Source: Candidatus Peribacteria bacterium (lineage in GTDB: Bacteria; Patescibacteriota; Gracilibacteria; Absconditabacterales; Absconditicoccaceae). Taken from it: 61,244 bases of DNA. Location of the stretch: positions 1 to 61,244 of the forward strand of contig JAISMG010000005.1 in the NCBI GenBank assembly GCA_031276875.1, written 5' to 3'. The notes under the pieces were generated by a model, which was given only the letters and a program-made list of their open reading frames with translations, was not told where the DNA came from and ran no database searches. Of this stretch, positions 1 through 61,244 are shown piece after piece; the stretch's first letter is position 1, and each line of letters starts with the position of its first letter. Made by a program: the position numbers and the translations under genes.

Positions 1-1245
1 TTCCCCGTCATTTCACACGCAATCACTGCTTGTAAAATATCATCGTTCACTTCTTCAATCGTTGCTGGTAAATCTTTTCCTTGTAAAATTTTGTCCGCTG
101 TGGGTTGGGGTGCTTCATACATTGACCAATTGTAGCCGTGTTTACGAGCTTCTTCAAAGGTGGAAGGGTAGTACTCATTAACTACAGTTTCATTGTAGCC
201 AAAGGGACTCAAAGCAGGATGAAAAAATTGTTCTCGTTCTCCCGTTTTCTGCATATGTTCAATGATTTGAGCAACGAGACGTTCGTATTCAGCTTTTTCG
301 TATTGTTTATTCAAGATACAGTGTTGCTGGTTGTGAAGTCCAATACAGCAAAAACAATGATTACATCAAAAACAAATATCAGAATATAGCATTAATACTC
401 CATCGCTTATAACCATACGTTAAATTTTCTACTCCTATAGTTTCGCACGTATATTGCCCTTTTGTTCCGTATCCATCAAAACATTTGGTTGACTAAAATC
501 CCCAATTAAAATATTTATAATCTTCCATATCAAAAATATCATTACAAAAATAACAATGTTTGGTATTATAAAGAAATCTTCCTGATGAGTCCTCAGCATT
601 TACATTAGTATCAAATTGAGTGAATGGAGGCAATTTTAATTGTTGGAGATCCATTTTTTGAATAAGTGATATATATATTCTTCTTTAGAATATGCTTTAT
701 TTTGAATGCAATATTGTTGATTGGTTAATCCTAACATTGAAGCATATTGGAACATCCTATACAGTTCACGCAACTATAACAATCTCTACAATTTTTGAGA
801 AAAAAACTATTGGATACATTATAATATTTATCACAGTTAATACTGTTGTAAGACTGTTCACAATAGTGAGAATACATACAATCAATACAATGAGAACTAT
901 AGGTTATATATGTACAGTAGAGTATGGGTCGGTGTAGGAATAAGGAATTTTTTCCCATTAAATGTTGGAGAAATCTTCTCGTAAAAGTCCACATCCGACT
1001 GGTAAATAGGAAAAGGCAGAAGTTTTTTTGAGCTGATGAAAGGTGAAAGGACCATAAGGTCATTGCACCGTAGAATTCAATAGTTGAAAACTCGCTCCTC
1101 CTTATTCTAAGATTGTATTTGGATAGCAATAATCACTATACCCATTACTGGCTAATTTTTAAGCGAAATGTACTAAAGTTGTTTTGGAGCAAATCGTCTA
1201 CTAATTAAGACTTTATTTGGACAACAATAATTAAAATCAGCTTTT
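1..1245 (-). pseudogene. Decayed cysteine-rich zinc-ribbon protein (CPR type often labelled CaiB/BaiF), cut by the window edge
   Basis: Reading the minus strand from about 1245 down to 1 gives recognisable pieces of one family, but in different frames. Around 945-1130 there is a piece resembling the N-terminal region (IPF/PFPIYQSD). Around 731-900 there is a run of CxxC pairs ending CIGCSNMLQC. Around 395-740 follows NQQYCIQNKAYSKEEY, and around 1-370 QQHCILNKQYEKAEY followed by SPFGYNETVVNEYYP. At least three frame changes and a UAG interrupt it, so I read it as a pseudogene; assembly or long-read indels are the alternative. The last piece continues past the window edge with ACEMTG. The codon at 234-236 is CGA where relatives have W (TGEWGEFF). 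The family is thought to bind zinc; its function is unknown to me, and the CaiB/BaiF label is recalled and probably misleading. Confidence 0.6.
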
Positions 1246-1247
1246 TT

Positions 1248-2696
1248 TTATTTTTGAGCTTCTTTCTTCCTTTTTTCTGCCTCAAAGAATTCAATCGCTT
1301 CTGCCAACTCCTCGTGGTCTTTAGCGTAATCGTGAATATCTATCCCTTTCTGATACGCTTCACAAGATTGGACTAATGCTGTAGCTCCTACTTTCGTTCC
1401 TTTAGGATGAGCGTGCGTTCCTGCTCCCATCGTAGTGATAAAGTCTACATTTCCCATCAAATCAATAAAGGGCTTCAAGAGCGTTGGATTTAATCCTCAC
1501 GAAATAATCGGACAGCATTTTTTGAGCCCTCTCCACGTGTCATCTTCCAAAATTTCAATACTTTTGGCGTCTAATGCCTCTATCGCGATGAAATCTTCAT
1601 CATTCACAGGAATTTTTGCCCACGATTGTTCAAAGGTATGTCCCTTTTTGAAAAGATGCAAAATTCCTTCTGCTGCGACAATGTCTTCACTCGGAGTTCC
1701 TGCCATTTTCCCAACTCCTGCTGTTCCAGTATGAATACCACTCGCTCCCGCTAATCTTGCAAATTTGGAAAGCACCAATACCGTATATCCAATCGGATTT
1801 TCTGGTCTGGTAAATGCTCCGTGTCCTGCTCTGTGAAAGTGAATAAACACATCAGGATATTTTCTTCTCAACGTTTGTACTGCCATTCGTCCTGCCGTGG
1901 TTCCATCAATGAGGAATGCATAACTTCACGGTTCAAATCCAGCATTTCTGATGAGTTCACATCTAGCTAACATTGTATCATAGTCAGAAGCAGAAACATT
2001 AAACGAATGCACTTTTTTGTGTCAGGTTTCTTTTACTGCTTTGTCCATTGCTTGTTTTACGTGAGCTACCATTTTGTCATAGGGACAGAAATCTTGGTCG
2101 GCCTGAGGTTCATCATTTTTTACGAAATCTCCGCCTCCTACCCAGAAATCATAACAGACTTCCGCATATTCAGCAGAAGAAAGCCCCATTTTGGGTTTGA
2201 TAATCGTTCAGAGAATAGGTCTACTGTACACGTTTAAATATTTTCTCATATCATCTAAGGTATAACTTGGTCCATCATATTGTTCTAGCATTACTGGAGG
2301 AAACCAAACGTCAAGTAATTTCAAAGCCTTGACCTCTTTCATTCCAAAGACATTTCCTGCAATGTAGGTCATAATATTTTGTACATTCCCTTCCCTATCA
2401 AAGAGTCTCCAAGGATACGCAATTTTCACCACGCTATCCTCCATATCAATGTCATAGACCAACGCATTTAAAAGTCTGGCGTAAGGTGTTTCTGTTTGGA
2501 CGAGAAAATTGGTTCCTGTACTACTTTCTGCAGAAACTTCAGCAGCAGCCTGAAGGATGTTTAATTTCCCTCAAGGGATCAGGTGAAACGACGCAAGCAT
2601 ATAATCTCCATTATAAGGATTTGCAAGGTCGAGATTGACGTACGCTAATTGATGTTCATTAAGCGTAGTAAGAAGTTCTTTGGCGTTTTGTGACAT
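1248..2696 (-). CDS. Ribulose-1,5-bisphosphate carboxylase, form II/III
   Basis: This 482-residue protein carboxylates ribulose-1,5-bisphosphate. In CPR bacteria it is thought to act in the AMP nucleotide-salvage pathway rather than the Calvin cycle. The catalytic KPK is at residues 167-169, the metal-binding segment GGGDFVKNDE ends with carbamylatable K193, D195 and E196, HFHRAGHG lies at 286-293, the loop-6 region HTGTAGVGKM ends with K330, and the phosphate-binding SGG is at 399-401. HxHRAGHGA plus a long chain points to form II/III. Five UGA codons are in frame, one encoding G400 of SGG, so under the standard code the gene looks shattered. Its promoter lies at 2748-2775. AMP phosphorylase and ribose-1,5-bisphosphate isomerase, the usual pathway partners, are not in the window. 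Confidence 0.95.
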
Positions 2697-2723
2697 TATA
2701 ATAATGAAGTATAAAGAGTAAAA

Positions 2724-2762
2724 AAATCTGACAATACAGATATGTTAAGTATAGTCAGATTT
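2724..2762 (-). terminator. Hairpin terminator overlapping the RuBisCO promoter
   Basis: AAATCTGAC (2724-2732) pairs with GTCAGATTT (2754-2762), with T-runs on both sides, so it could end transcripts from either strand. It sits just after the stop of the minus-strand gene 2817-4013. One arm lies inside the spacer of the RuBisCO promoter, so RuBisCO transcripts would carry only the other arm. Confidence 0.6.
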
Positions 2763-2775
2763 CTTTTTTTTGCAA
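2748..2775 (-). promoter_or_regulatory. Promoter of the RuBisCO gene
   Basis: On the minus strand, TTGCAA (2770-2775), a 16-base spacer and TATACT (2748-2753). The same TTGCA(A/T)-16-TATACT arrangement precedes several other genes here. The start codon at 2696 is about 50 bases downstream. Confidence 0.6.
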
Positions 2776-2816
2776 ATTTTGGAGGGATTTTTTATGATAA
2801 GGGTAAGAGACAGGTT

Positions 2817-4013
2817 TTATTCCATATTCTGTTGCAGACTATCAATATGCTTTTTTCGTTCTTGTGCCCTGTCCTTTGCAATAATTATACCAGCATTCCA
2901 ATCACTCTCTAAACATTTTTCTTCTTGTTGCTTTAAAATCTGATTTACAATTTCTTTAATACAAGGAAGATTTTCGTTTATTTTTTCCCATTCCCTCTCA
3001 TCAAATTTGTGTCCCAAATAACGCCTAATATATATATTTGGACTCTCAGATAGTTGTAAAAGATGCGGAAGTTCCATAAGTTTAATAAGCTCAAGTTTAA
3101 AAACTTGTTTTACAAATTTTTGTTCTAAGGGAGAAAGCTTTGAACGTTCCAAACCATATTTATTTTTAAATTTTTCATTCTCTTTGGTCTGCTTTTCAAG
3201 TTGCTTTTTTCTCTTTTTGATGTCCTTTTCAATCTCTTTAAAAAAACTATTATACCCCAGAACTATCTTCTTGCATTCTTCTTCAGTAAATCCGTTACTC
3301 TTGAGATAGGCTTGCAAAGTTTGCTTCTCTTCTTCTCCAACTATTATTTCAGAGTTTCTATCTTTATCAAATGAATTATTATACTTCTGAAAAAGAGCCA
3401 AAGCTTCCTCTGCTTCTTCAAGAGAGAGATTTCACAGAAACAAAGTGAATTTTTCTTGAAACTGTCGATATTGTTCCCATTGCTCGTAGTCTTTCTGTTG
3501 TCGTGGTAGATATCCCATTCAACTATTTATTCACAACGTATCATAAAGATAAGGATTTGAAAATAAGGAATAAAGATTATTTGCCGTTTCTTGGTCTGCT
3601 TTTTCATCCTGTTTTTTCTCTACTTTATCTTTCAAAAAAGAAAATATTTTTCCCATTATATCAAACAACTCTCCATCAAGGATACCAACTTCTTTTTGCA
3701 TTTTTTGCAAGTTTTCTTTAGGCTCATTGGTAAGTTGATATTCTTTTTTATAAGCTTTACATTCATCATATAGCTCTTGTTGTTCTTCAGGTGATAAATT
3801 AGTAATATACTGTTTCATAGTATGAACATACTCAGCAATAACATCTGCTCTTCTAAAACGCTCTGCACGATTGGTCGGAAGGGCATTTTTATCCAATCAA
3901 AAAGTTTTTATCAAAGAGTTGGATATGTTATCAAGCACTTCATACCAACCATATCTTATCTCTTTCAAACGATTACCTAACTCAGAACCCATACCTACGC
4001 GATTATCTTTCAT
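2817..4013 (-). CDS. Hypothetical helical protein
   Basis: A 398-residue frame with four in-frame UGA codons (after KTF, DTL, INS and LFL), starting MKDNRVGMGSELG. It is very rich in Lys, Glu and Gln with long predicted helices; the C-terminal half is near-continuous charged helix and could be coiled coil. I see no signal peptide, membrane segment or catalytic motif, and I do not recognise the family. Read with the standard code it appears as separate fragments, but frame continuity across four UGA codons argues for a single gene. It stands alone between the AspRS gene, which is divergent, and RuBisCO, and ends at a hairpin terminator. Confidence 0.75.
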
Positions 4014-4142
4014 TTGCTAATAATAAGAATTAAAAACATTTTCTACTATAATCAAACAACATACAAAAGTCAAGTTAATATTTCATAGTTACATATTTTT
4101 ACCTAATAGATAAGAAATCAGACCGTTTTTATATTATTGCTC

Positions 4143-4170
4143 TTGATTTTTTGTTGGTAAATTCTACTCT
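4143..4170 (+). promoter_or_regulatory. Promoter of the AspRS gene
   Basis: TTGATT (4143-4148), a 16-base spacer and TACTCT (4165-4170). The AspRS start codon follows 34 bases later without a Shine-Dalgarno motif. Confidence 0.45.
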
Positions 4171-4203
4171 ATCGTTGTAGATTTATTTACTGTAGTACTA
4201 CTG

Positions 4204-5520
4204 ATGTTTAAAGACACTATTCTTTCAGGACAATTACCTGAATATATCGGCAAAACTGCCACGCTCCGTGGACACCTCCACACCGTCCGCAATGTTGGAG
4301 CAAATCTTGCGTTTCTCATTCTCAGAGATAGAAACGGACTTGCTCAAGTCGTGATAGAAGACCCTGCTGAAATCGCAAAATTGGATGGAGCATTACTTGG
4401 CTCTATCGTGATGGCTACAGGAACCGTAGCACAGATGACCAAAGGGAAATTCCCCTTTGAGCTCCAAAAATCGACCGTTGAAGTGCTCAATAAAGTCATC
4501 TATCCTTCTCCTATAGATATTTCCAAAGATACCATAAATGCTGATGGAGAAACCATTCACGACCATAAAGTAGTCGTACTCCGTCATCCCAGACAGCAGA
4601 AGATTTTCAAAATTGCTGGGATAATTGAAAAATATATGAGAGCGTTTCGAGATGAAAATGACTTTACTCAAATCAATAGTCCCAAAATCATCTGATTTCC
4701 GACAGAAGGTGGAGCAGAACTTTTTGAAATGGAATACTTTGGTCGTAAAGCGTATCTGGCACAAAGTCCTCAGTTTTATAAACAGATGATGGTGCCTGTC
4801 TTTGAAAGAGTATATGAAATCTGAAAAGCCTATAGAGCAGAAAAAAGCAATACCAGCAGACATACCACTGAAATTTTGATGTTGGATATGGAAATGGGAT
4901 TTATTGATAGTTTTGATGATATTATCGAAATGACAGAAAGGTTTGTGAATTATGTGATTGAACATACCCGACAAGAAGGAGAAAAACTGCTGTTGGCATT
5001 GGGAGCGACGAAACCCTTGCTAGTACCAAACTTTCCTCGTATTAGTGTAGAAAAATTACACACATTGATGAAACAAGAAACGGGAGAAGACCACATCGGA
5101 GAAAAAGATTTAGCACCATCAGAGGAGAAATTCATTTGTGAATATTCCGCACAACATCGAGGGTCAGATTTTGTGATTGTGGACGGATTTCCACGGTCTG
5201 ACGCAAAATTTTATCATCACCAAAATGAAGAAAATGCTGAAATAGCTGATAGAGCCGATTTACTTTTCAGGGGAGTAGAGATTATCACGCTCACACAACG
5301 TGAAGTACATTATGAAACATTAGTTGCACAAATTGCTGCTCAAGGACTAAACCCTGACCATCCGGGATTGAAGCATTATTTGGATGCCTTTAAATATGGA
5401 ATGCCGGAAGAAGGATGATTTGGACTAGGAATTTCGAGGTTTGTGCAGAAAGTGATTGGATTGGACAATATCAAAGAAGCGGAACTTTTCCCGAGAGATA
5501 TGCAGAGATTGACACCGTAA
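4204..5520 (+). CDS. aspS: Aspartyl-tRNA synthetase, archaeal-type (probably non-discriminating Asp/Asn)
   Basis: This 438-residue class II synthetase charges tRNA-Asp. An N-terminal OB-fold anticodon-binding domain (about 1-110) precedes the catalytic core. Motif 2 is [17 protein letters not shown] with the following TSRH, motif 3 is [11 protein letters not shown], and the C-terminus [10 protein letters not shown] is typical of the archaeal/eukaryotic type. The bacterial GAD insertion is absent, and the length suits the archaeal form. Such enzymes often also charge tRNA-Asn and rely on GatCAB; this is inferred, not shown. Three UGA codons encode glycine (KIIG, YEIG, EEGG). The CGG and CGA codons in FP-CGG-SDAKFYH and QH-CGA-GSDF are read as Trp. 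Confidence 0.92.
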
Positions 5521-5535
5521 GAAGAGATAGAAAAC

Positions 5536-5600
5536 ACTACTGTCCAAATAAAAATTTTTGGATAAAAGAAAATACAAGCGAGTAGCTCATTTTTTATCTA
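5536..5600 (+). repeat. Remnant repeat, copy 1 (related to 24268-24330)
   Basis: ACTACTGTCCAAATAA and the following roughly 40 bases match 24268-24330 closely. Both can be read as Y-C-(P/S)-N-x-N-F-W-I-x-E-N, reminiscent of the start of a zinc-ribbon domain like that in the pseudogene at 1-1245. I infer debris of a dispersed gene family. Confidence 0.4.
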
Positions 5601-5687
5601 AAATACTGTTTAATAGTTTAATTAGACAAGTTGTGGTAAATTCTGATATTTATAACAAAACTTATCCCCAACATTACAACAACATCC

Positions 5688-6110
5688 TTACCTATGTACC
5701 ACATAGTACGTTGATGAAACACGGTTAAAATCAATAGCTCCCTGTTCATCACAATAGTCTGCAAGGTTTCCTTGCTTTTGAAGGGATTTTATCGCTTTAA
5801 AATCCTCATAAGGCACAAGACGAGCTACTTCTTCTCCGTGATGTAAAATTAAAGCTCTAATCGCTTCTATCCCTGTTTCCGCTGAAAGTTCCTGAGAAAT
5901 CTCTTTGGCGTAAAGTTCTATAATTGCATTCCTCCTTCGAGAATTATCAAAGCGAAGTTTCCCTCTTTTAAGGTCTATAGTATTAGTGCCTAATGCTACA
6001 ATTCTTATTCAGCTTTGTTGGAGTTTTTTTATCAAGAGAAAGGTAGTCCTATAAGACAGAGGAATAGTAAGAAATTCATCTTTATTTTTAAATAAAAAAA
6101 TTTCATTCAA
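5688..6110 (-). CDS. Hypothetical protein or N-terminally truncated gene remnant
   Basis: About 140 codons, running from TTG at 6108-6110 to TAA at 5688-5690 with one in-frame UGA (LQQSG). The frame contains no methionine at all, so either it uses the rare TTG start or it has lost its N-terminus. Residues such as ELYAKEISQELSAETGIEAI and GEEVARLVPYEDF look like a folded alpha/beta protein, but I recognise no family. It lies in a 700-base gap between two plus-strand genes; the rest of that gap (5521-5687 and 6111-6226) shows only the repeat remnant at 5536. Confidence 0.4.
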
Positions 6111-6226
6111 AACTCACTGCTTATCTTACTTAATTAGCTCTTTGGTGCATTTCGCTTGCACATTAGCTTTGGGGTTGTTTTTCTTTTTCTAAATCATATA
6201 AACAAGTGTTTTAATTTGTCATCTTT

Positions 6227-8236
6227 ATGCAAATGCAAAAAAAAATCTGATGGGGAATCCTTGCTCTAAGTCTAGCAATCATCCCTTATTTTGCTTCAGC
6301 AACAGAGCGAAACTTGCCCAATATCCGTATCATTACTCGTGCAGAGCGATGAGCCGATGAAAGTATCAGACTTTTGACCAAATCTAAAGCTGAACTTGCT
6401 GCCGAAAACGCAGAAAAAGACAAAGCACGACTCCTTAATCTCAAAACCACCAATCCCACTGCTTATCAGGCAGAACTGAAAAAAAGAGAAGCAGCCCAGG
6501 CCACCGCTGCACAGAATGCGAAAATCTCTGCTGAAAGAAGTGCATTTATGAAAAAAAATTACCTGAATGATTGGACTTATGATAGTACCAGAGATAAACA
6601 GGGGAATTATTATCTCGTCTATCCCGACCAACTTAAACATACCAAAACTAAACTCGTGGTCCATCATACCGCAATGGAATACGATACTCAGCGAACTCCT
6701 GAGGAAATCAAGCAACATCTGCAACGTATCTATCGTTATCATACGATTGATAGGGATTTTGGTGATATTGGATACAATTTTTTGATTGACCATTTGGGGA
6801 ATATTTACGAAGGGAGAGCTGGCGGAGAAGGAGCTGTAGGAATGCACGTTGCATACAATAATATTGCGTCGGTAGGCATTTCATTGATGGGGAATTTTGA
6901 AGAAACGGAACCTTCTCAAGCACAAATTGACGCGTTGACAGACCTTCTCACGGCTCTCGCGAAACAGTATCATATTGACCCAACCGCTCAGGAACAGTAT
7001 TTTCAGCCTTCTTCCTCTGCTCCCTATATGAGTGTCAAAACGTTGTCAACTATCGTAGGACACGGAGACATTGCACCTACTGCTTGCCCGTGAGTATATA
7101 TCAATACTTTGCTTCCTTTTATCAGAACAGAAGTAGCTAAAAGGCTTAAGGGAGAACATCCAAATCAAATTGCGGTTTCTCCGACCTCTTCTCCTTTTTC
7201 TTCCAGATTGAAAAAGCTCCAAGAAACCCAGCCAGAACTTTTGAAAACAGTGCTTCAACTTATCCGCGAAAGATACAAAGGCATCCTGCCTCAGGCAACA
7301 AATTTCATCAATAAACTTGCTTTTCATTACACAGAAAATGAGATAAAAAATCTGATTACTCAGCAGATTTCTGTGCTATTGTACGAATTGACTACCAACT
7401 ATAAAACGTTTGAAATTGGATGTGAAGGAGGATGTTCTCTTACCATAAATGGCACTGCATATCAGCAACCTCAAGCGACTATTACACGAACAACAGAAGG
7501 AATGTTTATCCAAATTCCAGCACTTGGAAATGCATTTCCAACGGAGAACATAGTCATTTCTTCTCTTAATCAAGGACTGGTGAGTATCACAAATTACTCT
7601 CGCAAATCCTATGCAAACATTCCACGAAACACTTTCCGCGGTACACTCATCTTCCAAAAAGACCGCTACCAAGCTCCAGATGGAACGCTGAAAAATGGTT
7701 TTGTAGTCATCAATCAGCTTCCTTTCTCTGAGTATTTGAAAGGAATAGTAGAGACAAACGACCAAGAACATTTGGAAAAAAATAAAGTGATGGCACTGAT
7801 TGCCAAAAACTATGCCTTATTTTATCTCAACAACCACAACCTACATCCAAATATCCCCGCTGAAGCTTCTTATGATGCCATTGATAGTCCAGAAATGTTC
7901 CAAAAATACGTGGGAGCAGGAGCGGAAAAAACTTTAACGAAACGGTACGAAGCTTTGGAAGCCACGAAACACCAAGTCGTGCTGTACTCTGGAATGCTAC
8001 CAATCCTTCCCTATTTTTCTTGTTCGGCAGGATTTACCTTGTCGGCACTCGAAAAGCGAGGATGGAAAGATACCCCGTATTTGCAGTCAGTCTTTGATTT
8101 TGCTGTTTGTCCAGATTTTGAAGGACACGGTGTGGGATTAGCTGGCAAAGGTGCTGAATATTTTGCTCAAAAAGGGATGAAAGCTGATGAAATCTTGCAG
8201 CGATATTATCCCAGTGTAGCAGTAGTTGATGTGTAA
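6227..8236 (+). CDS. Secreted peptidoglycan hydrolase: PGRP/amidase_2 fused to a SpoIID domain
   Basis: A 669-residue exported protein. A signal segment (about 7-26) is followed by ITRAE-x-GADES, the start of the PGRP amidase fold, where x is CGA (6347-6349) and so read as the canonical Trp. Zinc ligands are visible in VVHHTA, GMHVAYNN and GHGDIAPTACPG. The C-terminal half is a SpoIID-type domain, with INQLPFSEYLKGI, FSCSAGFT and the closing GHGVGLAGKGAEYFAQKG. The first domain should cut the MurNAc-L-Ala amide bond. SpoIID is a lytic transglycosylase acting on stem-less glycan, the product of the first domain, so the fusion could work processively (inference). Three UGA codons encode glycine. 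I chose the first of two close ATGs. Confidence 0.88.
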
Positions 8237-8262
8237 GCTAAGATTTATTTTTTCTGATAGCG

Positions 8263-8934
8263 ATGCCTTTTACCTTTTCAAGACGAAAGAAGATGTGATG
8301 GATACCTCTAACACTTGCAATGCTCGTAGGAGTGATGTTGCTCTTGTATGTTTGGTATATTGCGTATTTTTTGCGTTTGCCTTCACGTGATATTCCTGAT
8401 AATGAACAGCTTTTTTTGAGTCCCGCAAATGGGAAAATTATTGCCATTCTCACCAATCCCACGCAAGACACCATCCTCTACAAACAACATCGTAAAGTAG
8501 TAGACAATTTTATCGCTTGAATTGGAAGCGGTGCGACAATGGTTTCTATTATGATGACGCCACTCAATGTGCATTATCAGAGAATGCCGACCACAGCGAC
8601 CTTGATTGAACAAGTGTATGTCCCCGGAAAATACAAAAACGCGATGACAAAAGCCAAAAAGCTCTCCGCAACACTTCAAAATGAATATAATGCAATGCTC
8701 TTTGAAAGGGAGGACGGCATTCGTTTTAAAGTTATCCAGATTGCGTGAGTATTGGCAAAAAGAATTGTGTCGTATCTTCACGTAGGAGATGAAAAGAACC
8801 AAGGAGAGGTGATAGGATTGATTAAGTTTGGAAGTCAGGTCAGCATTATCTTTGATAGTCAGGTAGAAGTAGTTGCCCAAGTGGGAGATACGGTCATTGA
8901 TGGAGAAACGATATTGGCAAAAGTGAAGTCTTAA
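8263..8934 (+). CDS. psd: Phosphatidylserine decarboxylase, short archaeal-type proenzyme
   Basis: This 223-residue protein would decarboxylate phosphatidylserine to phosphatidylethanolamine. A membrane segment (about 12-35) is followed by a Psd core: TPLNVHYQRMP, QIAGVLAKRIVSYL and LIKFGSQV. G190-S191 in FGS would be the self-cleavage site that yields the pyruvoyl cofactor. The length matches the short form rather than the 300-residue E. coli type. Three UGA codons are in frame. It starts 26 bases after the amidase gene and is probably co-transcribed with it. Many CPR bacteria lack phospholipid synthesis, so this may modify acquired lipids (inference). Confidence 0.85.
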
Positions 8935-8989
8935 TAGGAAAGAAGTATCAAGGAACCCCTACCAGCACAGCAACAAAATAAAAACTAGC

Positions 8990-9017
8990 TTGAAAAAGCT
9001 GTACATATTCCTATGCT
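8990..9017 (+). promoter_or_regulatory. Candidate promoter of the SLH gene
   Basis: TTGAAA (8990-8995), a 16-base spacer and TATGCT (9012-9017), 42 bases before the ATG at 9060. Confidence 0.4.
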
Positions 9018-9059
9018 ACAGAATAGATGTAAGATGTTTTACCCTTTATTTTTAACGCG

Positions 9060-11000
9060 ATGAAGAACATAGCAAGAATACTAGGATGAAACCTACTCGC
9101 AATAGCAGCTTTTTCTTTCTTTTTTTCTTTCATTCAAGCAGGCTATGAAGTACAACTCAACCTCGCAGATAAAAAAGTCTACCTGATGTCGGGAACAACG
9201 AAAATTTCTGTGGATAACGTGCAACAATATTTTTCTGGGGAGGTGATAACTGGCATTATCAAAGAAGAAATCAAAGTCATCACAGGAAACGATAATCCTT
9301 TTAGTGGAAATAGTGTAAAGTTTGGTGCTTACGTCCGCTCAGAACTCACCACGTGAACCGAATTTGACAAAGCCCTCTACCGAATGTATCAGAATGGATT
9401 AACAATGTACGCCACAGCCACTGACTATAGACCTTCTGACCTTTTGACGAGAGAAGAAAGTGCCAAAATTATTGGACAACTGTTTGAAGTATTAGGATTT
9501 GAAAAGAAGGAAAAAAACGTTAATTGTGCGTTTGTAGACGCTAAAAGTTTTGACCCGACATTGGCACTCCATATTCAGAAGGTCTGTAAACGGGGCATTT
9601 TTAGAGGAAATGACAAAACTTCTGAATATATGCCTCACAACCAGTTGACCAAAGGGGAAATTTTAGCAGTTCTTATCAGAATTTTGGAAGGGAAACTGTC
9701 CAATGAAACCGATAGTCCACGATGGATTGAATATTATGTGAAATCGAGAATTCTCCAGCTTACCCAAGAAACCAATTTGCTCAGCATTGATACTTCCATT
9801 ACAAGATATGAGGTTGCATTACTTATCTATAGATTTAAAAATCTGATTGTAGGCACCAACGGAGAAAGCCGTTTACTCGAAATTCTGAGAACCATCTATG
9901 TAGCCGTTGATGAAAGACCTGACGAATACCTCAAAATGATTGATGATATTCTCAGAGAATGGAGAAAAGCTGTAGGAGAAAGTTCTATAGGAAACCACAC
10001 AAACAGTTCAACTACCGGTTCTGGGAACACGTCGGGAACTACTTCTGGAAGCACTTCTGGAGAAAATGAAATAGATTTAAATCTGATTGTAGGAGATTTT
10101 TCGTTGGTGGATGACCCAGAATTTAATGAAGCCATCAATCGAATGTATGACGCCCAAATTACTAATTACAATACTCCTGATGCTTATATGCCTTTTCAGA
10201 AAATCACTCGTGAACAAGTAGCTAAAATGCTGGATAAATTTGCTACGGCTACCACACTGACCACGATTAGAAATCCTTCTCCGTGTAGCTTTTCGGATGT
10301 TAGTTCTGGGTCAGCTTTTTTTACTGCTATTAGCAATGTGTGTAAGTATGGAGCAATGAAAGGAGCAAATGGGAAGTTTTCTCCTACAGAAATAGTGAGT
10401 AAAGCTGAATTTATTGCGATATTGATTAGACTGTTTGAAGGAAAATCTCTGGATGAAAGTTTAAATCCTCGATGGACGGAATATTACAAAAAAGCAATAG
10501 AATTGAGTTTGATTTCTGCACAAGATACGGTCTCGTTTCCAAACGCTATTTCCAGATATGAAGTTGCTCTTTTCCTCTACAGAATGAAAGTACGTCGGAC
10601 AATGTTTAGTAACCTTAATGGTACCGCCTTAACCGATGAAGTTGTCAGAACGTTGGAAAATACTACCTTATCTGGTGAAGAAAAAAAATCAGGAAAAATT
10701 GCTGTAGACCTTGTCAGTCTCAATAATAGAGATTTCACTAATGGATATATAGAACTCTTTGGACAAAGATATATCCTCAAAAAATCTACGTTGACAACCT
10801 ATAATGTAGGAACCAATAGTTTTGTATGGTATGGAGATTTAGTAGATTTAGAAACAGATAAATATATAGGAACAACGACCTTTATTATTACCAATGCTAA
10901 TTTAACAGAAGGAATTATCCGTTTTTCTTCTCTGAAAACTTCGTATTATATTTCCAAAGACCCCCTCACTACTGCATATTATCATATTAAACAGGTGTAA
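9060..11000 (+). CDS. Exported S-layer-homology (SLH) repeat protein
   Basis: A 646-residue protein with a signal peptide (about 1-34) and two blocks of SLH-like motifs, near residues 105-265 and 355-510. Each block contains TREE/TREQ-type starts, a Cys pair around CAFVD or CSFSD, and an ISRYEVAL/ITRYEVAL ending. A Ser/Thr/Gly linker (about 311-340) separates them. SLH motifs usually bind cell-wall glycan, so this is likely a wall-anchored surface protein. The C-terminal 130 residues are unrecognised. CGA precedes M in both ALY-x-MYQNG and AIN-x-MYDAQ and precedes W in NP-x-WTEYY, consistent with Trp. Two UGA codons lie near the start. Confidence 0.82.
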
Positions 11001-11120
11001 TCGCAACACAACCTATTGATTGTCTTTTTGCTAATCCCTAATAATTTTGCCGTCTGACTGGCTGTAAGATCAATAGAAAAACACTTCAATATTTTTTTCG
11101 TTTTAAATCGACTGAGATTA
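11001..11120 (-). pseudogene. IS1595/ISXO2-type transposase remnant, N-terminal HTH
   Basis: The minus strand reads KKILKCFSIDLTASQTAKLL followed by GISKKTINR, the helix-turn-helix near the start of ISXO2-like transposases (family pattern F-xx-DLTA-xQ-xAKLL-GI-xx-xTIN). An in-frame stop lies upstream and the frame ends near the SLH gene stop. It is detached from the C-terminal piece at 11230 and in the opposite orientation. Confidence 0.6.
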
Positions 11121-11229
11121 CTGTTTTAATTTGCATATCTATTTATACTATTTTGCGAATTCTAATCAAGAGCCTAAACATTATAGAGTTAATCACTGAG
11201 AAAATAAATTTAGTAGATGAAATTGACAG

Positions 11230-11405
11230 CATATCAACTGAATAGAAAAACTTTTGGTCGTTCATAAAAAGGAGACTTAGTAAATTCAATGCTGTTCGTA
11301 AGAACTTTGCTCTGCATCTCAAAGAATGTGAGTTCAGATACGGTAAATCAGAACTTGAAATTAAAATACAATTGATTAAACTAATAAAAATAAAATTTAG
11401 CTAGG
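11230..11405 (+). pseudogene. IS1595/ISXO2-type transposase remnant, C-terminal part
   Basis: HING (G from UGA) then, after a one-base frame change in an A-run, NFWSFIKRRLSKFNAVRKN and FALHLKECEFRYG. This matches the ISXO2 C-terminus (GIE-x-FWSF-x-KRRL-xKF and HLKECE-WRY). The presence of UGA at the usual Gly suggests it decayed within this lineage. The surrounding DNA from 11121 to 11476 shows nothing else. Confidence 0.65.
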
Positions 11406-11476
11406 GTATTCTATCCTAGAGCCTAACTTAATTAAAGAAGTCTACGGATAAATATGTTCATAGATTTTTTTTTCTC

Positions 11477-13945
11477 TTACTCGATCAATGAATACCCAAT
11501 CAAAAATTTCGCAACATCCTTAAACACTTTTCCCGAGGTCCATCCTCACCATTGATTAGTTCTTGGGCGAGAAGTTCGCACCAACACTACATACTTAGGA
11601 TTATCTACCGTCATGACTCCGACAAACGTTCCTTGTGTTCGTCCATTTCCTCTTTGGTATTTCCCACGAAAGGCAATCTGTGAAGTTCCGGATTTCGCAC
11701 CAATGAGATAGTTAGGAATTCTCGCATTGTCCCCTACTTCAGCATTTTGTTCCAATACTTGCAAGAGTGCAGTTTTCATTTCTTCACTGACTTCAGGTCT
11801 CACCAATTGGTTCAAAATCTGAGGAGTATTTTCTATCAGTTCTGTTGCAGTGGTATTGCTGGTTTTTTTCTCGGTTCCGTTGACGATCGTTGGTTTGATA
11901 TAACGTCCACCATTGACGATAGCTCCATAGGCTGCTGCCAATTGAATTTGGGTGACTTGTAATCCCTGACCAAACGCATTATTCAAAAATCTGGCTGCTG
12001 ATACCGTCGTCTCATTATCGATAAATCCAGCTTTTTCTTCTCCTAATTCTATTCACGTCAATTTCCCAAATCACAGTTTCGTGAGATAATTATAAAAGAT
12101 TTCTTTTCCTATTCTCTGTACCACTCTTACCATCCCGACATTACACGAATGGATAAGTCCGTGCAAAAACGTGTGATTTCCCATACAAATAGAAGTAGCG
12201 TTTTTAATCGTATAGGGTCAGACTTTTACTTGTCCGTCGTCTTGGTAATAGTCATAAAGTCTGATTTCATCCGTATCTAGCCCGATAGCCATCGTAAAGG
12301 CTTTGAAAATACTTCCCGGTTCAAAGGGGGTAGAAATATTTTTATCCACAAAGACTTGTGCTCCATAGGTATTGGTAGGTAAATATTTTTGCAAGGTGAT
12401 GTCTTGCCTTTCCGTAATGGTTGCTAATTTATACGTTCCTCCACTCATAATATATACTGGGACATCTATATACGTCAAATCATCGACAATATGTGCATTT
12501 TCCTGTCCGAGTGGTTTGAGAATGTAGGCATCATTATAATTATTGGGATTAAAAGTCGGCACATTGACGGACGCTTTCACTTGTCCATTATTCGGGTCAT
12601 AGACCATCACACTAATTGCGTCAGCCTTAAACTGTTCCAAATACTGCTGAGCAATCGTTTCTACTTCTTTTTGGATACCAATATCAATGGTCAGGTATAC
12701 ATCATCTCCATCTTTAGCGTCAATCACTTCAAAATCATTTGCTCCTACCGTTCCAATAAATGACGAAGTACGTCCTTTGATTTTCCCATCGACTCCTTTA
12801 AGCATATCATCAAAGTATTGTTCTATTCCATAATACGCATTTCCGTTTTTGTCCAAATATCCCAAAATATTTGACATAAATTCTCCACGAGGATAATATC
12901 TAATACTATACGGCTCCAAAATTATTCCGTGAAGTACGGGGACATTCTCAGCAGATTTTTCTTTGTAATACGTATCTTTGAGATTTTTTATATCTTGAGC
13001 GATTTGGGGATTAGCTGCCGAAAAAAGTTTAATATATTTATAGGTCTGTTGCTGAAAAAGTTTCGTTAATTCTTGAGGAGACAGGCTGTAGCCGTATTTG
13101 GTTAACAGCACTTGTAATTGTGCTTTGTCTCTGAGCGTAGAAGTAGATTTTGTCGGTATCACATACACATAGTGTTCACTTATCACTTGAATAAACGGAA
13201 ACTGTTGTTTCATCAATTCCTCCAAAAATGCAGTATCCGTAAAAAATCCGAGATAATTCCTTTCTTTTATTCAGATTTGTATTTTTTCTGTGAGTCTTTG
13301 AGTGATGAGTTCCATCGCTTTTGTCTCTGTAAATCCCGAAATAATCTGTATTCTTTTCTCATCAAATCCCGAAAAATCAAACGTATCATATTCTGGAGAT
13401 TTTACCCCAGAACCATAATAAAAAAGCTGAGGTGGTTTGAGGAGCAGTTCGGTATTCGTGAAATTTTCCACATTTTGGACGCATTTTTCAGGGCTTACTT
13501 GGTCCATTCCATTGATAATGCACAAATGTTTGTAGACGATAGGCGTTAAAAGTTCGATTAAACGTCCTTTGAGAGAAACGCCTCCCGTCGTATTTCCTAC
13601 CAAAGTAGGGTCTAGAGCTACATCGTACAACGAAAGATTTTCTGTTAATTTTACGGGTTGTCCGGATTTATCCATTGCATAAATATTTCCTCTATTGGCT
13701 TTTACCGATGTAGACCTAGTATGTTGGGCATTAAGTTTTGTGTCATACATCGTATGTTGGATGACTTGAAAATAAAAGAGTCTGACAATAATAATCATAA
13801 ATAAAAAAAGAAAGAAGCTAATCAGCAGTACTTCTTTCGTAAAAACAATACTCCTCAAGAAAGGAATTTTCTGCAAAAATATCTCAAAGTGTTCAGAGAG
13901 CGTACGGGACTTTTTGTATGATTTATGATAGGGAGAAGTATACAT
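11477..13945 (-). CDS. Class B penicillin-binding protein (FtsI/PBP2-type transpeptidase)
   Basis: An 822-residue bitopic membrane protein that cross-links peptidoglycan. One membrane segment lies at about 38-62, followed by a dimerisation/pedestal region and the transpeptidase domain. The active-site SxxK is S545-IFK, the second motif is SCN in HSCNVGMV, and the KTG-box is K751-SGTSQ. It is longer than usual FtsI (about 600), mainly in the pedestal. Five UGA codons encode glycine (for example KIQIG and QWGWTSG). It is followed on the same strand by genes for the cell envelope. Assignment to division (FtsI) or elongation (PBP2) cannot be made from sequence alone. Confidence 0.9.
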
Positions 13946-13996
13946 TATTGATAATGATAATAGGATGAGTAGATGTGAGGATTTCAGCTTTTTGGA

Positions 13997-14491
13997 CTAT
14001 TCTTCTATTTCATATCCATAGGTAGTAGCAAACGTTTTTTGTACTTCTTCCAACTCCTTATTGAGCGTTTGTAGGTTCTTTTCTAGTTCTCCTAATTCTT
14101 TTTCTAATGTGATGTAGGCGGTTTCCTGTTCGGGTGTCCATACGGTGTTTTCTCGATATGGAAATAGTTCGCCAAATTTTTGCAAATAGGAAATCAACGC
14201 CTGAAGCAAAGTATCTGTTGCATTTCTAAAACTGGTATCATTTTTATATGCTTCCAAAGCTACGGTTTCTTTTTGCATAGCGGTGCAAGTTTCCAATGCT
14301 GTGGTGTGGAGTTCCTTTACATATGCATAATTTTCTTGTTGCAAAGCACTTTGCATCAATGCTTCAGCAGTAAAACATTTATCAGTAAATTCTACCAATT
14401 TGTCATTGTAATCTGTCACATCTACTTTTCCACACCCTGTGAGCAATACGGTAAGGGTAACCAAGATACATCCTGAGAAGAGTTTTTTCAT
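13997..14491 (-). CDS. Small lipoprotein
   Basis: A 164-residue protein with a signal peptide and lipobox LTGC (Cys near residue 20), so it is predicted to be lipid-anchored outside the membrane. The remainder is helical and rich in Glu, Thr and Gln (ELEKNLQTLNKELEE near the C-terminus), suggesting a coiled coil. No UGA is used. I know no family. It lies 51 bases upstream of the PBP gene on the same strand and could be its operon partner. Confidence 0.75.
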   Translation of the reverse strand: MKKLFSGCILVTLTVLLTGCGKVDVTDYNDKLVEFTDKCFTAEALMQSALQQENYAYVKELHTTALETCTAMQKETVALEAYKNDTSFRNATDTLLQALISYLQKFGELFPYRENTVWTPEQETAYITLEKELGELEKNLQTLNKELEEVQKTFATTYGYEIEE

Positions 14492-14651
14492 TGTATAAGA
14501 GGTAAGAATAAAAATCTGATATGTTCACCATAAGTATTTTTGTATAAAAATCAATCTCATTTTCACGATGGAAAATTGAAAAGAGCAATAAAGAAGACAG
14601 TAGGATGTTTAGTGTATCGTTGTCGGTGCATTTTGCTTGAAAGTTAACCGA

Positions 14652-15014
14652 TTAAGAAAATAAATTCACTATCACTCTCACAAATGCATACGAAAGGAAA
14701 CAAATCACAATTCCTATTCCAGCACCCAATAATCCTTTTGTCGCTTTTTTCATATCTTCTTTGTCTCCTCTTGCCATTACCAGCTTTACCCCATTAAAAA
14801 TCAGAAAAGCAAAGCAGACAAATCAAATCATATACCAAAGATACTGATTGATAAAAGAAATCGTTCCCAACACTGTTTCTGGGTTGCCTTCAATTTGGGT
14901 ACGTTTGATATTCACGTCATCGTAGTTTCCTCTTGGAAGGGTGACACTAATTCCATAGGTGATTTGAGTGAGTATTCCTGCAATAAAAGGCAGACTTAAA
15001 AGTTTCTTTAGCAT
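14652..15014 (-). CDS. Pilin-like small membrane protein (Mbov_0395/TrbC-VirB2-like)
   Basis: A 120-residue protein with a leader peptide and two membrane segments (about 52-75 and 93-117) separated by a short charged loop, MARGDKEDMKK. This layout, with the loop G-(D)-KEDMKKA and a second helix beginning GLLGAGIGIV, is that of the pilin-like conjugal-transfer proteins common in CPR genomes. One UGA is in frame (WYMIG). It lies just downstream of a similar gene, suggesting a two-gene unit of a type IV secretion-like system. Confidence 0.65.
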
Positions 15015-15029
15015 TTTTGTAGAGGGTTA

Positions 15030-15575
15030 TTAAACTAAATGAGAAGTATCGGAAATGTGCTGATGATAACTAATTTCTTTCAAGGTGCTTTCTCCCACTG
15101 AACGCAAAAGATTGATAATCACCACACTAAAGAGGGCAACTAAAATCCCGCACGCAATATACACTAAATTCCATCTTGCTTTACTTGGGTCTTCTCCATT
15201 TCCACTTTTGGTGATGTATAGAATTCCATTGATAATCGTCATTGTTACAGAAAGAACGATGGTTAACATAAGGATAAATTGAGTAATTTTGATAATAGTG
15301 CTTGGTCTTTGTTTTAATATATCAGTTTCAGGGTCAAAGTCCAAATTAATTTCTGTTTTTCCTTTAATCATTTCATTTCCTACAGCATTTTTTGTATTTC
15401 CCAAATCGATAATCGTTTCTTTTCTATTTGCCAAACAGTACGCCTGTTGCATTAAATCTCCGTAATCACAATAATCTTCCCCTACATACTGAGCAAAACT
15501 CGTACCAAAAAATCCTATTCCTCACAGAAGAATGGTTCAACATAGCAATACTAACGAAAGGGAACATGATTTCAT
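15030..15575 (-). CDS. Pilin-like membrane protein (T4SS type)
   Basis: A 181-residue protein with an N-terminal signal sequence (MKSCSLSLVLLC) and two strong membrane segments (about 95-120 and 140-160). The loop between them is SGNGEDPSKARW, the G-x-EDPSKA pattern seen in Mbov_0395-like pilins. The start was set upstream of an internal ATG because the extension supplies a signal peptide and crosses two UGA codons in frame. Two cysteine pairs (DYCDYG, AYCLAN) lie between the signal and the first helix. It is probably co-expressed with the next pilin-like gene. Confidence 0.65.
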
Positions 15576-15580
15576 TGGGA

Positions 15581-15988
15581 TTAGATTTTGTCAAGTAAAT
15601 GTTCAGCTTCTACTTCTTCCTGTTCCCTGCTTGCTCTTTCGGCTGCTTGAAGGGTAGCTTTTTGTTGCTGATACACAGGAGAAGAAAACGCTTTTTCGTA
15701 TTTCTTTTTGATTTCTTCTTGTTTCTCTTGATATTTTTTTTCAATTTCTGCGAGTTTTTCTTTTTCTCTTGTCAAAATCTCTCTTAATTTATCTATCTGT
15801 TCTTTATTCATCAGCGGATACAAATCAAACCAGCTTTGTTTTTCTTTTTCCTCACTAATGGATTTACTTTCCAAAATCAGGATAATCAAATCACTATGTT
15901 CTCTGAGAAACGCTTCTGGAATAGTAAATTTACTCGCGGGTTCTACGAGATGGGCTGGGAGATATTGAGTTAAAAGTTCGGTATTCAT
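15581..15988 (-). CDS. Hypothetical coiled-coil protein
   Basis: A 135-residue soluble protein without UGA. Residues 60-115 form a strongly predicted coiled coil of Lys/Glu heptads (EKEKLAEIEKKYQEKQEEIK). The N-terminal third is compact and unrecognised. Its stop is only six bases from the start of the pilin-like gene at 15575, so the two are likely in one transcript. No function can be inferred beyond a possible structural or assembly role. Confidence 0.6.
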   Translation of the reverse strand: MNTELLTQYLPAHLVEPASKFTIPEAFLREHSDLIILILESKSISEEKEKQSWFDLYPLMNKEQIDKLREILTREKEKLAEIEKKYQEKQEEIKKKYEKAFSSPVYQQQKATLQAAERASREQEEVEAEHLLDKI

Positions 15989-16014
15989 ATGAGCAATATA
16001 AGAGAGGTAAAAGG

Positions 16015-16170
16015 TTATTTTTCTGTAGAATTAGCAAATTGTTGTTCCAAGAACTGGTCGATTTGTTCCACTTCTTTTTGGTGATAGGCTTTGGATTTTT
16101 CTTCCACGTCTTTGACTTTATTCATATTGTGGAGCATTTTTTGGAGTTCTCTTCGGGAAAGTCTTTTCAT
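16015..16170 (-). CDS. Small basic hypothetical protein
   Basis: The start at 16170 (MKRLSRRELQKML) is preferred over a longer frame starting at 16200, because GGAGGAGG lies immediately before it. This is one of very few clear Shine-Dalgarno motifs in the window. The 51-residue product has a basic N-terminus and an acidic helical remainder (KDVEEKSKAYHQKEVEQIDQ). The helix-rich start might suggest a ribosome- or nucleic-acid-associated role, but that is speculative. It lies between pilT and the coiled-coil gene on the same strand. Confidence 0.5.
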   Translation of the reverse strand: MKRLSRRELQKMLHNMNKVKDVEEKSKAYHQKEVEQIDQFLEQQFANSTEK

Positions 16171-16261
16171 CTTTCCTCCTCCATAGAAGTGTTCTTGCAT
16201 TTTGTTATATCATATATTAAATAAAATCATCTGTAATCTTCCGTAATCATCTGCAATCTTG

Positions 16262-17335
16262 CTACAGTATTCTGTTATTTACCAATTGTTCTGCTTCGCT
16301 AGCGTCAATCACTTGTCTATCCAGCAGCTTTTTAGCATATTGTTTCATCGTAATCATTCCATTTTGACTGGAGGTTTCGATAATGTTTTGGATTTGTTCG
16401 ATTTCTCTTTTTTTCAAGTTGTTTCTGACTGCGTTATTATTGAGCAAGAGTTCAAAGATAGCAATTCTTCCCATTCCATCTTTTCTTTTCACTAGGGCTT
16501 GGGAAAGCACTCCTGAGAGCGAATCCGCCAATCTTTCCACAATACCTGCCTGCATATCAGAAGGGAAAAAGGATAAAAATCTGTTTAAGGTTGCCGTTGC
16601 GGAATTGGTATGCAAGGTAGAAAACACTAAATGTCCGGTTTCTGCCAAATCCAATACTGCTTCTGCGGTTTCTGTATTTCTGATTTCTCCTACCAAGATA
16701 ACGTTTGGGTCTTCTCTCAATGCGGATTTAATAGCATTATCAAAGCTCCACGTATCGTGTCCAATTTCTCTCTGGGAAATCAAGGATTTTTTCGCCTGAA
16801 ACACATATTCAATCGGGTCTTCAATCGTAATGATATTGTAAGGCAACGTTTTATTGATTTCTTCTAGCATCGCCACAATGGAGGTGGATTTTCCCGCTCC
16901 CGTCGGTCCTGTCACAAGAAATAATCCTTTCTGTGATGCCAAGATATTTTTTTTAATCGTATCTGCGGTATTTTGAAACATAATTTCATCTAAGGTCATA
17001 GGTACGCTATTGATTTTTCTCATCACGACGCCAATTCTTCCGGTGGAAAGAAAGGAATTGACTCTATAGGCGGTTCCATCTTTGGAGACGTAGGCAAAGT
17101 CAGCTTCCTTATCTGCTAGGAATTTTTCAAATCTTTGAGGATTGTTTTTAAAAAGCTGTCTGAGAATGATTTCCATACTTTCATCTCAAATTCTTCCCAT
17201 CTCTTCTTTTCTGACGATTTCACCATTGAGCCTATAGGACACAAATTCATTAGCTGAAAGGTGGAGGTCGGAGATGTTTTGATTGCCGGCAATGAGTTTT
17301 AAAACAGACTCAATGTCTAGTCAGATACCTTGCAT
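16262..17335 (-). CDS. pilT: Type IV pilus retraction ATPase PilT
   Basis: A 357-residue hexameric secretion ATPase that powers pilus retraction at the inner face of the membrane. Walker A is GPTGAGKS (about 144-151). The Asp box contains ITIEDPIE, Walker B is NVILVGEIRN and the His box is ETGHLVFSTLHTNS. The N-terminus carries the PilT-type domain SDLHLSANE. Length is normal for PilT and shorter than PilB. Two UGA codons (MQGIG, GRIG) are in frame, so the start at 17335 is upstream of the apparent standard-code start. Its promoter is close to consensus. PilD is at 20943-21842. Confidence 0.93.
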
Positions 17336-17375
17336 ACGTGTAGTTTAGAAACTAAAACAATAATTTTTCTACTTA

Positions 17376-17404
17376 ATTATACGAGAAAAGGGTTGATTTG
17401 TCAA
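17376..17404 (-). promoter_or_regulatory. Near-consensus promoter of pilT
   Basis: Minus strand TTGACA (17399-17404), a 17-base spacer and TATAAT (17376-17381), an exact sigma-70 consensus, 41 bases before the pilT ATG. The rest of 17405-17633 holds no gene; a TTGCATTT-CCTCTCTATATTCC element sits at about 17599-17620, upstream of atpB, and a similar one precedes atpE. Confidence 0.75.
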
Positions 17405-17633
17405 AATTTTGAGGACTTTTTTTCAAATGGAGGAAGAAATGGTATGCTATATGGCTTATGAAGGGGGAAGATAAATTTTGTTTTCACCCTCTGTGTTCTA
17501 AAATCCCCGTTTTTAGCCGGTAGAGGGTGGTACAATAAGTTACCCTCCCTTTTGCATTTATACGGTGAATTATAATTTTTAAGCATTATAATTTTTCCTT
17601 GCATTTCCTCTCTATATTCCTACATTTTTTCGT

Positions 17634-18515
17634 ATGCAATCTGTTTTTCTTTTTCTCTCTCAACCTGTGTTTGTAGGGGCTCTCGCTATTGGAGTCTGTA
17701 TTTTATTACTGTGAATGACGTTTCATATCGTTTCTATCAGAGCGAAAAGAGGGAAAAGTCAGAAAAGTTTTTCCCTGACTATTGATTATCTGATGGAAAC
17801 CGTGTACAATTTCTTTGAAGATATTTTGGGAGAAAAAGCTCCTTTTTGGATAAAATCCTATATTACTAATCTTTTTTTAATCATTCTGATTGCAAATTTA
17901 TTGGGATTGGCGTTGGATATTCTGCTTTCTCCTTTCCCTTTTTTAGAGCAATATATTCAGAGTCCTACAGGAGATATTTCGTTTACGTTGGCGTTGGCGA
18001 TAGGAAGTGTGGGAGTTCTACTGGTGATTGAAGCAAAGACGAAAGGAATAAGGAAATTTTTGTATAGTTATTTGCCTGTTTTGGGGACCAATCTTTTTGC
18101 TCTTTCCAAACCTTCTACTCATCTTTGGCGTTATTATCTTGTCCGACCGTTTGCAAAGAGTTTTGATATCATAATTTCACTCTTTATTGGTGTTCTGAAT
18201 AGTATTGGAATGGTTGCCAAAGTCATTTCTCTTGCGTTTAGGTTGTATGGAAATATGATGGCAGGTTCAATTTTGCTTGCAGTGATTTCAATGATGATGG
18301 GACAAATGACCAAAAGTTGGCTTGCTGGCTGGGAATTTCCTTTTCTTATTCCGTTGATTTTTTATCTGCAAAGTGCATTAACTGCGGTGGTACAAGCGTT
18401 TGTTTTTTCGCTGTTGATGAGTGTTTTTATCAAAATGTCTCTGGAAGAGGAGCAAGAGCCAAAAAAGCTGAAAGAAGATTTCGTTAGTCAAGCGTTAGTA
18501 GAGCATATGCAGTAG
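17634..18515 (+). CDS. atpB: F-type ATP synthase subunit a
   Basis: A 293-residue membrane protein forming the ion half-channels of F0. Several membrane helices are evident. The conserved helix contains LAFRLYGNMMAGS, whose Arg (AGG) is the essential residue facing the c-ring, and the last helix is LQSALTAVVQAFVFSLLMSV. One UGA (LLLG) lies in the first helix and moves the start upstream of the apparent standard-code start. The gene stands apart from atpE/atpF (36.8 kb), so the F0 genes are not one operon here. It converges with the sugar transferase gene. Confidence 0.9.
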
Positions 18516-18534
18516 TTTCATTTAAAAAATGATG

Positions 18535-19914
18535 CTATTTCCCCTTAAATACTACTCCAAACGTAGCGAAAATAACATATAAATCCATCGCCAAAGACCA
18601 GTTTTGGATATAATATAATTCCAATTTTGCCTCTTCTTCAAAAGGGATATTGTCTCTTCCAAATACTTGTGAATATCCCGTAATTCACGGTTTGATACTC
18701 AGAACTCTTTTCATTCGTGGTTCATATTTTGCTACTTCTTCAGGCAAATGGGGTCTAGGTCCCACCAACGACATACTTCCCATAAAAATTTGAAAAAGCT
18801 GAGGTAATTCATCCAGAGATGTTTTTCTGAGAAATTTTCCTACTCTCGTAATTCTAGGGTCATTTTTGATTTTTGGGAGGATACCTTTTCTATTATTCGC
18901 ATCACTTTCAATCAACTTTTGGTACAACTCATCTGCTTCTTTCCCTCCATAACCAACACTCATATGGGTGTACATTGTGCGGAATTTGTAAAACGTGAAG
19001 ACCTTTCAGCCTTTTCCTACTCTTTTTGATTTATAAATCACAGGACCCGAACTATCCAATTTGACTATCACGGCAATCACCAACATAAAAGGTATTCCAA
19101 TACAAATTCCTATGATAGAACCAACAATATCGCATATTCTTTTGAGAATAACTGCCCATCCATCCAATTTGGAATGTTTATATTCCATAGCGATGATGGA
19201 GTCAATTTTTTCTGCTTTGTAGACGACATCTTCCAAAAAATACCCTTCACTAATATGGAAAAATCTTGTGTCATAAAATCTGATTTTTTCAAACAATATT
19301 TGGAGCCCTTCTTTTTCAAAGTTTCCCAATGCAACGGTCATACTATAGTGAGAAAAATCGGTATTTTCGACATCTTTCCATTCAATGAATTCCGTTGGGA
19401 ATGCAAAATTTTCTTGAATTTTTTCAATAATTCCCCCATTGTCCAATGGAGAATGAGAAACAATCAGGATTTTTTTTCCTTTTCTTCTCTGCAACATATA
19501 ATCTATAGCATACCATATTTGGTCAAATAGAAAAAGAAACAGATAGGTAAAAAGTGCAGTAGAAATAATCACAAACCTTGAAATTCCCCACACAAAAAGC
19601 AATCCTTGTCCAAAATACGAAACAAACGTAATACTGATAGCTCGGTACACTCGAACTTTAGATAACGTTTTGACGTAATTATCGCTACTCGTATCTAGTG
19701 CATATAAATTTTTTATCCATCCCCACACCACAAAAATAAACGCAGAACAGAGAGCAAAAATTTTCAATTCATCAACGTTAATCAAAGGAATATTCAACGG
19801 TAATAGGTTTTCCCACATTCTCAGGCGATAGGTCAATCAAAATACTACTAAAATAATCAGAAAATGCATAAAAGGTCTCAAAAGACGGAAAACTCTAATT
19901 CGGTTCGTATGCAT
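18535..19914 (-). CDS. Polyprenyl-phosphate sugar-1-phosphate transferase (WcaJ/bacterial sugar transferase family)
   Basis: A 459-residue integral membrane enzyme expected to load the first sugar-phos­phate onto undecaprenyl phosphate for surface polysaccharide or glycoprotein glycan. The N-terminal part has about four to five membrane segments and a nucleotide-binding-like domain (KKILIVSHSPLDNGG). The C-terminal catalytic domain has the re-entrant helix, KFRTM, RKTSLDELPQ and SLVGPRPHLPEEV, all diagnostic. Three UGA codons are in frame (VFG, GKGG, IKPG). No glycosyltransferases flank it, so the sugar cannot be guessed. Confidence 0.9.
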
Positions 19915-20034
19915 ACGATAAGAAAAGTAATTAAAACATTCTATACACTTCCAAAAGATACAGATTTATACGAAGAAAGCAAGTGGTCTTGGCTTGCAAG
20001 TTAAGAGGATTTTTTAGGTTATTCAAAATTTCTT

Positions 20035-20943
20035 TTACTTTATCCATTCTTTTTCTGTAGGCTCTTTTTCGTAGCGATACCGCTTTAAAGCCTTAAGCAC
20101 CAGAAATAACACAATCCCTAAAAGACTGACTATCCACAGCAATAACTTAAACACTCCTATCAGCAGCACATACATCAAAAGCAATACTGCTACTTGTAAT
20201 CCGTCGCTGGTTTGAGTAGCTTTGAGCTTTTGCATTACAAATTCACAACTATTTTTGCTGATAGAGCTTTGTAGTTCGAGAGCTTCCGTTTGGAAAAATT
20301 CCTTACTGCGTTCCCAAAATACTTCTATTTCCGTTTTTGGCTGTGGTGAAGTCGGCAATTCTGGGACAATGGAAAGGGCAGGAGAAGCTGATGTAATCCC
20401 CAAAAATGCCTTAAATTGGGTTCGTCAGCTTTTTACCTTTTGGAGATGTTCAACGATTTGTTCTCTTGGAGCTTGCAAAAGATTTTGCGGAAAGTGGTCG
20501 ATTTCTTCACAACTAAAAGGGATTTGAGCGTATTTTCCCACCATTAAAACACTAAAAAACAGCGTAAGTATTGCTGCAATCGTGTAGCCTCCTTCAGTAA
20601 AATAGCTAAACGCAGAAAAGCGGATACTCGTTCTGAGTTGAGAAAAGAGCATATATACCATCAGAGCTATTGCAACATGAAACAGGAAAACTTCCAGATA
20701 CGAATGCCGATGACTTCCTGCAAAAAGTATCAGTTCTCAGATAAAGAGTCCTAGCAGGATAAGTCGTACCAATTTCGTATTACGATGATACCATTCGATA
20801 GCAAAAAAATAGAGAGCAATAAACAGCACAATAAAGCTGAGAAAAGGAATGAGAAAGGAATTTGACGTAAAAAGGCTCATCGTGCATATCACATACGCAA
20901 CGCCTGTAATCAAAGAAACCATCAAACATCTAACGTGGTGCAT
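20035..20943 (-). CDS. Hypothetical multi-pass membrane protein
   Basis: A 302-residue protein with about five membrane helices in the first 150 residues, a soluble stretch containing SCEEIDHFP and NSCEFVMQK, and one or two further helices (LQVAVLLLMYVLLIGVF). Two UGA codons are in frame. Its ATG overlaps the stop of the prepilin peptidase gene (TAATG), so the pair is translationally coupled. The context suggests a role in pilus or envelope biogenesis, but no family is recognised. Confidence 0.7.
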
Positions 20944-21842
20944 TATAACGAATAATGAACTAAAAAGCTGAGTATTTCCTGCCCAAACAGCATCATCCCT
21001 ACAAAAGCGACAATCATTGCCGGCAAAAAGGGCAACACCTTCCCAGAAGAAGCGATGGGAATGTTTATTTTAGCTTGTTGAGAAGAAAAACATCCTCAGG
21101 TAATCAAAACCCGCTGAATACCGAAAAAAAGAAGTCCGAGAAGACAACTTATCACGAGATAACTCACTACCAAATACCCTCGTTGCAGAGCGGACGTCAA
21201 AGGGACACCAACAGGAAAAACACTTCAGAGTATCCCCGCCAGTATGACATCACCAAATCCAAATCCTTCAGCTTTTTGGTGAAATCTCCACGTGACATAC
21301 CGTTTCGCCCCATAATAAATACAAAGAAACACCAGAAAAAAAATTATCATTCCTTGCAATGCTGGTCGAAGATTGTAGCCCATTCCCCATTGTCCAAAGA
21401 ACGAAAGCAAAAGAAAAAGCAGACTAGCGGTTAAGTGCAGTTCGTATGCTTTAAGGTCATATAAAAGAATAAGGAATAGTAATCGAAGTCATATCGTAGG
21501 AAGCAGAGCTTGTCTGTACCATTCAAAGACATCTCCCATTCCTAGTACCATTCGTACGCTCACAAAAATTGCTACTGTTCCCAGTTCCAAGATGGGATAC
21601 CATCGAGAAAGTTTAGTGTGACAGTAGCGACATTTTCCTTGCTGGGAAAAGAAACTCCAAAGAGGGATAAGGTCTCTAGTATCTAACGTATGATGACAAT
21701 GTCTGCAATGTGAACGCCCAAAGAGAAACCCTTTGAGGGTAGTTCGTGAAGGAACATCCCCCAATCTGAAAAAGATGACAGACCCAAACGAGCCAAATAA
21801 GAGTCAAAGAAGTAGTAGAGAGAAGAAATGAAGTACAACCAT
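20943..21842 (-). CDS. pilD: Prepilin peptidase (type IV leader peptidase, PilD/GspO)
   Basis: A 299-residue polytopic aspartyl protease that trims and usually N-methylates type IV prepilins. The N-terminal cytoplasmic domain has the paired zinc motifs CRHC and CRYC. The catalytic aspartates are in LYDLKAYE and in the GxGD motif GFGFGD. Four UGA codons encode glycine (for example LLLG and AGILG). Several CGA/CGG codons lie inside hydrophobic helices (IGL-CGA-LLFLIL, GIQ-CGG-VLI), where Trp makes far better sense than Arg. It acts with PilT; no classical type IV pilin gene is visible in the window. Confidence 0.9.
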
Positions 21843-21905
21843 TACCACAAGATACAAGAGAATAAAATACTGAAAGAAAACAAGCAAAAAAATTGCATAC
21901 AAATC

Positions 21906-22577
21906 TTACGGTTTTTTTTTGGTAATTTTTTTTGTTCTTCCTGTGATGACTTTGGAGATATTGTAGCAAAGTTCACTGAGCATATACATTTGATGGAGAG
22001 AAACAACTTTTCGGAGAGAAGTCTGAGCCTTTAATACAGCAAAATCAATTTCTGCATCACAAGCATATTCTTCCGACCCTTCCCATTCAGGCAAATGCTG
22101 CTTGTACACAAAATGTAGTCTGACTTTTTTTACCTTTTGGCTAGCAAGAAATTCTTTTTGCTTTTGGAAGTCTTCCTGCTGGATAATGAGTGAAGGCGTG
22201 CTGGAATGACTGAGAACATTTCTGAGAAAACGTATCGTCTGTTCAAAAGCGAGATATTGGTCGGCAAAAATGGATTTGAGAGCGGCACGAAAACTCGGAA
22301 TATTTTCTATCATTTCTCTCATCACGGAAAAAATCCCTCTGAATGCACTGATTTCTACGAGATAGCCAAAAACATTTTTGGAACGAGCATGTTTGTGGAT
22401 TTCTGCGAGTAGAGATGAAGTGAGGTCTGCATTGATAGAAAATTTTGTGTGTTCCCCAGTCGCAATAGGAAGATTATGAGAAAGGGCAAACAATTTGCTT
22501 TTCGCTTCTGTTTCAAAGAATTTCCCGAGAAAGAGGAATTTATAATAGCCTTGGAGAAGTTCAATATAATGTTGCAT
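21906..22577 (-). CDS. Hypothetical protein with a HEPN-like RNxxxH motif
   Basis: A 223-residue, largely helical protein without UGA. It contains R119-NVLS-H124 within IRFLRNVLSHS. The R-x4-H pattern is the active-site signature of HEPN ribonucleases and related helical folds, and the Arg is AGA, so it is a genuine Arg. A basic tail (GRTKKITKKKP) ends the protein. The rest (CDAEIDFAVLKAQ) is unrecognised. The HEPN link rests on one short motif and is only a hypothesis; no nucleotidyltransferase partner is adjacent. Confidence 0.55.
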   Translation of the reverse strand: MQHYIELLQGYYKFLFLGKFFETEAKSKLFALSHNLPIATGEHTKFSINADLTSSLLAEIHKHARSKNVFGYLVEISAFRGIFSVMREMIENIPSFRAALKSIFADQYLAFEQTIRFLRNVLSHSSTPSLIIQQEDFQKQKEFLASQKVKKVRLHFVYKQHLPEWEGSEEYACDAEIDFAVLKAQTSLRKVVSLHQMYMLSELCYNISKVITGRTKKITKKKP

Positions 22578-22621
22578 AGAAAAGAAGAAAGGTAAAAATA
22601 AAAAAGAAAAAGCGAAATATT

Positions 22622-23275
22622 TTATATCATTTCTGGATAGAGATAGGATTTTCTTGAAATCAATTTTAATTGATACAATAATCTATCAAGATATCCAGGT
22701 AAAAAAATCTGCCAATACCAAAACTTTATCCCAAATGTTTTACTAACCACTTTCCATAGTAATGAAGTACAATTATTCAAAAGTAAATTGTATCTTACAA
22801 CCTCAACATTTACCCTATCAGTTGTTTTCAGTACATTTTCAAAAAATAACTGTAAATCCCTTTTCTGGATACGTAAAGTATAATGTACCAATATATCTTT
22901 TCTCACTTTCCTTAGTCATAAAATATCCTCTGAAGTTCCCCAAATCGCCACAATAGGATATTGCAATAATAATCCTTTCCAAAAGAGATACTTTTCACCA
23001 TTAGGTAATCTTGCTTCCACAGAAAGTGCTAAAGTTTCTCCACTCGAAAAATAAAATTCCAAAATAATATGTCCTGCTAAATTTCTCCAACCAAATCTAT
23101 CCAAATACAAATCACATCTCACAATATCTTTTTTCCTTACACAAAAATCTATATATTGTTTTGTAGCTTTATGAGGACTTTCCCATACAAAATTACGTAT
23201 TTGAGAAAAAAGATAGACGTTATCGTCAATGAATACTCTTGGCAATAGTTCTAATCAGAGAGCGTATGTATTCAT
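22622..23275 (-). CDS. DUF4105 (Lnb N-terminal-like) periplasmic/surface protein
   Basis: A 217-residue protein matching the DUF4105 layout: WRNLAGHIILEFYFSSGETL with a conserved His, then SVEARLPNGEKY, a charged stretch, and YNLLLNNCTSLLWK with a conserved Cys. The Cys/His pair suggests a papain/NlpC-like thiol hydrolase or acyl-processing fold. DUF4105 is the N-terminal domain of the Lnb lipoprotein N-acyltransferase. Two UGA codons are in frame (ALG near the start, DILG in the middle), and the ATG at 23275 is reached only through the first. A typical signal peptide is not obvious. Confidence 0.7.
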
Positions 23276-23397
23276 AGGAATGAAAGTATATATTTTTTCT
23301 AGATGTTTGCAAGTATAGTTATAGAGATATTTCTCACTTGAAAAAGTCTTGCTAATTCTCATACTTTAGTTGTTTTTAATTTCTTTGTTGTTTTTTT

Positions 23398-23673
23398 ATG
23401 CTTTTGCTTTTTTCCCTCGTCGCTCTGGCAATGCTCTTTACGATACTCTATCGACTTTTTTATGGAATTATTACGTTGGTGTTTCATCCCACAGAATATT
23501 CTCTCCAAAAACTCATCAAACTTTCTTCTCATCTGCTTATTGCTGTGGTTATTTATATTGTTTGTGTGTTTCTTACCAATAGTTTTCTGGCTCATACCAA
23601 CCTTTATATGCTTCAGTTTTCTTTCTCCGATATTGCTCAAACACTCAGTGGATGGCTTTCTTTTCGCTTTTAA
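23398..23673 (+). CDS. Small membrane protein
   Basis: A 91-residue protein with two hydrophobic helices (about 1-28 and 43-65) and a short amphipathic tail. It is the only plus-strand gene between two minus-strand genes. It contains no UGA and no known motif. Length and hydrophobicity, rather than similarity, support it. Confidence 0.5.
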   Translation: MLLLFSLVALAMLFTILYRLFYGIITLVFHPTEYSLQKLIKLSSHLLIAVVIYIVCVFLTNSFLAHTNLYMLQFSFSDIAQTLSGWLSFRF

Positions 23674-23695
23674 TCAGCTTTTTTTATTCTGGTTG

Positions 23696-24160
23696 CTATT
23701 CAATAGCATTATACCTAGGGAAAAAGAGATACACAATATTATAAAACGAATCTACCACTTTATCTAGCCCTTTTTCTTGGTTTAGCATTTTCTCAGTTAA
23801 AATGCCTTCTAGTTTGAAAAGTTCGTGTTCTACTTGCTTTCCTATCTCCTGAAATTCGCCAGTTTGTGCGGTGGTATCATTTTCATTCAAAGCTCTGAAT
23901 TGCCAAAATAATGCATTTTTTGCTTCAAAAAATCTGATGAAAAGCTGTCCACCTTTGGTTTTATTGAGCGTATATATTTTTTTCTCAATATACTCTTCAA
24001 TCACTTCTTTCACTTCTGCTTGCTCCTTTTCACTCATTGAAGCAAAATTCGCTCCAAAAACAGGATGACGAGTCAAATCTGTAAAGGTGGGAATAAGTTT
24101 TTTATTTTCTTCGATATTTTGTAAGAGCTTAAAAAGCTGTTCTTGTTCTGAGGTATGCAT
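23696..24160 (-). CDS. Hypothetical soluble protein
   Basis: A 154-residue acidic, helix-rich protein (MSEKEQAEVKEVIEEYIEKK) with no UGA, no signal sequence and no recognised domain. It stands alone, converging with the small membrane-protein gene at 23398. Composition and codon use are like its neighbours, so it is probably real, but no role can be given. Confidence 0.6.
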   Translation of the reverse strand: MHTSEQEQLFKLLQNIEENKKLIPTFTDLTRHPVFGANFASMSEKEQAEVKEVIEEYIEKKIYTLNKTKGGQLFIRFFEAKNALFWQFRALNENDTTAQTGEFQEIGKQVEHELFKLEGILTEKMLNQEKGLDKVVDSFYNIVYLFFPRYNAIE

Positions 24161-24267
24161 AGTTACAATAAGGATAATAAAAATTCCCTTTGGGGAACTA
24201 GAATGGCTAGACTATAATAAAACCTTTGTAAAATGCAACTAAAAATTGCATTAAAAAATCTTCAGCT

Positions 24268-24330
24268 ACTGTTCAAATAACAATTTTTGGATAGAAGAAA
24301 ATATGAGCGAGTTTTCTAGGAAGATTATTT
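24268..24330 (+). repeat. Remnant repeat, copy 2 (related to 5536-5600)
   Basis: CTACTGTTCAAATAACAATT and the bases after it match copy 1 at 5536 with few changes, including TTTTTGGATA-GAAGAAAATA and GAGCGAGT. It lies in a 290-base gap without genes; the remainder of 24161-24394 shows only AT-rich DNA. Confidence 0.4.
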
Positions 24331-24394
24331 TTTTTGGAATTTCCTTAGATTATACAGGGTTTCCTTAAATAAAGGAAAAAAAATAGAAAATCTC

Positions 24395-24422
24395 TTGATT
24401 TTGGAAAGGGATTTTGTATGCT
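24395..24422 (+). promoter_or_regulatory. Promoter of the tRNA-Gly(UCA) gene
   Basis: TTGATT (24395-24400), a 16-base spacer and TATGCT (24417-24422). The tRNA 5' end is 31 bases downstream. Confidence 0.5.
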
Positions 24423-24453
24423 TTCAACACTTGTGAGTAGAACCGATGGTTAT

Positions 24454-24527
24454 GCGGATATGATGTAGTTGGTGTAGCATAGCAGACTTCAGCTCTGCTC
24501 GTACGGGTTCAAGTCCCGTTATCCGCT
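24454..24527 (+). tRNA. tRNA-Gly (anticodon UCA), decodes UGA as glycine
   Basis: The acceptor stem GCGGATA pairs with TATCCGC, with discriminator U at 24527, as in bacterial tRNA-Gly. The anticodon stem GCAGA/TCTGC encloses the seven-base loop CTTCAGC, giving anticodon UCA. The T arm is ACGGG-TTCAAGT-CCCGT. The G1-C72, C2-G71 and U73 glycine determinants plus a UCA anticodon explain the UGA codons read as Gly throughout the window. CCA is not encoded. Such a tRNA is the known hallmark of SR1 and Gracilibacteria. Confidence 0.93.
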
Positions 24528-24548
24528 CTTTACACTACTAGACGGATA

Positions 24549-24794
24549 ATGAAACAACTTCTTCTTGGACTTTTATTTATGGGGATTGGGGGTGCACTAA
24601 TGTATTACTCTTACCCGTTAATGGAAATGTTTGGAAGAAATGCGTGGGCTGAGAGAAATTTAGGAGGAACGAGAAATTTGATACTTTTGGTAGGGTTTCT
24701 CTTGATGTTGGTAGGAGGATTGGTGATGTTTGGGATTGTATCTTTGACTTCAACCGGAGATATTCCTTCAGGACTTGGTACAGATGTTTCATAA
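24549..24794 (+). CDS. Small two-helix membrane protein
   Basis: An 81-residue protein with two hydrophobic helices (about 3-22 and 44-68) joined by a short loop, FGRNAWAERNLGGTRN. It sits 21 bases after tRNA-Gly(UCA) and 6 bases before tRNA-Tyr, so it is probably expressed from the same tRNA transcript. No UGA and no recognised family. Confidence 0.55.
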   Translation: MKQLLLGLLFMGIGGALMYYSYPLMEMFGRNAWAERNLGGTRNLILLVGFLLMLVGGLVMFGIVSLTSTGDIPSGLGTDVS

Positions 24795-24800
24795 AAAAAT

Positions 24801-24883
24801 GGGGAGATGGCAGAGCGGTCAATTGCATCAGACTGTAAATCTGACGCCTCACGGCTACATAGGTTCAAATCCTATTCTCCCCA
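24801..24883 (+). tRNA. tRNA-Tyr (GUA)
   Basis: The acceptor GGGGAGA pairs with TCTCCCC, with discriminator A. The anticodon loop contains CTGTAAA, giving GUA. A long variable arm (GACGCCTCACGGCTAC region) is present, as expected for bacterial tRNA-Tyr. CCA is not encoded. Confidence 0.92.
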
Positions 24884-24901
24884 AATTATGAAATATGGAA
24901 T

Positions 24902-24977
24902 GCTCCCATAGTTCAATGGATAGAACAATCCCGCAGTCTTGCGGGATGGATACAAGTTCAATCCCTGATAGGGGATG
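24902..24977 (+). pseudogene. Broken tRNA-Arg copy with a palindromic insert in the anticodon arm
   Basis: The first 27 bases equal those of the tRNA-Arg at 24990. The anticodon arm is replaced by ATCCCGC-AGTCTT-GCGGGAT, a 7-bp hairpin with a six-base loop. The T stem is damaged (ACAAG opposite CCTGA) and the acceptor end is imperfect. The replaced arm matches the CCCGCAG...CTGCGGG core of the dispersed repeat family. A normal anticodon loop is impossible, so I call it a tRNA pseudogene. Confidence 0.75.
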
Positions 24978-24989
24978 GAGGAAGGGAAT

Positions 24990-25061
24990 GCTCCCATAGT
25001 TCAATGGATAGAACAACAGCCTTCTAAGCTGTGGATTCAGGTTCGATCCCTGATGGGGGTA
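24990..25061 (+). tRNA. tRNA-Arg (UCU)
   Basis: GCTCCCA pairs with TGGGGGT (including G-U pairs), with discriminator A at 25061. The anticodon stem ACAGC/GCTGT encloses CTTCTAA, giving UCU, which reads AGA/AGG, the main Arg codons here. A 15-base fragment of its 5' end, TTCCCATAGTTCA, recurs at about 25171. Confidence 0.9.
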
Positions 25062-25075
25062 GGTTGTTAAAAAAT

Positions 25076-25148
25076 GGGCTCTTAGCTTAGTTGGTAGAGC
25101 GCCTGCTTTGCACGCAGGAGGTCAGGGGTTCGACTCCCCTAGAGTCCA
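25076..25148 (+). tRNA. tRNA-Ala (UGC)
   Basis: GGGCTCT pairs with AGAGTCC, including the G3-U70 wobble that specifies alanine. The anticodon loop is TTTGCAC/CTTTGCA, giving UGC, and the T arm is GGGG-TTCGACT-CCCC. Discriminator A; CCA not encoded. Confidence 0.95.
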
Positions 25149-25284
25149 ATTTTAAAAAGAATGAGTGGTGTTCCCATAGTTCACAAAATCCACACTAACA
25201 GTTGCACAGATATTTTACTTGAAATCAATACTATTCGTACAGAGAAATACTATATAGGAAAATCAGAACTAACATTATCATACA

Positions 25285-26655
25285 CTACAAACTTTGTTGG
25301 ATGAGTTGTAAACTTTTTTGGATGTTGTAGTCATTGATTTTCAATGCTATCAATTTCTCAACCAATGCAATTTGTTCTTCGTGAGAACCAGCTTTTTTTG
25401 AAATTATGGCACTAATAACTTCTACTTCTTTCACAATATTTTTATCCACCAGCATTTCTTTTCCATTGATAGTGAGCAATTGGCTATTGAAAAACGTACT
25501 AAAGAATGTACTTAAATCGTGATTAGCACCCTGATAAAGCGTATAAAATCCTGCATATACTTTCCCTGCTTCACTATCAATAATTGCTCGGTCGGCTTCT
25601 CCCGTAACTTTAAAACTCAGTCCGTCTGTATAATCTACATTAAAATATATCGCAGCAAGGATTTCTGGATGAGTAGTTAAAAAGGTTTGGAGCTGTGCCA
25701 GTCGCTGTTCCTTTTTCTCGGGATGGGTGAGGTACATCATTCTGGATTTCTCAAAATGGTAGGCTTCAGGATACCGTACTGCGGTAGTTCCTACTTCATC
25801 AATGATAAGTGGTTTCCCCAATGCAATCAGCCTTTTGTAGGTTTGCCAATCGGTATCAAAAAGGATTTCTTCTGGTGTCAGTCGCAATCTATTACTACTT
25901 GATTTTCCCCGATTGTAAAAGGTAAATCCCACGATATCTACATAGGTATCTCCGGGATAATAGTCTTCAAATTTGGGACAATCTTTTCGTTCTTTTTTCT
26001 TTTTTTCTTCTTCAGCTTTTTTTTCTGCTGCTGTGAGTTGTTCTTGTCTTTTCTTTTCTGCCAGCTGTTGAGCTTTGGTGAGTGGCTGTGGAGATTTACA
26101 TTCATACAGCGAGGCAGTTTGGCTGGGCTTGCCTTTGGTTGGCATATCTCGATGATTGACCGAAAAATCAAATAATATCTGGGTTTGGTCCAATCCAACC
26201 GTTCTAGAAAGCTGTCGAACGTGTATTCGTGCCTCCTTAAATGCTGTCGGATTGCTTGCTCGCGGATACCGACCGCCATTCATTTCGTGCATCGTGCGGA
26301 AAATGACTTTCAGATTTTTTTCTTTAATTTTCTCAAAAAACTGCAAATATTGTGCATCAAATGCACCTTCTGCTACTTCTTTCGCTGAATAACTATTGGG
26401 AGAAAGGGTAATGTGATATATTCTGTCTCTGCCCAAGGTTTGGGCGATGTCGTCAAGCTTTTGGAGCACTTGATGATGTTCCCACGGGTCAAAAATGAAA
26501 CTCACCAGAGGAAGTTTGACCTGAAATTGTGATTCTATGTGCTGGATATTGGTTACGCTGTCATCGGCGGATTTGAGTCCAAAGTAATAAGCGTGAGTAC
26601 GTGTGGGTAGTCCGAGACTAAAAAGTAGGAGAAGGCATACAATAAAGGATTTCAT
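25285..26655 (-). CDS. Exported GH26-like glycoside hydrolase (beta-mannanase type)
   Basis: A 456-residue secreted protein with a signal peptide (about 1-22). The acid/base motif HEMNGG-x-YP-y, where x is CGG and y is CGA, becomes the canonical GH26 HEMNGGWYPW only if both codons are Trp. The nucleophile region is PLIIDEVGTTAV. GH26 enzymes usually cleave beta-1,4-mannan, but the substrate here is uncertain. A lysine/glutamate-rich insertion (about 195-230, ending with a Cys) interrupts the barrel between these motifs and looks like a charged surface loop. No UGA is used. The enzyme could trim host or community polysaccharide. Confidence 0.8.
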   Translation of the reverse strand: MKSFIVCLLLLFSLGLPTRTHAYYFGLKSADDSVTNIQHIESQFQVKLPLVSFIFDPWEHHQVLQKLDDIAQTLGRDRIYHITLSPNSYSAKEVAEGAFDAQYLQFFEKIKEKNLKVIFRTMHEMNGGRYPRASNPTAFKEARIHVRQLSRTVGLDQTQILFDFSVNHRDMPTKGKPSQTASLYECKSPQPLTKAQQLAEKKRQEQLTAAEKKAEEEKKKKERKDCPKFEDYYPGDTYVDIVGFTFYNRGKSSSNRLRLTPEEILFDTDWQTYKRLIALGKPLIIDEVGTTAVRYPEAYHFEKSRMMYLTHPEKKEQRLAQLQTFLTTHPEILAAIYFNVDYTDGLSFKVTGEADRAIIDSEAGKVYAGFYTLYQGANHDLSTFFSTFFNSQLLTINGKEMLVDKNIVKEVEVISAIISKKAGSHEEQIALVEKLIALKINDYNIQKSLQLIQQSL

Positions 26656-26738
26656 ACAAATAAAGGAAAAAATAAAGCTGTCTTTTTTCTAAGGAAATGG
26701 CAAAAAAGTGCAAGTCAAAAGATATACGTTTGTTTAAA

Positions 26739-26871
26739 GTCATTCTGAGGAGTGAATGAAGAGAGCGACAGTTTATCCCGCATTAACTGCGGGAAAGAAT
26801 CTAGAGTTTGTGAACTACATTTGTTGTTTTCTAGATTCTTCACTACGGCTTTGCCCTTCGTTCAGAATGAC
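26739..26871 (+). repeat. Composite palindromic repeat (REP-like)
   Basis: GTCATTCTGAGG at the left and CGTTCAGAATGAC at the right form outer inverted arms. Inside lie CCCGCATTAACTGCGGG, and GAATCTAGA opposite TCTAGATTC. These are the elements of the repeat family seen at 29649, 57323, 58941 and 59950. No coding sequence is present in 26656-26908. Confidence 0.75.
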
Positions 26872-26908
26872 ATTGTTTTTAGATGATAAAGAGAAAATGC
26901 TCAAAAAT

Positions 26909-26937
26909 TTGCTTTTTTTCATTGTTTTGCATATAAT
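26909..26937 (+). promoter_or_regulatory. Promoter of the T4SS-like pilin operon
   Basis: TTGCTT (26909-26914), a 17-base spacer and TATAAT (26932-26937), 50 bases before the ATG at 26987. A second TATAAT lies directly at that ATG. Confidence 0.5.
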
Positions 26938-26986
26938 TAAGAGCGAATAAAAAAACGATGTCTTTTATTTTACTACTTCTGCTATA

Positions 26987-27487
26987 ATGAAAACCTTTAT
27001 CACCATATGCTTTAGTATTTTCAGTGTCTTCACGTTGGGGATGTTGTCGGTTTTTGCTCTTCCTTCAGCAGGAAGCCCAGAGTATATTTGGAATACTGAT
27101 ACCGATAGGGTGCTTAATACTTCTGAAATTAGTGACAATAATCCTATTAGAGAGGGAATGTATTGGACAGTACATAATCCTCAAGGAGACCCTCATAGTG
27201 TAGAATGAGTTGTTGCAGATAAAATTGATGACCATGATGGAGCACTAGAGGCTACGGTTGAGTTGGCTCAAAAAGCTATTAACTATGCACTAGGATTAGC
27301 GTCCTTTATCGCAATTATTTATCTCATTTATCACGGGTTCTTGATGTTGAATGCTAGTGGAGATGACAAACAATTTGATAAGGGGAAAAGCTGAATTAAA
27401 ACGGCAGTAATTGCGTTAATTGGTATCGGTTCTTCTCGATTGATTATCAGTCTTATCTTTCGGATTATTAGATGAATTGCTGGATAA
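26987..27487 (+). CDS. Pilin-like T4SS protein
   Basis: A 166-residue protein with a signal peptide (about 1-25), an extracytoplasmic segment, and two membrane helices (about 103-125 and 138-160). The loop between them, NASGDDKQFDKGKSG, follows the G-D-xx-x-xxKG pattern of Mbov_0395/VirB2-like pilins. Three UGA codons are in frame (SVEG, KSG, IRG), so the standard code stops it at 73 residues. First gene of a three-gene run with another pilin-like protein and a VirB4/TraC-like protein. Confidence 0.7.
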
Positions 27488-27513
27488 GGATTTTACTTTA
27501 TGATGATATACAA

Positions 27514-28056
27514 ATGAAAAAAACTTTATTATCGCTATTGCTTTTGATTACTGGTGTAGCTACCTTCTTTACGGGAACGGTGGAAGCAATAGACTGAAAA
27601 GATGAAAAACCTGCACTTCCCTATGATATTATGTCGTGAACGGATACAACTATTCCTAATGAAGATATTTCTGCAATGATGGCAAGAGAGAATTTAGGAA
27701 ACGAGTCTCTACTCAATAAGTTTCTCAATACCTTTGGATTTGGGAACGCGATGTATACGTCAGGAGAACAAAAAGCGATTATCTATATTAGAGCTATTAT
27801 AAATCTCTTGCTATCGCTGGTAACTTTTATAGCATTGGTTATCTTACTCTATTCTTTCTACTTGATGTTCTTCACCGAAGAATCCAAAGGCATTGAAACC
27901 GTGAAAAAAAATATGAAAGGAGTAGTGATTGCTTTAGTTATTTTGGGGCTTTCACGGGTGATAGTCAGCTTTATCTTTAGTCTCTTCAATAGAGTTAAAT
28001 GTCCTGCAGGAGAACAATGGTCAGAAACCAAACAAAAATGTGAACAACAAAAATAA
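27514..28056 (+). CDS. Pilin-like T4SS protein with a cysteine-bearing C-terminus
   Basis: A 180-residue protein with a signal peptide, two membrane helices (about 93-115 and 130-155) and the intervening loop TEESKGIETVKKNMKG typical of pilin-like conjugal-transfer proteins. The tail VKCPAGEQWSETKQKCEQQK carries two cysteines and resembles the CPAGQEW motif in the Cys-rich protein at 53910-54932, a possible link between the two loci. The start at 27514 supplies the signal peptide and crosses two UGA codons. Confidence 0.7.
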
Positions 28057-28083
28057 TATACTTTTATTTCTTCTTTCTTTGTT

Positions 28084-28788
28084 ATGCTTTTCCCCTTTTG
28101 AGACCAGACGAAAATTCAGAAAACCGCACCAGATAGCCTCTTCAATACAGAGAATATGTTGCCTATATCTGAAATTAGAGATGGAGTAGTTATTCTCAAA
28201 GATGGGGGCTTGCGTGCGTTGCTCAAGGTGGAAGGGTTGAATTTGGACTTGAAAAATTATGATGAACAGCAAGTGGTATTGGAACAGTACAAGAGATTTC
28301 TCAATGGACTATCTTTTCCTATCCAAATTCTTATTCGTAATACGTATTTGGATTTAACAGATTATCTTACGTACATCAAAGGTAATCTGACAAGCATTGA
28401 TAATCCTGCTCTCAAAAGTCAGGGGCAAAATTATCTTTCTTATTTGGAGGGGATAGATGCTCAGCAGGGATTGATTTTTGTGAAGGAATTTTATATCGTT
28501 ATCCCTTTTTATGCGGAAGAACAGGACAATAAGCAGGTCAATAAATCACGATGGGAAAAATTTATGAATGTCCTCAATGGTAAAGATGATATAGAGCAAA
28601 TAGTAGAAAGATACAGAACATTTCTCAAAAATCAAAAGCAACTCCAAACTAGAGTGAATTTGCTGATAGAAGGACTTTCTGGATTGAGAATTCAATCTGA
28701 CCAATTAAGCACGTCGGAGATTGTTTCTTTGCTTTTCCGTATGTACAATCCGCTTTTGGATAGTGCTCAAGCAAGATTTATTGAGTAA
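28084..28788 (+). CDS. VirB4/TraC N-terminal-like protein
   Basis: A 234-residue protein resembling the N-terminal domain that precedes VirB4/TraC ATPases in CPR conjugation-like clusters: LPISEIRDGVVILKDGGLRA, then GLNLDLKNYDEQQVVLEQYK and FLNGLSFPIQILIRN. No Walker motifs follow; the frame ends before any ATPase domain, and the next gene is on the other strand. It may act with a separate ATPase encoded elsewhere, or be a stand-alone scaffold. One UGA (FPFG) lies close to the start. Confidence 0.75.
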
Positions 28789-28866
28789 TTGTTGCAAATG
28801 CATTGTTGTATGCTCTCAATGACATTGTGATGGAGCCAAAGGGCGTTACCCGTAGCGGAAAACCTA

Positions 28867-30018
28867 TTAACTTTCTAACATTTTCTTTTTCCAGTCGCTC
28901 AAAATACGGTTGAGATATACGATATTATGCAATCCCAATAAAATCCCACCCAGCATTTCTTTCTCTTTTTGGAGATGATGGAAATAGGCTTTAGTGAAAT
29001 TTCTACATGCATAACAGTCACACGTTGAAGTAAGAGGTGAAAAATCTGACGCATATTTTGCGTTGGTAATTTTTATCAGTCCTTCATCAGAAAAGGCGAT
29101 ACCGTGTCTGCCATATCTGGTTGCACTCACACAGTCAAACATATCAATGCCTTGTTCTATCGCAAACAGCAAATCTTCTGGAGTTCCCACGCCCATCAAA
29201 TATCTTGGCTTTTCATTTGGCAATTTGGGGGTAGTGTAGCTGATGACTTCTTGTACTTTTTCCTTTTCTTCTCCTACACTTACACCACCGATAGCGATAC
29301 CGTCTCGGGCATATTCCGACAAAGTCTCAATACTTTCCTGCCTCAAATCTAGATAGCTTCCCCCTTGGATAATCGGAAACAACACGCCTCTCGCCTCGTC
29401 ATAATAAGGTTGAAAATGGTCAAAGGCTCTTTTTGCTCGGCGGTGAGTCATTTGCATTTGTTTGGCAACGGTGGTTTTATCTGCGGTTCAGGGTGAGCAT
29501 ACATCCAGCACCATCATAATATCTGACCCCAAAGCTCTTTGGGTATCTACGACATTTTCCGGAGTGAAGAAGTGTTTGGAGCCATCATAAGGTGAGGAGA
29601 ATTTGACGCCATCTTCTGTTAGCTTGATGTTTACTTGGTGTCTAGGGGCTTCTTCGCTTTGCTCAGAATGACGATTGGAAAGTCAGAGAGAAAAAACCTG
29701 AAATCCTCCACTATCGGTCAAAATGAGTCCATCATTTCGATGTTCAAATTGGTGTAAACCGCCTGCTTGTTGGATGAGTTCGCTTCACGGGCGGAGATAG
29801 AGATGAAAGGTATTGGCAAGGATAAGTTTAATCGGGTCAATTTTTGTTCCAATGTACTTTGGGTCGCGGAGCAGGTCAAGGATAAGTCCTTTGATGGTTG
29901 CTTTCGTTCCAACAGGCATAAAAACGGGAGTTTGAAGAGTCACTCCGTTCAAGGTGAGTTCGCCCACGCGGGCATTTCAGCGTTGTTTGAGGATTTTGAA
30001 GTTGAGTTTTGATTGCAT
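28867..30018 (-). CDS. tgt: Queuine/preQ1 tRNA-ribosyltransferase
   Basis: A 383-residue TIM-barrel enzyme that exchanges guanine 34 of GUN-anticodon tRNAs for a queuosine precursor. Visible are [13 protein letters not shown] with the catalytic Asp, [37 protein letters not shown] and the zinc ligands CDCYACR...HH. A 12-13-residue stretch ([13 protein letters not shown]) after FSLGLS has no counterpart in the family and is encoded by a palindromic repeat. Four UGA codons are in frame. CGA at 29737 and 29437 sits where Tgt has Trp (F-xx-W before the LTDSGG motif, and T-x-W-AKR). Substrates in the window include tRNA-Tyr(GUA). Confidence 0.93.
29649..29672 (-). repeat. Palindromic repeat copy inside the tgt coding sequence
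   Basis: CTTCTTCGCTTTGCTCAGAATGAC read on plus is the reverse complement of the GTCATTCTGAGC-xxx-CGAAGAAG family core. It is translated within Tgt as RHSEQSEEA, keeping the frame open. Confidence 0.8.
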
Positions 30019-30066
30019 ACGGGGAGTATAGGGATTTGGCTAGAGAAAGCAATAAGTTCTTGTTAG

Positions 30067-30735
30067 TTAGGGTACTATTCCTACTACAAATTCACCTTTT
30101 ACGCTCATTGTTCCTTCACGGAGCATTATTTCTAGTTCATCCAAACTTCCCGTTCGGAGCTGTTCAAAGTGTTTACTGATTTCTCTGGCAATACTGATTT
30201 TCCCCTGAAAGGTAAGTGTTCTCAGTTCTTCCATCAGCTTTTTTATTCTATGGACAGATTCATAAAAAAACGTAGGATGTGGACGGAGGAGTGCTTCTTT
30301 TAGAGCGGTTTTTCTGCCTTTTTTCTGAGGAAGGAAGCCAAGAAAGGTAAAAATGCTGGTATCAAATCCTGCTCAGACTACTGCGGGAATAAGTGCATTA
30401 GCACCGGGAAGGATAGTGTAGGGGAGGGGAGTTTCATTACAAAGTTGGATGAGCGATTTTCCCGGGTCGGAAAGTCCGGGAGTCCCTGCTTCAGAAAGCA
30501 TTGCAACGTTATGTTCAGTTATCAGCTTTTTGTATCTATTCATTTTACTTTGGTCGGTGAAGCTGGTCAATGCGTAAAAGTGTTTGGTTTGGGTGGGGAT
30601 ATCGTACATTGCGAAAAGTTTTTTGGCGGTTCTCGTATCTTCACAGAGAAAGATATCCAATTCCTTAAAAAGTCTGAGAGCTCTCAGCGTGATGTCTTCT
30701 TTATTTCAGATGGGAGTGGGGATGAAGTAGAGCAT
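30067..30735 (-). CDS. rsmI: 16S rRNA 2'-O-ribose C1402 methyltransferase
   Basis: A 222-residue SAM-dependent tetrapyrrole-methylase-fold enzyme that modifies the ribosomal P-site nucleotide C1402. It begins LYFIPTPIGNKEDITLRAL, followed by EDTRTAKKL, MLSEAGTPGLSDPG, LPGANALIPAVVGAG and LGFLPQKKGRK, all typical of RsmI. Two UGA codons are in frame (PIG, VVG). It starts at 30735 through the first UGA. It is shorter than the E. coli enzyme (286), lacking the C-terminal accessory domain, as often seen in CPR. It lies upstream of tgt on the same strand, 48 bases apart. Confidence 0.92.
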
Positions 30736-30834
30736 AAAAAAGAGAGAGTATAGTAAAAAAGTATTTCTTTCTTTTATTGAAAATGAGACGATTTGCAAGT
30801 ATATTAGGATTTGAGGTTAACTTTTTTTGAGTCT

Positions 30835-33219
30835 TTATTTGCTATAGGTATTGATAAATGTTATACTTTTTATCAACATCTCAAAGACGTTTGTTTTGCG
30901 TTCTTTATTCATTGGATTGATATTTAGTGGCATAAAGTTTATTTGTTGGAGAGCAAGGAGATGATTGTGGTATCGTCGCTGTTCGCTTCCTTGATACTTA
31001 TTTCCTCGAAGAAAGCGAGAAAGAATAGTAGCAACTTCTGCTATAGTAATCGTTTCATTGGGAATAAAATGTGTTTTGAGCGTTATTCCATTAGCTTGTA
31101 ATCCCATCAATCCAAGTTCACAAGCTTTAATAATGAAAGGCTGAAGTTTTTCATTGGCTTGATTAAGGTCGGAGAAGGTGGAGCATTGTTCCTTTTTTGT
31201 TCGACCAGTTGAAACTAGTTTGTTGGTTCTCTCCTTTATAAGGGCAGTAATAGTAACCATCATTTTTGCCATTTCTGCTCTTGTAAGTGGAATATGCATC
31301 GTTGATAGGTTGGCAATAGCATATGTTGATAAAGGAGGAATATCAGATTTTCACTGATACGTTTCAGTTTTTTCCCCTTTTTCTCCTTTTTCTTCACACT
31401 TATTATCATAATAACTTGGAGAGAAATCACCATTAGGACATCTATCTTTTTTCAAGGAATGTCCTCCACCTCATCAGAAAACTATGGGAGTTGAAGGTAC
31501 AGATGGAGTTGGAGTTGGAACGGGACTTGGAACGGGAACGGGACTTGGAAGTGAATTTGAGACTGGGAAAGAAGTACTATCTTCGGGGTTAGTACCTCCA
31601 TTGATTTCTGCTGCATTTGTGTATCCGTCACCATCTTCGTCTCCTGTTGGGTCTAAGACTTTTACTATTCTTTCAGTTCGTCACCAATTACCTGCCTTAT
31701 CCTGATAATCATACAACAAGGTATAGGTCCCTAAAACTGCCGTATTTACTTTTCCATAGGTTGGAACTGTTAATGTACCACTTCCATCTCCATCATCAGT
31801 TCGGCTCGCTCCCAATTCTCTATACTTATCATTTTGAAGAATTCGCAGAGGTGTGTTTCCGTGTAAGGTCACTACGGGAGGAAGTGTATCTCATTGAATT
31901 CCTCGTCTCTTTATTTGAGCTTCTGTCCGACCTGCATTGGGAGAAAGCGAGGTTTTGGTCCCATAAAAGGTATTTTTTATTGCATCTGGTTCTACACTCG
32001 CATAAGGTGGCATAGTACTGATATCAAATGCCAACTGATGATTATCATAAAAAGTCTCTTTGAACACATCATTTTTATTGATTTCTTTAGCAGAAAGTGT
32101 AGAGATAAAGCTGTTTGCTGGAAGTGTTGTTAAGTGATTATTATAAAAGGTATAAGAAAGAAATCCTTCATCAACATTAGTAATATTGCTGATATTAAAA
32201 CTATTTGCAGGCAGACTTATTAAACTATTTTGGAAAAACGTAGCACTGAGAAAATTTTTGTTTCCTGTGGTAATATTACTGGTATTAAAGCTGCCATCTG
32301 GCAAGTTCACTAATTTAGCTGATGAGAATGTGCTAGAAAAAAAATCGTTGCCTACCGTTGTAAGGTTAGTAGTATTAAAACTGCCGTTGGGGAGGCTGAG
32401 CAAAGGAGTAGCAGAAAACGTACTACCAAAAAAGTAATCTCCTACTGCTGTAACGGTACTAATATCAAAACTTCCATTAGGAAGCGTTGTTAGTGCGGTG
32501 TTGTGGAACGTATAAAAAAAGAAATCATTTCCCACAGTTGACACAGCACGCCACTCTGCATCGTCGGTAAGGGACAAAATACTTCCTGTAATCGTAGCCA
32601 AATTGACACAATTGGCAAACATCTCTTTTCCTGCCAAATTATTAGTTGTGGATGACTGAGCAATACCTTTATAAGGAATGGCAATAGGATTAGTATTTGA
32701 ACCTATCCCTATGATTTTACTTGCTGAACGATGATTTTCTGTATATCCAAACGTACCAAATGCTCTTAACCATCACCAATGCTCCTTTGTAGGCACGAGG
32801 GTAATAGTATGTATACCTGCTGAAACATTAGTCAATACCGGTCAAACAGTAGAAGCATTGACATTTTTTGATACTCCTGTAAAAATTCCTTGAGACACCC
32901 CATCCAAAAATATTTCCCAAGAATAAGGAATTTTACCAGAAAATGTAGTCTGTCCATTGGTTGGTACAATAAAATCATCATCAAAAGGCTGACGTATCGT
33001 GAACGTGAAGGACTGCGTAGTAGCAAGCGGTTGAACAAGCAATGCTTCTGGTATTTCTTCTCAAACATTTTCAACACCAATGCTCTGCAAACGTTCCGTA
33101 TACACAGATACTTCTTCCTCTACTAAGGAAAATTTTTCTCCTTGAGCAGGTAAACTAATTAAAATCCCAATTACCATCATACTTATTGTTCTTCATCGAA
33201 AGTGTTTCTTCTTGTTCAT
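30835..33219 (-). CDS. Large SLH-anchored surface protein with BspA-like repeats
   Basis: A 794-residue exported protein. A signal peptide (about 10-30) is followed by a beta-rich domain, then about ten DUF285/BspA-like repeats (residues ~195-440; units like LPNGSFDISTVT and LPANSFNISNIT), an Ig-like DUF5011-type domain (~445-530, GAS-x-TDDGDG with x = CGA, read Trp), a calcium-binding-type segment DPTGDEDGDGYTN, a Pro/Val/Ser/Thr linker (~555-580), a glycine stretch FGGGGH, and C-terminal SLH motifs (~641-794). It is probably an adhesin displayed on the wall. Nine or so UGA codons are in frame, including two adjacent ones in FGGGG. Confidence 0.85.
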
Positions 33220-33289
33220 CGTACTATTCAATATCAAAGTAAAGATTGTTAGTCAGCGTATCTTCAAGTATACAGTATTTTTCTTCTCA

Positions 33290-33364
33290 TTATCCCAACA
33301 TACTTGCAAAGGTTGTCTCCAATCCTTTAACAATATCATATTGAGTTAGTGTATGTTGTTTCAT
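33290..33364 (-). CDS. Possible 24-residue peptide
   Basis: MKQHTLTQYDIVKGLETTFA and four more residues, ending in TAA at 33290-33292. It lies between mutY and the surface-protein gene, where no other gene is seen (33220-33392). The composition is protein-like, but it may be a chance frame or the remnant of a longer gene. Confidence 0.2.
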   Translation of the reverse strand: MKQHTLTQYDIVKGLETTFASMLG

Positions 33365-33392
33365 CCGTTGATAATTGGTGTGTGTTGATGTC

Positions 33393-34235
33393 TTATTCTA
33401 CAATGTGTATAGTTCCTTTTTGTACAGTAACAATTCCTTCATCAATGAGTCCTTGCACAATCTTCTCTATATTTTTTTGGGGAAACTCGGCTTTAATGTG
33501 GTCTATGGTGAGATGAACCTTCCCATCCTGCAATGCTGTGGAACTTTCCCCTTTCATAAGGGGGGCATTAACTAACTGTTTCACAATCCATCCTCTAACT
33601 TCTCTATCTGAACCTTCAAATTTGGACTGCTTGCTTACAGATTTAATTTTGGTTGTTTTGGCTGTGAGATACAAAGCTCCATAATCCATCAATGCATTGT
33701 GCCAGTCTCTACTCCTTCACGGAGGAAGTAGCTTTTTAGCTCGTTTTTCCAATGCTGTCATCGTAATCTGTTCATCCAATTTCAACAAAAAAATTAACAC
33801 TCTTCTAATATTCGTATCAATCACGACTTCGTCCATATTCCACGCAAAAGCACAAATCGCACTCGCAGTATAGGGTCAAATTCACGGCAATGTCAAAAGT
33901 TCTTCCCTATTTTTTGGCAGTTCACTGTTGTAATGTTCTACAATTACCTTTGCACATGCTTGCAGTCTTAATGCTCTACTATTAAATCCTAATCCTGACC
34001 AATGTTTCAAAAGTTCTGGTTTAGAAATCGTTGCCAAGCTTGCATAATCGGGAATATCTTGCATCCACTGTTGCCAATAGGGAAGTACACGAAAAAGCTG
34101 TGTCTGTTGGCTCATTACCTCACAGATATGGATTGCATAGGGGTTTTTCGTATGCCTCCAAGGGAAATCCCTGCCTTCCTTTGCGTATCGACTGAGAATG
34201 TTATGCTGTATTTCGTGTATAGAAAGTATTTTCAT
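33393..34235 (-). CDS. mutY: A/G-specific adenine glycosylase-like protein lacking the Fe-S cluster
   Basis: A 280-residue HhH-GPD glycosylase that would remove adenine opposite 8-oxoguanine. ILS-x-YAKEGRDFPWR (x = CGA at 34188-34190, canonical Trp), EVMSQQTQ with the catalytic Glu region, the helix-hairpin-helix LPGIGPYTASAI (both Gly of GIG encoded by UGA) and catalytic Asp in VIDTNIRRVL are present. The four-cysteine Fe-S motif expected after MDYGALYL is absent: that region reads TAKTTKIKSVSKQSKF. The C-terminal MutT-like domain is replaced by a short winged-helix-like tail. Three UGA codons are in frame. Confidence 0.85.
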
Positions 34236-34902
34236 AATAAGATAATGTTTTAATTAACTGTTGAAATGCAGTTTAATTGTTTAACCACAAAAATCAAGTC
34301 TTTTTACAAAAAGCTTCAACTAGTTATCTACTCATTTTTTTCTTTGTTTTAATCACATATTTCTTTTATTGTACCGAAATTTACCTACTTAGTGAAATTT
34401 ACTATATATAAGTAATATAGAAAGACAAGAATAATAGGTAAATTTTATAATTAAAGCAATATAGAAATGTCAGTGGTTTTCCAAGAATAGCATTGTCATT
34501 ATATTATCTTCTTGATAGTTCCGCGAATTGTAGGCAATCCGTTCAATTATAGAGTCTTATATTTCTATAGATACTTTCTTTTACGGTTATCCTTTTATTT
34601 TTCAAGATTGTTCCTTTTTTTAATTGATAGCTTATGTTATTATAGGAGATTGTTCCATTCTTCTTTAATCATCTATAAAATATCCTAATTGAGCATTGGA
34701 GATATTCAACACATTCTTCTAGGCCAAGTATCTTATCCTGATATTTCAATAATCTTTGCTTTTTTCATTTCTTTGTTTCAATAGGTAATGAATGTCATTG
34801 TAATATGAGCTAGTAGATTTATTATTTCTCATTTTACTGACATTTCTATTTTTGTCTATTACTGTCATTTTTCTTCTGTTGTTACACTTCTTGAAAAATC
34901 AC
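34236..34902. other. AT-rich intergenic region with no recognisable gene
   Basis: About 670 bases between mutY and tRNA-Phe. I found no protein-like frame in either strand and none of the landmarks of RNase P RNA, tmRNA or SRP RNA. It could hold an unrecognised small RNA or upstream control sequence. Confidence 0.5.
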
Positions 34903-34930
34903 TTGAAATTACTCTCTGAATATCTATAGT
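34903..34930 (+). promoter_or_regulatory. Promoter of the tRNA-Phe-Ile-Pro operon
   Basis: TTGAAA (34903-34908), a 16-base spacer and TATAGT (34925-34930), 27 bases before tRNA-Phe. Confidence 0.5.
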
Positions 34931-34957
34931 ACACAAGCATATTTGTTTTTTAGAAGA

Positions 34958-35032
34958 GCCAAGGTAGCTCAGTGGTAGAGCAGAGGCCTGAAAAGCCTTG
35001 TGTCGGCAGTTCGATTCTGCCTCTTGGCACCA
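34958..35032 (+). tRNA. tRNA-Phe (GAA), CCA encoded
   Basis: GCCAAGG pairs with TCTTGGC, the anticodon loop CTGAAAA gives GAA, and the T arm is GGCAG-TTCGATT-CTGCC. ACCA ends the gene. Confidence 0.95.
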
Positions 35033-35053
35033 CTTGCAGAAAGAAAAGAGATG

Positions 35054-35129
35054 GGCGTATAGCTCAGTTGGTTAGAGCGCGTCTCTGATAAGGACGAGGT
35101 CGATGGTTCGAGTCCATCTACGCCCACCA
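35054..35129 (+). tRNA. tRNA-Ile (GAU), CCA encoded
   Basis: GGGCGTA pairs with TACGCCC, and the anticodon loop CTGATAA gives GAU. T arm GATGG-TTCGAGT-CCATC, then ACCA. Confidence 0.95.
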
Positions 35130-35170
35130 TCTCTTGAAATCAATATTGATTTCTGTAGTGATTATACAAT

Positions 35171-35244
35171 CGGGGATTAGCTCAGATGGCTAGAGTACTT
35201 GGTTTGGGACCAAGGGGTCGCGAGTTCGAGTCCCGCATCCCCGA
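35171..35244 (+). tRNA. tRNA-Pro (UGG)
   Basis: CGGGGAT pairs with ATCCCCG, the loop TTTGGGA gives anticodon UGG, and the discriminator is A. CCA is not encoded, unlike the two tRNAs before it. Confidence 0.93.
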
Positions 35245-35440
35245 ATGCATTCTTTGTTTGTATTGTATAAAAATATAGTTTGTAAAACAGCTCTTTATAT
35301 TTAGTTATATTTAGGGTTGTTTTTTATATAATGACTGTGCATTTTAAACTTTAATTCAGCGATACTTTTTCTTGCATTTTCCCTATTGTCGAATTTTTTT
35401 TAATTTCTTTTGAGATAGGTACTAATAATAGAAGATAGAA

Positions 35441-35469
35441 AAAGACCTGAAGGGATGGCTCAGGTCTTT
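35441..35469. terminator. Strong hairpin, convergent terminator
   Basis: AAAGACCTGA (35441-35450) pairs perfectly with TCAGGTCTTT (35460-35469) around a nine-base loop. It lies between the tRNA operon (plus) and the end of the repeat-protein gene (minus), so it can stop transcription from both sides. Confidence 0.8.
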
Positions 35470-35497
35470 ATCAAGTTTTTATATGGAAGGGACAGTA

Positions 35498-36502
35498 TTA
35501 CATTGTAGTAGTATTACACGTTGTTCATTGACATCTTGTGATATAAGATGTATTGCTGTATGTGGAAGTAAGTGTAATTATTCCATTATTTGTAGTAATA
35601 GAAGGTTTGTCAGAATTAGAATTTGTATACATTACTTTTTGATAGTTTTCACAAATAAGTCCTTCACAAGAAGTTAACGAAATCGGATATCATTTTAATG
35701 ATTCATAATCATCACTTACCGAAATATATACTGTTATTCATCCATCATGGGTAAGTGTGGTTATTTTTCATCATGTATATGTATTACATCACGTTCATTG
35801 ACATTTTGTGATATAAGATGTATTGCTGTATGTGGAAGTAAGTGTAATTATTCCATTATTTGTAGTAATAGAAGGTTTGTCAGAATTAGAATTTGTATAC
35901 ATTACTTTTTGATAGTTTTTACAAATAAGTCCTTCACAAGAAGTTAACGAAATCGGATATCATTTTAATGATTCATAATTACTACCTATCTTAAATGAAA
36001 AGAACGTATTCCCTACTCCTATTACTTCATCCTCTTCAATATCTATCTCTTCTCACCCTCATCATTCATTTCATCACTCATTATCTTCTCCATTACCATT
36101 TTCATCATCTTCACCTTCTCCACCACCTCAGAGACTTATTTCACTAAACATCTCAGGGAAATGGTCTAATTTATCGTTAATTTGCGATAGAAAATACGCT
36201 GTCACCAGCCATTTATCATTGTTTCCTAATTGTTTTTCAAAGCCACTGAGCACTTGAGTATGCAACTCATTGAGCTGAATATTCAAGGTCTCAACGACAC
36301 CATCTTGATTTTTCACGTGTTCAATCAACGTATCCCAATTAAGTGCCGTAAGTTGATTGTTGTTTTCGCTCGATTTTAAACTGTCTAATCCCGTCGCAGC
36401 AAAAATCGCTAATCCTCCAACTACCACCGTAGCGAGGAAAATTCCTGCACTGACCCAAGCCCTGTGATATCAAGGCTTCTGTACCTGTTGTTCTTTTTTC
36501 AT
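35498..36502 (-). CDS. Membrane-anchored protein with two near-identical 90-residue repeats
   Basis: A 334-residue protein. A short basic N-terminus and one membrane helix (about 15-38) precede a helical region (40-125), an acidic/glycine linker (GGGEGEDDENGNGEDNEGG) whose Gly residues are largely UGA-encoded, and two tandem domains containing YESLKGYPISLTSCEGLIC. Each repeat has four cysteines (SCEGLIC and CQG-xx-CNT), likely disulfides in an exported domain. The C-terminus ends right after repeat two. More than ten UGA codons are in frame, so the standard code shows only a 99-residue piece. I know no family; a surface adhesin is plausible. Confidence 0.7.
35523..35709. repeat. Direct repeat copy 1 (codes for the second 90-residue unit)
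   Basis: About 187 bases nearly identical to 35793-35979, offset by 270 bases (90 codons). Only a few bases differ, implying recent duplication or gene conversion. Confidence 0.9.
35793..35979. repeat. Direct repeat copy 2 (codes for the first 90-residue unit)
   Basis: Partner of 35523-35709; the units are joined by a less conserved 83-base spacer encoding the glycine-rich end of the domain. Confidence 0.9.
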
Positions 36503-36526
36503 AGATTAAAATAAAGAAAATTAAAA

Positions 36527-36548
36527 GCACCCAAATCAATGTGGGTGC
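36527..36548 (-). promoter_or_regulatory. Leader hairpin before the repeat-protein gene
   Basis: GCACCC (36527-36532) pairs with GGGTGC (36543-36548). On the minus strand it is followed by TTTTAATTTT, so it resembles a weak intrinsic terminator 25 bases upstream of the ATG at 36502. The rest of 36549-36824 holds no clear gene; a TTGCATTTTTCCTCTATATT element lies at about 36755. Confidence 0.35.
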
Positions 36549-36824
36549 CTAATAATCAATAAGTTTCAAGCAGATTGAACTCTATAAGATTAAATCCACA
36601 CGACTTAGGTGCTTCATTTTCTTATAGATGAAACAGACACAAAAAACCTTGTGAACAGTATTCTGCTTGAAATTGTATTATTAGGCGATACCACTTATAT
36701 GGATTTTAGAAAGGATTGCAAATTAAAATACAAAAAAATGTATCTTCTTTCTCTTGCATTTTTCCTCTATATTCCTATTCCTACAGAAGGTAAATTCAGC
36801 TTTATTTCTTTTCTTATATGAACT

Positions 36825-37268
36825 ATGACATTTATCGTAATTGGTGCAGCACTTGCTATCATTTTGGCTACCTTGGGAGTGACGATTGGGCAAGGACGAA
36901 TTACCAAAACTTCTATGAAAAATCTGGGAGTCAATCCCGAACTCTCTGGGACATTAACAATGATGACTATTCTCGGAGTAGCATTGGTAGAGTCGTGTGC
37001 AATTTATGGATTGATTGTCGCTTTCCAAATCCTCAATGCGACAGAAATTTCACGACTTTCTGCGTTAGCTGCTGGATTGACGGTGGGAATTCCTGCGATG
37101 ATTGTCGGATTAGTGGAAGGAAGTATTGCGAAAGCTGCGATGGACGCTCTACTGAGAAATCCAGAAGCCAAAGGAAAAATTATGACCTCAATGATTATTT
37201 TTATTGCGTTGATTGAATCGTGTGCGATTTATGGATTGATTATTGCTTTTAGGATTTTAGGAAGTTAG
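36825..37268 (+). CDS. atpE: ATP synthase subunit c, duplicated double-hairpin form
   Basis: A 147-residue proteolipid with four membrane helices: two consecutive c-subunit hairpins. Each second helix carries ESCAIYGLI with an ion-binding Glu, E56 and E131. The second hairpin has the loop LLRNPEAKGK, the usual c-subunit polar loop (R-x-PE); the first has MKNLGVNPELSG. Ordinary bacterial c subunits are one hairpin of about 75-90 residues, so this is a tandem fusion with both carboxylates kept, reminiscent of V-type K subunits. It is followed by atpF. Confidence 0.88.
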   Translation: MTFIVIGAALAIILATLGVTIGQGRITKTSMKNLGVNPELSGTLTMMTILGVALVESCAIYGLIVAFQILNATEISRLSALAAGLTVGIPAMIVGLVEGSIAKAAMDALLRNPEAKGKIMTSMIIFIALIESCAIYGLIIAFRILGS

Positions 37269-37302
37269 TAGTCAGATTTTTTATTCTTTTCATTGTAAAG
37301 CT

Positions 37303-37785
37303 ATGGACATCAAACGAGACCTCTTAATTGCACAAATTGTCAATTTTGCTATCCTGTTTTTTCTGGCGAAATGGCTGTTTGGCGATAAGATTATCAGAGC
37401 GATAGAAGAAAGAAAACAGCTTATCAAAAAGCTGAAACTAGCTGATGATGAATATGTGAGGATGATTGATTTGGCGAAAAACGAGAGTAATAAAATCATT
37501 CTTCACGCTAACAAAACGAAAGAAACATTGCTCACTGAAGGAAAAATATTGGCGGATGAGGAGAGAAAAAAGGTATTGGATTTGGCTATCAGTAAAGGAG
37601 AAGTGATTGTCCAAGATGCAGAAGCCAAAGGAAAAAGAATGCTGAAAGATTTAGAAGCTCAGCGGACGGAAGCAATCACCTCTACTACACAATTAGTGGT
37701 GCATAAACTGCTCAATACTCACGAAGAATTAAAAGAGGAGTATTTGCAGACCATAGCCAAAGAATTGAAAACTGTGAAGAAATAA
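37303..37785 (+). CDS. atpF: ATP synthase subunit b
   Basis: A 160-residue stator subunit: one N-terminal membrane helix (about 8-26, LIAQIVNFAILFFLAKWLF) followed by a long charged coiled coil containing AKNESNKIILHANKTKE. The typical b-subunit beginning, NF-xILFFLAKWLF, is clear. No UGA. Genes for delta, alpha, gamma, beta and epsilon do not follow; instead an ATPase gene with a duplicated copy of the 3' end of atpF lies downstream, so the operon was interrupted or ends here. Confidence 0.88.
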   Translation: MDIKRDLLIAQIVNFAILFFLAKWLFGDKIIRAIEERKQLIKKLKLADDEYVRMIDLAKNESNKIILHANKTKETLLTEGKILADEERKKVLDLAISKGEVIVQDAEAKGKRMLKDLEAQRTEAITSTTQLVVHKLLNTHEELKEEYLQTIAKELKTVKK

Positions 37786-37790
37786 GAGAT
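37731..37790 (+). repeat. 60-base direct repeat, copy 1 (3' end of atpF)
   Basis: AAAAGAGGAGTATTTGCAGA through AATAAGAGAT recurs at 39167-39226 with two differences. This copy encodes the last 18 codons and stop of atpF. Confidence 0.9.
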
Positions 37791-37831
37791 TGAAGTTATT
37801 TCAGAGTTCTAAAATTATTATCATAAAAAAC

Positions 37832-37859
37832 TTGCATTTCCTAAAATTTTTCTTATACT
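37832..37859 (+). promoter_or_regulatory. Promoter of the DUF4143-type ATPase gene
   Basis: TTGCAT (37832-37837), a 16-base spacer and TATACT (37854-37859), 85 bases before the ATG at 37945. Confidence 0.6.
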
Positions 37860-37944
37860 ATACGTAATATTAAATATTTAATATACCATACTATATGATT
37901 TATTAAATATTTAGTATACTTTATTATACTATTTATTACATAAA

Positions 37945-39129
37945 ATGTATACTAGAAAAGTTATAGAAAAGATAAAGCCATTTCTTACAACACACGACGT
38001 TTTGTTATTTTATTGAGCGAGACAAGTGGGAAAAACAAGTATTATGAAAATCATTCAACAAGATGTAAAAGGAAAATCGGCTTTTTTTGACTTGGAAAAT
38101 CCAAAACGACTTGAACTGTTAAATAGTAATTTTGAAATTTTTATAGAGTATCTCAAAATTGCATATGCTTGGACAGAAACAGAAGATATCGTAATTTTTA
38201 TAGATGAAATTCAGTATTTAAATCATCCAACGAGTTTTTTAAAATATCTGTATGACCATTATGAGCATATAAAATTTATTGTTTCTGGTAGTTCTACTCT
38301 GGATATTAGAGGAAAGCTGAAAGATAGTCTGGTGGGAAGACTCATTAAATTTGAGATTTTTCCTTTGAGCTTTGAAGAATTTTTAATTTTTAAATGAAAA
38401 GATACGCTAGCTAACGTAGTTTGAACGAGTCAAAAATTAGCTCTTATCAATGATGAAATAAGACATTATTATGAAGAATATGCAAAATTCTGAGGATATC
38501 CAAAAATCGTTCTGACTCCAGATTTTTTCACCAAAAAAGAATATTTAAAGCAGATTTTTCAAATGTATGTTCAAAAAGACATCAAAGATATTGGAAAAAT
38601 TAGGGAAGTAGACAAGTTTAACAAGCTCTTAAAACTTTTAGCAGAACAAAGTTGAAATCTGGTGAATATTACGGAAATTTCAAAAGTATTGGAAATCTCA
38701 AAAATCACCTTGAATGAATGGTTGTTTTTACTTGAAAGTACGTTTGTTATCCGTTTAATTAAGCCTTTTTTTACTAGTATTAGGGGAGAAATTACCAAAA
38801 TGCCCAAAGTCTTTTTTATTGATAATGGTTTGAGAAATTTTATCAATGATAATTATGAAATAGGATGAAATAGCTTTGAGAATACGTTTTTTGCATATAT
38901 CAATAATGCATATAAAGCAGAGAATATTAATTTTTATAGAACGCAAGACAAACAAGAAATAGATTTTGTATTGGATGGTAAGCCTTTTGAATTGAAACTT
39001 GGATATAATGGAAATAATGTAACTGCTTTGAATAATTTTGAAGAAAAGTATGCCAAAAAATGAACAGTGATTACTTTAGAACAAAGAAAAAATGAAAGAT
39101 ATAACATTTTGTTCCCTTGGGAAGTATAA
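37945..39129 (+). CDS. AAA+ ATPase with DUF4143-like C-terminal domain, copy 1
   Basis: A 394-residue protein of the ATP-binding/DUF4143 family. Walker A is GARQVGKTS (residues 24-32, first Gly from UGA), Walker B is IVIFIDEIQYL, sensor SGSSTLDI. The DUF4143 part contains FGGYPKIVLTP, a winged-helix-like region and TKMPKVFFIDNGLRNF, ending with a nuclease-like fold piece (QEIDFVLDGKPFELK). Seven UGA codons are in frame, so it has lived in this code. The function of this family is unclear; it is abundant in CPR and archaea. It sits between duplicated atpF ends. A paralogue lies at 57613-58800. Confidence 0.85.
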
Positions 39130-39166
39130 CATTCTATCATACTGGAGTTGATAGTTGGTCCTCTTT

Positions 39167-39226
39167 AAAAGAGGAGTATTTGCAGACCATAGCCAAAGCA
39201 TTGAAAACTGTGAAAAAATAAGAGAT
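39167..39226 (+). repeat. 60-base direct repeat, copy 2 (truncated atpF end)
   Basis: Partner of 37731-37790, encoding an orphan piece of the atpF C-terminus with its own TAA. It lies 38 bases after the ATPase gene. The following 39227-39345 shows no gene. Confidence 0.9.
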
Positions 39227-39345
39227 ATGTATTCTTTTTGATTTTTCTGATAATAGGACTTGAAAAAGGAGAGTAAATTCATAAACTACCCGACAAGTAA
39301 AATACTCTAAAAAGTAGATTTTTAATCTCTTATACCTAATTACAA

Positions 39346-39792
39346 ATGAAACTGCATACAATGCAAAAATCCAAAGGCTACAAAGAAAAAGCCAGACCAC
39401 TTGGAAGAGGAAATGCTTCCAAAGGAAACTACTCTGGAAAAGGACACAAAGGGCAAAAAGCCAGAAGTGGAAAAACTATCCGCCCGTTCTTTGAAGGAGG
39501 ACAAACTTCTTTAGTTCAGAGAATGCCAAAAGCCAAAGGATTTAAAAGATACTATAAACTCGTGGATACCTACAACGTTATCAATGTGGCTTCTCTCGAA
39601 AAAGATGCCAGAATTACCACAGAAGTAAACAAAGAAATTCTCAAATCTACTGGATACCTCAAACATCCTACCGCTTTGGTGAAAATCCTCGGAAATGGTG
39701 AATTGACCAAAGCACTCAGCTTTTCTGGTATCGAAAAATTCACTACTTCAGCCAAAGAAAAAATCCAAAAAGCTGGTGGAACTATCGCATAA
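39346..39792 (+). CDS. rplO: Ribosomal protein uL15
   Basis: A 148-residue large-subunit protein. The basic glycine-rich N-terminal tail RPLGRGNASKGNYSGKGHKG, followed by QKARSGKTIRPFFEGGQT and QRMPKAKGF, is diagnostic of L15. The globular C-terminus is of normal length. No UGA, and Arg is encoded by AGA almost throughout. It is separated from the usual spc ribosomal operon; yebC follows 23 bases later. Confidence 0.95.
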   Translation: MKLHTMQKSKGYKEKARPLGRGNASKGNYSGKGHKGQKARSGKTIRPFFEGGQTSLVQRMPKAKGFKRYYKLVDTYNVINVASLEKDARITTEVNKEILKSTGYLKHPTALVKILGNGELTKALSFSGIEKFTTSAKEKIQKAGGTIA

Positions 39793-39815
39793 ATTTTATT
39801 CTTTTCCTCATTCCT

Positions 39816-40580
39816 ATGGGAAGACGACATAGTATTGCCGCAAGAAAGGCAAGTGGAGATGCTGCTAAATCTAGAATTTATTCTATTATCGGAAAAAAAA
39901 TTCAGATAGCTGCCAAGCAAGGAGCAGACCCCAAAATGAACCCTACACTAGAAATGGTACTCGAAAAAGCGAGATACCACGGATTACCTAGAGATGTGAT
40001 AGAGAGAGCCATTCTCAAAGGTTCAGGACAACTGGAAGGAGAAGAAATGAAAGAAGTCATTTATGAAGGATACGGACCTAATGGTTCAGCTTTTCTGATA
40101 AAAACCATTACTTCAAATACCAATAGAACCAGTTCCGCAGTCAGAACCCTTTTAACCAAAACCGGAGGAGCGATGGCAGAAATCGGTTCTGTAGCACGAC
40201 AATTTCAAGAAAAAGGGCTTATTGTGATTGATGGCGTAAGTAGAAAATACGAAGACAAAGGAAGAGAAATGGAAAAAATTGAACCTTTCGATGCTGAGAA
40301 ATTGGAATTGGAACTGATGGAATTAGCCATTAGCGATTTGTCCATCGAAGAAGGTATTGCTGAAGTCTTCACTGAAAAAGCAGACTTTATCAATGTGAGA
40401 AAACAGGTTGTTGCATTAGGATATCATATTGCTGAAGCGGATTTACATTATATTGCAGAAAATCTCGTGCAACTTACTGGAGAAGATTTGGAAACATTCA
40501 CCAAAATATTGGAAATTTTATCCGAAGATGACGATGTCGACCACGTCTATCACAACGTAGCAACTTCTCTTGCGACTTAA
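39816..40580 (+). CDS. yebC: YebC/PmpR-family translation/transcription regulator
   Basis: A 254-residue three-domain protein. It opens MGR-x-HSIAARKASGD and continues PTLEMVLEKARYHGLPRDVI, EGYGPNGSAFLI, TNRTSSAVRTLLTKTGG and GSVA-x-QFQEKGLI. The second x is CGA at 40197-40199, where the family has Trp (GSVAW). Members of this family act as DNA-binding regulators or relieve ribosome stalling. Its start overlaps no other gene and it is probably co-transcribed with rplO. Confidence 0.93.
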   Translation: MGRRHSIAARKASGDAAKSRIYSIIGKKIQIAAKQGADPKMNPTLEMVLEKARYHGLPRDVIERAILKGSGQLEGEEMKEVIYEGYGPNGSAFLIKTITSNTNRTSSAVRTLLTKTGGAMAEIGSVARQFQEKGLIVIDGVSRKYEDKGREMEKIEPFDAEKLELELMELAISDLSIEEGIAEVFTEKADFINVRKQVVALGYHIAEADLHYIAENLVQLTGEDLETFTKILEILSEDDDVDHVYHNVATSLAT

Positions 40581-40615
40581 GAAAAAACGTAAAAAGTAAA
40601 AATCTCATAAAAAAC

Positions 40616-40643
40616 TTGCAATTTCCAAAAAAAATAGTATACT
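40616..40643 (+). promoter_or_regulatory. Promoter of the gene at 40676
   Basis: TTGCAA (40616-40621), a 16-base spacer and TATACT (40638-40643), 33 bases before the ATG. Confidence 0.6.
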
Positions 40644-40675
40644 AATACTATCTTTATTTCTTACTAAAATAAAAA

Positions 40676-41314
40676 ATGACTGAAGAAACTAAAAAAGCTG
40701 ACATTTTAAAAGGCATAAAACCTACCCTCAAAAAGACTACTTCCGTTGACGAAGAACTCCTCAAAAAACACCAACAAATGGTGAACTTTTTGAAAAATGA
40801 AATTTCTACTATCGAAGTGGAACTCAAAAAAATGTACACGCTCTTAACCAAATTAGAGGCGTTTGACCCTACCAATCCAAAATCATTGGAACTCAGCACC
40901 GATGTACAGGAAATCACTCTCAACACTTACACCGAAGAAGGAATGGAAGTGATTGAAGGAGTGTTTGATGGATACTTTATGGTAGGAGGCGACCAAAAGA
41001 AATATCCCGTCCCTATGAACTATTCTTCCAAAACCAAACTCGTTCCTGGAGACATCCTCAAACTCAAGGTGATGACCAATGGACAATTTGTCTACAAACT
41101 CACCAAACCTGCTGAAAGAAAACATCTCAAAGCAATTCTTTCTAGAACCGATGATAATAAATATATCGCAAATACTACTGATGGAAACGTCTATTTCCTT
41201 AATCAAGCAGCTGTAACCTTTTTCAAAGGATTACCCGGTGATGAACTCTACATTATTGTCAATGAAAAAGATGAAAATGCCTTTGCAGCGATTGAAGCAA
41301 TTATCAAAAAATAA
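40676..41314 (+). CDS. Conserved CPR hypothetical protein
   Basis: A 212-residue soluble protein. A basic disordered start (KPTLKKTTSVDEE) leads into a coiled coil (about 27-62), then a beta-rich domain with EGVFDGYFMVGGDQKKYPVP, SSKTKLVPGDILKLKV and FKGLPGDELYIIV. I recall similar proteins as widely conserved, uncharacterised CPR genes. The two OB/beta-barrel-like halves might bind nucleic acid, but that is speculation. It is monocistronic, with its own promoter and terminator. No UGA. Confidence 0.75.
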   Translation: MTEETKKADILKGIKPTLKKTTSVDEELLKKHQQMVNFLKNEISTIEVELKKMYTLLTKLEAFDPTNPKSLELSTDVQEITLNTYTEEGMEVIEGVFDGYFMVGGDQKKYPVPMNYSSKTKLVPGDILKLKVMTNGQFVYKLTKPAERKHLKAILSRTDDNKYIANTTDGNVYFLNQAAVTFFKGLPGDELYIIVNEKDENAFAAIEAIIKK

Positions 41315-41348
41315 TTCACATTTCCGACGAAAAAAGGGAAAAAAGCAA

Positions 41349-41389
41349 AAGTTTGCTACATTTTACGTACTGAAGTAGCAGACTTTTTT
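41349..41389 (+). terminator. Intrinsic terminator
   Basis: AAGTTTGCTAC (41349-41359) pairs along its length with GTAGCAGACTT (41375-41385), followed by a T-run. It ends the transcript of the preceding gene. Confidence 0.8.
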
Positions 41390-41428
41390 ACCTTATTTTC
41401 TTAAAAGGTATTTTTTTTCATTTCTGAC

Positions 41429-41456
41429 TTGAAAAACTATAACAACTTATTATACT
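41429..41456 (+). promoter_or_regulatory. Promoter of the thioredoxin gene
   Basis: TTGAAA (41429-41434), a 16-base spacer and TATACT (41451-41456), 35 bases before the chosen ATG. An in-frame ATG at 41429 overlaps this promoter and is rejected as the start. Confidence 0.6.
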
Positions 41457-41491
41457 TGCTCGTGCAATTTTATTCTTTACGCAGAAAAACG

Positions 41492-41881
41492 ATGACTAAT
41501 ACGATACGTATCACCTCCAAAGAACAGTTTAAAACAGAAGTAGCTCAAGGTATGAGTGTAATTGATTTTTACGCTGACCGATGTGGACCTTGTAAAATGT
41601 TAGCTCCCATTATGGAAGAACTTCAAGCCGATAATGCCTCCAAAGGCGTTAAAATTCTGAAAGTTAATGTTGATGAAAACCCTGATTTAGCAGCAGAATT
41701 TGGAGTGAGTTCTATTCCTACCGTCTTTTTTTCCAAAAATGGGAAGATTGTAGAAGGAATGGTAGGAGCAAACCCAAAAAGTGTATATCAAGAAAAAATT
41801 GATAGCTATCTCGCAGAAGGAGTAGGAGCAGCCCCAGAAAACGCAGACCAAGAACATATGGATAGCCATCTTGCCGCATAA
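41492..41881 (+). CDS. trxA: Thioredoxin
   Basis: A 129-residue dithiol oxidoreductase. The active site is D-x-C31-GPC34-K, with x = CGA at 41579-41581; read as Trp it is the universal WCGPC. VIDFYAD, the cis-Pro region SIPTVFFSKNG and VGANPK follow the family. An alanine-rich acidic tail extends past the usual 105-110 residues. The start at 41492 is chosen because a promoter overlaps the upstream ATG. Confidence 0.93.
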   Translation: MTNTIRITSKEQFKTEVAQGMSVIDFYADRCGPCKMLAPIMEELQADNASKGVKILKVNVDENPDLAAEFGVSSIPTVFFSKNGKIVEGMVGANPKSVYQEKIDSYLAEGVGAAPENADQEHMDSHLAA

Positions 41882-41938
41882 AAACGGAGATGTTTTCCTT
41901 TTTGTACCTTCAGATTTTTTATCTCCTTATTTTTTTCT

Positions 41939-44275
41939 ATGGCAGACCTTACGCACCTCATAGCCACCAAAACCTGACTCACTCCTCACGTCATCACCAA
42001 TATCATTGCTCTTCTGGACGAAGGAAATACTATCCCCTTTATCGCTCGTTATCGTAAAGAGCTTACGCAAGGGGCGACCGACGAACAGTTGAGGGATTTT
42101 CACGACCTCTACACCTACACCAAAAATTTGGAAGCGAGAAAAGAAGATGTCATTCGTCTGATTGCTGAAAAAGGGCTTTTGACCGAAGAGCTAAAAAAGC
42201 AGATTTTGGAAGCAGATACGCTTGCAAGAGTAGAAGACCTTTATAGACCATTCAAAGAAAAGAAAAACACGAGAGCCACCATCGCCAAAGCCAAAGGATT
42301 GGAACCTTTAGCAGTCATTTTGAGGAAAGCACAGCTGAGTAAAGAAGAATTTGAAGCCGAAGCAGAAAAATTTGTGAAAGATACAGGAGATGAAAAAACC
42401 AGCGTAAAAAGCAGAGAAGAAGCTATTGCTGGAGCTCAAGATATTATCGCAGAAGATGTGTCCGACCACGCAAATCTCAGAGAAGAAATCAAAATTCACG
42501 AAGAACAGCACGCAATCCTCGCAACGAAACCCACCAAAACCTTTGAAAACAACGGAGTATACAAAATTTATGGTGATTACAAAAAATCTCTGAAAGAAAT
42601 TCCTTCCTATGCGTATCTTGCGATGTTTAGAGCAGAAAAAGAAAAGCAGATTGCGGTGGATTTTCAGATGTCTCGACCAAGGATACTTGACCTCGCGAAA
42701 AACTATTTTGCTCCTCTTCTCAGAGAGAAAACTGAATATTCAAATAAAAACTGAACTCATCAAGGATACGGAACCAGCGTCATTTATCTAGAACAAGCCA
42801 TAGAAGACGGACTGAAAAGGCTGCTTTTGCCAAGTTTGGAAAGAGAGATGAGAAGCGACAAAAAAAGACGAGCCGACGAAGCAGCCATCAAAGTATTTGG
42901 AGAAAATATGAAAAACTTGCTCCTCACACCTCCTTTGCAAGGGTTGATTGTCCTCGGTTTCGACCCAGCTTTTAGAACCGGTTGCAAATTGGCGATAGTC
43001 GACGCAACAGGAAAATTTCTCTACAATACCGTTATCTACCCCACACCACCTCAAAATGATGTAGAAAAAGCTGAAGCAACCCTCGTAGAACTGGTAAAAA
43101 AGTACCATATTCAAGTCATTTCGTGTGGAAATGGGACAGCGAGCCGTGAAAGCGAACAATTCATCGCCAACACCATCAAAAAGCATAATCTCAATGTGAA
43201 ATATCTCATTACTTCTGAAGCGGGAGCGTCTGTATATTCCGCATCCAAACTTGCACAAGAAGAATATCCAACTCTAGATGTTACCGTTAGAGGTGCTATC
43301 AGTATTGCTCACAGAGTACAAGACCCTTTAGCCGAACTCACGAAAATCGACCCTAAAGCCATCGGTGTAGGACAATATCAGCACGACGTCGACCAAAAAT
43401 TGCTCCAAGAAAAACTCGATGAAAAGGTAGAAGATACCGTGAATGCTGTAGGAGTAGATGTCAACACTGCCAGCTATACGTTATTGCAATATATTGCCGG
43501 ATTAAGCGAAAAAGTTGCAAAATCCATCGTTGCCTATAGGGACGAACACGGACCCTTTGAAAGCAAAGCCCAAATCAAAAAAGTAAAAGGACTCTGACCC
43601 AAAGCCTATGAACAGGCTATCGGATTTTTGAGGATTAAAAACGGAAAAGAACCGCTCGATATGACCGGAATTCATCCAGAAATCCATAAGCAAGTGTATG
43701 CATTCATTGAAGAAGTATTGGGCATTAAAAAGAAAGCGTTGAAATTACCATTGGAGAATGTATCACGTAGGGACGGAACTTGAAGCCGTCCAAGCGAAGC
43801 AACCATTAGAGAGCGAGCTGAAACGTACAACATTGGATACGAAACAATGATTGATGTCATAAAAGAATTACAGAGACCGTGATTAGACCCTAGAGAAGAA
43901 CTCGATACTCCCAGTTTTAAATCTGATGTTTTGGAAGTAAAAGATTTAAAAATCTGAATGGAACTGGAAGGGGTCATCAGAAATGTGACAGATTTTGGAG
44001 CATTTGTGGATATTGGACTGCACAATGATGGGTTAGTCCACAAATCCCAATTGGCGAATTATTATGTGAGTAATCCGATTGAAGTCGTAAGCGTGGGACA
44101 AAAAGTAAAAGTCAGAGTGCTAGATATTGATGAAGAAAGAGAAAAAGTAAGTCTGAGTATGAAAGACCCAACTCAAACTTCAGAAGCCAGACCTAGAAAA
44201 CAGAGAGAAGAAAAAGCTGAGAGAACCTTTGATGAAGAGCATTCAAGTATCAGGTCGAATATCACTTTTTCATAG
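41939..44275 (+). CDS. tex: Tex-like RNA-binding transcription accessory protein
   Basis: A 778-residue protein with the Tex architecture: N-terminal helical domain (IPFIARYRKE, with Arg from CGT), a YqgF-like RNase H fold (GFDPAFRTGCKLAIVD, EAGASVYSASKLA), the HhH region (GVDVNTASYTLLQYIAGLS) and a C-terminal S1 domain starting near residue 674 (GVIRNVTDFGAFVDIGLHND). It binds RNA and is linked to transcription and stress responses in other bacteria. Six UGA codons are in frame, one in the HhH-linked VKGLGPKAYEQA. CGA in KKR-x-ADEAAI is read Trp. Confidence 0.93.
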
Positions 44276-44382
44276 TTCAAAAGTACCCCAAATTGCAGGG
44301 TGCACTTAACTAATGGTTTATCATAAAGATATTTCCTAATTGCTTTGTTGCAAACAAGAACGATTAAATTTGCAACAGAGTA

Positions 44383-44580
44383 ATGAAAAACCGTTTCATA
44401 GATGGCAATATGTCTAGACAAGGGTATGTTTTCTCTGATTGGGCAAATGAATTTTTCCAAAATAAACAACAGTTTAAATACACCTTTGCCCAAGGAACAC
44501 CTGAAAGCGAGGCACTTTCCAATGTTCAAAAAAATCTGCATATCAATGAAACTGCTACCACCTTCAAAATGACCAAATAG
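44383..44580 (+). pseudogene. Short gene remnant with an internal UAG
   Basis: MKNRFIDGNMSRQGYVFSDW continues to KMTK, UAG, then LKNGQYSVVLFTTVNENEYF in the same frame before a second stop. The continuation past UAG still looks like protein, so this may be a broken gene of about 87 codons. No family is recognised, and the opposite-strand frame covering 44173-44595 looks less protein-like. The rest of 44276-44736 shows nothing. Confidence 0.3.
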
Positions 44581-44736
44581 CTCAAAAATGGACAATATTC
44601 TGTTGTTCTCTTTACCACAGTAAATGAAAACGAATATTTTAAAAGATAAAAAAGATGATGTTAGTAAACTTTCAGATAACGAAAAATATCACCTTAGTAT
44701 ATATTAGACCAAAAGTACACATTGAGTAAGAACTTT

Positions 44737-46806
44737 TCATAATTCAGCCATAGGACATCTCGTAACAGGTGTTCCATAAATTCCCAAATCATAATCTTCA
44801 AATTTGGTATCGTGAGAAATATACGGCAAAACATCTGTAGTAGTAAATCCTATTTCTTTAGCAATCTTTCTATCCTTGATAATCTCTGGAGTAGTAAAGA
44901 GATTATTAAAGGGTTCTCCTTTTTTTATCATACAGAGCAGTTTCTTTTGTTGAATAAAATGATTGATAATATGGCAAATTAAGCTATTAAATCTTTCTGT
45001 ATTTTTTTCATTTCTATAACGCAAATCTTTCAGAGAAATTTTTTGTCCATTAGCTCGCATATAAGCATAATTATCATTTTGTGGACTAGGAACTTTGCCA
45101 TCACGAATATCTTGTTCATATCTATCAATATCGAAAGACATTTCTTTAATCTTTTTTTCTGTTTGACGTCTAATATTATTGAGAGAAATAATCTTCTCAC
45201 TTCTTTTATTCACGATAGAATGGATGATTTTTTCTAAATCCAAAATATGGTGATTTCCCAAATCGACATCATTATCACAATGATAAAATGAGATTTCTTG
45301 GTTGAGTGTGCTTCCATCAGCTTTTTCTAATTGTATGATAAATTTGAAATCATTGTAATCTCCATTTGTGCCTCTATTACTTCATTTTACCGTTTCATAT
45401 CCTACTACAAGCTCTGAAGGTAATGTTTTACCACTCAGTTTCTTATATCTCTCTTGAACAACTTCTAAAGCAGGAAATTTTTCTGCTTTATTCTTTCTTT
45501 TTTGAGCATTAGGAAGTTCGTTTTGAATGTGTTTTATAACTTCATCAGAAACTAACTTTCCTTTTTTATCTAGTTCTATTTTGGTGATAGTGATACCTTC
45601 TTTTCCCAATCAAGCACGATAAGCCTTCATTGTCGTAATAATGGTATTTTCGATAGCCTGAGTTTGTGTAGTAATATCTCCATAAAACGTGGCTCTAAGT
45701 CCTGATAAATCAGTAATATCATCTAAAGTAGTCGATTTTCCAGAACCTTGTTTCATTCAGATAGAATTTGGAGATTTAGGTCTTCCTGAAGCAACAATAG
45801 TGCAAGTATTGGAATGTTGTTTCTGGTTAATATTACCTACAGCTTGTTCCCATATGTTCATCGTTTCTTGGTGAAATTGTTCTCGTGAAGAAACAGAAGG
45901 TATTTGATTTTCTTGGCTATCTCAGGTATAAGTTTTAGACTTAAGATACAAATCATTGAGGCAAGCAAGTTTCGATTTATTTCGTTCAGCGTTCCCCTTT
46001 TCCCCTCCTTCTCCATACGCATTAAACCCATTCGTATCCATTAAATATTTAATCGCTTCTACATAATGACAAGGTTGTGCAATGCTAACTTTATTATTTG
46101 GTCATTTTGTATACAAAAACCCAAAATCTCCATCGTGAAAAATCTTATACGGTGCTTTACTTGTCCCAGAGTCAGAAACGGTATGAATAGTCTGATAAAA
46201 AAGCTGAGCAAGATATTTTAGTCCTTTTAGTGATAAATTTCCGTTTTCTTCTAAAAAATGATGATTTTTGTGATAGAGCAAATTTGTTATAATCATATAT
46301 ATATTCTTTTCTAATCACGTAATCTCTTTGTTCTTAAAACGGTTTTGATATAATTTCCAAGCTTCTTGTAGGGGAAGATGTTTTTCAAAAGGATGTTTTT
46401 CAAATTGTTTATGTGGTAAAGAAAAATTAGTTTTGATAAAGTTTTTGATTGATTGTTGATATTTCTCTCTAATAGTATCAGGTAGTTCTTCTTGTTTTAA
46501 TAATCTTAAAAAACTACGATAAATTTTTAGGATATAGATATTCCTCGTATCTTCTGTGATACGGAGAGGGTCTTTCATAAAAGCATTGCTATAATTGACT
46601 ATTTCTCGATTTTCATCAAATTTGTACATAGGTACAGTATGAGATTTTTCGGTACGTAATTTATACATTATTAAAACATCTCTGAGTTGTCCTATAATTT
46701 CATTTTCTAGTGTATAATATTTTCGTGATAATTCTGGAGTATGTAGTGTTTCTGCTTTGCTTTCTTCATTTATCGGTACTTTATGTTCTTCCATAGCAAA
46801 ATACAA
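44737..46806 (-). CDS. Large protein with a RelA/SpoT-like nucleotidyltransferase domain
   Basis: A 689-residue frame through six UGA codons. In the middle, residues ~341-352 read GRPKSPNSIGMK, matching the (p)ppGpp-synthetase ATP-binding pattern R-x-K-S-xx-S-xx-xK; DDITDLSGLRATFYGD (~360-375) matches the synthetase D-x-D-xx-G-x-R segment; GYETVKG (~469) corresponds to the GY-loop and NQEISFYHC to the E-x-Q strand. There is no HD hydrolase, TGS or ACT domain. The first 300 residues (GYGEGGEKGNAERNK region included) and the helical C-terminus are unrecognised. Alarmone synthesis or toxic nucleotide modification is an inference from the domain only. Confidence 0.65.
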
Positions 46807-46831
46807 AATAATAAAAATAAATACATCTACT

Positions 46832-46859
46832 ACTATAATTAAATCCTCTCAAAAATCAA
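46832..46859 (-). promoter_or_regulatory. Promoter of the RelA/SpoT-like gene
   Basis: Minus strand TTGATT (46854-46859), a 16-base spacer and TATAGT (46832-46837), 26 bases before the ATG at 46806 and just after the end of rlmH. Confidence 0.5.
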
Positions 46860-46877
46860 CTAATAATGATAACTTTT

Positions 46878-47309
46878 TCAATTGTCAAGAGTTAGCCCTC
46901 TATACAACTGCTCTACCAATACTAATTTTGCTAATCCGTGAGGAAGTGTAATTGCTCCCAGTGAAACTTCCTTCATCTGAGGAAATGCTTGTAGCAATTT
47001 CTCCCTTTCCACACCATAAGGACCACCAATCACAAACACACAATCTTGATGACGATAGAGCTGATGAAAGGCTTCCGTCGTCAGCATTTTTCCCTCTTTA
47101 ATCAACAGAATTTTCTGAAAATGCTGATACTTCTTTTCCAGAGTCGCAATCAGACGTTCCGTTTCCTTTTGCATTACCAAATGACTATTCCCATCTTTAA
47201 AAGGTTTCAAAGTCTCAAACATAAGCTGCTTCCCCAAGCGTTTGACATACTCATTGATGGCAGTAGCAAAATGTTTATCTGAATCAGAAATATGAAGAAT
47301 AACGAACAT
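46878..47309 (-). CDS. rlmH: 23S rRNA pseudouridine-1915 N3-methyltransferase RlmH
   Basis: A 143-residue SPOUT-fold methyltransferase. FVIGGPYGV forms part of the SAM-binding knot, and ITLPHGLAKLVLVEQLYRGL is the typical C-terminal motif. The start at 47309 (MFVILHI) matches family length; the longer open frame upstream adds a spurious hydrophobic stretch. No UGA. It modifies the ribosome's helix 69. Confidence 0.92.
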   Translation of the reverse strand: MFVILHISDSDKHFATAINEYVKRLGKQLMFETLKPFKDGNSHLVMQKETERLIATLEKKYQHFQKILLIKEGKMLTTEAFHQLYRHQDCVFVIGGPYGVEREKLLQAFPQMKEVSLGAITLPHGLAKLVLVEQLYRGLTLDN

Positions 47310-47409
47310 AAGAAAAGATTTGAAGATAAAGACAAAAAGTATACATAAAAAGCTGATACAACTCAAGAGAAAAAATTTGCAACAGTACAAAAATCCGTAT
47401 ATAAAAGTT

Positions 47410-48708
47410 TTATTCATCTTCTGCATTGAGAAATTGCAACACATAGTACAAAATCATCAATTCAATTCCACAGTAAAAAAATACCAAAGAAAATAAAAAT
47501 TGTCCCGGTAATTCAATCTGAAACAGCAATACCACATTTACAATAGACGCCAAACACGTTGCAATCGTCCAATACAGATAATCCTTTTTACTAAACATAA
47601 AACGTGACTTCAAACGGTCAATGTAAAAGAGTGCTACTTGGCAGACGAACGTTCGCATTACGAGAAAAGGCAAAATCTCTGCAATATTATTTCATCAGCT
47701 TTTTAATAATGCTGAATATAACGCAAAATTGACTACCAATGAAAGAGCAAACCTAGAAATATTGCTAACGTATTGGATTTTTTTCAAAAGATAGACATTG
47801 AGGAGAAATATTGCTAAACTCATCCAATACCACAAATCCATTACTGCATTTGTCGTGGTTAACATACTGTAAAAATATCCCCCAATTACCCCTACCAAGA
47901 GCAATAAATTGGGCAATTCCAAACCACGCTGAAACCAGAGCGGAGCAGAAACAATCCATTGATGAAACTGGATTTTCCATTTGGGGATAGGATGTTTTTT
48001 GCGTATTCTTTCTCCTGCCAAGATTTTTCTGACTGATACGAACGAGCTTTCTTTCTGTGGCATTTTCCGCTTTTTGACCAGATATGTGACGACATAATAA
48101 CAACTTAAAAGACATAAAGAAATGAGTATTCCTATTCCCAATGGACTAAGAGCATTGATAAACACATTCACGAGCACTATTCCCAACATCAAAAACAATT
48201 GATATCCATATTTTTTTTCAATAGGGTAAAGCATTCCCATAATGAATACAAGAAATCCCAGCACTCCAAACCAAAAATACGAAAAGAGAGAAAAAACAGA
48301 CCAAAAAATTGCTAATCCCTCCGAAAATAAAGAAGTTCCCAAAATGACGAGTATTACCAGATACGTTCAGATTTCAAAGATGTTCTTCCCATCAGCATAT
48401 GCAAATACGTAAGAACCCATAAGTAGAAAAAGATTGAGCAAAAGCAGACAGAGATATACGGAGATTTCACTAATTCCAATAAAAAAAAGCAATCCTGAAA
48501 ATCCTATCATAATAACTATCCAAATGAAAAGCAAACTATGTTGATATCGGATTTTATCAATTTCGATTTTTGAAAAAACTTTTCTGGTTCCGTGGGTCAA
48601 CATAAAAAGAAAAAATGTTAAGGGGAACAGCATAAAATACCAAAGGTCAATGGCATAAAAGAAACACGCAAAGAGTAAAGAAACGAGCAAGCAAATCAGG
48701 AACACCAT
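47410..48708 (-). CDS. Hypothetical polytopic membrane protein
   Basis: A 432-residue protein with about ten to twelve hydrophobic helices. Basic cytoplasmic loops (LVKKRKMPQKES, ERIRKKHPIPKWK) separate groups of helices. Three UGA codons are in frame, two adjacent (LLKSGGNN). Read with the standard code it falls into three ORFs, but the frame is continuous. No transporter signature is evident. It lies downstream of another membrane protein gene, probably as an operon. Confidence 0.7.
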
Positions 48709-48741
48709 TTCACAAAAACGAAAAAATAAAACATCATCAGA

Positions 48742-49875
48742 TTATAATGCAAATGTGCTTTTTAGGAGCGTTATTCCACAAAAATATACTAGCATTACCA
48801 CAAGAAATGCGAGAATTTGATGCCGTGTACGCTGAAAATCACACTGATTATAGCTATAGAGTACTACACCGAGAAATCCAAACACTGGCAAATAGGTGAG
48901 AATATCCGATGATTTACCAAATACCAGAGCAAAAAGCCAAAAGATAGCAATCATTACGATAATAGTTAATACGAGATATTCCAACAATGCAACCATATGA
49001 GGGAGCAACATTTTTAAAGAAGTGAAACAAGCCTGCATATCCTTCAAAAAGAACCACGCGAAAATTGTTCAGTGTTTTCCACCAATATATAAATTTTCTA
49101 CGGTAGAAAGTGGTTTATTGAGTACAAATTTTTCTTGAGCCATAATTAAAGTTGCATACTGAGAAATGACATCAATATTGGTAACCGTACTATTTCTATC
49201 AATGAGAAATTTCTTATCATCTAATGTTTTCAATACCAAATTTTCAGAAGAACTAATATGAGATTGAGCATCCAACAGCAATTGTGCCATTTTATTAAAA
49301 TTAGTTCCTAGTCTGATTTTTTTTAATTCATTAGAAATGTCTGTTAACGTTTTCATTTCTTCAGAGCTTAAAATCCCTTTCCCGATAAAAAGTAATTGGT
49401 CAATACGGTCAATATTACTGTTAATCACTTTGAGAGCGTGTTTAATATTTTTATTTTCATATTTTTTGATTTCTTTTTGCTGTAAAAGGCTTTGTTGCTG
49501 TTCCCATTGTTTACGTTTTTCTTCATATTCTTTAGCAATATTTCTAATCAGTGTGGTAATTTCTTCTGGAGTCATCGTATTGTCGGTCATTTCCACGGTT
49601 TTGGGTTGAAGTCCCAGTGCAAACACATAACGGAGACTTTTTTCCAACGTATCACTAAAGGTAATCACCGAAAAATCTATTCCATTAAACGGGATAATAA
49701 TATGAATTTTCCCAAATTTTTCGATAGGTTGTTCATATTCATTCAGTGATATAACGACAATTCCCCAATTTTCCAAAAATTCCTTTATGAGAGAAAGTTC
49801 ACCCCCTCCAATAAGGATATCTAGCTGATATTGACGTTCATCTTTTTCTTTTATCCCAATTAAATGGAAATACAT
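48742..49875 (-). CDS. Hypothetical protein with soluble N-terminal and membrane C-terminal parts
   Basis: A 377-residue protein. An alpha/beta N-terminal domain (MYFHLIGIKEKDERQYQLDI) is followed by a coiled coil (about 115-160, KRKQWEQQQSLLQQKEIKK) and a helical region. After an in-frame UGA (GGKHG) come three membrane helices (LVLTIIVMIAIFWLFALVF). The order resembles secretion-system or pilus platform proteins, but I cannot match a family. It precedes the polytopic protein at 47410-48708 by 33 bases. Confidence 0.7.
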
Positions 49876-50111
49876 TGTCGAAATACGAGGTAAGAAGTAA
49901 AGAAATTTTTCTCTTGCAAAGGTTATATGGAAATTTCCTGAAAAATCAACCTATGGAAAAAGTTTTTTCTAGTATGGAGATGAATAAAAAAATAAAAAAA
50001 ATAAGAAAAAAGTAAAAAAAACTGACTCCATTTGCAAATCATCCAGAAATAGCTATCTTCATTCTTATCTTATAAGAATGTTGTACCTTTTTATTTTCCC
50101 TCCTTCACACA

Positions 50112-50972
50112 ATGAAAAAATTACTCCTGCTTTTTCTTCCTTTTTTACTACTTGTTGTGCTTGCGGGATGTGCAAACTTTGGGACTTCATCACTACCTTA
50201 TCCGTCTACCCCTCCTACTGCAACTAGTGGTGAAGGAGTATTTGATATTTCAATAGAAACATATACGGGCGAGGGATTAGTAGACCAGACGTACTATTTC
50301 GCGAAATATGACGATACCTATGTATTGCTGTATGTTGATAATGTTTCAGAATGAGATGCTCATATTTGGAATATGTTTAATCGAAATGCAAAACATATAA
50401 AGATTACGGATGCTGAGAATATTCAGATTTTGAGAAAAATTTCCACCAATCTTGAATATAAAAAGCCTCTCTGAGTAATGAATAACGGTGTAAAAATGCT
50501 GGGTGAGTATGTATATATACGGACTACATATCAGCAATTTGCTACCTTTGGAAATCTGCTTCCTCACGATGATAGTACCACAAAAACCATCATTTTCCCT
50601 TATCATATCGCTACTGATATGGTAGGAGAACGTATAGAAATTCCTGCAATGTTATTTGTTCCTTTTGATATGCAAGGAGGTATTTTGATAGGCAAAAAGT
50701 TTGAATGTTTTGAATGTGATGGAAATGTTGCTCCTGATGTGATACTATATAATCCAGCATATACTGTTTTGGCAAATATTGGGTATGTGAAGGAGGTGAA
50801 AATTCATCCAAAAGAAGAAAATGGAGAGTATGCGTATATTTCTTACGAACCTTTTAATATTACCTATAAAGCGTGTCCAGATAAAGATTTGTGTGAAGTG
50901 GAAACCATCTATACTCCGTCTGGAGTAAGACAAAGTTATGTTAATCCTTATCTCTGGGGAATGGATATATAA
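50112..50972 (+). CDS. Lipoprotein of unknown function
   Basis: A 286-residue protein with a signal peptide and lipobox LAGC (Cys near 19). A Ser/Thr/Pro linker (LPYPSTPPTATSGEG) leads to a beta-rich domain. Cysteines pair in FECFECDG and KACPDKDLCE. Two UGA codons (VSEG, KPLG) are in frame. It is transcribed away from the membrane-protein pair. No family recognised. Confidence 0.75.
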
Positions 50973-51071
50973 TTTTAAGAAGATATTTTTTGATTATATG
51001 CTCGTATAATTTGTAAAATTCTACAAAATAGATATACTTAGTCAGCTTTTATTTTTTACCTTAAAACAACT

Positions 51072-51239
51072 ATGAAAAAGACTGTTATCAGTATGAAAAG
51101 TATTAGAAAGTTTGCTGATACGGTATTTACAGTTTATGTTGACCCAGTGAATGCTGAAAATTATTTTGTAGATTTGGAATCTGCACAATACGACGACAAA
51201 AAAAACCATATCCACCAAACAACCGTATCAGAAAAATAG
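51072..51239 (+). CDS. Small hypothetical protein
   Basis: 55 residues: basic start MKKTVISMKSIRKFADTVFT, then VYVDPVNAENYFVDLE and a polar tail. It has no signal or membrane segment. It ends 11 bases before the convergent gene at 51251. Supported only by composition and spacing. Confidence 0.4.
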   Translation: MKKTVISMKSIRKFADTVFTVYVDPVNAENYFVDLESAQYDDKKNHIHQTTVSEK

Positions 51240-51250
51240 AACCATATCCA

Positions 51251-51901
51251 TTAATAAGCTGATTTCTGCTGTTTTTTTTCTTGCTTCTTTGGTTTCATTT
51301 CACAATATAATAAATTTTTGTAGATACTCCAATTACTCACCGCCAAAAGCAACAATGCAATAATTTTTAGCTCCAATCCATATCGAGGAAGTACAGAAAG
51401 CATACTTCCCAATCACAAAAAAGAAGCTAGACTTATAGTGCAACTAGGACAGCCCGTAACTAAAACTCCAAGCATTCCTCCCAACCATCCTTGAGAATGC
51501 ACAGCTTTTTTATTCCCTGTATAAAGAGTGAGTTTATAGATTTGTCCTGATAAAAAGATACCAAAAAGCAGAGCAAGTACGATGTTGAGCATCATTTCAC
51601 TATAAGTAATAAATTTTCAGAGATTTCCGAGTGTATACTGGTAGTGAAAAAACGCAAAACTAAGGTATAAAAACAATCAGAAAGCACAACAACTAATAAG
51701 TCGATACTTTCGGTGAGAAAACACTAACTTTACATTACTATAAACAATGTTCATCTTCTTAAAAAACGTCATAAAATTAGGATATGCCAGAAAAGGGATA
51801 ATAGATGTTATCCTTAAAAAAACGTTAATATTTTTCAGGTGAAATACATATGTTTGAAATAGTGGTAATAAAACGAAAATGAAAAAGAAAATCAAGTCCA
51901 T
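51251..51901 (-). CDS. Membrane protein with a CPSC motif
   Basis: A 216-residue protein with about six membrane helices. TGCPSCTISLASFLGLGSML places a CxxC pair at the start of a helix, as in small thiol-disulfide or metal-handling membrane proteins. Three UGA codons are in frame (CAFG, GNLG, SFLG). The tail is basic (KPKKQEKKQQKSAY). Function is unknown; a redox partner such as the thioredoxin at 41492 is possible but unproven. Confidence 0.65.
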
Positions 51902-52020
51902 TATCAGAAAATCAATTATTATTCAGAATACACTACTTATCACCTAGCTTTGAGCTCTTTAATGTATATTGCCTAAGCAGTAACTGATTTCATTATGCAC
52001 TCAAAAAAATGAGAATACTC

Positions 52021-52048
52021 TTGCTTTTTGCTCCTAAAATCCTACATT
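52021..52048 (+). promoter_or_regulatory. Candidate promoter of yqeY
   Basis: TTGCTT (52021-52026), a 16-base spacer and TACATT (52043-52048), 32 bases before the ATG at 52080. The rest of 51902-52079 is empty. Confidence 0.35.
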
Positions 52049-52079
52049 CTGGGTAGTCTTTATCTTTTACACCGTTCGT

Positions 52080-52532
52080 ATGTCTCTTCTTCTCCAAATT
52101 ACTAACGATTACCAAGACGCAATGAAAGCAAAAGCAACACTCAAAAAGCTGACGCTTAATTATCTTTTAGCTCAGGCAAAGAATAAAAAGATTGAACTAC
52201 AACACGATTTGACCGACGAAGAAGTCATTGCTCTTATCAAAAAAGAAATCAAAGCTATCAATGAAAGTATTTCCTTTCTTGAAAAAGTAGCAGATAAAGC
52301 TGAAACGCTTGCTGAAGAACAGCAAAAAAAACAGCTCTTAGAAGCGTACTTGCCAGCAATGCTTTCTCGTGAACAAACTGAAACACTTATTACTTCCCTC
52401 ATTGCCCAGCTTTCCCTCACTGACCTCAAAACGCAAAGAGGTGTCCTGATGAAAGAGCTTATGGCTCATCACAAAGCTGAACTTGATACCACGATAATAA
52501 ATGAAATCATTACGAGCCTTATCCAACCGTAA
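52080..52532 (+). CDS. yqeY: GatB/YqeY domain protein
   Basis: A 150-residue helical protein with the GatB/YqeY tail fold: an N-terminal helical part (DYQDAMKAKATLKKLTLNYL), then KQLLEAYLPAMLSREQTETL. This is the tRNA-binding domain found at the end of GatB, here free-standing. It fits a non-discriminating AspRS/GatCAB route, although the role of free YqeY is uncertain. No UGA. A terminator follows directly. Confidence 0.9.
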   Translation: MSLLLQITNDYQDAMKAKATLKKLTLNYLLAQAKNKKIELQHDLTDEEVIALIKKEIKAINESISFLEKVADKAETLAEEQQKKQLLEAYLPAMLSREQTETLITSLIAQLSLTDLKTQRGVLMKELMAHHKAELDTTIINEIITSLIQP

Positions 52533-52558
52533 AAGGTTGTTTGATAACCCCCTTTTAT
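52531..52558 (+). terminator. Intrinsic terminator after yqeY
   Basis: AAAAGGTT pairs with AACC...CTTTT around a short loop, followed by ATTTTT; the stem begins at the yqeY stop codon. Confidence 0.6.
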
Positions 52559-52574
52559 TTTTCCTTTGTTGTAA

Positions 52575-53870
52575 ATGAAACGATTAGGATGTTTTTTCTT
52601 CCAGCGAACTAAAGTTATTTTACTTTGTACTATCGGTAGTCTTATCGCTCTCAATAGGAGTTTGGCAGCTGTGCAAGACCAACCACTTCTTCCCATTACA
52701 GAAATTTTTACTAATGCAAGTTATGAAAGATTTCTTTCTACCTACAATCTCTCGACAGCAGAAGTTGCAGCTCTTCTTTCCAATGAAAAAGTTTTGCAAA
52801 TCTTTTCGTATCTTTCTACGCTTGCAGCTAATGAACATCAGTTTTTTGAACTCATTGAACTTTTGAATGCGGCTTATCCCATAAAAAACCGAACTTCTTC
52901 CGCGGATAAAGTGATGAATCTTCTCAATAAAGCATTGGTTGATACGTCTTCCTCTACTACTTCTCATCAGGCAACGGCTGGTATGTTGAAAATCTCTGCC
53001 AATACGACGCGTCCTTCTCTCAATCAACGAATTCGTCTAACGCTACAGACCAGAACTTCGTATAGAGGATGGGTAAATTTTTCTCTGCAATATAAATCTT
53101 CTGCAAATGATACGCGAGGAAATATCAATAATTCCACGTATTTTACGGCGAGCAATTATTTACATAATGGCGTACAATTTATGAGCCAAGATAATGGTGA
53201 AATCATCCTTTCTTCGTTTATCGAGTTTCACAAAAAGGGGTATTATAGGCTGTTGGCTCGTGATGACGACAGGAATGAAGTCACACTTTCTTTTACTGTG
53301 GATATGGACACAAATATCTTTGAAAATAAAGAAGTAATGTCTGAATATATCTATACTGCTACCAATTGTAAAAGATATACCGTACAACGTTTGAGGAATG
53401 ATACCTTTACTTCTCCCAATTTCCAATATCCAATGTACTTTATTGCTGCTTCGTATCTGGAAAGATATGTGGACTCCAAAAATCCCGGTACTTGCCAAAT
53501 TAGAACTACTTATGCTACCAATGAATTTATTCGCAATGTCTCTGATACCCAACACATTGCTCCCAATGGAAAAATTTACTTTATTGAACGCGACGGGAAT
53601 TCCTATTATTCTCTCCAGACTGAAAGCAAAAGAACCTTCCCCACTATCAATGCTTTACGCCAAATGCTCACAGCTACCAATCCACTTGCCAATTTTCGAC
53701 CTCATACGCATATCCAATCTGAAGAAACCTATACGGCAAAAATTGCTTATACCAAAGAAGTAAAGATTTACAAAACTGATAAAGGATGGATGAGTTATGC
53801 TTTGCCTATCGGCACGTATTTTTCCACAGCGAAAGAGCTCAAAAATTACTTGAATACTCATCTTAAATAA
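52575..53870 (+). CDS. Exported protein of unknown function
   Basis: A 431-residue protein with a signal peptide (about 12-32). A helical N-terminal region precedes an Ig-like/beta domain near 150-260 (SLNQRIRLTLQTRTSYRGWV, NGVQFMSQDNGEI, YYRLLARDDDRNE) and a C-terminal part with two cysteines. No UGA is used over 431 codons, although some CGA codons occur. I recognise no enzyme motif; a surface or periplasmic structural protein is likely. Confidence 0.7.
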   Translation: MKRLGCFFFQRTKVILLCTIGSLIALNRSLAAVQDQPLLPITEIFTNASYERFLSTYNLSTAEVAALLSNEKVLQIFSYLSTLAANEHQFFELIELLNAAYPIKNRTSSADKVMNLLNKALVDTSSSTTSHQATAGMLKISANTTRPSLNQRIRLTLQTRTSYRGWVNFSLQYKSSANDTRGNINNSTYFTASNYLHNGVQFMSQDNGEIILSSFIEFHKKGYYRLLARDDDRNEVTLSFTVDMDTNIFENKEVMSEYIYTATNCKRYTVQRLRNDTFTSPNFQYPMYFIAASYLERYVDSKNPGTCQIRTTYATNEFIRNVSDTQHIAPNGKIYFIERDGNSYYSLQTESKRTFPTINALRQMLTATNPLANFRPHTHIQSEETYTAKIAYTKEVKIYKTDKGWMSYALPIGTYFSTAKELKNYLNTHLK

Positions 53871-53909
53871 AAGCATTAAACAAGTAAGCCGAAATAGAAG
53901 CGATTATGA

Positions 53910-54932
53910 TTACGTGAAAAAGGTCGGATTGATAAGCTTGAGAACAAGTCCAGCCAATCCCAACAAAGCTAATGCACCTCCTACTTTCAAAATCAGACTT
54001 TTCCCTTTTGAGAAGCTACCAGAATTAGCTCCTTCCATTGTCATCATTACTCCACCCACAATAATCAATAGCACTCCTAGTACCAACATTGTAGATGTCA
54101 AAATTCTCATCAATGCTCCAATGAGCGTAGGAAATGCACTTACAGGCGTTACTTCAAGTGTTCCATCAGCATTGGCTCTTGTAGGTCCTGACGTTTTCAT
54201 CACAATACAATTGCCAATGAAAGGCACGTTGGTATTGAGTTTCGTTCAGCAACAGACTTTACTACAGTCTTCACATTCTTTTTTGGAAGGATTTCGTCTA
54301 TGAGTTCCAGCTTTTTCTTGTTCTTTACAAGCTTTTCTAGCATCATTTGTGTTAGAAGGATTAGAAGGTGTTGCAACAGGAGGACATTCTCCATTAGCAG
54401 GTTTTTCGGTCCCATTAGAACATTGTTCAGCAATAGCTTCACATTTCCCATTTTTCCATTCTTGACCAGCAGGACATTTTTCACAAGCAGTTCCTGCTTC
54501 ATTAGGATGTTCTCCAGAAGGACAGGTTTCACAGTCTAGTTTTTGTTGATTGTAAATCATAGTTTCAGGATTTTTACAAACACATATGGTACTACCTCAT
54601 TTTCCATCACCACTTCGTTGCATATTGGTATTACACTCACAACGATGACAACTAAGTCCATTACTACAAGCTCATCCTTGTTGTTTACTAACTGATTTAT
54701 CATTACCACAAGCTTTTACTGTAGAGATAGACTGTTCACAAGTAAAACAATGGGGATTACTATTAGGACTAATTCTTAATGTTGCATTTCCTTGATGACA
54801 CGCTGTTCATTGAATAGTTTGACATCTATTTGTGGATGGATTTATATATACATCAATAGCAAAAGACACACTTACACCCAGTACACAAGCTACTATACTA
54901 CTTCCTAAGAGATATCTATATATAGTTTTCAT
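53910..54932 (-). CDS. Cysteine-rich exported protein with a pilin-like C-terminal domain
   Basis: A 340-residue protein: signal peptide (about 8-26), then some 200 residues with about 28 cysteines in CPAG/CPSG-type modules (CETCPSGEHPNEAGTACEKC, CPAGQEWKNGKCE), then SAFPTLIGALMRILTSTMLV and a second membrane helix ending KLINPTFFT. The last 76 residues are about 80 percent identical to those of the neighbour at 54964-55503. The helix-loop-helix (loop MEGANSGSFSKGKS) is the T4SS pilin-like fold. Four or more UGA codons are in frame. It may be a pilus subunit carrying a disulfide-rich head. Confidence 0.75.
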
Positions 54933-54963
54933 TATCGTACTATAAAAAATAAAACGCCTCACC

Positions 54964-55503
54964 TTACGTAAAGAAGGTCGGATTGATGAGTTTAAGGATA
55001 ACTCCAGAGAGTCCGAGAAGAGCCAATACTGCTCCTACTTTCAAAATCAGACTTTTCCCTTTTGAGAAGCTACCAGAATTAGCACCTTCCATCGTCATCA
55101 TTATTCCTCCCACAATAATCAACAGAAGCCCTATAATCAGCATTGCAGAAGTCAGTATTCTCATCATTGCTCCTATCAACGTTGGAAAAGCATCTCTTGT
55201 AGTAGTTGTTGTAATCCCATTTTCATCTTGAGAAGTAGGCCCTGTATCCGTCAATTGGAGACAATCGCCAATAAAAGGCAGAGAAGTATTCAGTTGAATT
55301 CCATTCTGACACCTTTTAGTTGCTTCACTCTCACGTGGTTCACATTGTTGGGTTGCGGGATTATATACTTTAGTAGTATCGCTACAGGCAACCACTTCAG
55401 CTCCCGGCAATTCTCCTCCGTCCATTTCTTCTTGGGCAAATGAACATGCTGGAAGCATTATCCCTATGATACTGAGACTTACAAGAATTTTTTTTATCTG
55501 CAT
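54964..55503 (-). CDS. Exported pilin-like protein, paralogue of 53910-54932
   Basis: A 179-residue protein with a signal peptide (MQIKKILVSLSIIGIMLPAC), a short extracytoplasmic region with four cysteines (VACSDTTK, QQCEPRE, KRCQNG, GDCLQL) and two membrane helices around the loop EGANSGSFSKGKS. The C-terminus AFPTLIGAMMRILTSAMLII...INPTFFT is nearly the same as its neighbour. It uses no UGA. The start at 55503 gives the signal peptide; the longer frame upstream runs across the promoter. Gene duplication with N-terminal replacement is likely. Confidence 0.75.
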   Translation of the reverse strand: MQIKKILVSLSIIGIMLPACSFAQEEMDGGELPGAEVVACSDTTKVYNPATQQCEPRESEATKRCQNGIQLNTSLPFIGDCLQLTDTGPTSQDENGITTTTTRDAFPTLIGAMMRILTSAMLIIGLLLIIVGGIMMTMEGANSGSFSKGKSLILKVGAVLALLGLSGVILKLINPTFFT

Positions 55504-55531
55504 TTTTTGGTGGTATAAATAAAGTATCTCT

Positions 55532-55560
55532 ATTATACTCAAAGTTCTCGGTTTTTGCAA
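55532..55560 (-). promoter_or_regulatory. Promoter of the pilin-like pair
   Basis: Minus strand TTGCAA (55555-55560), a 17-base spacer and TATAAT (55532-55537), 29 bases before the ATG at 55503. It is back to back with the tRNA-Leu promoter. Confidence 0.65.
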
Positions 55561-55570
55561 ATTTTAGCAC

Positions 55571-55598
55571 TTGATTTTCATCTCCATATTCGTATACA
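55571..55598 (+). promoter_or_regulatory. Promoter of the tRNA-Leu-fMet-Gln operon
   Basis: TTGATT (55571-55576), a 16-base spacer and TATACA (55593-55598), 20 bases before tRNA-Leu. Divergent from the promoter at 55532-55560. Confidence 0.5.
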
Positions 55599-55618
55599 TT
55601 CTAGCATAGTTAAAAAAT

Positions 55619-55700
55619 GCTGGGGTGATGGAACTGGTATACATGTACGCTTGAGGTGCGTATGCCTTACGGCTTGAGGGTTCGAGTCCCTTCCTCAGCA
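55619..55700 (+). tRNA. tRNA-Leu (GAG)
   Basis: GCTGGGG pairs with CCTCAGC (one G-U), TACGC/GCGTA closes loop TTGAGGT giving anticodon GAG, and a long variable arm (TGCCTTACGGCT) is present. Discriminator A. Confidence 0.92.
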
Positions 55701-55715
55701 GAAATCTGTTGTCAA

Positions 55716-55790
55716 TGCGGAGTAGAGAAACGGTATCTCGTTGGGCTCATAACCCAAAGGTAGGTGGTTCAATTCCATCCTCCGCAACCA
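55716..55790 (+). tRNA. Initiator tRNA-Met (CAU), CCA encoded
   Basis: Anticodon loop CTCATAA (CAU) on a stem with three G-C pairs (TTGGG/CCCAA) and the A11-U24 D-stem pair of bacterial initiators. Position 1-72 is U-A, not the usual C-A mismatch. ACCA is encoded. Confidence 0.85.
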
Positions 55791-55792
55791 AT

Positions 55793-55866
55793 TGGGGAAT
55801 CGTCTAACGGTAGGACGCCGGACTTTGACTCCGTCTGTCCAGGTTCGAATCCTGGTTCCCCAGCCA
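55793..55866 (+). tRNA. tRNA-Gln (UUG), CCA encoded
   Basis: TGGGGAA pairs with TTCCCCA, discriminator G; loop CTTTGAC gives anticodon UUG. U1-A72 and G73 suit tRNA-Gln. Begins two bases after the initiator tRNA. 55867-56020 shows no gene. Confidence 0.93.
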
Positions 55867-56020
55867 GATGAGATTTTTATCAGAAAAGAGTGTCTCCAAT
55901 CAGGGTTGTACTACAAAAGTAAGCCTTTTTTATTTACCAAAATGTTCGAAAAGAATATTTTCGTGAAAAAAATGCAGACCGATGTATGATAAAGACAATT
56001 TTTCAAGAGAAAATCTTTCT

Positions 56021-57217
56021 TTATGCCTCGTTACACACTTGTTCAGAGGAATAGAACGTCATATTTTGTGGTGTATTTACATAGGAAAATCTTCCATCCA
56101 TTTCACACGTTACCGTCCTAGATGCACAACCTGTTGAAGTCTTGTACCACGCTACTTCACTATATCACGGTTTAGTATGTTTCGGAGCTACCGTTTTATT
56201 AACAATAATATCACACGAATTCAACGCAATATCTCCCGTCGACGCACTTCCTCCTCTAGCAATAATCGCCTTTGCACCTGAAGTAACTACATCGCTACAC
56301 CATCTTTGGAGGTCGTCACCTTCGAAATCTAGCCCTATTGTCTGTCGATGGAGTCCATCACAGTAGAAGAGACAGCCACTGAGGAACTCATACGTCCCTG
56401 CGAACTGACTCGTCGTACAGTCCTGATAGATGAGTCCTTCGCTTCCTAGCAGGACACCACCATTGATGTTGACGTTGACACCGGTGATAGCTACGCCCGT
56501 ATTGATACTGACTCCCTTTTTTGCACGGATAAGGAAGGTATTTTCTTTGGTGGAAGTGAAACGTGTTCATCTGTAAACAGTATCATCATAATCACTCCAA
56601 AGAAAAGAGCCAGAATGCTGAGCCTTCGTCATCTGTCCAGCGGCGAAACTGTAGGGAGCAGAGGTTCAAATGCTATTATTCGTGCCTCAGGGGATGAGGG
56701 AGTAAGCAGCTTGGATGGTATTTTCTCTTCCTGCAGCGACACTTGAGAAGGGAGCGGATACGGTATTGTAGCGACCGCCACCAATGAATGCTCATTCAGC
56801 ATTTTCTTCTATATCGTTTCAATATCCTGCTCCGATACTGGCAGTACGTGCATTAACGATATTGTCTTGTCCAGCTCCGATGGTAGAGGTTATCCCCTTT
56901 GCTCCAATGGTATTGTGTATTCCTCCCAAAATGATGCTATTGAGTGCTCCTTTTGCAATACTATTCCCAGAAGTTCCACCAATCGCTCCTACCACTAGTC
57001 CCCCAGAAATGACAATCCTTCCCTTGGTAGCATCAAAGAACACCTGCTGTTGGTCTCCTGAAGGTCATACAATCACCGTATGAAGCGACGGAGTATGCGT
57101 TGCAGGGGCAGTAGGAATGGTGATGACTGTAGCCACCGTTATCGTGATACCCAAAGCACCACAGAGGAGCAACGCAACCACAAGGGGAGAAGAGAGGGGA
57201 GAAAACCAAGATTTCAT
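56021..57217 (-). CDS. Exported surface protein with YadA-head-like glycine repeats
   Basis: A 398-residue protein with an N-terminal membrane/signal helix (about 10-30). Residues 70-190 hold repeats of the form (I/L)GGG-xx-N-x-(I/V) such as IILGGIHNTIGAK, TIGAGQDNIVNAR, FIGGGRYNTVSAP and AAGRENTIQAA, the left-handed beta-roll of trimeric autotransporter heads. The C-terminal 150 residues contain about ten cysteines in a different domain. Several UGA codons are in frame (VIVG, AGYG, AEG, KPG). No membrane anchor barrel is present, so it would be wall- or membrane-attached in this presumed single-membrane cell. Confidence 0.75.
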
Positions 57218-57299
57218 AGCACAAGAAAAAAGAAATAAAAAGCTAAATCTATTGCTACCATAGATATTTTGCTATCAAATGCAAGCGTTTTTTTGCTGC

Positions 57300-57476
57300 G
57301 GGGTGGGGGACTCTTCCTGTCAGTCATTCTGAGCGAAGCGAAGAATCCAGAACGTACCATAAAGGTCTGGATGCTTCCCCCGCAGTACTGCGTGGACGGG
57401 TCAGCATGACGACTTGTACACAACCTCAGCATAACGCTGTGACATTGAAAACCCCGCAGTCCTGTGGGGGGAGGGG
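57300..57476 (+). repeat. REP-like element, left of the second ATPase gene
   Basis: GGGGTGGGGGACTCTTCCTG (57300-57319) leads into GTCATTCTGAGCGAAGCGAA, GAATCCAGAAC, TGGATGCTTCCCCCGCAG and a second palindrome CCCCGCAGTCCTGTGGGG. The same succession of modules is at 59950-60099. 57218-57612 contains no gene. Confidence 0.85.
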
Positions 57477-57612
57477 TGTCAAAGCCCAAACACATAACTG
57501 AATGTTTCTCTCAAAAAAATCCCTTGATTTTCTCTCCACATTGCATACTATGTAGTTGAAAATTTAAAATTCTCGCATAAAATTAAAATCTTTATTTAAA
57601 ATTCTGCAAAAA

Positions 57613-58800
57613 ATGAAAACCAGATCAATTTTTCCAACACTCGTTCAAGAGTTAGAAAACAATAAAATTCTGCTGTTGGTATGACCCAGACAAGTAGGGA
57701 AAACTACTCTCTTAAAACAACTACAAAACGAAGTGAAGGATAAAGCAACTTTTTTTATAAATTTAGAAAATCCTGATATAGTACATTTGCTCGATGAACA
57801 TCCCTATAAACTCTTTGAAATCACAGGGATTGATAGTAAAACTTCCCAGATTATTTTTGTAGATGAAGTACAATATCTCCAAAATCCTTCCAATTTTCTA
57901 AAACTCATCTACGATGATTTTCACGAACATATCAAATTAGTTGTCTCAGGCAGTAGTAGCTTTTATATTGACCAGAAATTTACGGATTCACTGATGGGAA
58001 GAAAAGAGTATTATGAGATTTTGACTCTGAATTTTGAAGAATTTTTGGTATTTAGAGAAGAAGAACAGATTAAACAAGTGCTATTTGAAGACAAAAAAAT
58101 TCCCATAGGTTACAAAAGAAGGATTGAGGAACTTTTTTTGGAATATATCACCTATGGAGGCTATCCTGAAGTGGTACTGACACCAGAAATTGAGAAGAAA
58201 AAAAGAAAACTGGAACTTCTGGCTTCTGACTACATTAAAAAAGATATTTATGATGCTAATATCTCTGAATCGACAGTATTTTTCAATATCTTGAAAGTCT
58301 TGGCTACCCAAACAGGAGCATTGCTAAATGTACAAACTTTAGCTAGTATGTTTGGTGTGAGTCAACCTACCGTGAATAAATATCTTTATATTATGCAGAA
58401 AAGCTATAGTATAGGAATAAGTAAACCCTTTTGGACCAATATTGTAGCAGAACTTACCAAAATGCCAAAAGTATATTTCTTTGACCTTGGGATGAGAAAT
58501 ACCCTCCTCAGAAATTTTGATACTATCAAAGAGAGACTAGATAAATGAGCATTTTTTGAAAATATCGTCTGGAGAGAAGCGGTAATGCATTATGGACTAG
58601 ACAATATCAAATACCGGAGAACCCAGCATAAAAATGAAGTAGATATCATTATAGAAGAAAAAAAAGCTTATGAAGTAAAATTTAACAAAAATCTGATTAA
58701 AGAAAGTAAATATCAGATATTTAAAAAAAAATATCCCAACATTTCCTTAGACTTTATTGTTTTTGATGAAGTATTGGAATGGATGATACGTTTATCATAA
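57613..58800 (+). CDS. AAA+ ATPase with DUF4143-like C-terminal domain, copy 2
   Basis: A 395-residue paralogue of the gene at 37945-39129. Walker A GPRQVGKTT is again at residues 24-32 with its first Gly from UGA; Walker B is QIIFVDEVQYL; SGSSSFYI, TYGGYPEVVLTP, a winged-helix segment (LASMFGVSQPTVNKYLYIM), TKMPKVYFFDLGMRN and the nuclease-like piece NEVDIIIEEKKAYEVKF follow. Two UGA codons are in frame. It is flanked by direct repeats of the REP-like family. Its biochemical role is not known to me; toxin-antitoxin-like or DNA-processing roles have been suggested for such modules but are unproven. Confidence 0.85.
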
Positions 58801-58917
58801 TTTTTATTGTTCTGTCATAGGCATTTAAATGACTATTAAAATAGTAGGATAGTCAGTATCCTGTTTTCTAAAATAAATATAAGGGATTGTTTGTAAAATG
58901 TATCATTTGTCTTGAAT

Positions 58918-59038
58918 GGGGTAGGGGACTCTTCCTGCCAGTCATTCTGAGCGGAGCAGACTGTCAGTCATTCTGAGCGAAGCGAAGAATCCAGAACACA
59001 CCATAAATGTTTATTGTAGCGAAGAATCCAGAACGTAG
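58918..59038 (+). repeat. REP-like element, right of the second ATPase gene
   Basis: GGGGTAGGGGACTCTTCCTG matches 57300-57319, followed by two GTCATTCTGAGCG(G/A)AGC units and GAATCCAGAAC twice. The 36-base start is a direct repeat of the left element with two differences. Confidence 0.85.
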
Positions 59039-59050
59039 ATTTTCCCTCGT

Positions 59051-59719
59051 TTAGTATCGCTCCTCTGGTTTTGTTATTCCATTGGTAGGGTCAGTAAGCA
59101 GTGAATGTTGCAAATTGGTTTTTTGTAAAACAAAACTCTTATCACATACTTTTTTCAGAGATTTCCCTTTTCATCACATTGGAAAAATCACTACTAATTC
59201 TTTATTTTTAAATGCTTCTTTAACCTTAATGAGTGCAGGTGAAATATCATTATCACCCGTAATAATAATGGCTTTATCGTAAACATCCTTGTAAGCATCT
59301 ATGACAATATTGAGTGCAATATTTACATCAGTTTTCTTTTCCTCATACGTTTCAAAATCGATAGACATATGAGCCTTTTCTTCCAAAAGAGTATAAATAT
59401 ATGTAGCTAATTTTTTAGGCAAAATTCATATAATAGGATTTTTGTTTCCAAATTTCTTTTTTACTTTCTGAAATTCTCATAAAATGGTTTTTACTCAAAT
59501 ACTATACAAAGCCTTGATATATTGTTTATGTCTGGCTACTCCATCATTATCATTAGGAAATAATGCTGTAAAATATTTTGTTTCCACTATTTTATCCTCA
59601 TATTCCAAAAAATCACTAGCTAACTTTTTATAATTAAGCCGGTAAAATTGCTTTCCATACCTATGTTTTATAGAATGGAACATATTAAATCCATCTACAT
59701 ATACTATGACTCTTTTCAT
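59051..59719 (-). CDS. NYN-domain (LabA/DUF88-like) putative ribonuclease
   Basis: A 222-residue PIN-like protein. VIVYVDGFNM supplies the first acidic residue, KKTDVNIALNIVIDAY the second, and AIIITGDNDISPAL the third and fourth, the NYN metal-binding arrangement. Such enzymes cut RNA. Five UGA codons are in frame (YSIG, TILG, PIIG and two adjacent in PMGGKG), so the standard code yields two pieces. The start at 59719 follows a terminator-like hairpin in the leader. An in-frame ATG at 59779 reads through that hairpin and is less likely. Confidence 0.82.
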
Positions 59720-59737
59720 TTGGTAAATTTTTGCTAT

Positions 59738-59766
59738 AAAAAACCAAACCCTCGCCGAAGCGAGGG
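59738..59766 (-). terminator. UUCG-capped terminator-like hairpin in the NYN leader
   Basis: On the minus strand CCCTCGC-TTCG-GCGAGGG (59749-59766), then TTTGG and a six-T run. The C(UUCG)G loop is exceptionally stable. It lies between the promoter at 59825-59852 and the ATG at 59719, the position of an attenuator. Confidence 0.65.
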
Positions 59767-59824
59767 GGGTGGATAACACTATACATCAGACAAAGCTGAG
59801 ATATGTATCACTTCGTGTGAATAT

Positions 59825-59852
59825 AGTATATGCAAATCTTTTTAAAATGCAA
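59825..59852 (-). promoter_or_regulatory. Promoter of the NYN gene
   Basis: Minus strand TTGCAT (59847-59852), a 16-base spacer and TATACT (59825-59830), about 105 bases upstream of the ATG. Confidence 0.6.
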
Positions 59853-59949
59853 GTTTTTTTGCTGATTTTTTTTATGTTGTGTGGCAGAGAACTATCTGGA
59901 TTTTTTTTCCGCAGTTTTTATGGGACGTATTGCGTTTTCTTGTTTCAAA

Positions 59950-60099
59950 GTCCTTCTGAGCGAAGCAGACTGTCAGTCATTCTGAGCGAAGCGAAGAATC
60001 CAGAACGCACCATAAATACCTGGATGCTTCCCCCGTCCCGCAGAACTGCGGGGGAAGCACGACGACTTGCACATAACTTCAGCATAACGGAGTGACATT
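59950..60099 (+). repeat. REP-like element, full modular copy
   Basis: TCCTTCTGAGCGAAGCAGAC, GTCATTCTGAGCGAAGCGAA, GAATCCAGAACGCACCATAA, TGGATGCTTCCCCCGTCCCG, GCAGAACTGCGGGGGAAGCA and CAGCATAACGGAGTGACATT in succession, as at 57323-57450. Confidence 0.85.
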
Positions 60100-60103
60100 G
60101 CCA

Positions 60104-60140
60104 GCCTCCTTGCCATATGAGTTTAGGAGGCCCTTTTTTT
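60104..60140 (+). terminator. Strong intrinsic terminator
   Basis: GCCTCCT (60104-60110) pairs with AGGAGGC (60125-60131), followed by a seven-T run. No plus-strand gene ends nearby, so it may insulate the next gene from transcription through the repeats. Confidence 0.75.
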
Positions 60141-60144
60141 GAGC

Positions 60145-60172
60145 TTGACTTTGTATTATTATTAGCTATACT
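60145..60172 (+). promoter_or_regulatory. Promoter of the Ig-like protein gene
   Basis: TTGACT (60145-60150), a 16-base spacer and TATACT (60167-60172), 77 bases before the ATG at 60249. Confidence 0.55.
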
Positions 60173-60248
60173 TTCTAAAAAATAAACTAAAAAAATTATT
60201 AAAATGTCGAATTTTTAAAAAAATGTTGAATTTAAAAAAAAGCAAGAA

Positions 60249-61244
60249 ATGGAAAAGAAAAAATTTTTTAAAAGTTTTGTTGTCATAGCATTGGCAATAT
60301 TCTGGGGAGCAACAAGCCTTGTTGCTCAAGATACTATCCCATTGGATATCAATTCTGATGGAGAAGCGGTAATAACGGAAGAAGGGCATTACTGGATACC
60401 TTCTACTTGGATTGTTCCATCTGGACAATCATCAAATGTCTTCTACAAAGTAAAAGTAGTTATGGCGGAAGGGTTGGATCCTTCTAAAGTCTTTTTGTAC
60501 GTTAAAGGGTGGACGGATGTATTACGATTATATCCCGAGGGATATGGTACTGGAAATCAAGGACTTAAGATGCCAGGATCGTATAGTATTCATAACAACG
60601 CACAAGCAGGAGGGAAAGTGATGTTTCATGTCGTCTACATCGATGACCCCATCGTCAAAATCAACGGAAATACCATTACAGGAAAAAAGCGTCTTTCCCA
60701 ATGGAATGGAACGTTGACGGTAAATGCTGGGGATATTGTAGTACTAGACCAAAACGATTTTTTCTCTGCTAGTGGAAACGGTTCGAGTTGGCTAGAAGTT
60801 AATGGTGTAGAGGTTGCTACTAATCTCACATCTTATCCACTAAGTTCTTATGCTAATAACTCCCAAGTGGTATTCAATTCTCGAGATGGGTTTGGTCCTA
60901 ATCCTACTCATAGTATGAGTTTTAAGTTAGTGTTCCAGTCTTCAAATGTACCTGTAAGTGGAGTAAGCGTAATCCCACCGACGAAAACAATGCAAATTGG
61001 TGAAAAATTTACTCCAACAGCAACCGTATTGCCTGCCAACGCGACAAACAAAGCGGTGACATGGTCAACGAGTAATCCTGGAGTTGTAAGTATAAATGCA
61101 ACAACAGGAGAAGTGACGGGAATTTCTGCGGGATCGGCAACGATCACCGCAACGACTGTTGATGGAGGATTTACTGCTACCTGTGAAATAACAGTGCAGG
61201 CAGCGACAGTTCACGCGACAGGCGTAACGCTGAATGAGGGCAGT
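60249..61244 (+). CDS. Exported Big_2 Ig-like domain protein, 5' part
   Basis: 332 codons open to the window edge, so the C-terminus is missing. A signal peptide (about 5-26) is followed by beta-rich domains (residues ~30-235) and a bacterial Ig-like group 2 domain: VSVIPPTKTMQIGEKFTPTA, NKAVTWSTSNPGVVSINATT, GEVTGISAGSATITA. A second Big_2 domain begins at VHATGVTLNEGS. No UGA occurs in 332 codons, and glycine is GGA/GGG/GGT. The style resembles Bacteroidetes surface proteins, so recent transfer is possible but unproven. Confidence 0.8.
   Translation, partial: MEKKKFFKSFVVIALAIFWGATSLVAQDTIPLDINSDGEAVITEEGHYWIPSTWIVPSGQSSNVFYKVKVVMAEGLDPSKVFLYVKGWTDVLRLYPEGYGTGNQGLKMPGSYSIHNNAQAGGKVMFHVVYIDDPIVKINGNTITGKKRLSQWNGTLTVNAGDIVVLDQNDFFSASGNGSSWLEVNGVEVATNLTSYPLSSYANNSQVVFNSRDGFGPNPTHSMSFKLVFQSSNVPVSGVSVIPPTKTMQIGEKFTPTATVLPANATNKAVTWSTSNPGVVSINATTGEVTGISAGSATITATTVDGGFTATCEITVQAATVHATGVTLNEGS

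What the first reader, a model, noticed from the sequence alone, without database searches (positions are those of the whole stretch)
24454..24527. tRNA-Gly(UCA), the decoder of UGA, with its own promoter
The tRNA has Gly determinants (G1-C72, C2-G71, U73) and a clean seven-base loop with UCA. It heads a cluster with tRNA-Tyr, Arg and Ala. It directly accounts for UGA as sense. The encoded 81-residue membrane protein lies between it and tRNA-Tyr.
Basis: partly seen in the sequence, partly recalled or inferred. Interest (0 to 1): 0.75.

Follow-up and report, generated by a model that had tools for sequence, protein, structure and literature searches.

The report
Glycine tRNA that reads UGA
This is the transfer RNA that lets an Absconditabacteria (SR1) bacterium read the usual stop codon UGA as glycine; it is real and well supported, but the same change of the genetic code has been published for this group since 2013.

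Summary
A complete tRNA with anticodon UCA lies at 24454-24527(+). It has the glycine determinants G1-C72, C2-G71, G3-C70 and U73, and a promoter-like TTGATT-16-TATGCT upstream that recurs in 19 of 20 relatives (about 1 expected). It heads a conserved cluster: tRNA-UCA, small membrane protein, Tyr, (Ala), Arg, (Glu).

In two alignable proteins across the family, UGA codons fall on columns that are 67% Gly in standard-code relatives, the same as GGA (69%). The genome's only RF1/RF2-type factor is RF1; no prfB was found. The first Gly of that RF1's catalytic GGQ is itself a UGA codon. SelA is absent from all 36 family genomes, so the ARAGORN label tRNA-SeC is wrong.

The organism belongs to the family of SR1 bacterium RAAC1_SR1_1. 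UGA=Gly there is published, so the core finding is already known. NCBI table 25 is also incomplete here: CGA (probably CGG too) is read as Trp, as published for Absconditabacteria in 2021.

Side observations for which I found no publication: UGA-coded GGQ glycines, a family-specific RF1 GGQ loop, G37 in every family tRNA-UCA, and the conserved membrane-protein gene.

The parts
24395..24400 (+). -35-like hexamer TTGATT of the tRNA promoter
   Evidence: conserved upstream of tRNA-UCA in 19 of 20 family genomes
24417..24422 (+). -10-like hexamer TATGCT, 16 nt after the -35
   Evidence: relatives mostly TATA
24454..24527 (+). tRNA-Gly(UCA), decodes UGA; CCA not encoded
   Evidence: ARAGORN, Rfam, relatives, position map
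24549..24794 (+). 81-aa two-helix membrane protein, no Pfam or NCBIfam match, conserved at this place in 17 of 20 relatives
24800..24884 (+). tRNA-Tyr(GUA)
24901..24976 (+). degenerate duplicate of tRNA-Arg(UCU) with the anticodon arm replaced by an 8-bp hairpin; probably a pseudogene
   Evidence: (23.2 bits, below the cut-off of 29)
24989..25062 (+). tRNA-Arg(UCU)
25075..25149 (+). tRNA-Ala(UGC)

Best explanation
The feature is tRNA-Gly(UCA) of an Absconditabacteria (SR1) bacterium. It is transcribed from its own sigma-70-type promoter, probably together with the small membrane protein and the tRNAs behind it. It is charged with glycine by the ordinary GlyRS through the acceptor end G1-C72, C2-G71, G3-C70, U73 and the C35 it shares with tRNA-Gly(UCC). 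It inserts glycine at UGA. RF2, the only other factor that would read UGA, has been lost, and RF1 alone ends translation at UAA and UAG. Shown here: the gene, its conservation, the promoter footprint, Gly at UGA positions, RF1 only, no SelA. Inferred: charging, co-transcription, decoding in the cell.
For: Anticodon and determinants. UGA cells are 67% Gly in standard-code relatives against 69% for GGA, 69% for GGT and 72% for GGG. Window RuBisCO: all 5 UGA codons align with Gly of the closest solved structure. RF1 alone: 137 of 182 UGA cells lie on columns whose majority residue is Gly, background 6.6%. The GGQ of the own RF1 is UGA-GGN-Gln, and 15 of 22 family RF1s have UGA in GGQ. The own RF passes TIGR00019 prfA and fails TIGR00020 prfB. 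Genomes of the four recoding families f1, f14, f22 and f24 have one RF1/RF2-type gene, while most others have two or more. Code 25 raises coding cover of the window from 64% to 88%. The family contains RAAC1_SR1_1. Published: Campbell 2013 as cited in PMC8629427, PMC8080830 and PMC13092985; proteomic proof in a BD1-5 relative, PMC4032931.
Against: No charging or proteomic data for this organism. The own genome is only 68% complete, so absence of prfB there alone would prove little; the claim rests on the relatives. Some UGA sites are not Gly in relatives (for example TGT 177, AspRS 164), as expected for variable positions. In family f14 UGA is also sense, but no UCA tRNA was found by pattern or among 30 of 34 tRNAs of one genome.
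Confidence: 0.97

Rival explanations
1. It is a selenocysteine tRNA (the ARAGORN label).
For: UCA anticodon; ARAGORN calls it SeC.
Against: Canonical 7-bp acceptor and 4-nt variable loop, no long variable arm. SelA is absent from all 36 family genomes while the control search finds it in E. coli. UGA occurs 133 times in the window's genes on Gly columns.
Confidence: 0.01
2. It inserts tryptophan at UGA (a Mycoplasma-like code).
For: UGA to Trp is the commonest bacterial reassignment.
Against: U73 and C2-G71 are Gly, not Trp, features. UGA columns are Gly, with no Trp among the five commonest residues. Trp is carried by UGG and CGA instead.
Confidence: 0.01
3. UGA is a stop and the in-frame UGAs mark pseudogenes or suppression at low level.
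For: None beyond the general prior.
Against: UGA makes up 13% of Gly codons across the window's genes, including RuBisCO, AspRS, TGT and the GGQ of the only release factor. Relatives have up to 26 UGAs in the matched stretch of TGT alone. RF2 is missing.
Confidence: 0.01

Closest known systems
tRNA-Gly(UCA) of SR1/Absconditabacteria (Campbell 2013; RAAC1_SR1_1, CP006913; SR1 MS502-49)
   Same: Same family of genomes; the copy in MS502-49 (L159) is identical over all 74 nt and that of RAAC1_SR1_1 (L166) is 96% identical. Same determinants as the rule used in PMC8629427.
   Different: Nothing essential.
tRNA with UCA anticodon of Gracilibacteria-like families f22/f24 (L131-L133)
   Same: UCA anticodon, GCGG...CCGC U73, RF2 absent.
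   Different: A37 instead of G37, an aberrant D arm without the GG of the D loop, encoded CCA.
Absconditabacteria CGA/CGG to Trp reassignment (Shulgina and Eddy 2021, PMC8629427)
   Same: CGA on conserved Trp columns in this window: TGT 94 and 194, RuBisCO, the WCGPC site of thioredoxin.
   Different: A sense-codon change; not due to this tRNA.

Membership tests
NCBI genetic code 25 (SR1 and Gracilibacteria, UGA=Gly) | tRNA with UCA anticodon and G1-C72, C2-G71, G3-C70, U73 | tested here: met
NCBI genetic code 25 (SR1 and Gracilibacteria, UGA=Gly) | UGA codons at conserved Gly positions | tested here: met
NCBI genetic code 25 (SR1 and Gracilibacteria, UGA=Gly) | no release factor 2 | tested here: met
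   own genome 68% complete, but relatives of 91-100% completeness agree
NCBI genetic code 25 (SR1 and Gracilibacteria, UGA=Gly) | organism belongs to SR1/Gracilibacteria | tested here: met
   near-identical tRNAs in named SR1 and Absconditabacteria genomes, including RAAC1_SR1_1
NCBI genetic code 25 (SR1 and Gracilibacteria, UGA=Gly) | CGA and CGG remain Arg, as written in table 25 | tested here: not met
   CGA columns are Trp 43%, Phe 31%, with no Arg among the five commonest residues, like TGG; CGG has only 6 cells
NCBI genetic code 25 (SR1 and Gracilibacteria, UGA=Gly) | tRNA is charged with glycine | not testable with these tools
   needs a charging assay
Selenocysteine tRNA | selenocysteine synthesis machinery (SelA) present | tested here: not met
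   0 of 36 family genomes
Selenocysteine tRNA | 8-bp acceptor stem and long variable arm | tested here: not met
   7 bp and a 4-nt variable loop

The most novel reading that the evidence does not exclude
In this family the supply of tRNA-Gly(UCA) gates termination itself. The only release factor cannot be made active without it, because the catalytic GGQ glycines of RF1 are read from UGA in 15 of 22 genomes examined. RF1 has at the same time acquired a family-specific GGQ loop (A-x-S-S-x-GGQ-[NH]-A-N-K-N instead of R-x-S-G-A-GGQ-x-V-N). If the two are linked, there is a feedback between the UGA decoder and translation termination, a mirror image of the UGA frameshift that controls prfB in other bacteria.
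Probability: 0.08. Interest if true: 0.6.

Novelty: already known. Interest (0 to 1): 0.25.

Why it matters
It confirms from raw sequence, with independent evidence, one of the rare bacterial codes in which a stop codon is glycine, and shows that this genome needs a code that NCBI table 25 does not describe (UGA=Gly plus CGA, probably CGG, =Trp). Any annotation of such genomes with table 11 truncates genes, and with table 25 places Arg where Trp belongs. The changed GGQ loop of the sole release factor is a separate lead for people who study termination.

Tried and rejected
(1) tRNA-Sec: rejected by the absence of SelA and by the tRNA's shape. (2) That the cell avoids UGG at essential Trp sites because tRNA-Gly(UCA) could misread UGG by wobble: CGA and UGG are used about equally at the invariant Trp column of TGT (16 and 14 of 30 genomes), so not supported. 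(3) Loss of PrmC as the cause of the changed RF1 GGQ loop: PrmC-like genes are present in most family genomes, the own one included (163 bits, below the curated cut-off of 199). (4) The simple promoter scan found no promoter on the + strand; replaced by the comparison of relatives. (5) Tex as a test protein: no true orthologue in the standard-code relatives, only S1-domain matches. (7) Campbell 2013 (PMC3619370) is not held in the library and is cited through other papers.

Full report
What is there. A tRNA gene with anticodon UCA lies at 24454-24527 on the + strand (ARAGORN; Rfam tRNA 60.8 bits). The stems are complete: acceptor GCGGATA/TATCCGC with U73, D stem ATGT/GCAT, anticodon stem GCAGA/TCTGC, loop CU-UCA-GC, T arm ACGGG-TTCAAGT-CCCGT. 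G1-C72, C2-G71, G3-C70 and U73 are the elements by which PMC8629427 classifies tRNA-UCA of this group as glycine acceptors. The genome's other recovered glycine tRNA, tRNA-Gly(UCC), shares the GCGG acceptor start and the CGGG...CCCG T arm. CCA is not encoded.

Who it belongs to. The window is one whole contig of a 1.23-Mb, 38-contig genome of 68% estimated completeness. Exact searches for the family form of this tRNA in named genomes return SR1, Absconditabacteria and Gracilibacteria records, among them the complete genome of SR1 bacterium RAAC1_SR1_1 (L166) and SR1 MS502-49 (L159, identical over 74 nt).

UGA is glycine. Reading the window with UGA as sense raises greedy coding cover from 64% to 88%, and UGA is 13% of Gly codons in the likely genes. 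With UGA masked as X, the five UGAs of the RuBisCO gene all align with Gly of the closest solved structure. Three of four in TGT do, and one of three in AspRS. The broader test uses TGT from 30 and RF1 from 22 family genomes against standard-code relatives of the same class. UGA columns are 67% Gly, against 69% for GGA, 69% for GGT, 72% for GGG and 65% for GGC. This is what a synonymous glycine codon should give.

Release factors. The only RF1/RF2-type gene in the own genome is RF1 (TIGR00019 446 bits, cut-off 423; TIGR00020 271 bits, cut-off 370), with the RIPET form of the PxT codon-reading motif. In a sample of 192 genomes of the class, genomes of families f1, f14, f22 and f24 carry one such gene, apart from weak ArfB-like second hits in some f1 genomes, and most other families carry two or three. 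RF1 of these four families contains UGA codons. Single-hit exceptions elsewhere (G039, G058, G063, G091, G109, G120, G124, G139) were not followed up except G039. The glycines of the catalytic GGQ are themselves UGA in 15 of 22 family RF1s: UGA-GGN in the own genome, UGA-UGA in seven others. Because GGQ is invariant in release factors (established knowledge), this is direct evidence for glycine.

Not selenocysteine. SelA is absent from all 36 family genomes searched (control: found in E. coli), and the tRNA lacks the long variable arm of tRNA-Sec.

Promoter and operon. TTGATT(24395-24400)-16 nt-TATGCT(24417-24422) was not reported by the simple scanner. The same arrangement, TTGATTT-16/17-TATA, stands upstream of the tRNA in 19 of 20 relatives against 1.05 expected from Markov sequences, maximum 5 of 500. 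Behind the tRNA, an ORF for an about 80-residue two-helix membrane protein begins 13-102 nt downstream in 17 of 20 relatives, often with UGA codons of its own. It has no Pfam or NCBIfam match. tRNA-Tyr, Ala, Arg(UCU) and Glu(CUC) follow in most relatives; in this genome Glu(CUC) lies elsewhere. Co-transcription is inferred from spacing and order. I have no evidence that the membrane protein has to do with decoding.

CGA stands at Trp positions: TGT 94 (Trp in 23 of 25 relatives), TGT 194 (25 of 25), the Trp of the thioredoxin WCGPC motif and the TAGWMA site of RuBisCO. Across the family CGA columns are 43% Trp and 31% Phe, with no Arg among the five commonest residues, like UGG (34% and 27%), whereas CGU, CGC, AGA and AGG columns are Arg. 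CGG agrees but rests on only six cells. The tRNAs with anticodons CCG and UCG have G73. This is the reassignment published for Absconditabacteria in PMC8629427, so table 25 alone mistranslates this genome.

Comparison with what is known. UGA to Gly is published for SR1/Absconditabacteria and Gracilibacteria (Campbell 2013 and Rinke 2013 as cited in PMC8629427; PMC8080830 for Vampirococcus; proteomic proof in a BD1-5 relative, PMC4032931). The tRNA found here is a member of that published set. Structural points I did not find reported, though I read only open-access papers: every family-f1 tRNA-UCA recovered has G37, while f22/f24 have A37 and a different D arm, and the GGQ loop of RF1 is changed in f1 only (22 of 22; f14, f22 and f24 keep R-x-S-G-A-GGQ or close to it).

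Verdict. Observation confirmed; interpretation supported; kind already known. Interest is low to moderate: the main value is confirmation and the warning about table 25. The RF1 loop and the UGA-coded GGQ are leads for someone else.

Noticed in passing
L044 874-1950 (+) (own RF1) and RF1 of 21 further family genomes: The loop around the catalytic GGQ of the only release factor is changed in all 22 family genomes examined (A-x-S-S-x-GGQ-[NH]-A-N-K-N), while related UGA-recoding families keep R-x-S-G-A-GGQ or close to it; PrmC-like genes are still present.
   Followed up: partly
window genes; TGT 28867-30018(-) codons 94, 194, 238; thioredoxin 41429-41881(+) codon 51; RuBisCO 1248-2696(-) codon 270: CGA encodes Trp here (published for Absconditabacteria); table 25 would write Arg. 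CGG probably too.
   Followed up: yes
24901-24976: Duplicate of tRNA-Arg(UCU) whose first 32 nt repeat is exact and whose anticodon arm is replaced by ATCCCGCA-GTCT-TGCGGGAT; not seen in nine relatives checked; probably a pseudogene or insertion. A third fragment of the 5' end lies at 25169-25183.
   Followed up: partly
L326 (G039, same class): Genome reported 100% complete with a single RF1/RF2-type gene, which carries the RF2 motif SPF; RF1 was not found. Either missed or lost, which would leave UAG without a release factor.
   Followed up: no
G035 (family f12): Genome 94% complete with no RF1/RF2 match at all, yet 14 UGA codons inside its PrmC-like gene: another UGA-recoding lineage, or a divergent release factor.
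   Followed up: no
family f14 (for example G037): UGA is used inside RF1 at conserved glycines and RF2 is absent, but no UCA tRNA was found by pattern or among 30 of its 34 tRNAs; its UGA decoder is probably divergent.
   Followed up: partly
all family-f1 tRNA-Gly(UCA), e.g. window 24491: Position 37 is G, unlike the A37 usual for tRNAs that read codons beginning with U, and unlike the tRNA-UCA of families f22/f24.
   Followed up: partly
1248-2696 (-): A RuBisCO large subunit close to solved archaeal/CPR-type form III or II/III enzymes (854 bits to 8vgs), with five UGA-coded glycines.
   Followed up: no
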